A DNA stretch of 64,000 nt from Shouchella clausii. Its GTDB lineage: Bacteria > Bacillota > Bacilli > Bacillales > Bacillaceae_D. The notes beneath the pieces were generated by a model, which was not told the DNA's origin, searched no databases, and was given only the letters and a program-made list of their open reading frames with translations. The stretch spans positions 248,001 to 312,000 of the forward strand of contig NZ_BCXJ01000006.1 of the NCBI RefSeq assembly GCF_001598215.1, read 5' to 3'. Of the stretch, positions 1 to 64,000 are shown in pieces. Position numbers and translations under genes: made by a program. The first letter of the stretch is position 1; each line of letters starts with the position of its first letter.

Positions 1-548
1 ACAATCGCTTTAATCCGCTCAACGGCCCATTCGACTTTATCATTTTCGACGACGTAATCATACATCGTCATTAAGTCAATTTCTTCTTTTGCTACTGTCA
101 TCCGTTCGTTAATAATGTCTTCTGTTTCCGTGCCTCGACCAACAATACGATCACGCAATTCTTTTAAGCTGGGAGGCGCTAAAAAAATAAATACACCTTC
201 TGGAAATACGGTCCGCACTTTTTGCGCTCCTTGCACTTCAATTTCCAAAATAATGTCTTTGCCAGCATTGATCGTCTCTTGGACATAGTCAATTGGCGTG
301 CCATAATAATTGCCGACGTACTCGGCCCATTCTAGCAATTTTCCATCCTCGATCATTTGCTCAAATTGTTCTCGTGTTTTAAAAAAATAGTTGACACCAT
401 GCTTTTCGCCTTCGCGCGGTTTCCGCGTCGTCGCCGAAACAGAATACTCAATCGCTGTATTCTGCTTCCGCAATGCCCCACAAACCGTGCCCTTGCCGAC
501 GCCTGCAGGCCCAGATAATACGATAAGCAGCCCTTTTTCTCTTTTCAT
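1..548 (-). CDS. gmk: Guanylate kinase, 3' end cut by window edge
   Basis: Phosphorylates GMP to GDP with ATP, a purine nucleotide step in the cytoplasm. Reading from an ATG at 548, the product begins [20 protein letters not shown], with the P-loop GPAGVGKG near residues 13-20, and continues through the GMP-binding stretch with [11 protein letters not shown]. About 182 codons are visible, so only the last part of a roughly 200-residue family is missing off the left edge. It lies 26 bp downstream of remA and is probably cotranscribed with it, as in B. subtilis. The reading is clear; only the C-terminus is unseen. Confidence 0.95.
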
Positions 549-574
549 CAAACTGACTCTACCTCCATTTTCGC

Positions 575-838
575 TTAGGCGTCTTCCACTCCATCCTCTT
601 TCGTATGTAGCCGTTGGGCGACCGTTTCCGGCTGAACGGCGCTCAAGATGACATGGTCGCTGTCTGTAACAATAACAGCTCTCGTTCGCCGACCGTAGGT
701 TGCATCAATCAACATATTGCGGTCACGCGCCTCTTGCATAATCCGTTTAATTGGCGCGGATTCCGGGCTGACAATTGAAATGATCCGGTTTGCGGAAACA
801 ATATTGCCAAACCCGATGTTAATAAGCTTTATCGTCAT
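575..838 (-). CDS. remA: Extracellular matrix regulator RemA (YlzA/DUF370)
   Basis: An 87-residue protein starting [20 protein letters not shown], which is the highly conserved RemA/YlzA N-terminus. In B. subtilis RemA is a DNA-binding activator of biofilm matrix and osmoprotection genes that forms ring-like oligomers. The basic segment [12 protein letters not shown] near residues 47-58 is the conserved part of the family. It is followed by gmk after 26 bp and preceded by an extended -10 promoter at about 882-890. In B. subtilis yloC lies immediately upstream; here yloC is absent and the next gene upstream is the P-type ATPase. Confidence 0.95.
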
Positions 839-881
839 GAAATAATCCCCCGTTTTCGGTCAGCCATGCATTCTATCATCC

Positions 882-890
882 ATTATACCA
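882..890 (-). promoter_or_regulatory. Extended -10 promoter for remA-gmk
   Basis: On the minus strand a perfect TATAAT (887-882) is preceded by TGG, giving the extended form TGGTATAAT. No good -35 hexamer lies 17 bp upstream, which fits an extended -10 promoter. It is about 44 bp before the remA start codon. Confidence 0.55.
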
Positions 891-988
891 AATCTTCTAG
901 GAGTTATACGAATGATTATGAAGTCCCAAGTAGATACGTATTCAATCTTGTATTTTACCTCATTTTTTACAAGACATCAACAAAATGA

Positions 989-1012
989 CCCCTTGCTTTA
1001 AGGGGCAAGGGG
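989..1012 (-). terminator. Hairpin over the stop codon of the P-type ATPase gene
   Basis: CCCCTTGC at 989-996 and GCAAGGGG at 1005-1012 form an 8-bp GC-rich stem with an 8-nt loop that includes the gene's stop codon. On the minus strand it is followed by TCATTTTG, a poor U-tract, so it may be a weak terminator or an mRNA 3' stabiliser. Confidence 0.45.
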
Positions 1013-3733
1013 GATATTTTCTCTCGCGTTTTTATTCGGTTCCTTTTTTAATAGCTGGAAACCGCCAAGGACGACCGTCGGGATTGCCGCCATGCCAATA
1101 ACAAGCAGCCATTCTCTAAACCCTAACGCAACTGTATGGAACACAGGCTGCAACTGCGGCACATAAATAACGGCCACCATCAACAAGATCGAAATTAGAA
1201 CAGCGCCAACTAAGTATTTGTTTTCAAACAAATTACGGTGGTAAATCGAATACTCGCTTCTGCAGTCAAAAACATGGATTAACTGGGCCATAACAAGCGT
1301 TAAAAAGGCAACGGTTTGCGCAAGGGTGAGCTGTGCTGGGTCATTTTCATATGTGAGTGAGAAGGCAGCAATCGTTACTGCGCCGATCATAAAACCACGG
1401 CTAATGATCTTCCAGCCAAGCCCCCGGGCAAAGACACCTTCATCTTGTTTGCGCGGCTTCCGCTTCATCACATCCCCTTCCGCTTGGTCCATTCCGAGAG
1501 CAACAGCAGGTAGCCCGTCTGTCACTAGGTTGATCCACAAAATTTGAATAGCGACAAGCGGCAGCGGCATACCGAGCAGAATGGCAAACAACATCACCAA
1601 GATTTCACCGACATTCGAGGCCAGCATGTAGCGGATAAACTTGCGAATGTTTTCGTAAATGTTGCGCCCTTCTTTTATCGCTTCCTTAATTGTAAGGAAG
1701 TTGTCATCAGCAAGGACAAGCGATGAGGCTTCCTTAGCGACGTCCGTGCCTGTCACTCCCATAGCGATGCCAATGTCCGCCTGCTTAATTGCTGGCGCAT
1801 CGTTAACGCCATCTCCAGTCATCGCGACAATATCGCCATTCTTTTGCAGCGCTTTGACAATTTTTAATTTATGCTCCGGGGAAACGCGGGCATAGACATA
1901 CACATCTTCGACGACTTCTTCCAGCTCTTCAACCGATAAACGGGAAAGTGTTTTTCCGTCCATGACTTTGCCGCCCTTTGGCAAAATCTGCAACTCTTTC
2001 GCAATCGCGGCAGCTGTCACTTGATGGTCGCCTGTAATCATAATCGTTTTAATTCCAGCTTCTCGGCACTCTTGGATCGCATCTTTTGCTTCTGCCCGAG
2101 GAGGGTCAATCATCCCTTGGATGCCGACTAATATTAAATTCTTTTCGGCATCATCCCCATTTTTGACATTCTCCTTCCCCATTAAAGGACGGTAAGCAAT
2201 CGCCAATGTCCTAAGCGCTTTTGATGCCATTTGCTCGACAACGCCCTCAATTTCGGTCTGTTTTGTTGCTGTCAGCGTTTCTGTGCGCCCATCCGTGGCA
2301 ACAGCGTTGCAGCGGGCAAGAACGACATCAGGCGCTCCTTTTGTAACAACATAGGCTTTGCCGCTTTCGTCTTTAACGATGACACTCATCATTTTCCTCG
2401 TTGAATCGAATGGAAATTCTTCGACGCGCCTGTAGGTTGCCGCAAGCCCTTCTTTCGTAAAGCCCGCTTTTAAAGCGGCAATGATAATAGCCCCTTCAGT
2501 CGGGTCACCGTCAAGGGAAAGGCCGGTTTGGCCTTTTTTCTTGCTCCCTTGTTTTTCAACAAACTGAGCGTTGCTGCACAACACGCCATAACTAAGCAAA
2601 CGGCAAAAAGTCGGTCTTTTTGCAATCGTTACGACTTCTGCGTTTTTCGTAAAATCGCCCTCTGCTTCATAACCTGAGCCGCTAACATGAAGCCATTCAT
2701 TGTTCGCCCATAGCTGTTTGACCGTCATTTTGTTTTGGGTGAGTGTACCCGTTTTATCAGAGCAAATGACGGTTGCACAGCCGAGCGTCTCTACTGCTGG
2801 AAGTTTGCGGACGATTCCTTTGCGCTTAATCATTCGTTGCACGCCAAGAGCGAGTGCAACAGTGACAATCGCTGGCAAACCTTCTGGGATGGCTGCAACG
2901 GCTAGAGATACACCTGAAATAAACATCGTATGCAAATCATGGCCTTGAAGCAAGCCAATCAAGACGATAAGCGCCGTTAAGAATAAGGCGACAGCAATCA
3001 GCGTTTTGCCAAGTTGCTCCAACCGCCGTTGCAAAGGGGTCATGACAGGTTGTGCTTCTTGCAATAAATGGGCGATTTTGCCCATTTCCGTTTTCATTCC
3101 TGTACCAACGACAATGCCAATCCCGCTTCCTTGCGTAACCATGGTTCCCATAAATGCCATGTTTTCTTGATCGCCGACAGGCACATCGAGTTTGGCGATT
3201 TCTTGTCCATGTTTATGGACAGGAACGGACTCACCTGTGAGCGAGGCTTCATCAATGCGCAAGCCAGCTACGTGAATCAAGCGAATATCAGCGCCAACCC
3301 GGTCGCCAGCCCCTATTTTGATTACATCACCAGGGACGATTTCAGCTGAAGGAACTTGCCCCCATTCGCCATTGCGAAGGACATCTACCTTAGGAGCTGA
3401 CAGCTCTTTTAAGGCATCAAGTGATTTTTCGGCTTTGCGCTCTTGGACAAACCCAAGAACCCCATTTAGCAGCACAATGCACATAATCGTAATTGCATCG
3501 AGAACTTCGCCAATCAGACCGGATATGAGCGTCGCAGCCAACAAAACAAGCACCATAAAGTCTTTAAATTGTGCCAGAAACGTGGCCAACGCTGATGGCC
3601 GTGGCGCTTCTTTTAATTTGTTTGGGCCATATGTGCTGAGGCGCTTTTTGACATTTTTGTCCGTCAACCCTTTCGCTATATCTGTATTTGTTTTGTACTC
3701 AACTTCCTCTGGCTTCATGCTGTACCATTTCAT
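998..3733 (-). CDS. yloB: Calcium-transporting P-type ATPase (YloB-like)
   Basis: A P2A-type ATPase of 911 residues that should use ATP to move Ca2+ across the cytoplasmic membrane. Visible landmarks in order: cation-ATPase N-domain; first membrane pair near residues 55-100; actuator TGES motif (SLTGESVP); membrane segment with the PEGLP motif; phosphorylation loop DKTGTLTQ near residue 330; KGAPD nucleotide-binding motif; TGDGVNDAP hinge; and a C-terminal membrane bundle. I chose the ATG at 3733 because GGGGTGAGG lies just upstream; an ATG five codons earlier has no comparable site. It is divergent from rqcH. B. subtilis YloB is a spore-associated Ca2+ ATPase, and the same role is inferred here. 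Confidence 0.93.
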
Positions 3734-3809
3734 TGCCTCACCCCACATTCACTTGTACTCACAAGATGCCCCCCTAACTTGTACATGCTTCGGTATACAA
3801 GCCATCTTA

Positions 3810-3838
3810 TTCAGTGTCAGGCAAAAAAATGCTATACT
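3810..3838 (+). promoter_or_regulatory. Sigma-A promoter for rqcH
   Basis: TTCAGT (3810-3815) and TATACT (3833-3838) are separated by 17 bp and lie about 50 bp before the rqcH start, in the divergent interval with the ATPase gene. Confidence 0.55.
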
Positions 3839-3889
3839 CATTATGAAACATCGTCGCAATGGAAGAAGAGGAATGAAGAGGTGAGACAC

Positions 3890-5596
3890 ATGTCTTTTGA
3901 CGGCATGATGACAAGAGCGATCACACATGAATTGCAGCAATTAGTTGGCGGCAGGATCAATAAAATCCACCAGCCATTTAAAACAGAACTTGTATTTACG
4001 ATTCGAGCAAAAGGGAAGACCCATGCCCTTCTCGCCTCTGCCAACGCTGTGTTTGCGCGCCTGCACTTAACAACGGAAAAATACGACAACCCCGCCGAGC
4101 CGCCAATGTTTTGTATGTTGTTGCGGAAACATTTGGAAGGCGGCATCATTACGTCCATCACCCAACATGGCTACGACCGGCTCATTGTCTTGAAAGTGGC
4201 CAATAAAGATGAGCTTGGCGATACAACAGAAAAAACGTTGATCGTTGAAATCATGGGGCGACATAGCAACATTATTTTAGTTGACGAAAAAACAAACACG
4301 ATCATCGACAGCATTAAGCATGTTCGCTTTGACCAAAGCAGTTACCGTCTCGTTGGCCCTGGACAGCCATATAAATGGCCACCAGAGCAAAATAAGCTGG
4401 ACCCTCTTGCCGCAACGGAAGAAGACGTTCTTTTATCGCTTGATTTTCATGGAGGGAAATTGGACAAGCAACTTGTCCAATCATTTGCTGGTCTTTCCCC
4501 CTTGATCGCAGCCGAAATTGTCGCCCGGGCAAAATTGGCGAACCGAGAAACGTTGCCCCCTGCATTTATCAGCACGTTGGCACCGTTGAAAAACCACGAG
4601 TATACGCTAGAAATGGTGCAAGGTGAAAAAGACTATTTTTCAGTCATCCATCTTACTCACAAAGACGGAGAACGCCACGTGTTTTCCTCACCGAGTGCTC
4701 TTTTAGACCGTTTTTACTACGGCAAAGCAGAACGGGACCGGGTGAAACAACAAGCGTTCGATTTGGAGCGCTTGCTCAAAAACGAATACCAAAAAAACAA
4801 ACGGAAGCTAAAAAAGTTAGAACAGACCCTTCAACAAGCAGATGAAGCAGACAGCTACCAAAAACGAGGCGAGTTGCTTACTGCCAACATCCATGCCGTT
4901 GACCGCGGCGCTTCATCGGTAGACGTCATTGACTATTATGACGAAAATGGCAAAACCATCACCATTGCCCTCGACCCGCAGAAAAGCCCAGCGGAAAATG
5001 CGCAGTCCTATTTCAAACGCTACCAGAAAGCGAAGACAGCGCGTGTTGAAGTCGTGAATCAACAGGAGAAAACAGAACAAGAACTTGCCTATCTTGATTC
5101 GCTGCTAGCACAAATGGCTTCTGCATCTCCCCGTGACATCGAAGAGATCCGCGAAGAGCTGATCGAGGGTGGCTACATTAAAAAACGGCAACAAGGCAGA
5201 AAAAAGAAAAAACAACTGGATAAACCGCAGTTGGAAGCATACCGTTCTTCTACCGGCATTGAGTTTTTAGTAGGGAAAAACAACCGCCAAAACGACTATT
5301 TGACAAACCGTTTCGCACGACAAGATGACATTTGGCTACACACGAAAGACATTCCTGGCTCCCACGTCGTCATCCGCTCGTCCTCGCCAGATGAGGAAAC
5401 GTTAACAGAAGCAGCACTTGTCGCCGCCTTTTTCTCGAAAGCGCGTGACTCCGCTTCCGTTCCTGTCGATTATACGAAAATCCGCTATGTTAAAAAACCA
5501 AGCGGCGCCAAGCCTGGCTATGTCACATACGACAAGCAGACGACGCTTTACGTAACGCCAAAAGAAGACATTGTCCGTTCGCTCCGTATCGATTAG
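3890..5596 (+). CDS. rqcH: Ribosome quality control protein RqcH (YloA, NEMF/Rqc2 family)
   Basis: A 568-residue homologue of RqcH, which binds stalled 50S subunits and recruits tRNA-Ala to add C-terminal alanine tails that mark nascent chains for degradation. It begins MSFDGMMTRAITHELQQLVG, the NFACT-N domain. The Asp-Arg pair needed for tailing appears in GYDRL near residues 96-97. A helix-hairpin-helix part is followed by a long coiled coil near residues 280-345 (KNKRKLKKLEQTLQQ), and the C-terminal NFACT-R domain contains DDIWLHTKDIPGSH. The ATG at 3890 follows GAGGTGAGACAC; the open frame extends further upstream without homology. Older annotations call this family fibronectin-binding protein. 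It is one of the few plus-strand genes. Confidence 0.94.
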   Translation: MSFDGMMTRAITHELQQLVGGRINKIHQPFKTELVFTIRAKGKTHALLASANAVFARLHLTTEKYDNPAEPPMFCMLLRKHLEGGIITSITQHGYDRLIVLKVANKDELGDTTEKTLIVEIMGRHSNIILVDEKTNTIIDSIKHVRFDQSSYRLVGPGQPYKWPPEQNKLDPLAATEEDVLLSLDFHGGKLDKQLVQSFAGLSPLIAAEIVARAKLANRETLPPAFISTLAPLKNHEYTLEMVQGEKDYFSVIHLTHKDGERHVFSSPSALLDRFYYGKAERDRVKQQAFDLERLLKNEYQKNKRKLKKLEQTLQQADEADSYQKRGELLTANIHAVDRGASSVDVIDYYDENGKTITIALDPQKSPAENAQSYFKRYQKAKTARVEVVNQQEKTEQELAYLDSLLAQMASASPRDIEEIREELIEGGYIKKRQQGRKKKKQLDKPQLEAYRSSTGIEFLVGKNNRQNDYLTNRFARQDDIWLHTKDIPGSHVVIRSSSPDEETLTEAALVAAFFSKARDSASVPVDYTKIRYVKKPSGAKPGYVTYDKQTTLYVTPKEDIVRSLRID

Positions 5597-5620
5597 AAAA
5601 CGTACGATGAATCGCACAAC

Positions 5621-5663
5621 ACACTCCTGTATTGTCGCAAACGAGAGCGGCAGTCAGGAGTGT
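5621..5663. terminator. Inverted repeat between convergent rqcH and yfhO-like genes
   Basis: ACACTCCTG (5621-5629) and CAGGAGTGT (5655-5663) form a 9-bp perfect inverted repeat with a 25-nt loop in the 79-bp convergent gap. There is no U-tract on either strand, so termination here is only suggested by position. Confidence 0.35.
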
Positions 5664-5675
5664 AGTTAGCCGATT

Positions 5676-8267
5676 TTATGAGGCACTTCGCCGGCGCACG
5701 TATATCCACATTGCTGTCGCCAGCAACCCGCATGTACTTAGGAGAAGCGATGTGCGAAAATAAGGCGGCAAATAAGAAAAGACAACCTCGTTTTTCCCTT
5801 CTGCAATCGCCGTGCCAAGAAAGGCATAATTGGCCTTTTCGATTTGCTGCTTCTCCCCATTGACACTCACTTCCCATCCTTTCTCATAAGGGATTGGGAC
5901 AGCTAAATGGGTGTCGCCGTATTTATTGTCGTAGGAAACACGTAGTGTTCTCCCCTCAAAGGAAACGTGAATGGGTTTGTTTTCCTCACGGGCATAAACG
6001 TGTTGAAGCAGTTGATACGTCTCGCTATGAAGCGATAAGTCCTTTAGTGTGTACGTCCCTTTTGGCATTCGCAAGGACACGATTTCACGGGAAGGAACGC
6101 GAATGGTTAAATCGTTGACATCTGTTTTGTAAATCGAACTCCGTGATTTTCGCCACGCTTTGTAATCGTTGACTTGCAATGTAAAACGTGGTGCCGTTTT
6201 CGATTGATTTTGCAAAAAAAACGAGACATAATCATCGACTTCTTCGGCAGCACGCTTCGTAAACACAATGTCAATGCCGCCAACCTTATCTGTAACAGAA
6301 AGTGTGCCGTTTTTGTACGTGCCTCCTACTGCTTCGATTCGCGCCCTTTCCATTAAATCCGTCTCCGGAACCGCTTTTGCTGTCGCTTTTCCAGATGCGA
6401 GCACTATGCCTTCTAACATCGCGTGTTCACGCGCAAGTGGACTGAACCCTTCTAAGTCTTCCTCCAAGAAGACCGTTGACGTTGCCCGGGCAAATGGAAG
6501 CAGCCATTGATTTTCATATAACGCATAACGGTCATTTTCAGAGTAAAGGGTAAAGCCGTACGGAATAGCAGCCTCTTCCTTTTTGTCAACTAGCTTAAAT
6601 TGTACGTGCATGAGGCTATGGAGGTTGGCACGGTCACCAAAGCCATAATATCGGCTGACACTTTCTCTACCCATGTCAATTTGCAAATGATCGTAGTAAA
6701 AGTGGAGAATGTTTCCGTTAAGCACACTGGAATAGGCGCTATTGCCATAAAAACCTTGAATGAGCGGAGTGTTGTTGCGGAAATCGACCATCCATTCGAT
6801 TCGGGCTAATGGATGCTTTTTCCTACGCAACGCTTGTTCGATCAGTGCTGCTTGCTGAGGCGAATCATATGACTCGCTGCTCATAAAGCGTTCAGATGCT
6901 TGTTTTGTACTGGTAGTAGAAAAAAATGTTTTGGCTCCAGCGTTAATCAAAAGCAATTGGCAAACGATGAACAATGCGCAAAGCAAAGCCAACCTTTGGC
7001 GAGACTGGCGCAAACACAAAACGGCCACACCACTCACGACAGCCCAAATGGCGAACCCCAGTGCATAATGGCTAGAGAGAAAAGGCAATGACAACGTATC
7101 ATCAAGTAAAAAGGCGAGTGCATAAATCATCAACATGGCGATGAGGCCACGAGTAAGATCGGGCTTTGCTAGCGCCTGCAAGTGCATCATACCACGGGCA
7201 ATCACACCCCCTACGGCAAACGTCCCTATATACTCAAAGCGAAATTGCGGCGCCGAAAGCCCATTAAAGATACTCGCCATAAACGGGCTGTAATGGAACA
7301 GGCAAAACAACAAGGCAACGACGATAAACAAGCGTGACGTTTTGTCGACATAAAGCTGTTTTATACAAGCAAACAAAACAAATAAAGGGGGCAACAGCCA
7401 AAATTTGCTTCCATATAAAAGATTGTCATGGACAGAAAACAGTGGGACTCTGTCTGTAAATGGCGGACGGTAGTTGCTAAGAAACCCGCTTACTGCCGGA
7501 ATAAACGCAATCGCGCTTATGGAAAAACTGAGCACCGCAATGGGCACATAATAACGTAGTTGAGCGTTTATAGACAGGCGGTCTTCGGGAAAGCGAATCA
7601 GCCATCGTAGCAAAGCGTATACACTTAAAAAGAGAAAATTTACATACGAAAAATAAAAGTTATTGACAAGTGACAGGCTCATGGCAGCAATTAGCCAAAA
7701 CGGGTTTTCTTCCCTGATGAGCTTTTCGACACCTACCACAAGCAAAGGCAACCACAAAAAGGCGTCAGCAAAGAATTCCCAATAAATCCCATGGGTAAAG
7801 TACATGACACTCACCCCATAAAAAACGGACCCTAAAAACGCGTAGGGAAGAGAGATTTTCATGTAGTGAAATACGCTCGTCGCAAGAAAGAGGACGAGCG
7901 CCAATCTAGCTGTATTGACAAACACAGCTGCCTTTCCCCAGAACAACAGGTCAACGTTGGCAATGAGCCCACTCATTTCTCCGGCATAAACAAGGAGGCA
8001 AGAGAAGGAATAAATCATACTCGTTGAAAAATAATAGGCAAGTTGCGAAAACGTGCCTGCACCTAAACCAAACTGGATCGAATAACTCCACTGACCATTT
8101 TTTAACTGTTGGTATAAAAAATGCTTAAAAGGCAGGATTTGTCCAAGCCCGTCATTTGGCCCTGCCATGAATCGACCAGCCGCTGTCTCATAAAAGAACA
8201 GGGCGTGTGCGAACACAGCGACAACGATGCTTGCTCCTCCTACAAACAGCCATTGTTTCTTACTCAT
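5676..8267 (-). CDS. YfhO-like large polytopic membrane protein
   Basis: An 863-residue membrane protein starting MSKKQWLFVGGASIVVAVFA. About twelve to thirteen hydrophobic segments span roughly residues 7-440. A hydrophilic beta-rich extracytoplasmic region covers about residues 450-830, and a final membrane helix ends in YVRRRSAS. This layout and motifs such as FGLGAGTF and the early acidic GPNDGL are typical of the YfhO family (GT-C-like fold). B. subtilis YfhO is needed for lipoteichoic acid glycosylation. The substrate here is not shown by the sequence, so a role in sugar transfer to cell-surface polymers is inference. It stands alone, convergent with rqcH, and no homologue lies at this place in B. 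subtilis. Confidence 0.75.
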   Translation of the reverse strand: MSKKQWLFVGGASIVVAVFAHALFFYETAAGRFMAGPNDGLGQILPFKHFLYQQLKNGQWSYSIQFGLGAGTFSQLAYYFSTSMIYSFSCLLVYAGEMSGLIANVDLLFWGKAAVFVNTARLALVLFLATSVFHYMKISLPYAFLGSVFYGVSVMYFTHGIYWEFFADAFLWLPLLVVGVEKLIREENPFWLIAAMSLSLVNNFYFSYVNFLFLSVYALLRWLIRFPEDRLSINAQLRYYVPIAVLSFSISAIAFIPAVSGFLSNYRPPFTDRVPLFSVHDNLLYGSKFWLLPPLFVLFACIKQLYVDKTSRLFIVVALLFCLFHYSPFMASIFNGLSAPQFRFEYIGTFAVGGVIARGMMHLQALAKPDLTRGLIAMLMIYALAFLLDDTLSLPFLSSHYALGFAIWAVVSGVAVLCLRQSRQRLALLCALFIVCQLLLINAGAKTFFSTTSTKQASERFMSSESYDSPQQAALIEQALRRKKHPLARIEWMVDFRNNTPLIQGFYGNSAYSSVLNGNILHFYYDHLQIDMGRESVSRYYGFGDRANLHSLMHVQFKLVDKKEEAAIPYGFTLYSENDRYALYENQWLLPFARATSTVFLEEDLEGFSPLAREHAMLEGIVLASGKATAKAVPETDLMERARIEAVGGTYKNGTLSVTDKVGGIDIVFTKRAAEEVDDYVSFFLQNQSKTAPRFTLQVNDYKAWRKSRSSIYKTDVNDLTIRVPSREIVSLRMPKGTYTLKDLSLHSETYQLLQHVYAREENKPIHVSFEGRTLRVSYDNKYGDTHLAVPIPYEKGWEVSVNGEKQQIEKANYAFLGTAIAEGKNEVVFSYLPPYFRTSLLLSTCGLLATAMWIYVRRRSAS

Positions 8268-8357
8268 GTTAACCCCAACTTATTCGCATTGCGTCATAGT
8301 ATGTTTAGCATGCCCTCCGTGAAACCTGCCATTCGCATTCGTGTTGCTTGCAAACGA

Positions 8358-8393
8358 AAAAAGCCAGCCTTCCTTTAATAGAAAAGCTGGCTC
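8358..8393 (-). terminator. Rho-independent terminator after the coiled-coil gene
   Basis: On the minus strand GCCAGCTTTTC pairs with GGAAGGCTGGC (with G-U pairs), then TTTTTT. It lies about 95 bp past the stop of the 87-residue gene. It is preceded by AGTCTGA, the element discussed in the findings. Confidence 0.8.
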
Positions 8394-8485
8394 AGACTAG
8401 TATGAGTGCGGGTATCGGCTTTCCGCCGACAACCCAACCGTTAAGACAACGACAGTGAAAAAAACATGTGCTAGAACTTGGATTG

Positions 8486-8749
8486 CTATTTGCCGAATTG
8501 TTTTTTGTATTCTTCTAAACTTAGCCCGTAAGCATCGGCTCTATACAAATCGCCGTTTGCCTCTAATATCGCGGTTGCATCTTCGACAAAATGGCGGTCA
8601 GTCATTGAACTAATGCTCCGGATGACGCCAAATAAAGCATCAATTTTAGCATTGGCTTTTGCATTTTCATCGACTAAATGAGCAATTGTTTTTTCGCAGC
8701 TGGCTAGCCGCGCTTCAAGCTCTGCCGTCTTCTCGTTCGCTTCTTCCAT
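8486..8749 (-). CDS. Small coiled-coil protein of unknown function
   Basis: I do not recognise this gene. It encodes 87 residues from an ATG at 8749 preceded by GAGGTGG with 8-nt spacing. The N-terminal half (TAELEARLASCEKTIAHLV) has heptad character and is charged, so a short coiled coil is likely. The C-terminal half contains FVEDATAILEANGDLYRADAYGL. There is no signal peptide or membrane segment. It lies between the methyltransferase and a terminator, and the good ribosome-binding site and terminator argue that it is real. Function cannot be deduced. Confidence 0.65.
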   Translation of the reverse strand: MEEANEKTAELEARLASCEKTIAHLVDENAKANAKIDALFGVIRSISSMTDRHFVEDATAILEANGDLYRADAYGLSLEEYKKQFGK

Positions 8750-8823
8750 ACAAGCCACCTCTTTCCTTGTCCTCCCATTAAGCATACAAAATCATTGTAC
8801 TTCTGGAAAGATGTCTTTGTTGG

Positions 8824-9495
8824 TTAGGTAGAGGCAGGGTGTTTTTCCGCTTTGCTGATTAGGGCTAGGCCTTCGAGCACAGGCTCGTGCCTTATGTCGG
8901 CAAAGCCCCATTTCTTCAGAATGTCGCTTAACTCCGCTGTACTTTTTCGGTGTCGGCGTTCAGAGACAGTCGCCCATTTAAGCAAATACTCCGTTTCCTC
9001 TTTAAGCAATTGCTGTCTTTGTGCATAGGCTTTCGCCGTCTCCACCGCCATCGAAGGAGCAGGGTTTAACAAGAACGCGATGCCACCTGGTTTTAAAACC
9101 CGTGCCATTTCTTTTACACCTTGCTGCAAATCTGGCAATAAAAACAACACACATGTAGAAAAGACGATGTCAAAGGCGCCGCTTGCGAGAGGCAACGATG
9201 TGGCATCCCCTTGAATGGCCTTTGCTTTAGCGGCAATACCCTTCTCCTGAAAAAGAGCATTGGCACGAATGACCATGCCCGCTGATAAATCGACACCTAT
9301 TAATTCAGACGCTTCCGTTGAGCCTCGGAGCAGCAACCTTCCTGTCCCGCAGCCAATGTCAGCAACGGCTTTTCCTTGCCAACTCCCTGACTGTTGCTTT
9401 AAGTGACTATGAAGCTGTGATAGCCAATTCGTGTTGGCCATTTGATCAAAAAAATCAACAAGTTGATCGAATTCAGCGCCCTCCATCCGTCTCAT
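8824..9495 (-). CDS. Class I SAM-dependent methyltransferase
   Basis: A 223-residue Rossmann-fold methyltransferase of the UbiE/Methyltransf_11 type. Motif I is VADIGCGTGRLL near residues 42-53. The acidic residue binding the SAM ribose is in LIGVDLSAGM. Motif II is FDIVFSTCVLFLLPD, and the post-motif is VLKPGGIAFLLNP. It starts 25 bp after pyrE with GGAG upstream of the ATG at 9495; a GTG at 9501 is possible but too close to that site. It could be cotranscribed with the pyr operon, but nothing in the protein suggests a pyrimidine role. The substrate is unknown. Confidence 0.8.
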   Translation of the reverse strand: MRRMEGAEFDQLVDFFDQMANTNWLSQLHSHLKQQSGSWQGKAVADIGCGTGRLLLRGSTEASELIGVDLSAGMVIRANALFQEKGIAAKAKAIQGDATSLPLASGAFDIVFSTCVLFLLPDLQQGVKEMARVLKPGGIAFLLNPAPSMAVETAKAYAQRQQLLKEETEYLLKWATVSERRHRKSTAELSDILKKWGFADIRHEPVLEGLALISKAEKHPAST

Positions 9496-9519
9496 CAACA
9501 CAGCTCCTTCACGAAAAGT

Positions 9520-10155
9520 TTACAGATTCATCCACGCTTCATCTTGAGGATTTTTCCGCCAAGCTTCCAATTTGGCTTGCTCTTCGCTCGTAATTGCGCC
9601 CCGTTTCTGCGCTTCTTCGACAAGGGTAGCATAAGTCGTTAGCACGCGAAAAGGAAGCTTAGCACTGTTAAAGTTTTCATCGCTTTGTGAGAGTTGATAC
9701 GAAAATATCGCAGCAACGAGCAGCACCTCTGCCCCAGCCGAGCGCAATGCCTCAGCTGCTGCAATGGAACTGCCACCAGTCGAGATTAAGTCTTCGATTA
9801 CAACTACTTTGCTGCCAGGCGGCAAATGTCCTTCAATCGCATTTTGTTTTCCATGGCCTTTGGCGCTCGAACGAACGTAAATCATTGGCAATTGGAGTTT
9901 TTCAGCCACAAAAGCAGCGTGCGGGATGCCAGCCGTTGCCGTGCCAGCAATGATGTCAGCGTCAGGGGCAACATTTCTAATGATAGCAACTAGCCCCTCA
10001 GCAATTTCGTTGCGTATATGCGGATAAGAAAGTGTTAAACGGTTATCGCAATAAATCGGCGACTTTAATCCCGAGCTCCACGTATACGGTTTTGCAGGTG
10101 AAAGTGTCACCGCTTTTATATCAAGTAAATGGTTAGCAATGGTTCTGCTAGTCAC
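9520..10155 (-). CDS. pyrE: Orotate phosphoribosyltransferase
   Basis: Converts orotate and PRPP to OMP, the fifth step of de novo UMP synthesis. The 211-residue product contains YTWSSGLKSPIYCDNR near the N-terminus and the PRPP motif VVVIEDLISTGGSS near residues 115-128. The start is a GTG that overlaps the stop codon of pyrF (GTGA), and the first residues align with B. subtilis PyrE; a longer open frame upstream lies inside pyrF and is spurious. It is the last gene of the pyr operon. Confidence 0.95.
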   Translation of the reverse strand: MTSRTIANHLLDIKAVTLSPAKPYTWSSGLKSPIYCDNRLTLSYPHIRNEIAEGLVAIIRNVAPDADIIAGTATAGIPHAAFVAEKLQLPMIYVRSSAKGHGKQNAIEGHLPPGSKVVVIEDLISTGGSSIAAAEALRSAGAEVLLVAAIFSYQLSQSDENFNSAKLPFRVLTTYATLVEEAQKRGAITSEEQAKLEAWRKNPQDEAWMNL

Positions 10156-10870
10156 TGTTCGGTCGCCCCTTTCCAATCTTGGTTCATTTCTCGGTAAACA
10201 GCTAGGGGATCTGCTGCTGCTGTAATGCTTCGGCCGACGACTATCGCCCAACTGCCAAGCGCTTTTGCTTCCCCTGGTGTGACTACACGCACTTGGTCCC
10301 CAACTTGATCGACTTGCCTGCGAATGCCAGGTGTAACAGTCAAAAATCGATTGCTGCATGCTGCTTGGATAAGGGGGACTTCACGGGCCGAGCAAACGAC
10401 ACCGTCTAATCCACTTTCCTGGGCAAGCTGCGCATACCGTACTACGACTTCATCCATCGCCTTATCGATCAGCAACTCTTCAGTGAGCATACGGCTGTCC
10501 GTGCTCGTCAGCTGCGTGACAGCGATGAGTTTCGGCCGCTGTTTTCCTGCTCTTGTCCCTGCTTCGAGCCCTTCCAAAGCCGCTTCCATCATAGCTTTTC
10601 CCCCTGCAGCATGGACATTGACGACATCAACGTCCAATTCGGCTAAAGCACGCATCGTCCTTCCAACGGTATTGGGAATATCATGAAGTTTTAAATCAAG
10701 AAACAACCGATAACCCGCTTCCTTTAATTCATGGACTACAGGCAACCCTTCGCGGTAAAACAGTTCCATACCGATTTTTACATCAAGCGTTTCGGCAGCA
10801 AACGACTTCAAGAAGCGCTGGCGTTTGGCCTGTTCATCAAAATCTAAAGCGATAAAAAATGGCCTATCCA

Positions 10871-10871
<1 letters not shown>
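10152..10871 (-). CDS. pyrF: Orotidine 5'-phosphate decarboxylase
   Basis: Decarboxylates OMP to UMP, completing the pathway. The 239-residue TIM barrel starts MDRPFFIALDFD. The catalytic Asp-Lys-Asp array is in FLDLKLHDIPNTV near residues 57-69, and the phosphate-binding end is VVTPGEAKALGSWAIVVGRS. Its ATG overlaps the pyrD stop (TAATG), and its own stop overlaps the pyrE start, so translation is coupled across the three genes. Confidence 0.96.
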
Positions 10872-12561
<1,690 letters not shown>

Positions 12562-12628
12562 CCTGCTGCCTCCCAACGCTAGTCATACATACAGAGCCAC
12601 AAGCTTTAGGCATGTGGCTCAGAAAAAT

Positions 12629-15600
12629 TTACCCGTGTTGCGGCATGCTCCAAGTTGCAAACGTAATCGACTCAAGTACGCTGAGCAGCGCTTGTGCTGT
12701 ATCAATTGACGTTAAGCAGACAACGCCATTTTCAACGGACTCACGGCGAATCCGAAAACCATCCCGCGCTGGCTGTTTGCCTCTGGTCAACGTGTTAATG
12801 ACAAACTGGACTTCGCCTTGGCGGATTAGATCAAGCAAATGGGGTTCCCCTTCATTAATTTTGTTAACGACTTTTACAGGGATTCCCGCTTCTGCCAGCA
12901 CGTTTGCCGTTCCTGATGTGGCCACAAGGCTATAGCCAATTTCATGGAACCGTTTGGCGATGCTGACCGATTCGTTTTTATCTTTATCAGCGATTGTAAA
13001 CAATACCGCGCCGTGTGCGGGGATGTTCATCCCTGAAGCGACAAGGCCCTTGTAGAGCGCTTTTTCCAACGTTTGATCCCGTCCCATTACTTCACCAGTT
13101 GATTTCATTTCCGGGCCGAGGGAAATATCGACACGGCGCAATTTGGCAAAGGAGAACACTGGCACTTTTACAGACACTTCCTCCGTCTCTGGGTGGTAGC
13201 CTGATTGGTAGCCAAGCTGGCGCAGTGTTTTGCCGAGCATGACATGCGTAGCAACCTTAGCCATTGGCACGCCCGTAATTTTGCTTAAAAATGGCACAGT
13301 CCGGCTTGAGCGTGGGTTTACCTCAAGGACGTAGACGTCGTCTTTATGCCAAACAAACTGGATGTTCAAAAGGCCTACAATGTTTAAACCTTTGGCAATG
13401 CTCGTTGTCCGCTCAATTAAGCGTTGCTTCAAATGGTCTGGCACGGTTTGCGGTGGATAAACAGCAATCGAATCGCCAGAATGGACGCCTGCCCGTTCAA
13501 TATGTTCCATAATCCCAGGAATATAAACGTCGTTGCCATCACTAATCGCATCCACTTCTAGTTCTTTTCCTGTCAAATAGCGGTCGACAAGCACAGGGTG
13601 CTTCGGATTCACTTTAACTGCCGTCTGCATGTAGCGCAGCAACTCTTCCTCATGGTAAACAATCTCCATTGCCCGGCCGCCGAGGACATACGAAGGGCGC
13701 ACTAAAACAGGATAGCCGATTTTACGGGCAATAGCGACAGCTCCGTCAACGGACGTGGCTGTTTTGCCAAGCGGCTGTGGAATCCCTAGTTCTACTAGTG
13801 TTTGTTCAAACTTGTCCCGGTCTTCTGCCCTGTCCATGTCTTCAAGCGTTGTGCCAATAATGGAGACGCCCCGCTCTGCTAAAGCCGCTGCTAGATTAAT
13901 AGCCGTTTGCCCGCCAAATTGGACGATTACGCCTTTTGGTTTCTCTAAGCCGACAACGTGCATCACATCTTCGACTGTCAATGGCTCAAAGTAGAGTTTG
14001 TCGGAAGTGGAAAAGTCTGTTGACACCGTTTCTGGATTGTTGTTCATAATAATGGCTTCATAACCGGCTTCCTTAATGGCCCATACTGTATGGACAGTCG
14101 CATAGTCGAACTCAATTCCTTGTCCAATGCGGATAGGGCCTGAGCCTAATACAAGAATGCTCTCTTTTTCTGTCCGCTGTGACTCATTCTCTTGTTCATA
14201 GGTGCTGTAAAAGTAAGGCGTTGGTGAAGCAAATTCTGCTGCACATGTGTCAACCATTTTATAGACGGGAACAATCCCTGCTTGTTGCCTTACTGCAAAA
14301 ACATCCTTCTCTTCACTGCCCCATTTGCGGCCAATGTAGGAATCTGAAAAGCCAGCACGTTTCAGCCGCAATAACATGGCCTCACTGCTACGGGCCTCGT
14401 TTATCGTTTCTTCTAGAGCAACAATACGCGCTAGTTTTTGCAAGAAAAAGCGGTCGATGCTCGTTGTTTCATAAATGGTTTCTACTGAAACGCCTTTTCG
14501 CAGCAACGCGCCAATCGCAAACAGCCGTTCATCGTCTGCTTTTGCTATTTTTTCTAATAGCTCGCCTTCCGGCTTCTTTTCTAACTGTTCATCAAATAAA
14601 TGGTCATAGCCAGCTTCTAGAGAGCGAATCGCTTTTAAAAGCGATTCTTCCAGGGAGCGGCCGATCGCCATCACTTCTCCTGTCGCTTTCATTTGCGTGC
14701 CAAGCTTGCGGTTGGCTGATTCGAATTTATCAAACGGCCAGCGCGGAATTTTCGCGACGACATAGTCAAGGGTCGGTTCAAAGCTGGCATACGTCGTTTC
14801 TGTTACTGGATTTTTCAGCTCATCCAAATGGTAGCCGACTGCAATTTTAGCTGCGATTTTCGCAATCGGGTAGCCTGTCGCTTTCGAGGCCAGCGCAGAA
14901 GAGCGGCTCACCCGCGGATTAACTTCGATGATGTAATACTGGTCGCTGTGTGCATCAAGGGCAAACTGGACATTGCAGCCACCTTCTATGCCAAGGGCGC
15001 GGATAATCGATAGTGCTGAATTCCGCAACATTTGGTAGTCGTTATCAGAAAGGGTTTGGCTAGGTGCAAAGACGATGGAATCGCCAGTGTGGACACCAAC
15101 AGGATCAAAGTTTTCCATGTTGCAGACAACGATGGCTTCATCTTTGCTGTCACGCATCACTTCGTATTCGACTTCTTTAAAACCAGCAATGCTCTTTTCG
15201 ACTAAACATTGTGTAACAGGGCTGTATTTTAATCCGCTCGCAACGATTTCTGCTAAATCTTCATCATTGTAAGCAATTCCTCCGCCAGTGCCGCCAAGCG
15301 TATAGGCTGGACGAATAATGACAGGATAGCCAATCGTTTTGACAAAGGCGAACGCTTCGTCAAGCGTATGGACGATTTCACTTTCTGGAACTGGTTCGCC
15401 GAGCACGTTCATTAACGCCCGAAATTGTTCCCTGTCTTCTGCTTGTTCAATTGCATCTAGTTTTGTACCGAGCAGCTCGATCTGATACTGCTCAAGAATC
15501 CCAGCATTTTTTAATTCAAGCGCCATGTTTAAGCCCGTTTGTCCGCCTAATGTCGGCAAAAGACCATCGGGGCGTTCTTTGCGGATAATGCGGGTAACAA

Positions 15601-15817
15601 ATTCAAGCGTGAGCGGTTCGATATAAACCCTATCCGCCATTGCTGTATCTGTCATGATTGTCGCTGGGTTCGAATTAATTAAAATGACTTCATAACCTTC
15701 TTCTTTCAGCGCTTGGCATGCCTGCGTTCCGGCATAATCAAACTCTGCTGCCTGCCCGATTACAATAGGCCCTGAGCCGATAACAAGTATTTTTGTTAAG
15801 TCTGTCCGTTTTGGCAT
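12629..15817 (-). CDS. pyrAB: Carbamoyl-phosphate synthase, pyrimidine-specific large subunit
   Basis: Makes carbamoyl phosphate from bicarbonate, ATP and ammonia tunnelled from PyrAA. At 1062 residues it has the full duplicated ATP-grasp layout. The N-half begins with [20 protein letters not shown], and the second half repeats it as [19 protein letters not shown] near residue 553. A C-terminal MGS-like allosteric domain ([14 protein letters not shown]) follows near residues 950-1030. AGGAG lies 9 nt before the ATG at 15817. It sits 19 bp after pyrAA in the operon. Confidence 0.96.
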
Positions 15818-15836
15818 ATTCACACGCTCCTAGCTG

Positions 15837-16922
15837 TTATGCGTAAACTTTTCCTTTTTTTTCGGTCATCATGTGGATAAACGTATCAAATAAATGGCTG
15901 GCGTCATGAGGGCCAGGAGACGCTTCTGGATGGTATTGCACACTAAATGCATCCCCTTCTTTATGGCGAAGGCCTTCAACGGAGCCATCATTAACAGCCA
16001 CATGTGTCAGCTCGAGGGCAGTCCCTTCCAATGACGTAGCATCGACTGTATAACCGTGGTTTTGTGCGGTAATGTCAATTCGACCAGTAGCTAGCTCCCG
16101 TACTGGGTGGTTGGAACCGCGGTGGCCAAATGTCATTTTGCTCGTCGTAGCCCCACAAGCAAGCGCCAGCAATTGGTGGCCTAAACAAATGCCGAAAAGC
16201 GGGATGTCGCCAAGCAATTGCTTGACTGTTTCCACTGTCTCTGGAACATTTTTTGGGTCGCCTGGTCCATTTGAAACGAGCACCCCATCGACGCCAAGGC
16301 GCTTAATTTCTTCTGCAGCCGTGTTATAAGGGACAACGACGACATCACAATGGCGGTCGATCAGTGATTGCAGAATGCCGTGTTTCATGCCGCAATCGAT
16401 TAAAGCAACCCGCATCCCTTTCCCTGGTACATGGTAAGCAGTATTGGTTGACACGCGGGCAACTTGGTCAGTAAGTGGCTTGCTTTCCCGCAAGCTCCTT
16501 GCCACTTGTTCTACGTCAACATTAAGATCGCAAATACGGCCGCGGCGTGTGCCATGGGCACGGATTTTTCTCGTCAGCATGCGTGTATCAATGCCAGCAA
16601 TCCCAGGAATGCCTTTGGCGGCAAGTAGGTCATGCAACGATTCTTGCTTGCGCCAATGGCTTGGTTCGTGCTCGATTTCACGCACAATCAATCCGGCAAT
16701 CGCTGGTTGCAGCGATTCAAAATCGTCACGGTTAATGCCATAATTGCCAATTAGCGGATATGTCAACATCACGATTTGTCCGCAATAAGAGGGGTCAGAC
16801 AAAATTTCTTGATAGCCAGTCATGCCCGTATTGAAGACGACTTCCCCGCTCATTTCGACATCGGCGCCAAATCCTTCTCCTCTTAAAACCGTCCCGTCTT
16901 CAAGAACAAGCAGTTTATTCAT
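15837..16922 (-). CDS. pyrAA: Carbamoyl-phosphate synthase, pyrimidine-specific small subunit
   Basis: Glutaminase subunit that releases ammonia for PyrAB. The 361-residue product starts [19 protein letters not shown]. Its class I amidotransferase nucleophile cysteine is in [13 protein letters not shown] near residue 245, with the His-Glu pair in [13 protein letters not shown]. The ATG at 16922 overlaps the end of pyrC by 8 bases and is preceded by AAGGAG. The upstream open extension lies inside pyrC and is not used. Confidence 0.95.
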
Positions 16923-18198
16923 TGGTGATACGCTCCTTTTTATACACGGTTTTTCCTGCCACAATCGTCGCTTGTGGGATGCCTGCACACTCCCACCCAG
17001 CAAAAGGGGTATTTTTGCCTTTCGACCAAAACGTACTTGGGTCAATCGTTTCATTTGCCTCTAAGTCAATCAGTGTTAGATCGGCTGCTGCCCCAACATG
17101 GAGTGTCCCATACGGGAGATGAAATGTTTGCGCTGGTTTGACGGTCAACCAATCGACAAGCTGCTTCAGCGTAAACGTTCCTGGCTTGACAAAATGTGTA
17201 TATAAAAGCGGAAAGGCTGTTTCCAATCCGACGATGCCAAAAGGCGCCCGTTCAAGCGAAGTACTCTTTTCTTCTTCTGTATGCGGCGCATGGTCCGTCG
17301 CAATGAAATCAATCGTGCCATCGAGCAACCCGGCTACTAATGCCTCACGGTCTTCTTTTGCGCGAAGAGGCGGATTCATTTTAAAATTCGGATCATTGCC
17401 ACTGATATCGTCTTCGCATAAAAGCAAGTGATGTGGCGTCACTTCTGCGGTTACGCGTATGCCGGCTTTTTTCGCATCACGGATCGTCCGCACCGATTCT
17501 TTTGTCGAAACATGACAGACATGATAGTGGGCACCAGCAGCTTCGGCAAGCAATACATCACGGGCGATATGGACGGCTTCGCAAACAGAGGGAATTCCGT
17601 TCAAGCCATGCGCTTTCGCATAATGGCCTTCATGAACAGCACCTCCGTTTATGAGCGAATTGTCTTCGCAGTGTGCGACGACTGTCATATTTAATGCCGC
17701 TGCTTCTTTCATTGCCGCTAGCATCATTCCCGCTTCTTGAATGCCGACGCCATCGTCTGTAAAAGCGAATGCGCCCGCTTCTTTTAATGCCTTAAAATCC
17801 GTTAACTCTTTGCCAAGTTGCCTTGTTGTAATCGAAGCATAAGGAAGCACCCGCACCACTGCCGCCTCAGAAATACGCGCTTGCAACAGATTCAATTGTT
17901 CGGCATTGTCAGGAACAGGGCGCGTATTGGGCATAGCTGCCACTGTCGTAAAGCCACCCCTTGCCGCAGCTTTTGTCCCTGTCTCAATCGTTTCTTTCTT
18001 CTCCCCACCTGGTTCACGCAAATGAACATGTACATCGACAAAACCTGGGCTGATCAATAAGCCTGTTGCATCCAATTGTTCGCGAATGTCGCCTTCAGCA
18101 ACATGCTCGACAATTTTTCCATCTTTTATATACACATCTTTTGCTACTTGCTCCCCATTTTCGTCCAGAATAAACCCACCAGTCACCTTCACTGCCAT
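16915..18198 (-). CDS. pyrC: Dihydroorotase
   Basis: Cyclises carbamoyl aspartate to dihydroorotate, a zinc amidohydrolase. The 427-residue product shows the metal-binding signature [17 protein letters not shown] near residues 54-70, where HVHLR supplies two histidine ligands. Later it has [15 protein letters not shown] and the catalytic aspartate in [15 protein letters not shown] near residue 305. It follows pyrB after 35 bp and overlaps pyrAA. Confidence 0.96.
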
Positions 18199-18233
18199 TG
18201 TCGCTCATCCCCTTTTTTGTAGTCTAATTGCCG

Positions 18234-20502
<2,269 letters not shown>

Positions 20503-20537
20503 AATTGATCTCCTTCGCTTCCTAAGCTAATAAAAAA

Positions 20538-20626
20538 CCTCCTGTGCAAACACAGGAGGCGGCAAGAAAGAAGCGCAGGCAAAAAAACAGCGTGCGTTTC
20601 GGTCCTCTTGCCAGCCTCACTGGACT
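20538..20626 (-). promoter_or_regulatory. PyrR-dependent attenuator in front of pyrP
   Basis: On the minus strand the PyrR-binding core AGTCCAGTGAGGCTGGC (20626-20610) is followed by a terminator. The terminator stem is CCTCCTGTG/CACAGGAGG (20559-20538) with a 4-nt loop and a T-run. This is the classic pyr layout: PyrR bound with UMP stabilises the anti-antiterminator loop and lets the terminator form. Confidence 0.88.
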
Positions 20627-20641
20627 GCATTTAAAGAGGGT

Positions 20642-21283
<642 letters not shown>

Positions 21284-21308
21284 TTAAAGGACGCTTTCTA
21301 TCTCAATC

Positions 21309-21337
21309 ATTATTGCAAACTAGTCAATGGTTGTCAA
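21309..21337 (-). promoter_or_regulatory. Sigma-A promoter of the pyr operon
   Basis: TTGACA (21337-21332) and AATAAT (21314-21309) are spaced by exactly 17 bp on the minus strand. The -35 overlaps the stop codon of ylyB, so initiation lies about 25 bp before the PyrR loop. Confidence 0.8.
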
Positions 21338-22242
21338 TGGGGATTTCGCAAATCAACGAGCAATTTTTCCATCTCTGCTGGGAGAGGTGCAGAAAAGCGG
21401 AGCCGTTCCCCTGTTCGCGGATGGGTAAAGCCAAGTGTTTCCGCGTGCAAGGCTTGGCCATTGATCGGAAGCGTTTTTTTCGGCCCATATTTCGGATCGC
21501 CTGCTAATGGATGACCAATATAGTGAAAATGGACGCGGATTTGGTGTGTTCTTCCCGTTTCCAATTCACAAGAAACATAACTATATTGGTTAAACGTTTC
21601 CTCCAATGTAAAATGAGTCACTGCCGGCCGGCTGTTGACATGGGTGACGGCCATCTTCTGGCGGTCTTTTTGGTCACGGCCGATCGGCGCGTCAATCGTC
21701 CCTTTTGCATGTGGGATCACACCATGAACGATTGCTTTGTAACGTCTTTCAGTTGTCTTTGCCTTTAGCTGGGCCGCCAAATGCTCATGAGCAACATCAT
21801 GTTTAGCGGCCATAATAAGCCCTGATGTGTCTTTGTCAATACGGTGGACAATCCCTGGACGAATCTCGCCATTTATGCCCGAGAGGTCTTTACAGTGAAA
21901 CAGCAACGCATTGACGAGCGTGCCGCTTTCATGCCCGGGAGCAGGGTGGACAACCATGCCGCGGGGCTTATTAACGACGATCACATCACTATCTTCATAA
22001 ACAACGTCTAATGGGATATCCTCCCCCAAAAGCTCCACTTCCTGGGCTTCTGGTTCTGTGAGCGTGACTTTGTCGCCTTGCAGAACTTTCGAATTTGTTT
22101 TGACTTCTTTCCCATTGACAAGCACAGCGCCTTCATTGATCCAGCGTTGGACAGCTGTCCGTGATGCTTGTCCGTGCAAATCAACGACCACTTTATCAAT
22201 TCGCTGTTCGTGGTTTTCTTTTGTAATGACCCATTGCTCCAT
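21334..22242 (-). CDS. ylyB: RluD-family 23S rRNA pseudouridine synthase (YlyB)
   Basis: A 302-residue RNA pseudouridine synthase. An S4 RNA-binding domain covers about residues 12-75 (RIDKVVVDLHGQASRTAV). The catalytic domain follows, with the active-site aspartate in GIVHRIDKDTSGLIM near residue 138 and the GRTHQIRVHFHYIGHPL motif near residue 230. It is placed between lspA and pyrR as in B. subtilis and abuts lspA directly. The modified uridine cannot be told from sequence; large-subunit rRNA is the family expectation. Confidence 0.93.
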   Translation of the reverse strand: MEQWVITKENHEQRIDKVVVDLHGQASRTAVQRWINEGAVLVNGKEVKTNSKVLQGDKVTLTEPEAQEVELLGEDIPLDVVYEDSDVIVVNKPRGMVVHPAPGHESGTLVNALLFHCKDLSGINGEIRPGIVHRIDKDTSGLIMAAKHDVAHEHLAAQLKAKTTERRYKAIVHGVIPHAKGTIDAPIGRDQKDRQKMAVTHVNSRPAVTHFTLEETFNQYSYVSCELETGRTHQIRVHFHYIGHPLAGDPKYGPKKTLPINGQALHAETLGFTHPRTGERLRFSAPLPAEMEKLLVDLRNPH

Positions 22243-22698
22243 TTACGGTGTGCTCCTTTTTTCATTGCGTCCTTGAATCAGTATGTTTAGTAAAAAAAGG
22301 CCAACGCCAATGGTTAACGCTGAATCAGCAATATTAAAAATCGGAAAATCGCCAAATGTATCGATAAAATCGACGACTTCTTGGCGCATAAGGCGGTCAA
22401 TGAAATTGCCGATCGCCCCTCCTAGCACAAGTCCGAGAGCGATTTTTAACAAGCGGTTGCCTTTTGCTTCTGTTTGGATAAGATAAATGATCACACCGAC
22501 AATGATGATTGTAACAATGTAAAAGAACCACATTTTGCCTTGCAAAATACCGAAAGCGGCTCCTGTATTACGATGTGAATAGAGGTAAAGGACTTGATCG
22601 ATAATCGGGATTCGTTCGCCCAGCTCCATATAAGTTACGACTAGCCACTTTGTTAACTGGTCTAGTGCGATAATGATCAGTGCCACTATGTATGCCAT
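22243..22698 (-). CDS. lspA: Lipoprotein signal peptidase II
   Basis: Cleaves signal peptides from diacylglyceryl-modified prolipoproteins in the cytoplasmic membrane. The 151-residue product has four hydrophobic segments. Family motifs are IIALDQLTKW, NTGAAFGIL and GNFIDRL, and the catalytic aspartates are in VVDFIDTFGDFPIFNIADSA. It is directly followed by ylyB and has its own candidate promoter upstream. Confidence 0.96.
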   Translation of the reverse strand: MAYIVALIIIALDQLTKWLVVTYMELGERIPIIDQVLYLYSHRNTGAAFGILQGKMWFFYIVTIIIVGVIIYLIQTEAKGNRLLKIALGLVLGGAIGNFIDRLMRQEVVDFIDTFGDFPIFNIADSALTIGVGLFLLNILIQGRNEKRSTP

Positions 22699-22729
22699 TG
22701 CTTTTCCCCCACTTCATATGCATACGGTA

Positions 22730-22757
22730 AGTGTAGCATAATTCTATGAAAATGTCC
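22730..22757 (-). promoter_or_regulatory. Sigma-A type promoter for lspA
   Basis: GGACAT (22757-22752) and TACACT (22735-22730) with 16-bp spacing on the minus strand, about 30 bp before the lspA start. Confidence 0.5.
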
Positions 22758-22865
22758 GCTTCAGATTAAGGCAAACGCTTCAGTGGATGCCCAAAACCCA
22801 GCGCTTCTTCACACACTACTCAGTTTACTCGTACACCTCCTAAGTCATTTTTAGTAATGAAGGAT

Positions 22866-22895
22866 GCGAGCGTTTACTTGATTGTAAGCGCCCGC
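22866..22895 (-). other. Hairpin downstream of ylyA
   Basis: GCGAGCGTTTAC and GTAAGCGCCCGC form a 12-position stem with two G-U pairs and a 6-nt loop, about 20 bp past the ylyA stop. There is no U-tract on the minus strand, so it may protect the 3' end rather than terminate. Confidence 0.4.
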
Positions 22896-22913
22896 TTGAG
22901 GTGTGGCAATTTT

Positions 22914-23537
22914 TTAGTCGCGGCGGTATCGTTTGTAATGGTCGTTGCGTTCAATTTGGACACTGTCAGGGCCATGATAGCCGTCTATACCAGTTGATAA
23001 AAAGCCTTCATACGCCTCTACTCCGTTTGCGCCATAAGCGTCTGTATCTCCTGTTTCCTCGTCGTATTCTGGCGATGTATCATTAAAACGGGCAACAGAC
23101 TGGTATGCATCTTCGCCGTCGAAAAAGGTAGCGTCCTCATCATCGTTGTTATAGGCTTCAAAACCTTTTAAGACATCTTCTTCCACAGGTCGGTACTCCT
23201 CAAATGGCCTGCTTTCTTCAACAACGGTCCTCGCTGTTGGATTAGCTTCCAAGCGCTCATAAGGAATCGCTTTCCCTGTCTTTTCGCAAATGCCGTACGT
23301 GCCATCGTTAAATTTTGCAAGCGCATGTTCGACTTCGTGAAGTTCATCTTTCATATGATTGTGAACGGCTTGGTCTTTTTCACGTTCGAATAAGTCCGTC
23401 GCTGTATCAGCAGGATGGTTGTCATACTGAGATAGTTCCCCTGTATCATGGTCATTGATTTGATTGGCAAGCGATTGCTCTAACCCCTGCTTTTGTTGTT
23501 GTAATGCTTGTTTTAGTTTTAACCACTTTTGATCCAT
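22914..23537 (-). CDS. ylyA: YlyA, TraR/DksA-type general stress protein
   Basis: A 207-residue acidic protein of the YlyA/yteA family. It starts at the ATG at 23537 (MDQKWLKLKQALQQQKQGLE) after AAGGGGG. A long N-terminal coiled coil (residues 3-75) carries the TraR/DksA-like YDNHPADTATDLFEREKD motif. It is followed by DGTYGICEKTGKAIPYERL, a degenerate zinc-finger region with a single cysteine, so zinc binding is doubtful. The C-terminal 70 residues are acidic and repeat AYGANGVEAYEGF-like pieces. It lies between ileS and lspA as in B. subtilis. YlyA is reported to influence sigma-G-dependent transcription; the same role here is inference. Confidence 0.85.
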   Translation of the reverse strand: MDQKWLKLKQALQQQKQGLEQSLANQINDHDTGELSQYDNHPADTATDLFEREKDQAVHNHMKDELHEVEHALAKFNDGTYGICEKTGKAIPYERLEANPTARTVVEESRPFEEYRPVEEDVLKGFEAYNNDDEDATFFDGEDAYQSVARFNDTSPEYDEETGDTDAYGANGVEAYEGFLSTGIDGYHGPDSVQIERNDHYKRYRRD

Positions 23538-23622
23538 GCTAAGTTCCCCCTTCTTGAAATTAGCATCACCAAAAACAGCCGTTTTTGCCCAAGCAAATCT
23601 AACCAGATGGGAAATACAAAAG

Positions 23623-23665
23623 AGCACGAAAAAAGCTAGTCGAGATGGTACACTCGACTAGCTTT
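23623..23665 (-). terminator. Terminator after ileS
   Basis: AAAGCTAGTCGAG pairs with CTCGACTAGCTTT (23665-23629, minus) with an 8-nt loop and a T6 run. It is preceded by GAGTCTAA, similar to the AGTCTGA element seen at other terminators. Confidence 0.88.
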
Positions 23666-23698
23666 AGACTCCTCATTGAGTTGATGTTGACACAAACC

Positions 23699-26470
23699 TT
23701 AAACGACGTCGTTGTAGTGATGCTTAACCGTTTGGGCACATGACAAGCACAAAGTTGGATGCTTTTCATCTTCCCCAACTGTAGTGGAGACTTGCCAACA
23801 ACGTTCACACGTTTCGCCTTCTGCTTTTTCCACAAGTACAGCAATATCCGCAAATTGCTGGGCGGCCGTTGGCACTTCATCGTCTTCATTTGCCATTTGT
23901 ACATTGGAGACGATGAATAATTTTTTCAAGCCTTCGGTCGCTTCAAGTAGAGCACGCGCTTGCTTATTTGGATAAAGGGTCAACGATGCTTGCAGCGACT
24001 TGCCGATTACTTTCTCATTGCGAGCCACTTCTAATGCTTTAAGCACATCCGCTCGGATATCCATAAATGCTTGCCAGTGTGCTTTTAACTCATCTGTACC
24101 ACTTAGTTCTTCAGCAGTTGGCATATCAGTGAGCTGTACGCTTTGTTCGCTCACGCCAGGAATGTTTTCCCATACTTCATCTGCGGTGTGAGGCAGAATA
24201 GGAGCAATCAGTTTCGCTAGTGCCGTCACTACCTCATACATCACAGTCTGGAAAGCGCGGCGCTCAGGATGATCGGCGTGCTCGATGTAAAGGGTGTCCT
24301 TTGAAATGTCCATATAAAAGGAACTCAATTCAACCGTGCAAAAATTGCGGAAGTGATTATAGACATTTAAAAACTGGTACTCATTGTAGCCTTCATGCAT
24401 ACGTTTCGTAAGCTCGTTTAAACGTACAAGCAAAAACGCATGCACGCCAGTTAGTTGGTCCCGTGGCACAGCGTTGGTTTTCGGGTCAAAATCATGCAAA
24501 TTGCCGAGCAGAAAGCGGAATGTATTGCGGATCTTCCGGTATGTTTCTGCAACTTGTTTTAAAATCGAATCGGACACGCGGCTGTCGGCTTGATAATCAA
24601 CGGAAGCCACCCAAAGCCGCAAAATGTCGGCGCCAAGCTGTTTCATGACGGTATTTGGCACAACGATATTGCCAAGGGACTTGCTCATTTTTTTGCCTTC
24701 GCCGTCCATAACAAAGCCGTGGCTCAGCACCCCTTTATACGGAGCAACCCCATTGATTGCAACCGAAGTGGATAGTGAAGAGTTAAACCAACCCCGGTAT
24801 TGGTCACTGCCTTCAAAGTAAAGGTCTGCTGGGAACACCAGATCATTTCGTTCTCGTAAAACGCCTTGGTGCGACGATCCTGAATCAAACCAGACGTCCA
24901 TAATGTCGGTTTCTTTTGTAAAGTGGCCATTCGGGCTGTGCGGGGAAGTGAACCCTGGCGGCAGCAAGTCTTTCGCCTCGCGTTCGAACCAGACATTTGA
25001 TCCATGCTCACGGAACAATTTCGAGACATGTTCAATCGTTTCCTCGCTAATAATTTCTGTGCCATCCTCTCCATAAAAAACCGGAATTGGCACGCCCCAA
25101 GCACGTTGCCGCGAAATGCACCAGTCGCCACGGTCACGGACCATATTATGCAGCCGCGTTTCCCCCCACGCTGGAATCCATTTTGTATTCGCAACAGCTT
25201 GTAGCAATTCCTTGCGAATATTGGCGATGGAGGCAAACCATTGCGAAGTCGCGCGGAAAATGACAGGCTTTTTCGTACGCCAATCATGAGGGTACGAGTG
25301 AGTAATAAACCCGAGCTTTAACAGTGCGTCCACTGCTTCTAGTTTCTCAGTCACCATTTTGTTAATGTTGTCATAAAATTCGCCTTCAAAACCTGGCGCT
25401 TCACTCGTCATTATACCTTTGTCATCAATAGGGCATAATACGTCTAGCCCGTACTTTTGGCCGACGACAAAGTCATCATCGCCATGCCCAGGGGCAGTAT
25501 GGACACAGCCAGTACCGGCGTCCAACGTCACATGCTCGCCATTCATCACAAGAGAGTCACGATCATAAAACGGATGGCGGCAGACAACATATTCCAATTC
25601 GCTTCCTGTTACTGTCTTTTCGACGACAACATCTTGCCAATTTAGTTCATTTTGGACATGTTCAAGCAAACCGCTGGCAACGACAAATGAACGGCCGTTC
25701 GTGCGAACAACGCTGTATTCCAATTGAGGATGGACTGTAATGCCTAAGTTTGCAGGAATGGTCCATGGTGTCGTCGTCCAGATAACAAAAGCAGCATCTT
25801 CAGGCAATACACCTTTTCCACTTGCGACTTGGAAGGCGACATAAATCGAAGCAGAGCGTTTGTCATAGTATTCGATCTCGGCTTCTGCTAAGGCGGACTC
25901 CGAAGACGGCGACCAGTACACTGGCTTTTTGCCTTTATAGATGTAGCCTTTTTTGGCCATTTCACCGAAGACTTTGATTTGCTCAGCTTCAAATTCTTTT
26001 TCCAACGTAATATATGGCTTCCACCAATCGCCGCGGACGCCGAGCCTCATGAACTGCTGGCGTTGACTATTTATTTGCTCAAGAGCATACTCTTCGCAAA
26101 GCTTGCGAAAATCGGCAATGCTCATTGACTTTCGGTCGACTTTTTTGTTTTTCGTTAATGCCGTTTCAATCGGCAAGCCATGGGTATCCCACCCAGGAAC
26201 ATATGGGGCATGAAACCCGGACATTGATTTGTAGCGCACGATAAAGTCTTTAATGATTTTGTTAAGTGCGTGCCCCATATGAATATCGCCGTTTGCATAT
26301 GGAGGGCCGTCATGCAAAACAAAGTAAGGACGGCCTTTTGTGCGTTCTTGCACTTGTTTATAAATGTCCATCTCTTCCCATTGTTCTTGGCGTTTCGGTT
26401 CGCTATTTGGCAAGTTGCCACGCATCGGAAACGCTGTTTTCGGCATTAGCAATGTTTGTTTATAATCCAC
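23699..26470 (-). CDS. ileS: Isoleucyl-tRNA synthetase
   Basis: Charges tRNA-Ile. The 923-residue class I enzyme starts with a GTG (26470) placed 8 nt after AAGGAG. Landmarks are the HIGH-type motif [15 protein letters not shown] near residue 56, the editing domain with [13 protein letters not shown] near residue 240, KMSKSLGN near residue 595, and a C-terminal zinc knuckle CERCW...CLSC near residues 888-910. The bacterial length and zinc motif indicate the IleS1 type. It is controlled by the T-box leader upstream and ends at a strong terminator. Confidence 0.97.
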
Positions 26471-26491
26471 CGTTTTCGCTCCTTTATCGTT

Positions 26492-26760
26492 AAAAACAAA
26501 AACCTTCCCGCCCCAAAAAAGGGACGAGAAGGTTTTCCCGCGGTACCACCCTCATAGAAAAGGCACGATCGCCTTTTCCACTTTCACGCCGTTAACGTAG
26601 GCAGCACGCACCCCACTACTAGCACAAACGGATCAACATGTGCGGTTCGCAGGTAGAACTCAAGGGCGATTTTGGGCAAGCCATGCACCGGGCTTCCACC
26701 ATTCCCGGCTCGCTTTGGCATGTACGCGTTTGCCCACTGTCCCTATCCTTGTTTTTAACG
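26492..26760 (-). promoter_or_regulatory. T-box riboswitch, isoleucine specifier, upstream of ileS
   Basis: Read on the minus strand. The Stem I lower helix is TGGGCAA (26736-26730) with TTGCCCA (26679-26673). The apical element GGTGGAAGCC starts at 26700. The ATC specifier (26670-26668) directly follows the helix. The T-box core AGGGTGGTACCGCG is at 26552-26539. The terminator stem CCTTCTCGTCCC/GGGGCGGGAAGG (26532-26503) is followed by TTTTTGTTTTT. Uncharged tRNA-Ile should stabilise the antiterminator and allow ileS transcription. Confidence 0.95.
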
Positions 26761-26781
26761 CTCATTCATTTTATGGTTTTC

Positions 26782-26810
26782 ATTATAAGGACGGTTCCCA
26801 GAAAATGCAA
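26782..26810 (-). promoter_or_regulatory. Sigma-A promoter of the ileS T-box transcript
   Basis: TTGCAT (26810-26805) and a perfect TATAAT (26787-26782) with 17-bp spacing on the minus strand, just after the divIVA stop codon. Confidence 0.85.
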
Positions 26811-26814
26811 CTGG

Positions 26815-27333
26815 TTATACGTTTTCCTGCTCTTCCTGTTCTTTTAGCAGTTCTTCTTCGTCAAAATCATCGTTCCCGGCAAACTGTTCCCAGTCTTCCG
26901 TTTGCAGCATTTCCATTTGTGCTTCAATCAACATTTTGAAGCGCATTTTATAGACAGATGCTTGCTTTTTGAGCTCTTCCATTTCCATCATGACTTTCCG
27001 TGACTTCGAAAGCGCCTCATTCACGATTCGATTCGCATTTTTCTCCGCTTCTTTCACGATCAACTGCGCTTCCTTTTGGGCATTGCCGCGCAAATCGTCG
27101 GCCGCTTCTTGTGCAACGAGAATCGATTTATTTAGCGTCTCTTCAATATTGTTAAAATGGGAAAGCTTTTCATCAAGCGCAGTCACTTGCTCAAACAAGT
27201 CTTTCTTTTCACGCAGCACTGCTTCATAGTCTTTAATGACTTGGTCCAAAAACTCATTGACTTCATCTTCGTCATATCCGCGAAAAGCACGGGTAAATTC
27301 TTTATTATGAATATCCAACGGCGTTAAAGGCAA
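26815..27333 (-). CDS. divIVA: Cell division initiation protein DivIVA
   Basis: Pole- and septum-localising coiled-coil protein that binds curved membrane and recruits MinJ and sporulation factors. The 172-residue product begins MPLTPLDIHNKEFTRAFRGY, the conserved membrane-binding N-terminus. A TTG codon at 27333 serves as start, with GGAGG 8 nt upstream; the in-frame ATG further upstream (27348) would put the ribosome site inside the coding sequence. Residues 30-150 are coiled coil, with the family run FNNIEETLNKSILVAQEAAD. The C-terminus is acidic. It is the last gene of the ylm cluster. Confidence 0.95.
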   Translation of the reverse strand: MPLTPLDIHNKEFTRAFRGYDEDEVNEFLDQVIKDYEAVLREKKDLFEQVTALDEKLSHFNNIEETLNKSILVAQEAADDLRGNAQKEAQLIVKEAEKNANRIVNEALSKSRKVMMEMEELKKQASVYKMRFKMLIEAQMEMLQTEDWEQFAGNDDFDEEELLKEQEEQENV

Positions 27334-27448
27334 CGCAGCCACCTCCATCACAGACTCAATCATCCATTTATTTTTTCGACATCGTCTTTGCTTCTTCCTT
27401 CTTTTTCGCGGAAGATCCTCCACTTCACCTTTGTCTCGCTATGTAAGA

Positions 27449-28210
27449 CTAGCTTTTTTTGCCAAGTACTAGCCGGTACTTGTCCTTTTTTGTCACACCT
27501 TCTTGCTTTAATACTTTAGCCCGGCCAGCTCCTCTTACAGACAAATAATCGCCAATCGCCACACGGAAGCTAGGATGCTCTATCACCTTCCAGTTGACTT
27601 TCACCAGCCCTTTGCCGATCAAATCGGCCGCTTTCGCTCTTGATAGGCCATACAAGGCGCTCAAGAGGGCATCCAAGCGTAGAGAGGAAACAGTCACTGA
27701 CTTCTCTTCCCACATCTCGTCAGGCAACTCAAGCGTATCGGTTTCTTCTAAAGAGACCGTTGCCTTGCCAACTTGCTTAAGAGCAATGGCGATATAGGCA
27801 CTTGCCTCTTTCGTACAGGCGACATAAAACGCATTGCCCGTAACGGAAATATCGCCAAACGTTTCCCGTTTCATGCCTGTATTCATTAAAGCACCAAGCA
27901 CATCCCTATGTGTTAATGTCACAAATTTTTTCGCATAGGCAGCTTTAAAAAGGGAAATTTCCCAATCGATTGGCTCACTTTTTAAGTAAGCAGGGCGAAT
28001 GGACGCACGTTTACGTTCGCATCCATCGGCTCCGCCAAAAAACTGCAAATCGATCTCCCCGTCTTGGCCAATAACAGACTTGGCAACTTCTTGCATTCGC
28101 GGATCAAGAAAACCAGTCAGCTTCTCTTGATGATAGCGTGCTGCCTGTTCACGAAGAGTTTGGATATGGTCAATAAACGGGCGCTCTTCTTCGCGAAAGT
28201 GTTCATACAT
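27449..28210 (-). CDS. ylmH: S4-domain RNA-binding protein YlmH
   Basis: The 253-residue YlmH family protein has an N-terminal alpha-beta region (FREEERPFIDHI, near residues 4-15) and a C-terminal S4 domain near residues 180-240 (LRLDALLSALYGLSRAKAADL). Recent work links the family to ribosome-associated quality control next to RqcH-type tailing; here only RNA binding is supported by sequence. The ATG at 28210 follows AGGTGG. It lies 12 bp after ylmG and 115 bp before divIVA. Confidence 0.92.
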   Translation of the reverse strand: MYEHFREEERPFIDHIQTLREQAARYHQEKLTGFLDPRMQEVAKSVIGQDGEIDLQFFGGADGCERKRASIRPAYLKSEPIDWEISLFKAAYAKKFVTLTHRDVLGALMNTGMKRETFGDISVTGNAFYVACTKEASAYIAIALKQVGKATVSLEETDTLELPDEMWEEKSVTVSSLRLDALLSALYGLSRAKAADLIGKGLVKVNWKVIEHPSFRVAIGDYLSVRGAGRAKVLKQEGVTKKDKYRLVLGKKS

Positions 28211-28221
28211 TTTAAATCCAC

Positions 28222-28518
28222 CTACAGCCACGACAAAATCATTTGCTGCAAAGGATAAAGTCCTTGCCTTGCCAAGTTGAGGACAATAATGGCGACAACT
28301 GGCGACAAATCAATCATACCAAGTGGCGGGATAAAGCTGCGAAACATATCTAAATAGGGATCAACCACTTTCCCAAGCACTTGCCCGAAAGCCGAATCGC
28401 GGCCCCCCACCCATGACATTAGAATGTAAATGAAAATCGCTATCAAATACAAAAATGCCGCATTTTGAAGCAAGTTAAAAATAAAGTTGACCATTGTTTC
28501 CATTTGAGATTCCGTCAC
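28222..28518 (-). CDS. ylmG: YggT/YlmG family membrane protein
   Basis: A 98-residue YggT-family membrane protein with two hydrophobic segments (AAFLYLIAIFIYILMSWVGG near residues 19-38 and a second near 68-85). Between them lies the conserved DPYLDMFRSFIPPLGMIDLSP. Homologues affect nucleoid or division placement, but the activity is unknown. The start is uncertain: a GTG at 28518 follows GAGGAAAG, while ATGs at 28503 and 28494 are alternatives. It is embedded between sepF and ylmH. Confidence 0.9.
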   Translation of the reverse strand: MTESQMETMVNFIFNLLQNAAFLYLIAIFIYILMSWVGGRDSAFGQVLGKVVDPYLDMFRSFIPPLGMIDLSPVVAIIVLNLARQGLYPLQQMILSWL

Positions 28519-28527
28519 CTACTTTCC

Positions 28528-28995
28528 TCATACCGTGCTATCTGTTTGTCTTGTGACCCAATCACTGATGGATCCAGTGATTTCCACATTGTCTGGCGTA
28601 CAAAGAAAAATGCCTGGTCCGATTTTTTGAATGTCTCCTCCAATAGCATAAACGGTTCCACTTAAAAAATCTACTATTCTTAACGCTTGCTCTTGTTCAA
28701 TCCGCAATAAATTGATGACGACCGCCTTGCGTCGTTTCAAATGGTCGGCAATTTCTTGAGCTTCGTCATAAGAGCGCGGTTCCAGTAATATCATTTTCGC
28801 TGATTTTTGCACACTTTGCAAGCTTACAACGTTCTGGTTTTGTTCCAGCCCTGCCGCCTGCTTCGCCTTTGGTGCTATCCCCTTCTCAAGCGCAGGGCGT
28901 TCATCACGCTGTTCAGGTTCTTCTACATAACGCTCGACTTCTTCAACGTGGTCATCTAGGTTAAAGTAACGCTTGAACTTTGTTTTAAAGCCCAT
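28528..28995 (-). CDS. sepF: Cell division protein SepF
   Basis: Membrane-anchored FtsZ-binding protein that forms rings aligning Z-ring filaments. The 155-residue product has the N-terminal amphipathic membrane helix [13 protein letters not shown], a charged linker, and the C-terminal FtsZ-binding domain with [20 protein letters not shown] and [18 protein letters not shown] near residues 76-135. It lies in the usual ylm order, 17 bp after ylmE. Confidence 0.95.
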
Positions 28996-29012
28996 GGCCT
29001 TCCTCTCCTTTT

Positions 29013-29702
29013 TTACGACTGCTCTTTGCCAACAAGAGACGTTCCAAGACGAATAAATGTTGCGCCTTCCTCAATCGCAACTTCAAAATCGTTAGACATT
29101 CCCATTGACAACTCCGTGCAAGGGGCGTATGAAAGCTTGTCCGCCTGTATTTGGTCGCGAAGCTCTCTGAGCCCTGAAAAAATCGGCCTCGTTTGTTCAG
29201 CATCTTGTTCAAAAGGGGCCATTGTCATCAAACCGATGACCCGAACCGCTGGATAGACGGCCAGTTCATTGATAAATGGCCTCACTTCCTCTGGTGCTAG
29301 TCCATTTTTCGATTGTTCCCCGCTAATATTGACTTGTACAAAACAATCGATTGTCTTTCCTGGTTCGAGGCGTTTGTCAATTTCTTTGGCCAAGCTCAAC
29401 CTATCCAAAGAATGGATGCATGAAACAACGTTGACAATGTTCTTAACCTTTCTCGATTGAAGCGAACCGACAAAATGGAGGCGTGCATTGCCAATGGCAG
29501 CAGCTTTTTCGAGTGCGCCTTCAATCCGGTTTTCACCTATATCAACAATCCCAGCTTCCACCGCTTGTTTTGCTGTAGCGACAGAAACATATTTTGTGAC
29601 GGCGATAATGCGCACATCATCAAAAGCGCGCCCGCTCCGCTCGCATGCTTGCCTGACTCGCATTTTTATGTTTGCTACGTTTTCTGCAACATTTACACTC
29701 AC
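29013..29702 (-). CDS. ylmE: PLP homeostasis protein YlmE (YggS/PROSC family)
   Basis: A 229-residue single-domain PLP-binding protein of the YggS family. The PLP lysine lies in [10 protein letters not shown] near residue 37. The family pattern continues as [27 protein letters not shown] and [14 protein letters not shown] with the terminal phosphate-binding loop [10 protein letters not shown]. It buffers pyridoxal phosphate rather than catalysing a known reaction. It starts at a GTG and sits between ylmD and sepF. Confidence 0.94.
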
Positions 29703-29709
29703 TGATTTT

Positions 29710-30534
29710 TCACCCTTTTTGTAACCCGATTGCGCTCATCATTCTGCCCGTCCGCCCCTTTTCTTTGCGGTGGGAGAAAAAGGCATCGCTTTCGTATGTG
29801 CATACAGTTGATGTATGTATATGAGAAGGATTAACGCCTGAAGCGATTAGCAGCTGCTTGTTCAACATTGGCAAATCCAGCAGGCTATGCCCAGGCTTTG
29901 TTGGCGTCAGCACACCAGCAACTTCGCCGCCGAGGGCATCCTTTACTTTGGAAGCAACCACTTCATCGACCTCGTAATGAGGTGCACGGATGCTTGGCCC
30001 AATTAACACATAAACATCGCTTGCAGACACACGATGCTTTTCTTTCCAAATACCTACCAGTTTCGGGCCAATTTTGGCAACGCTCCCTTTCCAGCCAGCA
30101 TGGCAAAGACCGATGAGGCCAGCCGACTTCGCCGCAAAGTAAAGGGGGACACAGTCCGCATACAGGCTTGTCAACAACAACCCCTGTTCTTGCGTGTAAA
30201 TACCATCTAAACCAGGAAGCGCTGTTTCTAGGCAATCAGCGCCCCTGCCAGCATCTGCCGCCGTCAATTCCGCTATCTCTGCTTGGTGGACTTGCTCTGA
30301 ACCAATCCATTTCGTTAGGGGAAACCCTATATCCGCTGCCACAAGACTGCGGTTTCTTTGTACATCGTTTTGGTCGTCGCCAACATGAAAGCCCATATTC
30401 AACGTGGCATAAGGGCTTTTGCTGACGCCTCCATGCCTTGTTGTAAATCCGGCAAACATGCCTGGCATAACGTTTGAAAAAACGGTTGCCGCCAGCACGC
30501 GTTCACTCCGCTTTTCCCATTTTTCTTCAACCAT
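29710..30534 (-). CDS. ylmD: YlmD, PgeF/multicopper-type purine nucleoside phosphorylase family
   Basis: A 274-residue protein of the DUF152/YfiH family. Early reports called these laccases; later work supports purine nucleoside phosphorylase and adenosine deaminase activity, and E. coli YfiH edits peptidoglycan precursors. Visible motifs are [19 protein letters not shown] near residues 28-46, the metal-ligand cysteine and histidine in YADCVPLYF and [10 protein letters not shown] near residues 125-150, and [16 protein letters not shown] at the end. It begins the ylmD-ylmE-sepF run. Confidence 0.92.
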
Positions 30535-30613
30535 TAAGTGGAAGCCCCCCGACTAGTTGCAATTCCTTTATGGTCTTAGTTTATCACAAGGCATGCCATA
30601 CAAGAAACAAAAC

Positions 30614-30910
30614 TTATCCTTTCTTCCTTGCCTCCTCCATCGGGCTCGCGCCGCTTTTTGGCTGATAACGTTCCGGCACTTCAACTAAAATCACGTCAGA
30701 ACCAATTTTAACAATGTTTTTCCATGGGATCACCAATTCTGCCGCATCCCGTTGCCCTAGTAGCTGCATGACTTTTCCTGTGCCAGCAATGACAATTGCC
30801 TCAATTTTTCCTGATTCCAAGTTGATGTCCAAATCATTTAAATGGCCTAGGCGTTTGCCATTTTCCATATTGACAATATCTTTTTGCGATAGCTCCGAAA
30901 TTTTTTGCAT
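30614..30910 (-). CDS. ylmC: PRC-barrel protein YlmC/YmxH
   Basis: A 98-residue PRC-barrel protein. The YlmC family signature is ISELSQKDIVNMENGKRLG at the N-terminus followed by DLDINLESGKIEAIVI. It has no membrane segment. Homologues are sporulation-associated, but the molecular role is not established. It lies between sigG and ylmD; the ABC gene ylmA found nearby in B. subtilis is absent. GGAGGG precedes the ATG. Confidence 0.9.
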   Translation of the reverse strand: MQKISELSQKDIVNMENGKRLGHLNDLDINLESGKIEAIVIAGTGKVMQLLGQRDAAELVIPWKNIVKIGSDVILVEVPERYQPKSGASPMEEARKKG

Positions 30911-31004
30911 GCTCCTTTTCCCTCCTGTTATCCATTTATAAAACGTATGCGCGCTTACAGCCTGGCATGAAAAAAAGTAGAGCCTAGCAGCAACTGAAAC
31001 ACAA

Positions 31005-31034
31005 AAGGCTAAAATCGAAATCGATTTTAGCCTT
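31005..31034 (-). terminator. Terminator directly after sigG
   Basis: AAGGCTAAAATCG and CGATTTTAGCCTT form a nearly perfect 30-nt inverted repeat touching the sigG stop codon. The A/T-rich base of the stem provides a T-tract on the minus strand. Confidence 0.75.
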
Positions 31035-31819
31035 CATGATTCTATATGTTTATTCATTTGTTGGATCGCGCCTTTTTCTAGCCTAGACACTTGCGCTTGT
31101 GAGATGCCGATCTCCTCGGCTACTTCCATTTGCGTTTTCCCTTGAAAGAAACGCATGTTTAAAATCGTTTTCTCTCGATCATTTAAGCGGACCATCGCCT
31201 CTTTTAAAGCAATTTCTTCTACCCAGTTTATATCTTTATTTCGTTCATCACTAATTTGGTCCATGACAAAGATTGGATCGCCGCCGTCATTATAAATCGG
31301 TTCGAACAAGGAGACAGGATCTTGAATCGCGTCTAGAGCAAAGACAACATCTTCTTTTGGCACCTCAAGTACTGCAGCAATCTCTTGCACTGTCGGTTCT
31401 TTCTCCCGTTTTTTTTCTGCCATGATTTGGTCGCGCACTTGCAGTGCTTTATAGGCAATATCCCGAAGAGAGCGTGAAACCCGAATTGGATTATTGTCCC
31501 GTAAATACCGTCTAATCTCCCCAATAATCATCGGGACCGCATACGTTGAAAATTTTACGTTTTGGCTTAAATCAAAGTTGTCGATTGATTTCATTAATCC
31601 AATGCAGCCGACTTGAAACAAATCATCTACGTTCTCGCCGCGGTTATTAAATCGCTGAATGACACTTAACACTAAGCGCAAATTCCCATTTACGAGCGTT
31701 TCTCTCGCTGGCTCATAGCCGGCTTGCAACTTCGTAAACAACTCCCGCATTTCAGCGTTCTTTAAAACTGGCAACGTCGATGTGTCAACGCCGCAGATTT
31801 CCACTTTATTTCGAGTCAC
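31034..31819 (-). CDS. sigG: Late forespore sigma factor G
   Basis: Directs forespore transcription after engulfment. The 261-residue product has conserved region 2 (NLRLVLSVIQRF, DDLFQVGCIGLMKSIDNFD, STYAVPMIIGEIRRYLRD), region 3, and the region 4 helix-turn-helix EEIGISQAQVSRLEKGA. The N-terminus EICGVDTSTLPVLKNAEM matches SigG rather than SigF. It starts at a GTG at 31819 after AGGGGG. It is separated from sigE by a terminator and a candidate forespore promoter. Confidence 0.96.
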   Translation of the reverse strand: MTRNKVEICGVDTSTLPVLKNAEMRELFTKLQAGYEPARETLVNGNLRLVLSVIQRFNNRGENVDDLFQVGCIGLMKSIDNFDLSQNVKFSTYAVPMIIGEIRRYLRDNNPIRVSRSLRDIAYKALQVRDQIMAEKKREKEPTVQEIAAVLEVPKEDVVFALDAIQDPVSLFEPIYNDGGDPIFVMDQISDERNKDINWVEEIALKEAMVRLNDREKTILNMRFFQGKTQMEVAEEIGISQAQVSRLEKGAIQQMNKHIES

Positions 31820-31855
31820 ATTCCTTACCCCCTAAACGGAAGATGATGTCAAAAA

Positions 31856-31884
31856 AAGTATCTCCCTGGGCAAAAAAAATATGC
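31856..31884 (-). promoter_or_regulatory. Possible forespore (sigma-F/G) promoter of sigG
   Basis: GCATA (31884-31880) and GATACTT (31862-31856) are spaced by 17 bp on the minus strand, close to the sigma-F/G pattern GYATA and CATAMTA. The -10 is imperfect, but it lies about 37 bp before the sigG start. Confidence 0.45.
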
Positions 31885-31966
31885 ACGGCAAAAACACGCT
31901 CACATGACTTAGAAAGATTTGGCCTTTGACACGACGCTGTTGAAGCTTGGAAAAAATTTTTTATGG

Positions 31967-32003
31967 AAAAAAAAGGAGGAATCCCATTTGGGAGCCCTCC
32001 TTC
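31967..32003 (-). terminator. Terminator after sigE
   Basis: On the minus strand AAGGAGG with inner CTCCC pairs with GGGA and CCTCCTT, followed by an eight-T run, immediately after the sigE stop. It separates sigE from sigG. Confidence 0.85.
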
Positions 32004-32717
32004 TTATACCATTTTGCTAAATTCTTTTTGCAGCCGTTTAATGATGCGCTTTTCTAAACGGGAAATGTACGATTGGGAGATCCCTAGCATATCGGCGACA
32101 TCTTTTTGGGTTTTTTCTTCTTCTCCAGCTAAGCCAAAACGCAGTTCCATAATTTGTTTCTCCCGCTCTGATAACGTGTGGAGCGCCTTGACAAGCAAAC
32201 GGCGGTCGACGCGTTCTTCAATCCCTCTCGTGATAATGTCTTCTTCTGTACCAAGCACATCGGATAATAACAGCTCATTGCCATCCCAATCAATGTTTAA
32301 TGGTTCATCAAACGATACTTCAGAGCGTGTTTTGTTGTTTCGCCGCAAGTACATTAAAATTTCATTCTCAATGCAGCGGGAGGCATACGTAGCAAGCTTA
32401 ATTTTCTTTTCAGGATTAAAAGTGTTGACCGCTTTAATTAAGCCAATCGTGCCAATGCTAATCAAATCCTCAATATTGATGCCTGTGTTCTCAAACTTGC
32501 GGGCAATGTAGACAACTAAGCGCAAGTTCCGTTCAATGAGCACAGAACGTACCGCTTTGTCTCCACTTGGCAGCTTGCCCAATAGGTCAGCCTCTTCTTC
32601 TTTCGACAACGGCGGCGGCAATGCTTCGCTCCCGCCTATGTAATAAATCTCATCCGCTTTTAACCCCAATTTGTTTAGAAGCCGGTACCAAAACAACTGC
32701 AATTTTAATTTAATCAT
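32004..32717 (-). CDS. sigE: Early mother-cell sigma factor E (pro-sigma E)
   Basis: Mother-cell sigma factor made as an inactive precursor. The 237-residue product starts [20 protein letters not shown], the amphipathic pro-sequence of about 27 residues removed by SpoIIGA. Then come region 2 ([37 protein letters not shown], read in parts) and the region 4 helix-turn-helix [18 protein letters not shown]. The ATG at 32717 is preceded by AAGGAGG at 8 nt; the longer open frame lies inside spoIIGA. It forms an operon with spoIIGA, 22 bp upstream. Confidence 0.96.
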
Positions 32718-32739
32718 TAAACGTTCCTCCTTTTGCTGT

Positions 32740-33633
32740 TTAGCTTGCATATTCGTGCATGATTTGGGGGTGGACAATACAGCGATAATGTTGTTCTGGA
32801 GATAGCGTCTCACGCGATAATCCAATCAAGACATGATTCGTTTCATACGCCTCATTTTGGTAACGGATTTTCACACGATCAGGTTTTAAAGCGGCCATAT
32901 AGGAACTTCCTTGCCCAACGGCACGGTAAGGAATCAGCCGCATCCGTTTCATAAGCGGTGACGGTTCATTTTCAGCTTCCAACTCGAGAAGTGCGTCGAC
33001 TTGCTGTTTGCCAAAAGCACTGTAAAGCAGTGCCGCCTCAGCAACCATGACAGGCATTTTCGTTAGCGGATCCCTTAAACGGTTGCCAGTATCAATTAAC
33101 CCTTGGGCGAAAAAGGGCATTCCTTCAATCCAAAACTCAACTTCTGCCAGCTGGCTCGCATGAAATTGTTTGGTTTTCACTGCACCAAATTGCTGCTTGC
33201 AAAAATAAAGTGCAAGTGGAAAACCAATAAGCACGAATGCCCAACTGACCATGCTCCCACCCACTCCATGACCTGGCAAAAACGCCAGCACGTCGGTATC
33301 GGTTTCGAAGAAATAATGCATAGCAAACAAGCCGCCTCCGGTCACAAAGGTGACAAAATAAAAACTTGCCAGATTTTGCAGAAAGAAAGAAAAGCGTTTG
33401 TAGCCAAATGCAATGAATACGATTAGCCCCGAATAAATAAGTTTAATAACAGGATTCAAAAACAACGGCGCAGCAGGGGTGAACATCAAAAAGACGATCA
33501 ACGATGCAAATAACGCCGCCAAGGCAAGGCGCCATTGGCGAAAACGTCTTTTTAACAAAAGCGCAGTAGCCGCAAGCAGCAAGTAGTCAATCCCTGCATT
33601 TAACAACCAAATCAAATCGAGGTAAACGGTCAT
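32740..33633 (-). CDS. spoIIGA: Pro-sigma E processing aspartyl protease SpoIIGA
   Basis: Septal membrane protease that cleaves pro-sigma E after a signal from SpoIIR. The 297-residue product has five membrane segments over residues 4-150 and a cytoplasmic protease domain. Its catalytic Asp-Thr-Gly is in [15 protein letters not shown] near residues 180-194. The C-terminus contains [20 protein letters not shown]. It precedes sigE in the same transcription unit and has an upstream promoter with an unusually long spacer. Confidence 0.94.
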
Positions 33634-33662
33634 TGGCTTGCTCCCTCACAGTGATAGAATTT

Positions 33663-33695
33663 AGTATAGTAGATCTTCATAAGAAAGTCTGTCAC
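33663..33695 (-). promoter_or_regulatory. spoIIG promoter with 21-bp spacer
   Basis: GTGACA (33695-33690) and TATACT (33668-33663) are separated by 21 bp on the minus strand, 30 bp before spoIIGA. B. subtilis spoIIG uses sigma-A hexamers about 22 bp apart and needs Spo0A-phosphate overlapping the -35. The -35 here is embedded in TGACAGA, a partial match to a Spo0A box. Confidence 0.6.
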
Positions 33696-33772
33696 TTTAT
33701 GGCGCAAGCAAGGATGTTATTTTGATAAGTTTTGGCAAACGCTGTCCCATTCTCGGCCGCTCGGAAATAACC

Positions 33773-33803
33773 GCAAAAAAACCGCTGCTCGAAAGCAGCG
33801 GTT
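33773..33803 (-). terminator. Terminator after ftsZ
   Basis: AACCGCTGCT and AGCAGCGGTT form a perfect 10-bp stem with a 4-nt loop, followed by T7 on the minus strand. It lies about 145 bp beyond the ftsZ stop and directly after the AGTCTGA element. Confidence 0.88.
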
Positions 33804-33806
33804 TCA

Positions 33807-33842
33807 GACTGTAGAACAAACGCTCGTATACGTCGTCGTTTG
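33807..33842 (-). repeat. 36-bp intergenic repeat, copy 1 (ftsZ terminator)
   Basis: On the plus strand it begins GACTGTAGAACAAACG and ends GTCGTCGTTTG. It matches copy 2 at 46221-46255 at 33 of 36 positions (one indel, two substitutions). CAAACG and CGTTTG within it form a short inverted repeat. Both copies abut a terminator hairpin. Confidence 0.8.
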
Positions 33843-33947
33843 ACAAGCGTTTTCTATCAGCTTGAGTTCAGTTGTTTAACAGTCTAAGTGTCAGATACAC
33901 TAGGACCAAATAGACGATTCGGTTTTACAAACAACCGCTCTTCACCA

Positions 33948-35069
33948 TTAGCGGTTGCGGCGATTGCGCAAAAACGTGGGAATGTCGAGTGTATCTGGCT
34001 GTTCTTCTTTTTGCCTCGCCTGTTGGCGGCCTTCCGTACGTTTTGGCTCTTCTTTCGGTTGCGGCCGCGCATTTTGTTGTGGCATGGTACGGCTTTGTGG
34101 TTGTTTTGCTTCTGCCGTATCTTCAAACCCTGTTGCAATCACTGTAACGACAATTTCATCTTTCAAATTTTCATTGATGATCGAACCAAATATCATATTC
34201 ACTTCTGCGTCACAAGCTTCAGAAACGATTTCTGCCGCTTCATGGACTTCATATAAACTTAAGTTCGTGCCGCCTGTAATATTCATGAGCACTCCTTGTG
34301 CCCCATCGACAGACGTTTCCAACAGCGGGCTGGAAATCGCTTTTTTGGCAGCCTCCGCCGCCCGGTTTTCTCCTGTGGCAACGCCAATGCCCATTAAAGC
34401 GGAACCTTTTTCACTCATGACCGTTTTGACGTCTGCGAAGTCTAGGTTGATCAAACCAGGCGTTGCAATTAAATCAGAAATGCCTTGAACTCCTTGGCGC
34501 AACACGTTGTCCGCCTCACGGAACGCTTCAAGCATCGGCGTATTTTTATCGACCATTTCCAATAAGCGGTCATTTGGGATCACGATCAATGTGTCCACTT
34601 TTTCTTTTAATGCTGCAATACCAGAAATCGCTTGGTTTTGCCGCTTACGGCCTTCAAAAGAGAATGGACGTGTCACAACACCGACCGTCAATGCGCCAAG
34701 CTCTTTTGCCACTTCAGCAATAACAGGAGCTGCTCCGGTGCCTGTTCCTCCTCCCATTCCAGCAGTAATAAAGACCATATCAGAACCTGTAAGCACTTCT
34801 TCCAGCTGTTCTCTGCTTTCTTCTGCCGCTTTCTTGCCTATTTCTGGGTTGGCGCCAGCGCCAAGCCCGCGAGTAAGTTTGCCGCCAAGTTGCAACTTCT
34901 TTTCCGCTTTTGATAAATGGAGTGCTTGTGCATCGGTATTGACTGCAATAAAATCGACGCCTTGCAGACCATTTTCAATCATGCGATTGACTGCGTTTGA
35001 ACCGCCGCCACCAACGCCAATCACTTTTATTTGCGCTAATTGTTCCATATCCATTTCAAAATCAAACAT
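33948..35069 (-). CDS. ftsZ: Cell division GTPase FtsZ
   Basis: Tubulin-like GTPase forming the cytokinetic ring. The 373-residue product has [16 protein letters not shown] near residue 14, the tubulin signature [11 protein letters not shown] near residues 105-115, and the T7 loop [11 protein letters not shown] near residue 208. A variable Q- and R-rich linker follows, then the C-terminal peptide [15 protein letters not shown] that binds FtsA and SepF. It follows ftsA by 38 bp and ends before a strong terminator. Confidence 0.97.
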
Positions 35070-35107
35070 GTTATTTCCCCCTAACCAGACTGGCTGACAG
35101 CTTTTTC

Positions 35108-36400
35108 TTATTCAAAGAATGTTTTAAACCAACTTTTCATTTTTGATTCTTTTTTTGCTTCCTGGCGTTTCGGTTCATGCCCAGTAGTCCGAAGTGGTTG
35201 GTTGTTTTCACTAGAGTCTGCTGTTTCAGCCTCTGATAATTGCGAGAATGCCGCAGCAACTTCCTTCCCTTGAACACGTCCATTTTTATGGGCAAACTGA
35301 ATTAAACCGATGCTGACGGTATATTTCGGTTCCCGGACGCCAATGTAGTTCGGGATGGCCACACGGACATTGCCTTGGAGCATGTCCTTTGTCAGCTCAA
35401 GCACGCCAGGGAGCATCACTGTCCCGCCAGTCAGTACGAAACCGCTCGGAAAATGCCTAAACCCTAAGCGGACGAGCTCTTTTGCCGACAGTTCTAAAAT
35501 TTCCTCGACCCGTGGCTCGATAATATGAGCAAGATCAAGCTGTGTAAGCATTTCTTTTTCATTAGAACCTACCGTTTGGATCGCAAATTGCTCATCGGAG
35601 GATGCTTCCTCGATAAACGCGTGGCCGTATTTGCATTTAATACGCTCTGCTTCCTCTGTTGTCAAGCGCAAGCCGACAGCCAAATCGTTCGTAATATGAT
35701 CACCGCCTATAGGCAATACAGAAGTAGCCACCAGCGTGCCTTGCTCAAAAACAGAAATCGTTGTTGAGCCACCGCCAATGTCGATAACACAGACGCCGAG
35801 GCTTTTTTCATCTTTTGAAACCGCAACAGCACCTGTCGCCAGCCCATTCAAACAAATTTCTGCCACTTCCAAGCCTGCCCGTTCTACGCAGCGTAACAAA
35901 TTATGAAGAACGGTTTTGGCACCTGTAATCATTGTACCTTCCATTTCCAAACGGACGCCAATCATTCCTTTTGGATCTGTAATTTCATCAAGGCCATCAA
36001 CAATAAATTGTTTTGGGATCACATCGATGATTTCCCGCTCTGGCGGGATGGATACCACTTGTGCAGCATCCATGACTCGGCGGACATCCTCCACGCCGAT
36101 TTCCCGATCGCTTGAAGAAACGGCAACAACCCCGTGGCACGGCAACAGCTCTACATGGCTGCCGTTCACACCGACGACAACGTGCTTAATCGTAATACCA
36201 ACCATGCGTTCAGCTTGGTCAACAGCACGTTCAATTGATTTCACCGTTTCATCTATATCAACAATCGTGCCTTTCTTAATTCCTTCGGATGGAACATTGC
36301 CAACCCCTAATATATTGATTGAGCCATTGGCAACTTCGGCTACAATGACCCGTACAGAGGATGTTCCAATATCTAAACTAACATAAGTGTCACTGCTCAC
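35108..36400 (-). CDS. ftsA: Cell division protein FtsA
   Basis: Actin-like protein that anchors FtsZ to the membrane. The 430-residue product begins [20 protein letters not shown] with the ATPase phosphate-1 motif. It has [13 protein letters not shown] near residue 205 and adenosine motif [15 protein letters not shown] near residue 320. The C-terminal amphipathic membrane-targeting helix is [10 protein letters not shown]. Two GTG codons in tandem (36403, 36400) follow GGAGG; the second has the better 7-nt spacing. A sigma-H type promoter lies upstream. Confidence 0.96.
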
Positions 36401-36473
36401 CACGGCACCTCCCCATCTGCAAAGTCATGGTGTCTCCTCTTTAAAATCGGTTCTTTTTTCCAGTACGTAAAGT

Positions 36474-36500
36474 ATTCAACATGCATTTATGGAATCCTTT
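36474..36500 (-). promoter_or_regulatory. Sigma-H type promoter for ftsA-ftsZ
   Basis: AAAGGATTC (36500-36492), an 11-bp spacer and GTTGAAT (36480-36474) on the minus strand match the sigma-H pattern RNAGGAWWW N11-12 RNNGAAT at all but one position. B. subtilis ftsAZ also has a sigma-H promoter, used for the sporulation shift of Z-rings. Confidence 0.7.
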
Positions 36501-36723
36501 AAATCTCGCAGTTTCTTATGTATAAAAGTAAGCCTGGCAAGACTCTTTCTATTTAGTCTACACCAAGATGGAGAAGGTGAAAAGCCAAAACCTTCCCCCG
36601 CTTGGCTCCTAGGTCCTACTTTTTATCCAAACCATCCCTTTGCAAACCAGTTCATAGCGGCTTTGAACAAGCATCGTATTGCGCTTGCGTTACATGTTGA
36701 TGTCAAAAATTGAATCAAAATGC
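36501..36723. other. Gap between divIB and the ftsA promoter
   Basis: Together with the ftsA promoter region this makes a 320-bp interval where B. subtilis carries ylxW, ylxX and sbp. I see no coding sequence here, only a weak inverted repeat (GAAGG/CCTTC near 36574-36597). Confidence 0.6.
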
Positions 36724-37485
36724 CTATTGGCTGTCATGTTCTGTTTCTTTGAAATACGGGCTCATTTTCATATAAAGAACGCCTTGTTTTTCAGGGTCAA
36801 GTTGGGCGGCTACTTGCGGGTAAGGCTGCATCGATTGAGCAAAGGACTCGACATTTGTTTTGACTTCATTGCCGTCTGTCATATACAGCGTTAATTCCGA
36901 AGGCTGCGTGCTTGTTGGCGTAAACAAAATCTCAGAAATCCGTCCGACAATTTCAGGGGCTGTTTGAACAAGCTCCTCTCCAAGCTGTGCAAGAACTTCA
37001 TCATCGTTGAAGCCGACTAAAACTGGCGCATCCCCGACAAGCTGTCCGTTCGGTACAGGGTCAAGCGTTTCTCCGTTTTGCAATAGCGGCAAATACGTGT
37101 CCCCTTCAGCGACATAACCAACGCGTGGGTACTCGCTTACAGTAATTCGCACGGACACAGGAAGCTCACGTTCAATTTTGGCACTCTCGATTTCTTTCAA
37201 TGATGTTATTGCCTCTTCCCGTTCCCCTTCTGACAAATGCCAAATATTCATGCCCTCTTCTAGGCCGCTTGCTTCTAAGATCGTCTCATCAGCAACGAGT
37301 TGGTTGCCGTTTATATGTATGGTTTTCACACCGCTAAGGGGGCTTTGGAAATAAACCAAAACGACAATCAATAAAAAGAACAACAAAATAAATGCGAGGA
37401 TCCGCCGATTTGCTTTTTGCTTCCGCTTTTCCTGCAACGTTGGAATCCGCTCATTCACCGATACCACTTTTTTATCTTGACTCAC
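36724..37485 (-). CDS. divIB: Cell division protein DivIB/FtsQ
   Basis: Bitopic division protein that works with FtsL and DivIC to control septal wall synthesis. The 253-residue product has a cytoplasmic basic segment (EKRKQKANRR), one membrane helix (ILAFILLFFLLIVVLVYF) near residues 29-46, and an extracytoplasmic POTRA domain starting SGVKTIHINGNQLV followed by the FtsQ domain. It starts at a GTG (37485) after GGAGGAG; the upstream ATG in frame has no site. In B. subtilis murG and murB precede it; here they do not. Confidence 0.93.
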   Translation of the reverse strand: MSQDKKVVSVNERIPTLQEKRKQKANRRILAFILLFFLLIVVLVYFQSPLSGVKTIHINGNQLVADETILEASGLEEGMNIWHLSEGEREEAITSLKEIESAKIERELPVSVRITVSEYPRVGYVAEGDTYLPLLQNGETLDPVPNGQLVGDAPVLVGFNDDEVLAQLGEELVQTAPEIVGRISEILFTPTSTQPSELTLYMTDGNEVKTNVESFAQSMQPYPQVAAQLDPEKQGVLYMKMSPYFKETEHDSQ

Positions 37486-37635
37486 TTGTGCTCCTCCAAA
37501 CTGCTCGAAATGCGAACAAGTCACAGGCATCATTTTTCACGGCTTGTTTCCATATTCTGGTTGAACTTAGCACGAAACGATGTTTTCGTTGCTTATTTCT
37601 CCATTTTAGCATGTTTTCCTGTTTGCCACTACAAT

Positions 37636-37670
37636 ACAACAAACAGAGAGCGATCATTTTTCGCTCTCTG
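37636..37670 (-). terminator. Terminator after spoVE
   Basis: CAGAGAGCGA and TCGCTCTCTG form a perfect 10-bp stem with a 7-nt loop, followed on the minus strand by TTTGTTGT. It lies within 45 bp of the spoVE stop. Confidence 0.85.
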
Positions 37671-37678
37671 TCCGATCA

Positions 37679-38776
37679 TTATCTTGCATGCCGGCTAATA
37701 TTTAACAACACACCGATGGAGACAAGCATAAGCGTTAACGACGACCCTCCATAGCTTAATAGCGGAAGGGTAATGCCAGTGACTGGCATCAGCCCTGTCA
37801 CGACGCCAATATTAATCATTACTTGAATGGCAATCATGGTAATAATGCCGATGGCCAAAAAGCTTCCGAACAAGTCTGGAGCCCCTAGTGCAATACGGAT
37901 GCCGCGCCAATAAAGGATCGCAAATAACAACAGTACGGTCACTCCACCTAAAAACCCCATTTCTTCGGCCAGGATCGCAAAGATAAAGTCTGTTTGTGGC
38001 TCAGGCAAATAAAAATATTTTTGCCTGCTTTCGCCAAGGCCCATGCCGAGCAAGCCCCCAGGACCGATGGCCAGCAACGATTGGATAATTTGAAAACCGC
38101 TGCCGAGTGGGTCACTCCACGGATCCATAAAAGAGGTGATTCGCTGGATTCGGTAAGGGGCGCTGGCAATAAGCGCCACAAATCCGAACACACCGATTAA
38201 GCCAAGTGCGACAAAATGCTTGATCCGCGCGCCTGCAGTGAAAATCATTACTGTACAAGTTCCAACCATGACGGCACCTGTACCAAGGTCAGGTTGCATC
38301 ATAATAAGAGCAAAAGCCAACAGAACAAGGCCTAGAGAAGGGACTAACCCTTTTTTTATCGTAACAATCCATTTTTGGTGATCGGCTAGAAACTTTGCAA
38401 GGAAAATAATCATTGCCATTTTCATAAACTCAGATGGCTGGATTGAAAAGGCACCAACGCCAAGCCAGCTTTGAGCCCCGCCGCGGACAAGGCCGACCCC
38501 AGGGATAAGCACAATAACGAGCAAAGCAAAACAGACAATTAAAATGCTCTTGCTGTATGTGCGCCATACCCAATAGTCTAATCGCATCATCACAAACATC
38601 AGTAAAACGCCTGTTCCGCCAAAAAACAATTGTCGTTTTGCAAAGAAAAACGAATCGCTGAAACGGTAAGAGGCCCAAGCCGCACTGGCACTATAAACCA
38701 TGATTAAGCCAATGACTAAAAGCGCAATCGTTACAGCAAGTAGAGTTAAATCGGGGGCAGATTTCTGTTTTCCCAT
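37679..38776 (-). CDS. spoVE: SEDS-family protein SpoVE (FtsW/RodA type)
   Basis: Polytopic peptidoglycan polymerase of the SEDS family. The 365-residue product has about ten membrane segments and the family motifs LGVGAFSIQPSEFMKM near residue 110 and LPEPQTDFIFAILAEEMGF near residue 260. The end is PLLSYGGSSLTLMLVSIGVLLNI. Position beside the mur genes and near spoVD points to SpoVE, which builds the spore cortex with SpoVD; FtsW would look similar. The ATG at 38776 follows GAGGTG. Terminators flank the gene on both sides. Confidence 0.9.
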   Translation of the reverse strand: MGKQKSAPDLTLLAVTIALLVIGLIMVYSASAAWASYRFSDSFFFAKRQLFFGGTGVLLMFVMMRLDYWVWRTYSKSILIVCFALLVIVLIPGVGLVRGGAQSWLGVGAFSIQPSEFMKMAMIIFLAKFLADHQKWIVTIKKGLVPSLGLVLLAFALIMMQPDLGTGAVMVGTCTVMIFTAGARIKHFVALGLIGVFGFVALIASAPYRIQRITSFMDPWSDPLGSGFQIIQSLLAIGPGGLLGMGLGESRQKYFYLPEPQTDFIFAILAEEMGFLGGVTVLLLFAILYWRGIRIALGAPDLFGSFLAIGIITMIAIQVMINIGVVTGLMPVTGITLPLLSYGGSSLTLMLVSIGVLLNISRHAR

Positions 38777-38809
38777 CACACACCTCGGCTTCATGCGACT
38801 TCTAACACT

Positions 38810-38839
38810 ACTATATGAAGCCGAAGCGGCAAACATGTC
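38810..38839 (-). promoter_or_regulatory. Possible sigma-E promoter of spoVE
   Basis: CATATAGT (38817-38810) resembles the sigma-E -10 pattern CATACANT. The -35 position 17 bp upstream (GACAT, 38839-38835) is weak. It lies between the murD terminator and the spoVE start, where a separate promoter is expected. Confidence 0.35.
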
Positions 38840-38851
38840 CATTAGCACTGT

Positions 38852-38882
38852 AAAAGAAAAGCCTGCTGTTTCCAGCAGACTT
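38852..38882 (-). terminator. Terminator after the mur genes
   Basis: AAGTCTGCTG and CAGCAGGCTT form a 10-position stem with one G-U pair and a 4-nt loop, then TTCTTTT on the minus strand. It is preceded by TGTCTGA. It separates murD from spoVE. Confidence 0.85.
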
Positions 38883-38951
38883 CAGACAGAGTGATTCATG
38901 CAGATGCGCGTACATTTGCGTTTGCTGCTTTTTACAGGCTATTCACCGCCT

Positions 38952-40307
38952 TTACGATGGTTTGATTATCGTGTTTACATAATCAAGAAATTCATCGCCT
39001 CGCTCCTCAAAAGAGCGGTATTGGTCCCAGCTGGCGCAAGCTGGAGACAGAAGGATAACGTCACCAGGTTTTGATAGTGACACCGCTTTTTCCGCGGCGT
39101 CTTTGACCCGTTCAGCCGCAATCCCTTGGACATTTGCTTTAGCTGCCAATGCCAACAGTTTGCTTTTTGTTTCACCGTATGCAACGACGGCCTTAACATG
39201 TTTTAGACTCACCAACAGCTCGTCAAAATCGTTGCCGCGGTCAAGCCCGCCGGCAATTAAAACAACTGGTTTTGCAAACCCCGATAGCGCTGCTTTTGTT
39301 GCTAGTATATTCGTTGCCTTTGAATCATTGTAAAACTGCCGCTCTTCCCAACTCCCCACATATTGAAGTCGGTGTTTCACTCCAGGGAAATGACAGAGCA
39401 CATGCCTAATTTGTTCTACTGTCGCCCCTGCCAAGCGAGCCGCCGCAGTAGCGGCTAACATATTTTCGACGTTATGTGCCCCTGGTAATACGGCATCAGC
39501 CAATGCAAGGATCGGTTCTTCTTTAAAAAAGATCGTACCGTCTCTCACATAAGCGCCGTCTTCGACGACATTGATGCGCGAAAACGGGACAAGCGTAGCG
39601 CCTGTACCTGCAATGGCCTGAACGACTGCAGGATCATCCGCATTGTACACAAGACAGTCAGTAGGGCCCATATTGGCAGCAATCCGCGCCTTTGCCGCTA
39701 TGTAGTCTTCACGAGTGCCATGGTAGTCCAAATGGGCGTCAAATACATTCAGCCAAACAGCTACCTTTGGCTGAAACGCATTAGTGCCCATTAATTGAAA
39801 ACTAGAAACTTCCAGCACGATCACATGTTCAGCCTTTGCCTTTTGAGCTACTTCTGAGGCTACCGTGCCAATATTTCCGGCAATTAGCGGCTTACGCCCA
39901 CTATGCTCAAGCATTTCTTTCACCAATGTCGTCGTCGTTGTTTTGCCATTTGAGCCAGTAATGGCGACAATTTCGGCTTCCGAAATCAAATAGGCGAGCT
40001 CGATTTCGGTCCAAATGGGAATGCCACGCGCTTCCGCTTCTTTTACCAGTACATTTGTGTAAGGAATACCGGGATTTTTCACAAGCAAGCTACAGCCATC
40101 AAGAACGGTAAGCGGGTGTCCGCCGCACACCACTTGAATGCCGGCAGCCTCTAGTTCGCTTGCCTGTGGTTGTTCAGCACGGCTTTTACTGTCGTTAATG
40201 ACGACCTCTGCTCCTAAACGGGCAAGCAGCAACGCCGAAGCTGCTCCGCTTTTCGCCATGCCTAGAACGAGGACGCGCTTTCCGCTCAATTCCTTTACTT
40301 GCTTCAT
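38952..40307 (-). CDS. murD: UDP-N-acetylmuramoylalanine--D-glutamate ligase
   Basis: Adds D-glutamate to UDP-MurNAc-L-Ala. The 451-residue Mur ligase starts [20 protein letters not shown] with its Rossmann-like N-domain. The ATP-binding loop is [14 protein letters not shown] near residue 117. The central domain has [16 protein letters not shown], and the C-domain has HRLQYVG and NDSKATN near residue 320. The ATG overlaps the mraY stop (ATGA), indicating coupling. It is the last gene before a terminator. Confidence 0.96.
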
Positions 40308-41281
40308 GTCAGCCACACTCCAATGTAAATGCCCATAACGGCAAAGATCATGCCGACAAGCCAAAATGTCACGACTACTCGCCATTCGGACCAACCAACA
40401 AGCTCGTAATGGTGATGCAATGGGCTCATTCGAAACACACGCTTCCCTGTCAATTTAAACGATGCTACTTGAATGATGACCGAGAGCGTTTCAATGACGA
40501 ACACGCCCCCAACAATAATGAGCATCAACTCCATTTTTGTCAGGATGGCGATCGCAGCAATTGCCCCGCCAAGAGCAAGGGAGCCTGTATCTCCCATAAA
40601 TACTTTTGCTGGATGGGCATTAAAGACGAGAAACCCTAAAAGCGCTCCAGTAATGGCTGTCGAAAATAAAGCCGTGTCAATGAATCCTCCGCTCCAAGCA
40701 AGGATGGCAAAGGCGCCAAAAGCGATTGAACCGGTGCCAGCCAAGAGCCCGTCAAGGCCATCAGTCAAATTGACGGCATTGCTCGCCCCGAGCAGCATCA
40801 AGACAATCAAAATGAGGTAGAACCAGCCTAAATCAAAGCCAAACGTTGTGCCTGGAATGGCGATAAATGTATCAAAGCCAATCGCAAGCAATCCGATATA
40901 GAAAATAGCAGCAATGACTAGCTGACCTGCTAGCTTTTGCTTGGATGTCAAGCCGAGATTGTGCTTGCGCACCACTTTTAAATAGTCGTCAACAAAACCG
41001 ACGATCCCATAACCAAGCGTAACAACCATTAACAACAACAATTCTGGAGTGAATCCTGTGATGGCGATCCCAATCGCGAGGGCACTGATGAAAATCGATA
41101 AGACAATAACAATACCGCCCATTGTTGGCGTACCGCTTTTTTTCTGATGGGATTTCGGTCCTTCTTCACGGATGCTCTGCCCAAACTTCAATTTCCGCAA
41201 AAAGGGAATAAACAGCGGTGACATAATAACAGCAGCCGCAAATGAGAGAATGAGAACGAACAACAGCGTCCATTCTTCCAT
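40304..41281 (-). CDS. mraY: Phospho-N-acetylmuramoyl-pentapeptide transferase
   Basis: Transfers phospho-MurNAc-pentapeptide to undecaprenyl phosphate, forming lipid I in the membrane. The 325-residue product has about ten membrane helices. Conserved motifs are KSGTPTMGG near residue 49, the catalytic DDYLK near residue 99, [12 protein letters not shown] near residue 170, [13 protein letters not shown] near residue 224 and [13 protein letters not shown] near residue 290. The ATG at 41281 follows AAAGGAGG. It is tightly packed between murF and murD. Confidence 0.97.
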
Positions 41282-41282
41282 A

Positions 41283-42644
41283 TTAATTGCCTCCTTTGAC
41301 AGCCGGTAAAACTTCCTCAAGCGCCAATCCGCGTGAAGCTTTTATTAATACAACGGTGTCTTTCGTATAGTAAGGTTTCAAAAGTTCGGCTGCTTCCGCA
41401 ACCGTATCAGCATGGACAAGCGAAATGTGGCTGTCCTTTTTATCAAGTTGGGCCTCGTAAATCCATCGGCCTTTTTTGCCGACTGTCACAACGTCTGTGA
41501 TTGGCGGCTCAATGGCAACAGCAACGCTTTTGTGAAGAGCTTTTTCATCTTGGCCTAGCTCATAAATATCTCCTAGGACAAGAACGCGTCTTTTATAATG
41601 GGGCAGCTCTTTCACAGTCTCAATTGCCGCTTTCATCGATGTTGGATTGGCGTTGTAAGCGTCATTAATGATCGTCGAGCCGTTTGGCCCTTTAAGCTTC
41701 TCTAGCCGCATACCCGTTATCGCCAAGGAAGAAAGTTGTTTTTGGATCACAGCATTGCTAAAACCTAGCTTTTGCGCAAGCAAAATCGCGTAAGCAGCAT
41801 TTTTGACATTATGCTTGCCTAACATTGTAAGTTGCCAGCGTGCGCCGTTCAAATAAAAGACATAGCCATTTTCTAGCGTTTCGACGTCACTTATTTTGGT
41901 TGCCGCCTGATCAGAAAAACCAACTGTCGTTTCCGCTTGTTCGTTATACGGACTTAGCAATGGTTCGTCTCCGTCGAATAACAACCAGTTTTCCTTTATG
42001 AGCCCATCAGCAATTTCCATTTTTGCAGCCGCAATCCCTTCACGAGAACCTAAATGCTCGATATGGGCATCGCCAATGCTAGTAATAATGGCTGCATTTG
42101 GCTTCGCTATTTGCGTAAGCGTCGAAATTTCCCCCGCATGGTTCATTCCCATCTCAACGACCGCATAACTGCAGTCTTCTGGCATGGACAGCAATGTGAG
42201 GGGGACGCCAATATGGTTATTCAAATTCCCTTTCGTTTTATGGACAGTAGCCGTTCCAGCTAACACACTAGCAACTATATCCTTTGTCGTTGTTTTTCCG
42301 TTTGAGCCGGTAATGCCAATAACAAACGGATTCACTTTTTCACGGTACGCTTGCGCCAAAGCCTGCAGTGCTAACAACGTGTCTTCCACATAGTAAAGCT
42401 GGAACGTCTTTGGCAACTGCTCAGGCACAGGCTCCTGTTCATGCCAAAGAGCACCTGTTGCCCCTGCTTCAATCGCTTGTTCAATAAAGCGATGGCCATC
42501 AAACCGTTCTCCCTTTAAAGGCACAAACAGCCCATTTTCCATGCGCTGCCGCGTGTCCGTCGAAACGCCTGAAAAGCCGCGCCCGTCTTCTTCCAAACGG
42601 CTTCCTTTCGCAATGGATTTCAGCAAACTTGCATCGATCTTCAT
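41283..42644 (-). CDS. murF: UDP-N-acetylmuramoyl-tripeptide--D-alanyl-D-alanine ligase
   Basis: Completes the cytoplasmic pentapeptide precursor by adding D-Ala-D-Ala. The 453-residue product has the N-domain [19 protein letters not shown], the ATP loop [15 protein letters not shown] near residue 108, [10 protein letters not shown] near residue 158, and the C-domain [17 protein letters not shown] near residue 315. It overlaps murE by 4 bases and is followed by mraY after 1 bp. Confidence 0.96.
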
Positions 42645-44104
42645 TGTATCCGCTCCTTCAGCGCATCGCGGGCCACTTCTCGGTCATCAAAATGAATCCG
42701 TTGACGGCCAATTTCCTGATACGTTTCATGCCCTTTGCCAGCAATCACGACAATGTCTCCTGTATGTGCCGCAGCAATCGCTTGCTCGATTGCCGTTTTC
42801 CGGTCAACAATGACGGTGTATTGGTCTGGGTCAAGCCCCTCCGTAATATCGGCAAGAATCGCATTAGGGTCTTCGGTACGAGGATTATCTGACGTAAATA
42901 TTGTTCGATCTGCATATTGCACGGCAATCCGCCCCATAACAGGGCGCTTTGTCGCATCGCGATCTCCTCCGCAGCCTACGACTACATGAATGTCATTATC
43001 TGCAAAGTCTTGGACGGTTTGCAACACATTTTCGAGGCTGTCAGGCGTGTGTGCATAGTCAACAATCACGGTAAAGTCTTGCCCTTCATCGACAGGTTCA
43101 AAACGCCCCGCTACACCTGTGACTTTTTCTAGACTAGCCTTAATCGTGGAGAGAGACAAACCTGAGACATAAGCGCTGGCAGCAGCAGCAAGGGCGTTGT
43201 AGACATTAAACAAGCCAATCAGTTTGAGCTGGACATCGGTTTTTTCACCAAAAACATGTAATGTGAACCGCGTGCCCGCAGCGCTTACTTTAATGTTTTC
43301 CCCGTAAACGTCCGCTTGTTTTTTGATGCCGTATGTGACGACGTCCGCCGTTGTCATCTGAATGAGCCGGTCGCTGGCAGGGTCATCGCTGTTTATGACA
43401 GCGGTTTTGCCGTCATATGTATTTCCTAGTTGTGAAAATAATAAGCTTTTTGCATAAAGGTAACGCTCCATCGTCTCATGGTAATCAATATGGTCGGGGG
43501 TTAAATTTGTAAACACGGCAATATCATAATCACAGCCGCGCACACGACCTAAATGCAACGCATGGGAAGATACTTCCATTACCGCTGTCTCGACTTGCTT
43601 GTTTACCATTGAGGCAAACCGCTGTTGCAACACAAGTGATTCAGGCGTCGTATTCCGTGTTTCAATCGTCTCATCGCCAATCTTTGTATAAAGCGTGCCG
43701 ATGAGGCCGGTTTTCTGACCTGCCTCACGAAACATCGTATCTAGAATGTGCGTGACAGATGTTTTCCCATTCGTGCCTGTCACACCGATCAGCTGCAATC
43801 GTTTCGTCGGCTCTCCGTAAAAATGACTCGCCAACCGCGCCATTGCTCGTTTTGTATCACGGACTACTACGACAGGCACATCAAGGGCAAGAGGGCGCTC
43901 AGCAACAACGGCGACCGCCCCTTTTTCTACAGCCTGATTTGCAAAGTCATGCCCATCAACGGTATAGCCATTAATGCAAAAAAACAATGTCCCTTGTTTC
44001 ACTAAACGCGAATCCATTTCTAAATGCGCAATCTCTATTGATTGGTGTTCTTTTTTTAAAGGTGTAATGCCCCGAAGCACACGAAGCAATTCTTTCAATT
44101 CCAT
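42641..44104 (-). CDS. murE: UDP-MurNAc-tripeptide synthetase, meso-diaminopimelate-adding
   Basis: Adds the third residue of the stem peptide. The 487-residue ligase has the ATP loop GVTGTNGKTSVTHIL near residue 108 and TTPESL. The substrate-specifying DNPR motif is in FTSDNPRTEDPNAI near residues 405-418, which indicates meso-diaminopimelate rather than lysine. The start at 44104 (MELKELLRVLRG) follows GGAGG with a 7-nt gap; the upstream open extension is dismissed. It precedes murF with a 4-base overlap. Confidence 0.96.
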   Translation of the reverse strand: MELKELLRVLRGITPLKKEHQSIEIAHLEMDSRLVKQGTLFFCINGYTVDGHDFANQAVEKGAVAVVAERPLALDVPVVVVRDTKRAMARLASHFYGEPTKRLQLIGVTGTNGKTSVTHILDTMFREAGQKTGLIGTLYTKIGDETIETRNTTPESLVLQQRFASMVNKQVETAVMEVSSHALHLGRVRGCDYDIAVFTNLTPDHIDYHETMERYLYAKSLLFSQLGNTYDGKTAVINSDDPASDRLIQMTTADVVTYGIKKQADVYGENIKVSAAGTRFTLHVFGEKTDVQLKLIGLFNVYNALAAAASAYVSGLSLSTIKASLEKVTGVAGRFEPVDEGQDFTVIVDYAHTPDSLENVLQTVQDFADNDIHVVVGCGGDRDATKRPVMGRIAVQYADRTIFTSDNPRTEDPNAILADITEGLDPDQYTVIVDRKTAIEQAIAAAHTGDIVVIAGKGHETYQEIGRQRIHFDDREVARDALKERIQ

Positions 44105-44182
44105 GTTAATGCCTCCAAAGTTTTGACAGTCCACCGTATTGGAAAACGATGAATGAGCAGAATAAAAACATACGTATCCATT

Positions 44183-46117
44183 TTAGTCGTTCCCGCTCAT
44201 TTTGTCACCCATATACACACGGATTGTTGAATCTTTTGCAACACGTGTCCCAGGTTGGGGAGACTGACGCAACACGGTGTTGCCTTCACCAGAGGCATCA
44301 AGACGAAGATCGTAGTGGGACTCATAAATGTCCCGTTTTGACAGGCCAATCAAATCTGGGACTTCCACCAATGGTTCATCCGCCCATGTCAATTCTTTTT
44401 CAATCTGGTTATCCCTCTTTTCGACTCCCATCGCTTCAAGGCTGTCACCGATGATCGCACCTGCAATCGGTGCCGCCACTACCCCACCATATTGGATCGT
44501 ATTTTTCGGGTTGTCAATTGCGACATAGACGACAATTTGCGGATCATCCATTGGCGCGACGCCAACAAACGATAAAATGTAGTTATTTTCCAAGTACTTT
44601 CCATTTTTTGCTTTTTGCGCTGTTCCTGTTTTGCCGCCAACACGATAGCCATCAACAAACGCATTTTTACCAGATCCTTTGGCCACAACATTTTCCATCG
44701 CATAGCGGACTTGCTCTGATGTTTCTTCAGAAATCACTTGCCGTTTCATCACAGGCGAAATGGACTCAACGACCTCCCCTGTTTCTCCATCCGTCCACTC
44801 TTTCGCTAAATAAGGCTCGTATAAATACCCACCATTTACAGCTGCCGAAACGGCTACTACTTGTTGGAGCGGCGTTACGGCCACACCTTGACCAAAAGCG
44901 GTTGTCGCCTGCTCAAGAGGACCGACACGCTCGCGGTCAAACAAAATCCCTGTTCCTTCTCCTTGTAAATCAATGCCTGTTTTTTGGCCAAACCCAAATT
45001 TCTCAATGTAATCAAACAGGCGATCCTTTCCAAGGCGCTGGCCAAGTTCGACAAACCCAGGGTTGCAAGAGTTCTGCACGACTTCTAAAAATGTTTGGTG
45101 CCCATGCCCGCCTTTTTTCCAGCAATGAAGCTTTGTCCCCGCTACATTGATGTAACCAGGGTCGTTAAATGTATCGTTTTCTAGATCGACGACGCCTTCT
45201 TCCAACGCAGCAGCAAGTGTAATAAGTTTAAACGTGGAGCCTGGTTCATACTGCATCCAAACTGGTTTATTTTGGTTATACACTTCAGCCGGCACTTCCC
45301 GATAATGTTCCGGGTTAAAGTCAGGGCGGCTGCTCATCGCCAACACTTCTCCTGTATTGGGATCCATAGCGATTGCCATCGCTCCATCAGGCTCATACAT
45401 TGCTTCTGCCTGATCCAACTCTCGTTCCATAATCGTTTGTATGCGGCTGTCAATCGTTAACGTCAAATCAAGCCCGTTAATGGGAGGCTCATATTCGTCA
45501 GCCAAGTTGGGCATTTTCGTTCCTTTAGCAGTCGAAAAAAAGGAGACATAGCCTTTTTCGCCTTTGAGCTTCTCGTCATAATAATGCTCTAGCCCTGTTA
45601 AACCTTGGTTGTCAATGCCGGCAAATCCAAGGACATGAGAGAGGTAGCTGCCAAATGGGTAATGGCGTTTAGAGTCTTCAGCAATGTAAACGCCAGGCAG
45701 ATTGAGGCTCCGCACTTCTTGCGCTTTTTCCTGGGATAATTTCTGCCCCTCTGGACGCAGCCAAACGCTCGAAGCAGACTTCGTCAACGATTCATATGCT
45801 TTTTGTTGGTCCATTTCCAAAACAGCAGCCAATTTTTCAGCTGCGTCTACCGGGTCTGTCACTTGCCGTGGAAAAACAATGACAGACGGGGCGCTAATAT
45901 TGGTGGCTAACTCTACGCCGTTTCGATCGGTAATATCGCCTCGTTTTGGTTCAAACGGAATGTTTCTTCCCCACGAATCTTCTGCCTGTTCAGTCAGCCA
46001 GACGCCTTGTCCGAACTGGACATAGCCTAAGCGGACAGCAATGATCGCAAACACGGCTAAGCCGATGAAAAAGGCGAGTAGCAGCCGCTTTCTGACAGTT
46101 ACATTTGATACGCGCAC
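44183..46117 (-). CDS. spoVD: Stage V sporulation penicillin-binding protein SpoVD
   Basis: Class B transpeptidase for spore cortex, partner of SpoVE. The 644-residue product has one N-terminal membrane anchor (LLLAFFIGLAVFAIIAVRLG), a PBP dimerisation domain, and the transpeptidase with YEPGSTFKL (active serine) near residue 293, SCN near 348 and GGKTGTAQ near 489. One C-terminal PASTA domain (VEVPDLIGLSKRDIYE) ends the protein. It starts at a GTG after GAGGG. A strong terminator separates it from pbpB, so it probably has its own promoter. Confidence 0.93.
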   Translation of the reverse strand: MRVSNVTVRKRLLLAFFIGLAVFAIIAVRLGYVQFGQGVWLTEQAEDSWGRNIPFEPKRGDITDRNGVELATNISAPSVIVFPRQVTDPVDAAEKLAAVLEMDQQKAYESLTKSASSVWLRPEGQKLSQEKAQEVRSLNLPGVYIAEDSKRHYPFGSYLSHVLGFAGIDNQGLTGLEHYYDEKLKGEKGYVSFFSTAKGTKMPNLADEYEPPINGLDLTLTIDSRIQTIMERELDQAEAMYEPDGAMAIAMDPNTGEVLAMSSRPDFNPEHYREVPAEVYNQNKPVWMQYEPGSTFKLITLAAALEEGVVDLENDTFNDPGYINVAGTKLHCWKKGGHGHQTFLEVVQNSCNPGFVELGQRLGKDRLFDYIEKFGFGQKTGIDLQGEGTGILFDRERVGPLEQATTAFGQGVAVTPLQQVVAVSAAVNGGYLYEPYLAKEWTDGETGEVVESISPVMKRQVISEETSEQVRYAMENVVAKGSGKNAFVDGYRVGGKTGTAQKAKNGKYLENNYILSFVGVAPMDDPQIVVYVAIDNPKNTIQYGGVVAAPIAGAIIGDSLEAMGVEKRDNQIEKELTWADEPLVEVPDLIGLSKRDIYESHYDLRLDASGEGNTVLRQSPQPGTRVAKDSTIRVYMGDKMSGND

Positions 46118-46182
46118 GGCTATCCCTCACTTTCTGCACTGGACGGGTTTATGGTCTAGCCTATGCTTGTTTACCACGTGAT

Positions 46183-46218
46183 AGAACAAAGAGGAGCTTG
46201 CCAAACGGCAAGCTCCTC
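46183..46218 (-). terminator. Terminator after pbpB
   Basis: GAGGAGCTTGCC and GGCAAGCTCCTC form a perfect 12-bp stem with a GTTT loop, followed by TTTGTTCT on the minus strand. It lies about 130 bp beyond the pbpB stop and just past the second copy of the 36-bp repeat. Confidence 0.9.
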
Positions 46219-46220
46219 AA

Positions 46221-46255
46221 GACTGTAGACAAACGCTCGCATACGGCGTCGTTTG
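46221..46255 (-). repeat. 36-bp intergenic repeat, copy 2 (pbpB terminator)
   Basis: On the plus strand it begins GACTGTAGACAAACGC and ends GGCGTCGTTTG. It matches copy 1 at 33807-33842 at 33 of 36 positions. In transcript orientation the order is inverted repeat, CTACAGTCTTGA, terminator hairpin, the same layout as copy 1. Confidence 0.8.
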
Positions 46256-46349
46256 CCTCATTCATATGCCCATAAACGCATGTTCCATTGGCATCTTCAT
46301 CAGGTTCCCTCTATCAGTATCGGGGATAGGGGAGACAACGTTGAGAACG

Positions 46350-48638
46350 TTACTCGGTCTGATCGCCATCGCTCTCTTCCGTCTCTGTTGTTGCCTCCTC
46401 CTCTCCTTCAGACACTGGTTCCTCTACATCCTCGAAAGCTTGTTCGAGTTCTTCGTCTGTTCGCTCCGCATTTGCGCCGGCTCCCCCTTGATCATGGTCC
46501 TCTTGCTCATCTCGTTTGTTGTTCGAGGCAAACTCAGCATCGAGAAGGTTTTGTTCCTCTACAGGCTCACCAGGGGCTATGCTCTGGGACTGTAGATAGC
46601 CATTGCCGCTAAATTCTGGCGTTAAGTCAAGCAAAGCTGCCACTTTCATGGCGTCACGCGATGACCAGCCTGCCATGTCTGGCATCATGACCTCGCCATC
46701 TGTTAGCAAGACGATCCGATCGCCTGGAAGAACCTTCGTTCCTGGCGCTGGCTGTTGGTCCGTAATATGTTCTCCTTCTCCAAGGACAACCACTTCACCA
46801 GGAATGGTTTCGGCTGCTTTGTCTACCCGTTCACCGGTCAGTTGAGGCATTTCAAAACCTTGCTCCTCTGCTTCTTGCAGCAATTCCGCTTCATTTGGCT
46901 CCAAGTCCATATACGTCATGCTGCTCTGCATAACAGCGTTAAATATCATCGAGACAGGGGCATTGCCCGACTCACTATCATCTAACTTCGGCTTTGTAAC
47001 AGAGACATAAAGGACCACTTTCGGATTGTCGGCAGGGGCCATGCCGAGAAAAGAGTAAAGGTATTGGCCATGGCCTGATAAATATTTTCCGTCTTCAGCA
47101 ATTTGTGCAGTCCCTGTTTTGCCTGCGACCTCAAGTCCTTGAATGTTGTAGGCTTTGCCTGTGCCGTGATCCTCGGCTACCGCTCCACGCAACAGCTCTC
47201 TCACATGTTTGGCTGTCTCCTCGGAGATCGGCTCGCCAGCCACTTCTGGTTCTGTTTCCCGGATCTTATCGCCGTTTTCATCAACTACTTCTTTAATGAT
47301 GTAAGGCTTTTTCATTTTGCCGTCGCCTGCGATGGCTGTTGCCGCCTGGATCATTTGGATCGCAGTCACCGTTGAGTTTTGTCCAAAAGCGGTACGGGCA
47401 GCATCGGCGCGCCTTCCTTCAACGACATTGCTTGATGCTTCATTCGCTAAGTCAATGCCTGTTTGTTCAGTAAAGCCAAACTGCTTCAAATACGAGTAAA
47501 ACCGTTCCATCCCTAGCCGTTCGAGGACAAGCTTCGCCATTAACACATCGGAAGAACGCTGGAACCCTTCAGCATAGGAGATTTTTCCCCAACCAGAACG
47601 GTTTACGTCATTAATAGGGGGAGAATTGGCGTCAACTTCGTACCGCCCTGATTGGTATTCACTGTCGTCCTCAAACTCCCCTTCCTCTATCGCTGCGGCG
47701 ATCGTAAACATTTTCATCGTTGATCCTGGTTCCACCACGTCCTGAACAGCCAAGTTTAAGTAATTTTCAATATTACGGTAATCATTCGGATTAAAGCTCG
47801 GCCGATTTGACATCGCCAAAATTTCCCCTGTCCGGGGATCAGCAGCAATCGCGGTCATTTTTTCTGGTTCATATTCTGCCTCTACTTGCGCCATTGCCTG
47901 CTCCATTGCAGCCTGAATCGACGTGTCTAACGTTGTATAAATATCTGCTCCATTTTTAGGCAACGTTACCCGGTCTGACCCCGCCCCTAGCGAGAGCCCT
48001 CTGCCAAGACTTGCATATTCGATATGGCCATCCTCTGCATGTAAGTAGTCATTCATGCTCGCTTCCAAGCCCATATTGTAGGCGCTGTCTTCGCTATTAT
48101 GGTGACCGATCACATGAGAAGCAAACGTTTGTTTCGGGTAATAGCGCCTCTTTGTTTCTTGGATCAGGATACCAGGCAAATTCAGCTCTTCAATTTCATT
48201 TTTCTGCTCATATGTAAGATTCCTAGATCCTGCTCCTAATTCAATTTGGAAACGACCGTTTTCTTTTGCATCCGTCAAACGCGCTTCCAATTCGCCTTCT
48301 TCCATTCCGATCAGAGGCGCTAGTTTTTGTGCTGTCTCCTGTGGATCTTTCACATATTGGGTTGGGCCTTGGGAATCGGATAAAACAGCGATGACATTAT
48401 AAGCTGGCACATCTTCGGCTAGTACGCTGCCGTGGCGGTCTAAAATGGCCCCTCGTTCGCTTTCAAGCACTTGCGAGCGGTTATACTTCGCCTCTGCCAT
48501 AGCGACCAAATCATGGCCTTTCACTTCTTTGGTTATTTGAATGTACGTCATTCGGCCAAGCAAAATAGTGAACAAACCAAGAAACACAAACAAAAGGGTG
48601 ACGGCACGTTTATTTGTCACCGCCCGTTTTATTTCCAC
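46350..48638 (-). CDS. pbpB: Penicillin-binding protein 2B, division transpeptidase
   Basis: Essential class B PBP that cross-links septal peptidoglycan. The start at 48638 (a GTG) gives 762 residues. It has a membrane anchor (AVTLLFVFLGLFTILLGRM), dimerisation domain, EPGSTMKMF active serine near residue 305, SSD near 365, GKTGTAQ near 545, and two PASTA domains (MPQLTGERVDKA, MPDMAGWSSRDA). It ends in an acidic tail of about 65 residues not expected in B. subtilis PBP2B. Start choice is uncertain because the frame stays open into ftsL; upstream GTGs are alternatives. Confidence 0.93.
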   Translation of the reverse strand: MEIKRAVTNKRAVTLLFVFLGLFTILLGRMTYIQITKEVKGHDLVAMAEAKYNRSQVLESERGAILDRHGSVLAEDVPAYNVIAVLSDSQGPTQYVKDPQETAQKLAPLIGMEEGELEARLTDAKENGRFQIELGAGSRNLTYEQKNEIEELNLPGILIQETKRRYYPKQTFASHVIGHHNSEDSAYNMGLEASMNDYLHAEDGHIEYASLGRGLSLGAGSDRVTLPKNGADIYTTLDTSIQAAMEQAMAQVEAEYEPEKMTAIAADPRTGEILAMSNRPSFNPNDYRNIENYLNLAVQDVVEPGSTMKMFTIAAAIEEGEFEDDSEYQSGRYEVDANSPPINDVNRSGWGKISYAEGFQRSSDVLMAKLVLERLGMERFYSYLKQFGFTEQTGIDLANEASSNVVEGRRADAARTAFGQNSTVTAIQMIQAATAIAGDGKMKKPYIIKEVVDENGDKIRETEPEVAGEPISEETAKHVRELLRGAVAEDHGTGKAYNIQGLEVAGKTGTAQIAEDGKYLSGHGQYLYSFLGMAPADNPKVVLYVSVTKPKLDDSESGNAPVSMIFNAVMQSSMTYMDLEPNEAELLQEAEEQGFEMPQLTGERVDKAAETIPGEVVVLGEGEHITDQQPAPGTKVLPGDRIVLLTDGEVMMPDMAGWSSRDAMKVAALLDLTPEFSGNGYLQSQSIAPGEPVEEQNLLDAEFASNNKRDEQEDHDQGGAGANAERTDEELEQAFEDVEEPVSEGEEEATTETEESDGDQTE

Positions 48639-48699
48639 TTTCCACCACACCTTTCCTAAGTAAGAAAAACGAGCTCGCTTGAACTCGTCTTGAAAACCG

Positions 48700-49041
48700 T
48701 TACTCTTTTTCTCCAGAAGATTCCATTCCCATTCTTTTTGCACGGTCAAGTACATTTTCAGGAGAGCTTAGTTCATCAAGCTGCATTTGGTAGCCTGCAT
48801 TGGTTAATTCTTGCTCGCTAATGACAGATTTCTCTTGTTGGATCGATACATTCAAACCATAGAGTGTCGCATAATTATGTACAATGAAAGCGAGCATGAG
48901 AAAAAGTACCATTGCCAAAAAGCTCGCTATGATTTTTTCGCCAAGGGTAATGCGTGCCCGGTAGCGGACAATTTGCTTTTCTTTTCGCAATCCTTCTTTG
49001 TGCCGCTGAGGATGTGGTTGATAGTGTCGTTGTGCTCCCAT
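48700..49041 (-). CDS. ftsL: Cell division protein FtsL
   Basis: A small bitopic division protein that forms a complex with DivIB and DivIC. The 113-residue product has a basic cytoplasmic N-terminus of about 36 residues and one membrane helix (IIASFLAMVLFLMLAFIVHN) near residues 37-56. A leucine-zipper-like extracytoplasmic coil follows, ending at the conserved SPENVLDRAKRMGM. Assignment rests on size, topology and position between rsmH and pbpB. Confidence 0.93.
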   Translation of the reverse strand: MGAQRHYQPHPQRHKEGLRKEKQIVRYRARITLGEKIIASFLAMVLFLMLAFIVHNYATLYGLNVSIQQEKSVISEQELTNAGYQMQLDELSSPENVLDRAKRMGMESSGEKE

Positions 49042-49053
49042 GTAAACGCCTCC

Positions 49054-49998
49054 TTAATCCCTCTGTTTTTCTTTTTCAATAATGCGCAGTTTTGCAGAGC
49101 GCGCGCGGTTATTCGCTTTTACTTCTTCGTCACTGGCTACAATCGGCTTTTTGGTTATGAGGGCAAATGGCGCCTTTTGATCGGCAGGAATAACAGGCAG
49201 CCCTTTAGGCAAATCTGGCAGCTTCGTTTTCTCTTTAAACATTTGCTTGCATAAACGGTCCTCAAGGGAATGAAAGGTAATGACAGCCATGCGCCCGCCT
49301 TCGTTCAATAGTTCAAATCCATCCGTTAACGCATCCTCAAAAGCGCCTAGTTCATCATTGACGGCTATCCGAATGGCTTGAAATGTCCGTTTTGCTGGGT
49401 GTCCTCCTGCACGCCGAGCAGGCGCAGGAATCGCTTCTTTAATGATGGCCACCAATTCACCAGTCGTTTCAATTGGTTGCTTCATCCTGTACGCTTCAAT
49501 TTTGCGGGCAATTTGTTTAGAAAACTTTTCTTCGCCGTATCTTGAGATAATCGAATGGAGCTTGGCAAACGGCCATGTATTGACCACTTCTCTAGCTGTG
49601 AGCGTCGCGCTCTGATCCATCCGCATATCAAGTGGGGCGTCTTGATGATAACTAAAGCCTCGGCTTGCTTCATCAAGTTGTGGAGATGAAACACCTAAGT
49701 CAAAAAGAATTCCATCTACTTTGTCAACGCCTCTCATTCGCAGCTCTTCCTTTATGTACCGGAAATTGCTGCGTATGAATGTAATGTTCTCCTTAAAACG
49801 AGAGAGCTTCTCTGCTGCGAACGAAAGGGCGGCTTCATCTTGGTCAAAGGCATAGAGATGACCTTCGCCTGCTAGTGCTGTTAAAATCCGCTCTGAATGG
49901 CCGCCGCCTCCTAACGTGCAATCTACATACACGCCTCCTGGTTTCACCGCGAGGCCATGTACAGATTCTTCTTTTAGTACCGTTATATGTGAAAACAT
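49054..49998 (-). CDS. rsmH: 16S rRNA (cytosine-1402-N4)-methyltransferase RsmH
   Basis: N4-methylates C1402 of 16S rRNA near the P site. The 314-residue product has SAM motif I in [16 protein letters not shown] near residues 25-40, [23 protein letters not shown] (read in parts) near residues 98-120, [20 protein letters not shown] near residue 200, and [11 protein letters not shown] near residue 248. The ATG at 49998 is preceded by AGGATGGG; an ATG three codons earlier is too close. It follows mraZ. Confidence 0.96.
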
Positions 49999-50013
49999 AT
50001 GTCCCATCCTATC

Positions 50014-50445
50014 TTATAAATCAAAATCAATTAAGTTCTCGGCAATGTCAGCAAAGGAATCCTCAGACTGGGATACATAGTCTTCCCAAAGCGTCTTGCT
50101 CCATACTTCCATTCGATTAGAGACGCCGATCACAACACATTCTTTTTCTAGCTTTGCGTATTCTCTAAGGGGTTGGGGTACATTCATTCGCCCTTGTTTA
50201 TCAAGCTCGCATTCGCTTGCGCCTGAAAAGAAAAAGCGCGTAAAAGCACGGGCGTCCTTTTTTGTGAAAGGGAGTTCTTTTAATTGGCTTTCCAACTTGT
50301 CCCATTCGCTTTGGGGATAAACAAACAAGCAGTTGTCTAGCCCACGGGTAATGACAAAAGGAGTGCCGAGGTGTTCCCTAAATTTAGCAGGCACAATCAT
50401 CCGGCCTTTCTCATCAATTGTATGCCGGTATTCCCCTAAAAACAT
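50014..50445 (-). CDS. mraZ: Transcriptional regulator MraZ
   Basis: AbrB-like ring-forming DNA-binding protein that represses its own cluster in bacteria where it has been tested. The 143-residue product shows the duplicated fold: [20 protein letters not shown] with DEKGR near residues 12-16, and the second half [20 protein letters not shown] with DKQGR near residue 82. It is the first gene of the division cluster. Direct GTGG repeats at 10-bp spacing lie just upstream and look like its operator. Confidence 0.96.
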
Positions 50446-50484
50446 TGTTGCCTGCCTCCTCCCCCACTTTCTACCCTTAACTTA

Positions 50485-50528
50485 CCACAACCCTCCACTT
50501 TTCACCACCTTATCGTGTAATTTTCCAC
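50485..50528 (-). promoter_or_regulatory. MraZ operator: 10-bp spaced GTGG repeats
   Basis: On the minus strand GTGG occurs at 50508-50505, 50498-50495 and 50488-50485, exactly 10 bp apart, and again at 50528-50525 in the same register. A further GTGG is at 50467-50464. Known MraZ operators are direct TGGG/GTGG repeats at helical-turn spacing upstream of mraZ. Confidence 0.75.
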
Positions 50529-50533
50529 AGAAT

Positions 50534-50564
50534 TAAAAAAAATCCTGCTCACAGAGCAGGATTT
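50534..50564 (-). terminator. Terminator after bshC
   Basis: AAATCCTGCTC and GAGCAGGATTT form a perfect 11-bp stem with a 3-nt loop and an eight-T tract on the minus strand. It separates bshC from the mraZ cluster. Confidence 0.9.
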
Positions 50565-50598
50565 CACATACATTTTCGGTTGACACAAGCTGACAAGA

Positions 50599-52221
50599 TT
50601 ACACGTAAAAAACAAGATGGGCGCCCGTATGGGGCGGGTTTTTCTCAAGCAAACGGGAAAAGATGTCTATCCCTGCTGTATTTAACAGAATGAACGAATG
50701 TAAGATTCGCTCTTGCGGTGCATCTTTCGGACATAGCCACGTAATCGCTTCATCGTATTTGCTCAGTCCTACTTGATGCTGTTCCCGTATTTCCCGTTCC
50801 ATTCGTTCTTTCAAAAAGGCAAGTTGCCCTTGAATAAATGCGCGGTTTTTCTCGCCCATTTTTTGCAATGTCGGGCTAATCTCGCCGGCCAGTTCCCTAA
50901 AAGGCAGATGGGCTGCTTCAATTGCTTCAGCGGCCGCTTGTGCCCTTTGCGCGACTGGATAAGAATGTTGGCTCGCAAGCCACGCTTCTTTGAGCTTTTC
51001 TCCATCGCCATAAATGTAGGTTTCTGCCGCTTCTTTGCTTTCGCGCAAATGCTTTTCGACCCGGGAAGGGACGAACGTGGCCGATAATCTCGGAATAATA
51101 GGCGTCAGTTTATAATCAAACAGGGCAAACACGTCTTTCAATGTCGCCCAATAGGCAAGTTCGCCAGGTCCAGCCACAAAAGCAAGCGTAGGCAGCAGCC
51201 ATTCTTGCATAAGCGGGCGTGTGACGACATTATTGCTAAAGCGTTGTGGATGGCTGTCCACTTCCGCAAGCAACTCGTCTTTTGTAAATTGCCGGCCAGC
51301 TTCCCTGACATAAAAACGGCCAGCTTCGTAATCAAGACGGCGCCGTTTGCCATCGAGCATATAAAACAGATGGGCGTTTTGCTTTTCTGTCGCGATCGGA
51401 GCTGGATAGCCCTTTTCTACGAAGCGCGCTTCCCCGGCGACTTGGCATTCTTGCAAAGCGTCGACTTTACGTATCAACTCCTTGAAAAAAGGACGTTCAA
51501 TGGCCCGTAATTCTGGATCATTGCTATCTAGAAAAAGCAAGCCTTCACGGTAAAAAAGCTCATGCATCAGCAATTTGAAGAATTCTGTATAGGTACTGGC
51601 TGTAGCTGCTGCCTGTGTGGCAATTGCTTTCAGCGTGTTTGTGTAGCTCGTTTCAGGCAAAGAGGAAAACAGCTTTGCCAAAAATGCGTCTAACTCCTTT
51701 TTGGGAAGAACTTTTGTGCTGGCAGCTTCTCCGTTCGGTTCGTCCCCTAACATCAGCTTTTTCCACATGCCGCCTTTTAAATAATGGACATATCGAACTT
51801 CGTCTAAGTCATGATCTTCTCCGGCAATCCAAAAAAGCGGTACAACAGGTTGGTTTAACGTTTCCTCATACTGTTTCGCCTGTAAAATGACGCTCATCGC
51901 TTTATAAGCTGTATACAGGGGGCCAGTCATGAGCCCAGCTTGTTGCCCCGCCACAACGACTAATGCATTTTCCTGCTTGAGTTTATGTATGTTGTCCATA
52001 CAAGCCTCTCGCTTCCTTAATGGCGCATGGCGGGCTTCAAGCAAGCGACAAAGCGCCTGACGATGGGAAAAAGAGCGCTTTGCCAAATCTTCACTCCGCT
52101 CTCGCTCCCAGCCATTCGGTTTCCATCTATACGAGAACAGATCGCTGCATTGATCTGGTTGGTTGACATATTCAGCTAAGAACCCCGTTAAACGCCGTGT
52201 GTCCAACGCCTCAATTCTCAT
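50599..52221 (-). CDS. bshC: Putative cysteine ligase BshC (bacillithiol synthesis)
   Basis: Catalyses the last step of bacillithiol synthesis, addition of cysteine to GlcN-malate. The 540-residue product carries family stretches VVVAGQQAGLMTGPLYTAYK near residues 87-106, PVVPLFWIAGEDHDLDEV near residue 125, and LAFVAGPGELAYWATLKDVF near residue 345. A coiled coil occupies the region around residues 420-480. The ATG at 52221 follows AGGGG. Like B. subtilis yllA it lies just upstream of mraZ. It is separated by its own terminator. Confidence 0.94.
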   Translation of the reverse strand: MRIEALDTRRLTGFLAEYVNQPDQCSDLFSYRWKPNGWERERSEDLAKRSFSHRQALCRLLEARHAPLRKREACMDNIHKLKQENALVVVAGQQAGLMTGPLYTAYKAMSVILQAKQYEETLNQPVVPLFWIAGEDHDLDEVRYVHYLKGGMWKKLMLGDEPNGEAASTKVLPKKELDAFLAKLFSSLPETSYTNTLKAIATQAAATASTYTEFFKLLMHELFYREGLLFLDSNDPELRAIERPFFKELIRKVDALQECQVAGEARFVEKGYPAPIATEKQNAHLFYMLDGKRRRLDYEAGRFYVREAGRQFTKDELLAEVDSHPQRFSNNVVTRPLMQEWLLPTLAFVAGPGELAYWATLKDVFALFDYKLTPIIPRLSATFVPSRVEKHLRESKEAAETYIYGDGEKLKEAWLASQHSYPVAQRAQAAAEAIEAAHLPFRELAGEISPTLQKMGEKNRAFIQGQLAFLKERMEREIREQHQVGLSKYDEAITWLCPKDAPQERILHSFILLNTAGIDIFSRLLEKNPPHTGAHLVFYV

Positions 52222-52307
52222 TTTCAATTCCCCTCAATTCCTGTGACCTTATCGTGTTCCATCATAGCAAAAACAGCAAGCGCAACCAAATAAGTTGCTT
52301 TACCACT

Positions 52308-52688
52308 TTAAGCGAACACGACACGGTCAAAAAATGCTGCCCCTAGCAGAAAAAGGTACAATAGGCTAGAAAGGAGAAATAAACTGCGCCAAGCTGCAGT
52401 CGTTTTCTTTTTTGGCGTTCCAGTCGGGTGGACCCAATGCATAAACAGAAACAGCGCCACTGTTAAAACGGCAATAAAAACGATCGCGAGCCAAGCTCCA
52501 TGCTCTGGCCATAGCTCATGGCATATAAAAACAACAGCCAGCAAGAAAAACGGCAGTGTCCAATCGCTCGCATTGCGGATTGCTTTTCGCTTTGGTTGCC
52601 AACGGAGCAAAACGAAGCAGACAAGTAGCCAAGGCAAGAGCGGGAATGTTACAAATGTCGCGATAATAGCTGACACAGCTGTCGTCAT
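52308..52688 (-). CDS. DUF3397 family membrane protein
   Basis: A 126-residue protein with four hydrophobic segments near residues 5-25, 45-60, 66-88 and 105-125, and basic loops (RWQPKRKAIRNASDW). This fits the DUF3397 family of small Bacillaceae membrane proteins found near bshC. Its ATG overlaps the panE stop by 4 bases (ATGA), so it is translationally coupled to panE. No function is known. Confidence 0.75.
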   Translation of the reverse strand: MTTAVSAIIATFVTFPLLPWLLVCFVLLRWQPKRKAIRNASDWTLPFFLLAVVFICHELWPEHGAWLAIVFIAVLTVALFLFMHWVHPTGTPKKKTTAAWRSLFLLSSLLYLFLLGAAFFDRVVFA

Positions 52689-53572
52689 CTCGTCTCACCT
52701 CTACTCAGAAGTTGATACAAAAATAATAAGCGTGGCGTATGAATTTGTTTCTTTTCGCCAAGGCGGATAAGATAACCTAAAATGGCATCAAGCTCTAGCT
52801 TCCGCCCCTGCTGATAGTCGACAAGCATCGAAGACTGGTTATTAGCGGTCTTCTCACATACCGCTACTACATAATGCCATAGGGCTTCGTCATCATCGCG
52901 TTCAAGTACAGCTACCGCTTCATGGAATACGCTTTTCATGGCTGCCATATAGCCCTGTTGTTCAATTAAAGCGCCGTTTCTTTCACCAGTAATGGCTGTT
53001 AATGGATTAATGCACGCATTAGCAATCAGTTTTTTTTCGAGAATCGGTTTGTAGGCGGGGAATGTATGTATGTGCAAAATCTGCCCATCGGCGGCATTGC
53101 CAATAACAGCAATGTCTTGTTCCGTCATTCTTTTAAAAGGGGCGATCTTCAGGCTGCCAAGCCCTCTTACTTCAACTACAGCGTCGCCTTCTTTGAACAG
53201 CCCGTATTCCAATACACCGACTGCCACCCTTCCCGTTAGATGGGCAATCTCCTCTAAATGGCCCATGCCATTTTGTACAAACAACCATCTTGTTTGATCG
53301 TACGCCAATGACTCGCCCATCGCTACTGCACTTGGTACATCATAAGATTTGACAGCGCACACAATCAGGTCAAACGGTTTCGTGCCCATGCCTACTTGTG
53401 TGCTCACTTTTTTTTCAGCTTCTGTTTTCCCTTTTAATGAAATACCGCGGTCTTCTAATAGAGCGGCTTGTTCTGCCCGTTTTGTTACTAAAACAACATC
53501 TTGTCCTGGGCGCTTAAAACTAGCTGCTAAAAATAAGCCTACAGCCCCAGCTCCGATTACTGCAATTTTCAC
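52685..53572 (-). CDS. panE: Ketopantoate reductase family protein (PanE/ApbA)
   Basis: NADPH-dependent reduction of 2-dehydropantoate to pantoate is the family reaction, a step towards coenzyme A. The 295-residue product begins with the Rossmann motif KIAVIGAGAVGLFLAA. It has the NADP-binding FDLIVCAVKSYDV near residue 65, FVQNGMGH near residue 99, and the catalytic lysine region KKLIANACINPLTAITG near residue 180. It starts with a GTG after AGGGG. Bacilli may have two such genes; this one matches ylbQ by position. Confidence 0.88.
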   Translation of the reverse strand: MKIAVIGAGAVGLFLAASFKRPGQDVVLVTKRAEQAALLEDRGISLKGKTEAEKKVSTQVGMGTKPFDLIVCAVKSYDVPSAVAMGESLAYDQTRWLFVQNGMGHLEEIAHLTGRVAVGVLEYGLFKEGDAVVEVRGLGSLKIAPFKRMTEQDIAVIGNAADGQILHIHTFPAYKPILEKKLIANACINPLTAITGERNGALIEQQGYMAAMKSVFHEAVAVLERDDDEALWHYVVAVCEKTANNQSSMLVDYQQGRKLELDAILGYLIRLGEKKQIHTPRLLFLYQLLSRGETR

Positions 53573-53724
53573 AAAATGACCCCTCTTTTTTTAGTTGGTC
53601 CTATTGTATCACAGCCAAGTTCATAGATTACCATCATTGGCGAACTTTTTCGTTTTTAATGCGTTTTCATTTGTTTTCTAGTAAAATAGAAGAGGAAGAG
53701 TAAAGGTACTGAAGGAGGATGACT

Positions 53725-54222
53725 ATGACCATTAAAGTGGAACGCTTGCTCGTCAACTACAAGACATTAGAAGAGTTTCGCCATTTCAGAGACTATGGGG
53801 CTGCCGAGCTTTCCATGAAAGACGATTTAAACGACAGCATTATTGAAAACGACAGCGAATCTCCTTTTTATGGCATTTATTACGGAAAAAAACTAGTTGC
53901 GCGAATGAGTTTATACAAAATTGACGGCAACTTTGACCGCTATTTTGACCCTCCGCAAGACTACTTGGAATTGTGGAAACTTGAAGTACTTGAGCCTTAC
54001 CGTGGTCGAGGTTACGGGCGGGCACTCGTTGACTTTGCCAAAAGCTTCGGCCTGCCAGTTAAAACGAATGCGCGCCAAAGCACAGGCGAATTCTGGAGCA
54101 AACTTGGGTTCGAGCCCATTACTTACAATGAAGCACGAGATCGGGGCGAGAGCCCATATGTATGGTTTCCTCAAGGCGTGCAAGAACAAACAACAAAGCC
54201 TGAGCAAGCAAGGGCAGAATAA
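53725..54222 (+). CDS. ylbP: GNAT family acetyltransferase YlbP
   Basis: A 165-residue GNAT fold protein. It starts MTIKVERLLVNYKTLEEFRH, and the acetyl-CoA loop is PYRGRGYGRALVDFAKSFG near residues 93-111. The end is FWSKLGFEPITY followed by a charged tail. The ATG at 53725 has GGAGG 6 nt upstream; the ATG two codons earlier is too close. It is a plus-strand gene convergent with rsfA. The substrate is unknown. Confidence 0.87.
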   Translation: MTIKVERLLVNYKTLEEFRHFRDYGAAELSMKDDLNDSIIENDSESPFYGIYYGKKLVARMSLYKIDGNFDRYFDPPQDYLELWKLEVLEPYRGRGYGRALVDFAKSFGLPVKTNARQSTGEFWSKLGFEPITYNEARDRGESPYVWFPQGVQEQTTKPEQARAE

Positions 54223-54267
54223 TCAAAAAACAAGCCGCTATTTATGTTAGCGGCTTGTTTTTTGATT
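54221..54267. terminator. Bidirectional terminator between ylbP and rsfA
   Basis: AATCAAAAAACAAGCCGCTA and its exact complement form a perfect 20-bp stem with a 7-nt loop. A6 and T6 tracts lie on both arms, so it can end transcription from both convergent genes. Confidence 0.92.
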
Positions 54268-54286
54268 GATAAGTTGACATCGTCCA

Positions 54287-54835
54287 TTAGACTGTGCCTT
54301 CTCCATCTGTGTTCGTCCATTTTCGAGCACGCTCCATAATTTCCAACAGTGCACGGTAATCGTCTGCAATCACTTGTTTTTCTTTTTTTATTTTTTCTAA
54401 CTCTTGTTTCAAACGCTCGTTTTCTTCTCGTAACCGTGTCGCTTCTGCTTGGCTATGTTGTTGTTCTTTAAGCACCTGCAAAAACGCAATGACTTCGTCT
54501 AAATCTATGTTGTTGGCTGTAGGCACTGCTTTTTCCTCAGCTGCTCTTTGCATAACGGCCTTGTCGCTAGTCGTTCCAGCCTTTGCCCTTGTTTTTGCTT
54601 GCTCTCTTTTCTTAGCAGCCCTTTGTTTCTTGGCAAGTGCCACCTCAGCTTCATACTTTTTGCGAATGGTTGAATTCCAACGAAACCCGCAAGCCGCACT
54701 AGTCCGCGATAATTTTTCTGCAGTTTCTTCAAATGCAGCAAGCTGAGTACTGCCTTCCCGAATATGGCGAAGCACCGTTTCGGCAAGGAGCAAATCATCT
54801 TCCTGCGCCCACGCATCTTGGCGGTTAGCTGTCAT
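54287..54835 (-). CDS. rsfA: Prespore-specific regulator RsfA (YlbO), Myb-like
   Basis: A 182-residue RsfA-family regulator. In B. subtilis RsfA tunes sigma-F-dependent forespore genes. An N-terminal Myb/SANT-like domain covers residues 6-62, with [20 protein letters not shown] and [15 protein letters not shown] basic linker follows, then a C-terminal coiled coil (residues 130-168, [20 protein letters not shown]). GAGGAGG precedes the ATG. It is convergent with ylbP. Confidence 0.92.
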
Positions 54836-55131
54836 TGTTTGTCCTCCTCTTTTTTTCCTATACTAATGGGCTTAAATACCCCAGTGAAAGCCGATGGACG
54901 CTCGCCACGCATTTTCCTCTATTTGGGATGGATCAGTACGGTTTTTTAGCAAAGCTGCTTGTCTCCGACTCTAGGCAATCGAATCAAAACGGCAACGGCC
55001 TAGCTAAACGGCTTGTTGTATAGCATGGCGATAGACGAAAAAATCGGTTCTTTTACTAAAATCTATGCTTTCCTCTGGTAAAATAGACGTTTTCTATTAA
55101 ACCAGATTACCCTATTTTGCTGAATATTATT
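54836..55131. other. Non-coding interval between rpmF and rsfA
   Basis: About 300 bp upstream of rsfA and downstream of the rpmF terminator. I find no convincing open reading frame. It should hold the rsfA promoter, but no clear forespore-type element at a sensible distance was found. Confidence 0.5.
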
Positions 55132-55168
55132 CAAAAAAAAAGCAGAAAGCCTGGAGGCTCTCTGCTTT
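55132..55168 (-). terminator. Terminator over the rpmF stop codon
   Basis: AAAGCAGAGAGCCT and AGGCTTTCTGCTTT form a 14-position stem with a CC loop and a T-run on the minus strand. The first bases overlap the rpmF stop. Confidence 0.85.
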
Positions 55169-55340
55169 ACTTAGATGCTACTTTTTCACCCTTGTATGTT
55201 CCACACGCTTTGCAGACGCGGTGAGAAAGTTTGTACTCTCCGCACTCTGGGCATTCCACCATACCTGGCACTTCTAATTTAAAGTGCGTACGGCGTTTAT
55301 TTTTCCTTGTTTTAGAAGTTCTTCTAAACGGTACTGCCAT
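55167..55340 (-). CDS. rpmF: Ribosomal protein L32 (bL32, zinc type)
   Basis: A 57-residue 50S protein starting [20 protein letters not shown]. The zinc-binding cysteine pairs are in [18 protein letters not shown] near residues 30-47, so this is the zinc-dependent form. The ATG at 55340 follows AGGAGGTG. It lies 37 bp after ylbN, its usual operon partner. Confidence 0.97.
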
Positions 55341-55377
55341 TGTTAACACCTCCTTCAAGCATTCGGACGATACAGTA

Positions 55378-55893
55378 TTACTCTTTATCAAAAAATTTTG
55401 CTAGATCAGCGAGCCGCGGGTCAATCCGCTCTTTTTTCTCCTTGTCTGTCACAAGCTCCCAACCATTTCCTGACGGGGGCGCCTGCACGTCTGAAGGATT
55501 GTCCGCAAAGACTTGAATCGGTATGTTCACAAAGATCCGCTCTTTCATAACTGGCAGCAAATCAATCTTTTCACCTGTATACGTGTACGTATCCTCTACT
55601 TCAAGCTCCGGCGGAGGCAATTCTCCTTCGGGCACAAAATGCGCTTCTTCCTTTAGCTCATATGGCCAAACAACGTCGGCTAATGTCCGTGAGCAAGGAA
55701 GCGTCAGCTCTCCTTTTAAAGTAAACGAAAACGAGTATACATTTCGCTTTGCTGACACTGTCCCATTTATTTGAATGGGGCTCGCCGCTCGTACATCTTG
55801 ATGTTCAGTAAGATCGTCTTCCACTTCGATCGTTTGCTCGAAATGAATGGGCTCATAGCGAGCCTGTTGCAACTGCTGAACATTCCATTCCAT
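55378..55893 (-). CDS. ylbN: YceD/DUF177 family protein YlbN
   Basis: A 171-residue DUF177 protein, acidic and without membrane segments. The conserved central part is [20 protein letters not shown] near residues 58-77, and the family end is [13 protein letters not shown]. Homologues (E. coli YceD, plant DCL-related) are linked to 23S rRNA or large-subunit biogenesis, which agrees with its constant position before rpmF. The biochemical role is not settled. Confidence 0.92.
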
Positions 55894-56001
55894 ACTTAAT
55901 TCACCTCATAAGGCAACAAAAATCATTATAAAACCAAGGCTTCATAATGTCAATCTTTTTTCTTTACAGTTACTGCCGTTTCCCTTAACGCTGCCATAGG
56001 T

Positions 56002-56007
56002 TATAAT
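56002..56007 (+). promoter_or_regulatory. -10 element for tmcAL
   Basis: A perfect TATAAT lies 70 bp before the tmcAL start in the divergent interval with ylbN. No good -35 is seen 17 bp upstream, so only the -10 is called. Confidence 0.4.
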
Positions 56008-56076
56008 TTACCCAAGTACGTCCCATTTTAGCATGCGGGACGACTATGCGCAAAATCAAGAGGAGGGCTTATAGGC

Positions 56077-57294
56077 GTGAGAGCACTTGGTTTAGTTGTA
56101 GAATACAATCCATTCCATAATGGCCATCTGCACCACTTGACACAAGCAAAGCAGCAAACAGGCGCAGACGTGGTCGTGGCTGTCATGAGTGGCACTTTTT
56201 TGCAACGGGGCGAACCAGCGCTTTTATCACGCTGGTATCGGGCAGAAATGGCATTGGCTGCTGGAGCCGACCTCGTTGTTGAACTCCCTTATGCTTATTC
56301 CGTACAGACGGCAGAGCGCTTCGCTGAAGGCGCAGTTACGATCTTAGCTGCACTCCGTTGTTCTGTGCTAAATTTTGGCAGTGAGAAAGGAGAAATGGCT
56401 CCTTTTTATGCACTTACCGAGTTTATGAACGACCACCAAGCAGCATACGATCACCATGTGAAACAGTTTTTAAAAAATGGGGTTTCGTACCCAAAAGCAA
56501 GCGCACAAGCCTTTTCCATGCTGTCTGGACACGAAAAAGTGCTGGGATTAGATAAGCCGAACAATATTCTTGGTTACCATTACGTGAAAGCGATCCAACG
56601 CCTTGGAATCAGCATGGAAGCAACGACAACGTTGCGTATTCAAGCCGGCTACCATGACGAGCAGCTTGCTGGACCAATAGCGAGCGCAACGGCAATCCGC
56701 AAAGCGCTATTGTCTGGCGAAAACATTGAGACAGCCGTGCCTGCGCACACAGCACGCCTGATTCAAACGTATAGGCGCCGTTACCGGTTGTTGCATACAT
56801 GGGAGCATTATTTCCCCTTTCTCCAGTACAAAGTACTGACAACGCCACTTGCTGAATTGGCCAAAACGGCTGAATGCAGCGAAGGGCTTGAACACCGCTT
56901 AAGAGATTCACTATTTAGCGCCTCTTCCTTCCAAGACTGGCTATCAGCCGCGAAAACGAAACGCTATACACAAACGAGGCTCCAACGTTTGTTTGCCCAT
57001 TTGTTAACGGGCACAACTGCAGAAGAGAATACGGCTATCCAACAAAACGGTCCCGCTTACATTCGCCTTCTCGGTATGAGCGAAACAGGCAAAACATACA
57101 TAAGGGAACACAAAAAAACCTTTTCCTTGCCCCTCGTTACAAGACAAGCAGAACTGCGCCGCTACGGGCAAGCAGGGGAACAAGAACTTCGCATTAGCCA
57201 GTGTTACTGGCTGCCATTGCCACCACAGGCGCTAAAACAGGAAATCACTCGAGAATTCCAGCAAAAGCCCATTAATTGGGAAAAGCGCAGCTAA
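56077..57294 (+). CDS. tmcAL: tRNA(Met) cytidine acetate ligase TmcAL (YlbM)
   Basis: Uses acetate and ATP to acetylate the wobble cytidine of elongator tRNA-Met. The 405-residue product begins [20 protein letters not shown], the nucleotidyltransferase HxGH-like motif. Next come [20 protein letters not shown] near residues 38-57 and [20 protein letters not shown] near residue 65. Later [14 protein letters not shown] near residue 161 is typical of the family. It starts with a GTG preceded by AGGAGGG. It is on the plus strand, convergent with ylbL with only 5 bp between the two genes. Confidence 0.94.
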
Positions 57295-57316
57295 GATGCT
57301 TATGATGCTGCGCTTT
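57282..57316. terminator. Inverted repeat spanning both stop codons of tmcAL and ylbL
   Basis: AAAGCGCAGC (57282-57291) and GCTGCGCTTT (57307-57316) form a perfect 10-bp stem whose loop holds both convergent stop codons. U-tracts are short (TTTTCC on the minus side), so it is a plausible shared terminator built into the coding ends. Confidence 0.55.
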
Positions 57317-58352
57317 CCTTTGGAGGAAGCCCTTTAAGGAAGCTAAGCGCTTCTTCCAATGTATCAACTGGAATGATTTCCATATTGCTGCCTATCGCTT
57401 CGGCGGCTGCTTTTGCCTCTTTATAATTGGAATGGTGCGCGCCATTTTCATTTGGGGCAAGAAAATAATCGGCGCCTTCCCGGTCAGCGGCAACCACCTT
57501 TTGCTTGGCTCCGCCAATTGGCCCAACATTTCCATCATCGTCAATCGTTCCTGTTCCTGCTATTTGGTATCCTTTTGTTAAGTCAATCTCAAGAAGCTGG
57601 CTATAAATTTCAAGGGCAAACATCAATCCCGCTGATGGGCCGCCAATGGAGCCTGCTGAAATCTCGACAGCCGGATCAAACCTTGCTGACCGTTTTGTTA
57701 CTGGTCCAACTATGCCGATGCCTACTTGTCCGTCTTCGACACTTTGGTCTACAGGAAAAGTCGAAAAGGTAAACGTATCTGTGCGGATAGCCGTTCCCCG
57801 TTCATATGTTAGTTCTACCGTTTCGCCTTCCTTGTAATCGGAAATGTGGTCAAATAGCTCTTCCACTGTTTCGATCGTTTCGCCGTTCACTGCAGTAATC
57901 AAATCACCCGCTTCCAGCACACCGTCCGCCGACATACCAGGGACTACTCCTGTTACGAAAACGCCACTGTAATCAATTTCCACTTCGCCTTTGCCAGCAG
58001 CCCGATATGCCGCTATTTTTGCGCTCTCTTGCGAATTGTTCATCAGCATAATTTGCCGCTCATCATATTCTTCATCGGAAATGTTCTTAGGAGCCGGAGA
58101 AAGTGAGCGAAATTGGCTAAACAGCGACCAAACAGCTAGCAACGGTGTCGCTCTTGCACTTCTGATAGTCGTCAACATGAAGGCACCAGTATCGTCTTTA
58201 TAGCCTTCCTCTACCTCGATCATCCCCTCCAACGTTTGGGCAATCCCAGGTTGACTGTAATAATAAGGAAGCTCCAGCCGTCCAAGAACAACGATAATAA
58301 TAAATAATAGCACCCAACGCTTCCAAGTAAACGTACGTCGCGTCCCTTCCAT
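57300..58352 (-). CDS. ylbL: PDZ and Lon-type protease domain protein YlbL
   Basis: A 350-residue membrane-anchored serine protease. One N-terminal membrane helix (WVLLFIIIVVLGRLEL) is followed by an extracytoplasmic part and a PDZ domain near residues 120-200 (GVVPGMSADGVLEAGDLITA). A Lon S16-type catalytic domain follows, with the serine in SIGGPSAGLMFALEIY near residue 240 and the lysine in GGAKQKVVAADREG near residue 285. B. subtilis YlbL is linked to degradation of the division inhibitor YneA after DNA damage. It follows ylbK by 3 bp. Confidence 0.93.
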   Translation of the reverse strand: MEGTRRTFTWKRWVLLFIIIVVLGRLELPYYYSQPGIAQTLEGMIEVEEGYKDDTGAFMLTTIRSARATPLLAVWSLFSQFRSLSPAPKNISDEEYDERQIMLMNNSQESAKIAAYRAAGKGEVEIDYSGVFVTGVVPGMSADGVLEAGDLITAVNGETIETVEELFDHISDYKEGETVELTYERGTAIRTDTFTFSTFPVDQSVEDGQVGIGIVGPVTKRSARFDPAVEISAGSIGGPSAGLMFALEIYSQLLEIDLTKGYQIAGTGTIDDDGNVGPIGGAKQKVVAADREGADYFLAPNENGAHHSNYKEAKAAAEAIGSNMEIIPVDTLEEALSFLKGLPPKESAAS

Positions 58353-58355
58353 CTC

Positions 58356-59138
58356 CTACCTCCATTGGTCAATCAACTTCAAAATCCCCGGGAGTTGTTC
58401 TCTGCATGCATCTGCCCCTTGCTTAATGAGCTGGTCTGTCTCTGAAAAGTCTAGCGGAGACGAGTGTTTAAGAATCGGCCGCAGCAGAATGTCACCGGCA
58501 TGTTCCTGTTTCCGCGCTAACTCCCTTCCCATTACATCCATCGTTTGCATGAGAATTTCATAGATTGAGGGCGATGTAAGTGTTGTTCGAAAATAGGAAA
58601 CGTCAACAGCAATGACAATATCCGCCCCCATTTGGCGGACAACAGATACTGGCACCCGTTCTACAACCCCGCCATCTACTAAAAGCTGCCCGTCCTGTTG
58701 GACAGGAACAAAAATGCCTGGAATCGACAGGCTTGCTCGAACCGCCTTAGCGACGTCTCCCTTTGACATCACCACTTTTTGGCCGCTTAAGAGATCGGTT
58801 GCTACCACTTGTACTGGCGGAAAAAGCGACTCCAGCTTTTTTCTTTTAGCCAGTAGACGAATAAGGCTTTCAATCTTTTGGCCAGCAATAAGCCCTTGTT
58901 TTGAGACCGTAAAATCCAAGTAATATTTTCGTTTGAAACGTTTTGCAAAAATTTCCATCGTTTCAACCGAATGGCCTACACCATACATAGTCGCGACCAG
59001 TGCCCCCATGCTGCTACCAGCTAGATAATCAATTCGAACGCCCGCTTCTGTAAGCGTCTTTAACACACCAATGTGGGCAAAGCCTCTAGCCCCGCCAGAA
59101 CCAAGGGCCAGTCCAATCGTTGGCTTTTTGGCGCCCAT
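58356..59138 (-). CDS. ylbK: Patatin-like phospholipase family protein YlbK (RssA type)
   Basis: A 260-residue patatin-fold hydrolase. The oxyanion motif is LGSGGARGFAHIG near residues 13-25. The nucleophile serine is in the GXSXG motif AGSSMGAL near residue 43, and the partner aspartate is in LVDGGVVERVP near residue 157. The ATG at 59138 is used because GGAGG lies 8 nt upstream. It forms a two-gene unit with ylbL and is divergent from ylbJ. The lipid substrate is unknown. Confidence 0.92.
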   Translation of the reverse strand: MGAKKPTIGLALGSGGARGFAHIGVLKTLTEAGVRIDYLAGSSMGALVATMYGVGHSVETMEIFAKRFKRKYYLDFTVSKQGLIAGQKIESLIRLLAKRKKLESLFPPVQVVATDLLSGQKVVMSKGDVAKAVRASLSIPGIFVPVQQDGQLLVDGGVVERVPVSVVRQMGADIVIAVDVSYFRTTLTSPSIYEILMQTMDVMGRELARKQEHAGDILLRPILKHSSPLDFSETDQLIKQGADACREQLPGILKLIDQWR

Positions 59139-59260
59139 AGGCATTTCCTCCTTATTGTACTCGTTCGCTTAACGTGTTTCAATCTTATGGTCTAAACCAA
59201 ACCGTTATGCGTATATTTAAGAGGACAGGCATCAGCTATGAAAAAGGAGGACGCCCATTC

Positions 59261-60478
59261 ATGAAAGAAGCCCACTTTGCATCGCTCGTTAAAACTGGTT
59301 TCCTTGCGGGCGCCGCACTTGTGCTTGCATTTGCGCTCATGCTGTTTCCTAAAGAGGCACTGGACGCGTCAACACGCGGCCTTGAGATGTGGTGGCACGT
59401 CGTCTTTCCGTCGCTTTTGCCTTTCTTTATCGTTTCCGAATTACTGATCGGCTTTGGAGTAGTTTCGTTTATAGGCGTACTATTGGAACCGCTCATGCGC
59501 CCGCTCTTCTCTGTACCTGGCATTGGCGGCTTTGTTTGGGCAATGGGGCTAGCCAGCGGCAATCCTGCAGGGGCTAAGCTAGCTGTCCGCATGCGCCAAC
59601 AAAAAAAAGTCACGCGAATAGAAGGCGAACGCCTTGCCGCTTTTACGAATTCGTCTAATCCCTTGTTTATCTTTGGGGCAATTGCAGTCGGTTTTTTCCA
59701 CGACGCTGCACTAGGAATCGTTTTGGCAATCGCCCACTATGGTGGCAACGTGTTAGTCGGGCTTTCCATGCGTTTTTATGGGCTTACTGAAACGGACGAG
59801 AAAAGCCGCAGCAAAAAGGGGCTACACCTAAAAGACGCTTTCTTGCTCTTGCATGAAGAACGCTTGAAAGATGGGCGCACGCTCGGAAAGTTGCTCGGCG
59901 ATGCCGTTCGCTCATCTATCCAAACGCTGCTGTTGATTGGCGGTTTTATTATCTTGTTTTCCGTGTTAAACCAGATGCTGTCACTACTGGGCGTTCTTAG
60001 CCTTGTAGCACTAGCAGTCCAACAGCTCTTTTCGCTTGTTGCGCTTCCGCCTGATCTAGCTAAGCCTTTTTTAGCTGGTCTGTTTGAAATCACAATTGGC
60101 GCCGAACAAATAAGCAGCACAGACAGCGTTTCTATGTTGTTTCAGCTCATTGTTGTTTCCTTCATCCTTGGGTTCGGAGGCTTTTCGGTGCAAGCCCAAG
60201 TGGCCAGCATCTTGACTGAATCAGACCTGCGTTTCCGCCCATTTTTTTTCGCCCGTTTTCTGCACGGCTTGTTTGCCGCTTTGCTAGCCGCACTCCTATT
60301 TAAACCGCTCTATAAGCCGAATGCCCACGAAACAGGAAGCTTTGGCGCCAACGCTCCTGCTTTGTTTGGCGAACGTATTTGGGAATGGCTCACCGCCTAC
60401 GGTGGCGTGATCACCCTATGTGCGCTGTTGTTTTTTATTTTCGCCAACGTCCGCGTTTGGTTACGCGAAGTCGGCTAG
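59261..60478 (+). CDS. ylbJ: Sporulation integral membrane protein YlbJ
   Basis: A 405-residue polytopic membrane protein of the YlbJ family, needed in the mother cell for heat-resistant spores of B. subtilis (sigma-E regulon). About eight to ten membrane segments are visible. Gate/nucleoside-recognition-like motifs are LFPKEALDASTRGLEMWWH near residue 24 and PSLLPFFIVSELLIGFGVV near residue 46; others are GLASGNPAGAKLAVRM near residue 92 and FTNSSNPLFIFGAIAVGFF near residue 128. The ATG at 59261 follows AAGGAGG; the longer open frame is dismissed. Its stop overlaps that of coaD. No clear sigma-E promoter was recognised. Confidence 0.93.
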   Translation: MKEAHFASLVKTGFLAGAALVLAFALMLFPKEALDASTRGLEMWWHVVFPSLLPFFIVSELLIGFGVVSFIGVLLEPLMRPLFSVPGIGGFVWAMGLASGNPAGAKLAVRMRQQKKVTRIEGERLAAFTNSSNPLFIFGAIAVGFFHDAALGIVLAIAHYGGNVLVGLSMRFYGLTETDEKSRSKKGLHLKDAFLLLHEERLKDGRTLGKLLGDAVRSSIQTLLLIGGFIILFSVLNQMLSLLGVLSLVALAVQQLFSLVALPPDLAKPFLAGLFEITIGAEQISSTDSVSMLFQLIVVSFILGFGGFSVQAQVASILTESDLRFRPFFFARFLHGLFAALLAALLFKPLYKPNAHETGSFGANAPALFGERIWEWLTAYGGVITLCALLFFIFANVRVWLREVG

Positions 60479-60954
60479 CGACGGTATACTTCCTTAAGAG
60501 CATAAGCAACAGGCTGTGGCACAAGCTTTGACACATCTTGGGAGTAGCTCGCCACCTCTTTAACAATGCTGGAACTGACATAAGAATAATTCGGATCTGT
60601 CATCAAAAACAGGGTGTCCAACTGTGGCGCAAGTTCTTTGTTCATTGCGGCAATATTTTTTTCATATTCAAAATCAGCATTTGAGCGGAGGCCTCGCACA
60701 ATGGCCGTCGCCTCCTTTTCTCTCGCATAATCGACAAGCAAGCCATCAAACGAATCAATGGTCGCGTTTTTTATATGGGCAATGGATTCCCGTAACAGCC
60801 GCTCCCGTTCTGCCAATGGAAAGAGCGGCTTTTTTTTGTTGTTGATTAAAATGGCGATAATGATCTCGTCAAACAGTGCGCCAGCCCGTTCAAATAAGTC
60901 AATATGGCCATTCGTGACAGGGTCAAAGCTCCCTGAACAAATTGCTCTTTTCAT
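60475..60954 (-). CDS. coaD: Phosphopantetheine adenylyltransferase
   Basis: Transfers AMP to 4'-phosphopantetheine, the penultimate step of coenzyme A synthesis. The 159-residue product starts MKRAICSGSFDPVTNGHIDL with the HxGH-type motif TNGHID. RGLRSNADFEYE is near residue 88 and the closing SSSIVKEVA motif near residue 127. It follows rsmD by 4 bp. Its stop codon shares CTAG with that of convergent ylbJ. Confidence 0.97.
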   Translation of the reverse strand: MKRAICSGSFDPVTNGHIDLFERAGALFDEIIIAILINNKKKPLFPLAERERLLRESIAHIKNATIDSFDGLLVDYAREKEATAIVRGLRSNADFEYEKNIAAMNKELAPQLDTLFLMTDPNYSYVSSSIVKEVASYSQDVSKLVPQPVAYALKEVYRR

Positions 60955-60958
60955 CTAA

Positions 60959-61510
60959 TCAACCCTTCTTGTAAACCGTTAGTTTCGTATCGCCATAGCA
61001 TTCTTCCCGCCCTTTTACTAAAGGCCCTGCTGTATCTGGCAACTGTATATGTAGTGCTGTTTCACAAACCGTTACGCCTGCTGGCGCAAGCAAATTGTAG
61101 TCGTCAATCAAACCAAAAAGCGTCTCCATTTGTTGCTTGGCATAAGGGGGGTCTAACAAAATAAGGTCAAATGAGACGTCTCGCTTTCCTACTGCTTTTA
61201 AAGCGCGCAAGCTATCATTCCGGTATACTTCTGCTTTATCTGTATAGCCAGCATGGCTTAAATTGGCGTGAATCGTTGCAATTGCTTGCTTGTTCTGGTC
61301 AACAAAAATGCATGACTCCATTCCCCTGCTTAGCGCCTCAATCCCTAAAGCACCGCTACCTGCATAAAGGTCTAAGGCCTTCCCTCCATCAAAATAAGGG
61401 CCAATGATATTGAACATCGCTTCTTTTACTTTATCTGTCGTCGGCCGTGTTGTTTTTCCAGGAACGGCTTTTAACTGTAAGCCCCGTGCTTCACCAGCAA
61501 TAACCCTCAT
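60959..61510 (-). CDS. rsmD: 16S rRNA (guanine-966-N2)-methyltransferase RsmD
   Basis: N2-methylates G966 of 16S rRNA. The 183-residue product has the RsmD start MRVIAGEARGLQLKAVPG and TRPTTDKVKEAMFNIIGPYF near residues 22-41. SAM motif I is ALDLYAGSGALGIEALSRG near residue 48, and the catalytic motif is LILLDPPYAKQQ near residue 117. The ATG at 61510 follows AGGTGATGG; two upstream in-frame ATGs are less likely. It forms a pair with coaD as in other bacilli. Confidence 0.95.
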   Translation of the reverse strand: MRVIAGEARGLQLKAVPGKTTRPTTDKVKEAMFNIIGPYFDGGKALDLYAGSGALGIEALSRGMESCIFVDQNKQAIATIHANLSHAGYTDKAEVYRNDSLRALKAVGKRDVSFDLILLDPPYAKQQMETLFGLIDDYNLLAPAGVTVCETALHIQLPDTAGPLVKGREECYGDTKLTVYKKG

Positions 61511-61867
61511 TTCCATCACCTAATCATCTGTTTTTCTTCTATCGTACCATATATGAACCTCTCCTACTTGCAACACGCTTACAGTCTGTCCAAGTTTTGA
61601 CGGATCGGATTACGGCGCCTTCTTCTCCTACAGTAAGCAGACAATCGCTTTAGGTCCGGAAATATCCTACAGACGAAGAGCTAGTCCAGTACTAAATGAT
61701 TCGCATCTCCTTTCATTCATACTGCAACGTTATATCTAGTTAACATTGATGATATCAAATTGCCACAAACAAGAGCAATAAGACTTCCAGGCTTCGTCTA
61801 GCCGGATCATTCATCCCCTTCCCATTAGAGAAAAGGAACTTCTTTCAAAAAGCTGTTAAAAGACGTG
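61511..61867. other. Non-coding interval upstream of rsmD
   Basis: About 360 bp with no convincing gene on either strand. It must hold the rsmD-coaD promoter (minus), which I could not place with confidence. Motifs such as TACAGTCTG near 61591 resemble the terminator-linked element described in the findings, but no hairpin follows. Confidence 0.5.
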
Positions 61868-61873
61868 TATAAA
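61844..61873 (+). promoter_or_regulatory. Possible promoter of the structured RNA
   Basis: TTCAAA (61844-61849) and TATAAA (61868-61873) on the plus strand with 18-bp spacing would start transcription near 61880, at the edge of the hairpin-rich stretch. Confidence 0.4.
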
Positions 61874-61879
61874 GCGACG

Positions 61880-62039
61880 ATTCCCTGACCATACTGGATG
61901 TTAGCAGCACAGTACGTGTTGCGACAACCGCGGAGAAGGCTTACGTTTCCCCATAAGCTCTTCCTCCGGTTTCTCCTCTCCCATAGCCATGTGAAAATCA
62001 TGGCAAGGCGCTCTTCTTCATGAAGGGCGCCTATTTTTT
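61880..62039 (+). ncRNA. Possible structured RNA or leader ending in a terminator
   Basis: Four hairpins lie in succession on the plus strand. The first is GCAGCAC/GTGTTGC at 61904-61922. The second is a long imperfect stem closed by AACCG/CGGTT and GCTTA/TAAGC at 61926-61971. The third is GCCATG/CATGGC at 61986-62004. The fourth is an 11-bp terminator stem AGGCGCTCTTC/GAAGGGCGCCT with T6 at 62006-62039. The next plus-strand gene starts 61 bp later. It could be a small RNA or a cis-acting attenuator leader for that gene. It matches no RNA family I recognise. The exact 5' end is inferred. Confidence 0.5.
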
Positions 62040-62100
62040 GCTCGACAAAGGCTTGCTCCCATGCTATTCTGCACTCAAACGTAGTTGGAGGAAATGCACG

Positions 62101-62478
62101 ATGATTCAACGATTTATCGAACTAGGAAATGGCTACACTGATTTCTTTGAACTGCTAGAACTGGCGAAAAGCAATGCCAAGCGCGCTCATGCTTTTTTGG
62201 AGTTGCAAACAGAAGAGGGACGTTCTTCCTTGGCCGTATGCTTTAAGCCAGCCGGAGACAGCCAATTTATGCCGATTTACATATGCAGGGAAGGATTTCA
62301 GGCAAACAACCGCCAAAACAAGCGACTAGCTGCATTCTATGCACTCGCTTCCGAACTTGGCTTTACCGTTTTCAAGCTGGAAGTGAAGCCAAAAAGCGCA
62401 TTTTACGATATACAATTATACGACCAATACCTTGTTGGCGTACTCCGCTTCCAGCGAATTTTGCCGCCATTAAGCTAA
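62101..62478 (+). CDS. Small conserved Bacillaceae protein (DUF7147-like)
   Basis: A 125-residue soluble protein, MIQRFIELGNGYTDFFELLE, with FLELQTEEGRSSLAVCFKPA near residues 38-57 and a C-terminus ending LVGVLRFQRILPPLS. It looks like the DUF7147 family seen between rsmD and ylbG in several bacilli. Database entries often call such proteins methylthioribose kinase, but the size and lack of a kinase motif argue against that. GGAGG lies 9 nt before the ATG. It is on the plus strand, convergent with ylbG, and may be controlled by the hairpin-rich leader upstream. Confidence 0.7.
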   Translation: MIQRFIELGNGYTDFFELLELAKSNAKRAHAFLELQTEEGRSSLAVCFKPAGDSQFMPIYICREGFQANNRQNKRLAAFYALASELGFTVFKLEVKPKSAFYDIQLYDQYLVGVLRFQRILPPLS

Positions 62479-62490
62479 GCATTCGACATG

Positions 62491-62523
62491 AAAAAAACCT
62501 GGAAGGATCAACCACCTTCCAGG
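62491..62523 (-). terminator. Terminator after ylbG
   Basis: CCTGGAAGG and CCTTCCAGG form a perfect 9-bp stem with an 8-nt loop, followed by T7 on the minus strand, directly beyond the ylbG stop. Confidence 0.88.
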
Positions 62524-62802
62524 CTATATGCCTAATTTGTAATCGTATTCTTTTGCTTTATCTGGTTTCGCCCCTTCATACTCCGTATTAATAAACGGGC
62601 GCATGGATGGTTTAACGTCCGTAACAAAATGAAAGCTGGAGAGCTTGTCAACCAACTCAGGCACTTTTGACTGGTCGCAATAAAAAACGACGTATTTCAT
62701 TTTCTTTGAGACGTACTGGACATGTCCAAACCGTCTTAGCTGGCGGGCATATTTAAGCGACGTAAGCCAGACAACAATCCCTTGCCGATTTGGGCTAATC
62801 AT
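62524..62802 (-). CDS. ylbG: DUF2129 family protein YlbG
   Basis: A 92-residue YlbG (DUF2129) protein. It starts MISPNRQGIVVWLTSLKYAR and has the conserved LRRFGHVQYVSKKMKYVVFY near residues 22-41. It has no membrane segment. Function is unknown; it is constantly found beside ylbF. The ATG follows AGGGG, and a terminator ends the gene. Confidence 0.92.
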   Translation of the reverse strand: MISPNRQGIVVWLTSLKYARQLRRFGHVQYVSKKMKYVVFYCDQSKVPELVDKLSSFHFVTDVKPSMRPFINTEYEGAKPDKAKEYDYKLGI

Positions 62803-62894
62803 CTTCCATTCCCCTTTTGATCAAATCAATTTGCGTTGCTATCATTTTTCTCATCCTACATTCATTTTATCCACGTTTCAAGGCCTAAATCTGC

Positions 62895-63335
62895 CTAGCC
62901 GCAGCTGCAGCTCCCTCCTGCGCCACAGCCGCCGCTGCAAGGCATCGAGTCAAAAAACGGGTTACCTGTAGGTACTTTTATAGAAGAAGAAACGCTATGG
63001 GCGATAATGGCGCTTAGTTCGTTTAAAAGTGACTCAAGTTCTGTTTCTGCTTGCTTAAAAGCGGAAATGACCTCATCTTTATCCAGCTCGCGCTTTGCGA
63101 TACGAATTTCCGCGGATACCGACTTATAATCGGGATGATATTTGCCAAAACGCTGCACTTCCTCATGGGCTTGCTTCACTTTTTTAAAGCGTTCTACTTT
63201 TGCTTGTGCAGCACGGTTTTCTTCAAAACGGGCACGGGATAAGCGATAATTAGCAAACACGCTTGACTGCAGCACCATTGCTGCCAGCTCATCTGACGCT
63301 TGAAGCATGTCCATCGCATCAATTGTAGCAATCAT
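62895..63335 (-). CDS. ylbF: YlbF/RicF, subunit of the RicAFT (Y-complex)
   Basis: Partner of YmcA and YaaT in the complex that promotes RNase Y-dependent mRNA maturation and affects competence, biofilm and sporulation. The 146-residue product is helical, with QRFGKYHPDYKSVSAEIR near residues 60-77 and VPTGNPFFDSM near residue 120. It ends in a Cys-rich tail CSGGCGAGGSCSCG, consistent with iron-sulfur ligation reported for the complex. The ATG at 63335 follows GGAGG at 8 nt; upstream ATGs in frame are less suitable. Confidence 0.93.
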   Translation of the reverse strand: MIATIDAMDMLQASDELAAMVLQSSVFANYRLSRARFEENRAAQAKVERFKKVKQAHEEVQRFGKYHPDYKSVSAEIRIAKRELDKDEVISAFKQAETELESLLNELSAIIAHSVSSSIKVPTGNPFFDSMPCSGGCGAGGSCSCG

Positions 63336-63488
63336 GGCGCACACCTCCTCTTCCATTGTAGCACGATTATTTCTTTTTAGGGTAATCATTTATACGTTGA
63401 CAAGCCACCTAAAACCTCTCTATAATTCATTCGACTATGGCTTCTCCCCGTTTGTTGCCAACCTATCTTTCCTTGAGGAGGAAACATC

Positions 63489-64000
63489 GTGAATCTTGTT
63501 ACATTTAATCCATTCCGGACAATTGGCATACCAGGCATCGATTACATAAAGCCTGAAGCCATGTTTCAGGAACGTCAAAAAATTGCCCACGCAGATATAT
63601 GCCTTTTCCCTGAAAATTGGCAAGTGACGAGCCTCGTCTACGGCTTTAAAAAAACGATTTTCCCAAGCATTGAAAGCATTCAGCTTGGTTACAGCAAAAT
63701 TGAAATGACACGTGCATTATGGGCTGTTTGTCCAGACAATGTACCAAACACGATGATCGTTGGTTCAAGTAACGCTATGGTTCAAAAAATCATTGCCTCT
63801 TTTTCTTTTCCTTTCATTGCCAAAACAGTACGTTCATCGATGGGACAAGGCGTGTTTTTTATTGAAAATGAACAACAACTCCGCTCCTATGCTGACAACC
63901 ACGAAGTCCTTTACGTCCAAGAATACATTGAAAGCGACCGTGATTTGCGTTTATGTGTGATTGGAGATCGTGTCATCAGCAGCTATTGGCGTATGAATGA
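63489..64000 (+). CDS. ATP-grasp family protein, 3' end cut by window edge
   Basis: Begins with a GTG after GAGGAGG and reads about 170 codons to the right edge. The visible part has an N-terminal alpha-beta domain and then the ATP-grasp start FPFIAKTVRSSMGQGVFFI near residues 107-125, where a lysine and a glycine-rich loop bind ATP. It continues with VLYVQEYIESDRDLRLCVIG near residue 141, as in RimK-type and YheC/YheD-type enzymes. The reaction would be ATP-dependent ligation to a carboxylate, but the substrate cannot be told. Confidence 0.8.
   Translation, partial: MNLVTFNPFRTIGIPGIDYIKPEAMFQERQKIAHADICLFPENWQVTSLVYGFKKTIFPSIESIQLGYSKIEMTRALWAVCPDNVPNTMIVGSSNAMVQKIIASFSFPFIAKTVRSSMGQGVFFIENEQQLRSYADNHEVLYVQEYIESDRDLRLCVIGDRVISSYWRMN

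Follow-up and report, generated by a model that had tools for sequence, protein, structure and literature searches.

A segment between ylbG and rsmD of Shouchella clausii, annotated as a ylbH leader, very probably encodes the small RNA CsfG on the opposite strand

CsfG (S547) of Bacillus subtilis is the closest described counterpart of the segment analyzed here. PMC3574147, published in 2013, describes a B. subtilis northern blot with probes for both strands, of which the one opposite ylbH alone gave RNA. The detected RNA was equated with CsfG, 136 nt, located between ylbG and ylbH, and the supposed leader was thereby stated to be really CsfG. According to PMC8216469, CsfG is controlled by sigma-F/sigma-G in B. 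subtilis and is also expressed outside sporulation. Three C-rich regions are counted in it in PMC4409812, and PMC3871023 lists the B. licheniformis CsfG at ylbG/ylbH. All of this is already known: the existence of the RNA, the strand it comes from and its control by sigma factors have been published for B. subtilis. Rfam release 15 nevertheless keeps RF00516, the 'ylbH leader', on the rsmD strand and gives it the type of a cis leader, despite the evidence for an independent RNA on the opposite strand. Two further papers keep the label: in PMC4634765 the leader was not detected, and in PMC4342826 an opposite-strand gene separates the motif from the next gene. RoxS/RsaE and FsrA of the Firmicutes also have several C-rich unpaired regions and have been likened to CsfG (PMC4409812, PMC8216469). 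They lie at other loci under other regulators (ResDE and Fur) and, unlike CsfG, have known targets (PMC8216469).

The window, a stretch of 64,000 nucleotides of Shouchella clausii, carries on its plus strand between ylbG and rsmD a segment that, judged from sequence comparison, is very probably csfG, encoding a forespore small RNA that is conserved in endospore formers. It occupies the same place and strand relative to rsmD/ylbH as in B. subtilis and has a predicted length of about 137 nt, compared with the 136 nt listed in PMC3574147. Both share a forespore-type promoter, C-rich unpaired segments and a terminator. The sequences of the third hairpin and the terminator stem vary between genera, and in the window a DUF7147 gene adjoins csfG. 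RF00516 covers the same stretch of DNA (61928-62042, 81 bits, cut-off 50) in the opposite orientation: Rfam has a cis-regulatory leader there on the minus strand, and its model leaves out the 5' hairpin and the promoter. A first-pass annotation, made from the letters alone, had called the segment a candidate unrecognized RNA. The apparent unknown would be a known RNA, hidden in standard annotation by the wrong strand and a misleading name. Rfam annotation of spore formers would report an rsmD cis leader and miss the small RNA.

The locus and its predicted transcript

Names for ylbG, ylbF, coaD and rsmD are presumptive and combine Pfam family with the gene order of B. subtilis (Table 1). The nearest plus-strand gene upstream ends at 60478. 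The T run is separated by 61 bp from the DUF7147 gene, the spacing to the next gene that the first-pass annotation had given. The strand tests INDEPENDENTLY drew on 60 genomes of the order, among them the window's own, and took the RF00516 locus of each. A survey of synteny found rsmD oriented opposite to csfG in 59/59 other loci, and ylbG was opposite to csfG in 20/20 loci where it was found, of the 59. DUF7147 adjoins csfG in 43 of the 59, on the same strand in every case (43/43). Among 30 long loci with csfG RNA it was located in 22 and not found in eight; in three of these eight (L005, L016, L027) the anchor is followed by ylbG within 90-141 nt. At 1.1 kb, the remaining 29 loci are too short for an absence of DUF7147 to be counted. 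The DUF7147 of one genome (G008) is 97.6% identical to the window's copy. Directly after ylbG, the minus strand has a terminator-like site (62496-62525) that faces the end of the DUF7147 gene.

Table 1. Position of csfG, its predicted parts and the neighboring genes in the window
Feature	Position	Strand	Remarks
coaD	60475-60954	-	Pfam family and B. subtilis order
rsmD/ylbH	60959-61519	-	Pfam family and B. subtilis order
Predicted forespore-type (sigma-F/sigma-G) csfG promoter	61867-61895	+	motif
-35 GTATA	61867-61871	+	
Conserved G	61887	+	
-10 CATACT	61890-61895	+	18-nt spacer to -35
csfG small RNA, about 137 nt	61903-62039	+	start inferred from -10, end from terminator
5' hairpin	61904-61922	+	outside Rfam model; covariation, 60 loci
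Second hairpin, C-rich loop UUUCCCC (61946-61952)	61931-61968	+	nearly invariant
Unpaired C-rich linker GGUUUCUCCUCUCCC	61968-61982	+	candidate pairing segment
Third hairpin	61986-62004	+	sequence variable between genera
Intrinsic terminator	62006-62039	+	stem 62006-62032, T6 62034-62039
DUF7147 gene	62101-62478	+	
ylbG	62524-62802	-	Pfam family and B. subtilis order
ylbF	62895-63389	-	Pfam family and B. subtilis order

The four inverted repeats seen at first pass are all present, the second confined to a shorter stem within 61926-61971, and so is the T6 run after the last of them. Folding of the plus strand from 61880 to 62039 gave -60 kcal/mol compared with -38.2 +/- 3.8 for 200 dinucleotide shuffles (z -5.7, 0/200 as good), and a T run lies near the end of csfG in 60/60 aligned loci. 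With the structure predicted on the csfG strand, both sides changed in 10 of 23 predicted pairs, five in the 5' hairpin and five in the terminator. The alignment comprises 60 rows, 56 of them distinct, from related genomes, so these counts are not independent events. In the 5' hairpin, columns 13-40 are G-C in 33 loci and A-U in 23, columns 19-34 are U-A in 32 and C-G in 21, and columns 16-37 are G-U in 35 and A-U in 20. Stems kept in relatives with compensation, proposed as a check at first pass, were found in the 5' hairpin and the terminator stem. The second hairpin, singled out there for compensatory changes, has none: it is nearly invariant and varies only by one-sided A-U/G-U changes (columns 58-79, A-U 37, G-U 22). 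Support for the third hairpin is weak: 45/60 loci have a 6-pair arm, where shuffles average 29.

The 15-nt linker GGUUUCUCCUCUCCC, whose first base also closes the second hairpin, is identical in 60/60 loci. By our own division, the unpaired C-rich regions are the loop UUUCCCC and the linker UUUCUCCUCUCCC, of which the latter may hold two. No conserved reading frame runs through csfG. The longest frames vary in frame and start between genomes, and a coding function of the small RNA was rejected on this inconsistency.

Upstream of the RNA lies a predicted promoter of the forespore sigma-F/sigma-G kind. The pattern G[CT]AT[AG]-N16-19-NATA[ACT]T, composed after the loci had been inspected, was found in 56/60 loci, at a distance of 87 to 102 bases from the anchor on its upstream side, where mononucleotide shuffles give an expectation of 0.94/60. 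Its spacer is 17 or 18 nt in all 56 pattern-bearing loci. The position that precedes the C of CATAMT by three bases, although outside the search pattern, is G in 56/56. The four misses (L001, L004, L043, L051) were judged by eye to be near variants. The consensus over the loci, GTATR, 17-18 nt, GNNNATAMT, resembles that of forespore sigma-F/sigma-G promoters, and both sigF and sigG are found in the genome above curated cut-offs. The pair proposed at first pass, TTCAAA (61844-61849) and TATAAA (61868-61873), does exist on the plus strand, but it recurs in only 3/60 loci; its TATAAA overlaps the conserved -35, which is partnered by CATACT. An independent plus-strand small RNA with its own promoter, ending at the terminator, was one of the two readings offered in the first-pass annotation and is the one these data favor.

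Distribution among endospore formers

Within the order, RF00516 is present in 60/60 genomes. A sample of 398 genomes of the class was searched with RF00516 at E 0.001 and for SpoIVA with PF09547. RF00516 was detected in 230/398 genomes, 193 of them above the Rfam cut-off (strict filters may lose weak copies), and SpoIVA in 268/398. RF00516 occurs in 229 of the 268 SpoIVA-positive genomes and in 1/130 SpoIVA-negative ones, the exception being G379. Within this class sample, csfG therefore appears confined to endospore formers. The 39 SpoIVA-positive genomes lacking RF00516, 26 of which belong to one family, f36, indicate that csfG is not needed for sporulation everywhere.

A model of the csfG strand, R1, was run on these 39 genomes and matched five (3/30 plus 2/9), as well as G379; it matched 0/20 SpoIVA-negative controls taken from the 129 genomes with neither. 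In the best R1 match of each of these six genomes the linker is kept, with no more than a single base changed or inserted. In the diverged csfG copies L063, L064, L066, L067 and L068 the CU-rich linker is exact or has one inserted base, and the second hairpin is changed. Weak extra matches in L060, L061 and L065, considered as second csfG copies, looked like chance by eye and were rejected; extra RF00516 matches also occur in G165, G220 and G241.

Family f36 yielded no R1 match in any of these 26 genomes. In a sample of 12 of them rsmD was found in 12/12, and four exact csfG motifs, searched on the csfG strand within 1300 bp, were absent from all 12 loci. In five loci (L069, L070, L075, L078, L079) DUF7147 begins 77-118 bp from rsmD, which leaves no room for csfG; in the other seven DUF7147 was not found at rsmD. 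From these results csfG seems to have been lost from, or never gained by, f36, which keeps SpoIVA. The five loci in which DUF7147 follows rsmD by 77-118 bp are a natural csfG-free site, and a SpoIVA-positive family with the neighbors kept and no csfG found amounts to a natural experiment bearing on the purpose of CsfG.

Strand and rival readings of the segment

Searching the segment with covariance models, as proposed at first pass, did recover a known family, RF00516, though on the opposite strand. The matched stretch is most of csfG read as its reverse complement, and the model opens with an A-rich run that leads into a GC-rich hairpin, the reverse complement of a terminator. On the plus strand, the only Rfam candidate for a riboswitch or known RNA at E up to 1 was sau-6072, rejected at 19.6 bits against a cut-off of 50; this sub-threshold match rests on the third hairpin and the terminator stem.

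Since a G-U pair on the csfG strand corresponds to an A-C mismatch on the opposite strand, mismatches in stems can tell the two strands apart, and they favor the csfG strand. A strand-neutral count over terminator stems gave 19 G-T versus 2 A-C mismatches on the csfG strand, a count in which the T tail was drawn into the helices of L011, L015 and L051, and the L013 helix was mis-picked; without L011, L015 and L051 it is 12 G-T versus at most 2 A-C. The same script gave 14 G-T to 7 A-C and 26 other mismatches in the 5' hairpin, a weaker signal than that of the terminators.

By the name and type of RF00516 the segment would be a minus-strand cis-acting leader of rsmD/ylbH. Rfam models this strand, the match exceeds the cut-off, and the minus strand from 61880 to 62045 folds better than shuffles (z -2.8, 0/200 as good). 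Such a leader, however, would start with the terminator in reverse, and in an equally long stretch upstream on the Rfam strand the conserved type of promoter, the only type searched, was found in 0/60 loci. The G-U pairs favor the opposite strand, rsmD stands in 12/12 f36 genomes with no csfG motif within 1300 bp upstream, and the B. subtilis northern of PMC3574147 found no such RNA. Promoter, terminator and G-U signals thus fail to place transcription on the rsmD strand 5' of rsmD, and a cis leader of rsmD is strongly disfavored and very improbable. The second reading given at first pass, a plus-strand transcription attenuator or leader of the downstream DUF7147 gene, would fit a gene on the same strand 61 bp away that adjoins csfG in 43/59 other loci. 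This gene was nevertheless not found in 8/30 long loci that have the RNA, in 5/12 f36 loci it is the immediate neighbor of rsmD and the RNA is missing, and no competing antiterminator pairing appeared in the one fold examined. The RNA does not always precede the gene it would control, which leaves attenuation of DUF7147 scarcely credible. The constant opposite orientation of rsmD, together with the synteny of DUF7147 and ylbG, argues against both the leader and the attenuator.

Candidate mode of action

If the segment is csfG, the RNA would be made in the forespore from the sigma-F/sigma-G promoter and would act in trans, like RoxS and FsrA. Its unpaired C-rich UUUCCCC and UUUCUCCUCUCCC may pair with the purine-rich Shine-Dalgarno regions of several forespore mRNAs, and this pairing would lower their translation or stability. 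We consider trans pairing with the Shine-Dalgarno regions of several mRNAs, with lowered translation or stability, reasonably likely. A literature search that covered few subscription papers found none naming a CsfG target. PMC9147052 gives no known target and reports that disrupting such sRNAs caused no obvious sporulation defect, and PMC12456014 has factors such as CsfG regulate mRNAs, citing a 2011 paper.

As a measure of such pairing, the linker bound 390 called starts with a mean of -12.25 kcal/mol compared with -6.7 for 390 random genomic stretches, a difference that can be supportive only since our own start caller favors SD-like starts and may inflate it. Among 100 shuffles of the linker, two gave as large a difference between starts and random stretches and three bound starts as well. 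In 25 genomes, no conserved long antisense partner was found outside csfG. The exact complement of the linker occurs once per genome, at csfG, in 25/25. With one mismatch it occurs at five other places versus five for a reversed control, and the frames around these five places show no mutual similarity at E 1e-4. One of them (L121, 1501-1520, in G042) is the start region of an AbrB-type gene, which can pair with 14 of the 15 linker bases; another is the start of a chromate transporter. The AbrB-type gene matches Pfam AbrB_C and the NCBIfam AbrB domain and is presumptively abrB. In 25/25 genomes the linker pairs better with the abrB start than shuffles do (z -1.7 to -7.6). Other starts as good or better, called by the same SD-favoring script, number 0/149 in G042, 10/188 in G038 and 132/390 in the window's genome, and on the last count abrB was rejected as a conserved target.

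The conservation of the linker can also be read in terms of protein binding, in which case CsfG would mainly hold an RNA-binding protein, like a sponge, instead of base pairing. An identical 15-nt linker in 60/60 loci is stricter than short Shine-Dalgarno pairing seems to require, and the lack of a conserved long complement outside csfG in the 25 genomes points the same way. In B. subtilis, CsfG co-precipitated with Hfq and was modestly lowered in an hfq mutant (PMC3574147), and PMC3814617 raises the possibility that YlbG takes part in CsfG activity. On the other hand, the similar C-rich sRNAs RoxS and FsrA regulate mRNAs (PMC8216469, PMC4409812), and 97-98 of 100 shuffles of the linker are less complementary to translation starts than the linker itself. 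We therefore prefer several short-paired targets over the sponge, which we hold to be rather unlikely. More doubtful still is that CsfG is an anti-Shine-Dalgarno mimic whose invariant CU-rich segment masks many start sites as the forespore closes down. If true, it would help to silence translation before dormancy and would not serve a few chosen targets.

The window also contains sigG (31043-31810, minus strand; TIGR02850, 501 bits), whose product is one of the two sigma factors that would be expected to transcribe csfG. Further RNA elements above their Rfam cut-offs are a T-box leader (26517-26758) and two PyrR binding sites (20529-20641 and 21191-21294), all on the minus strand.
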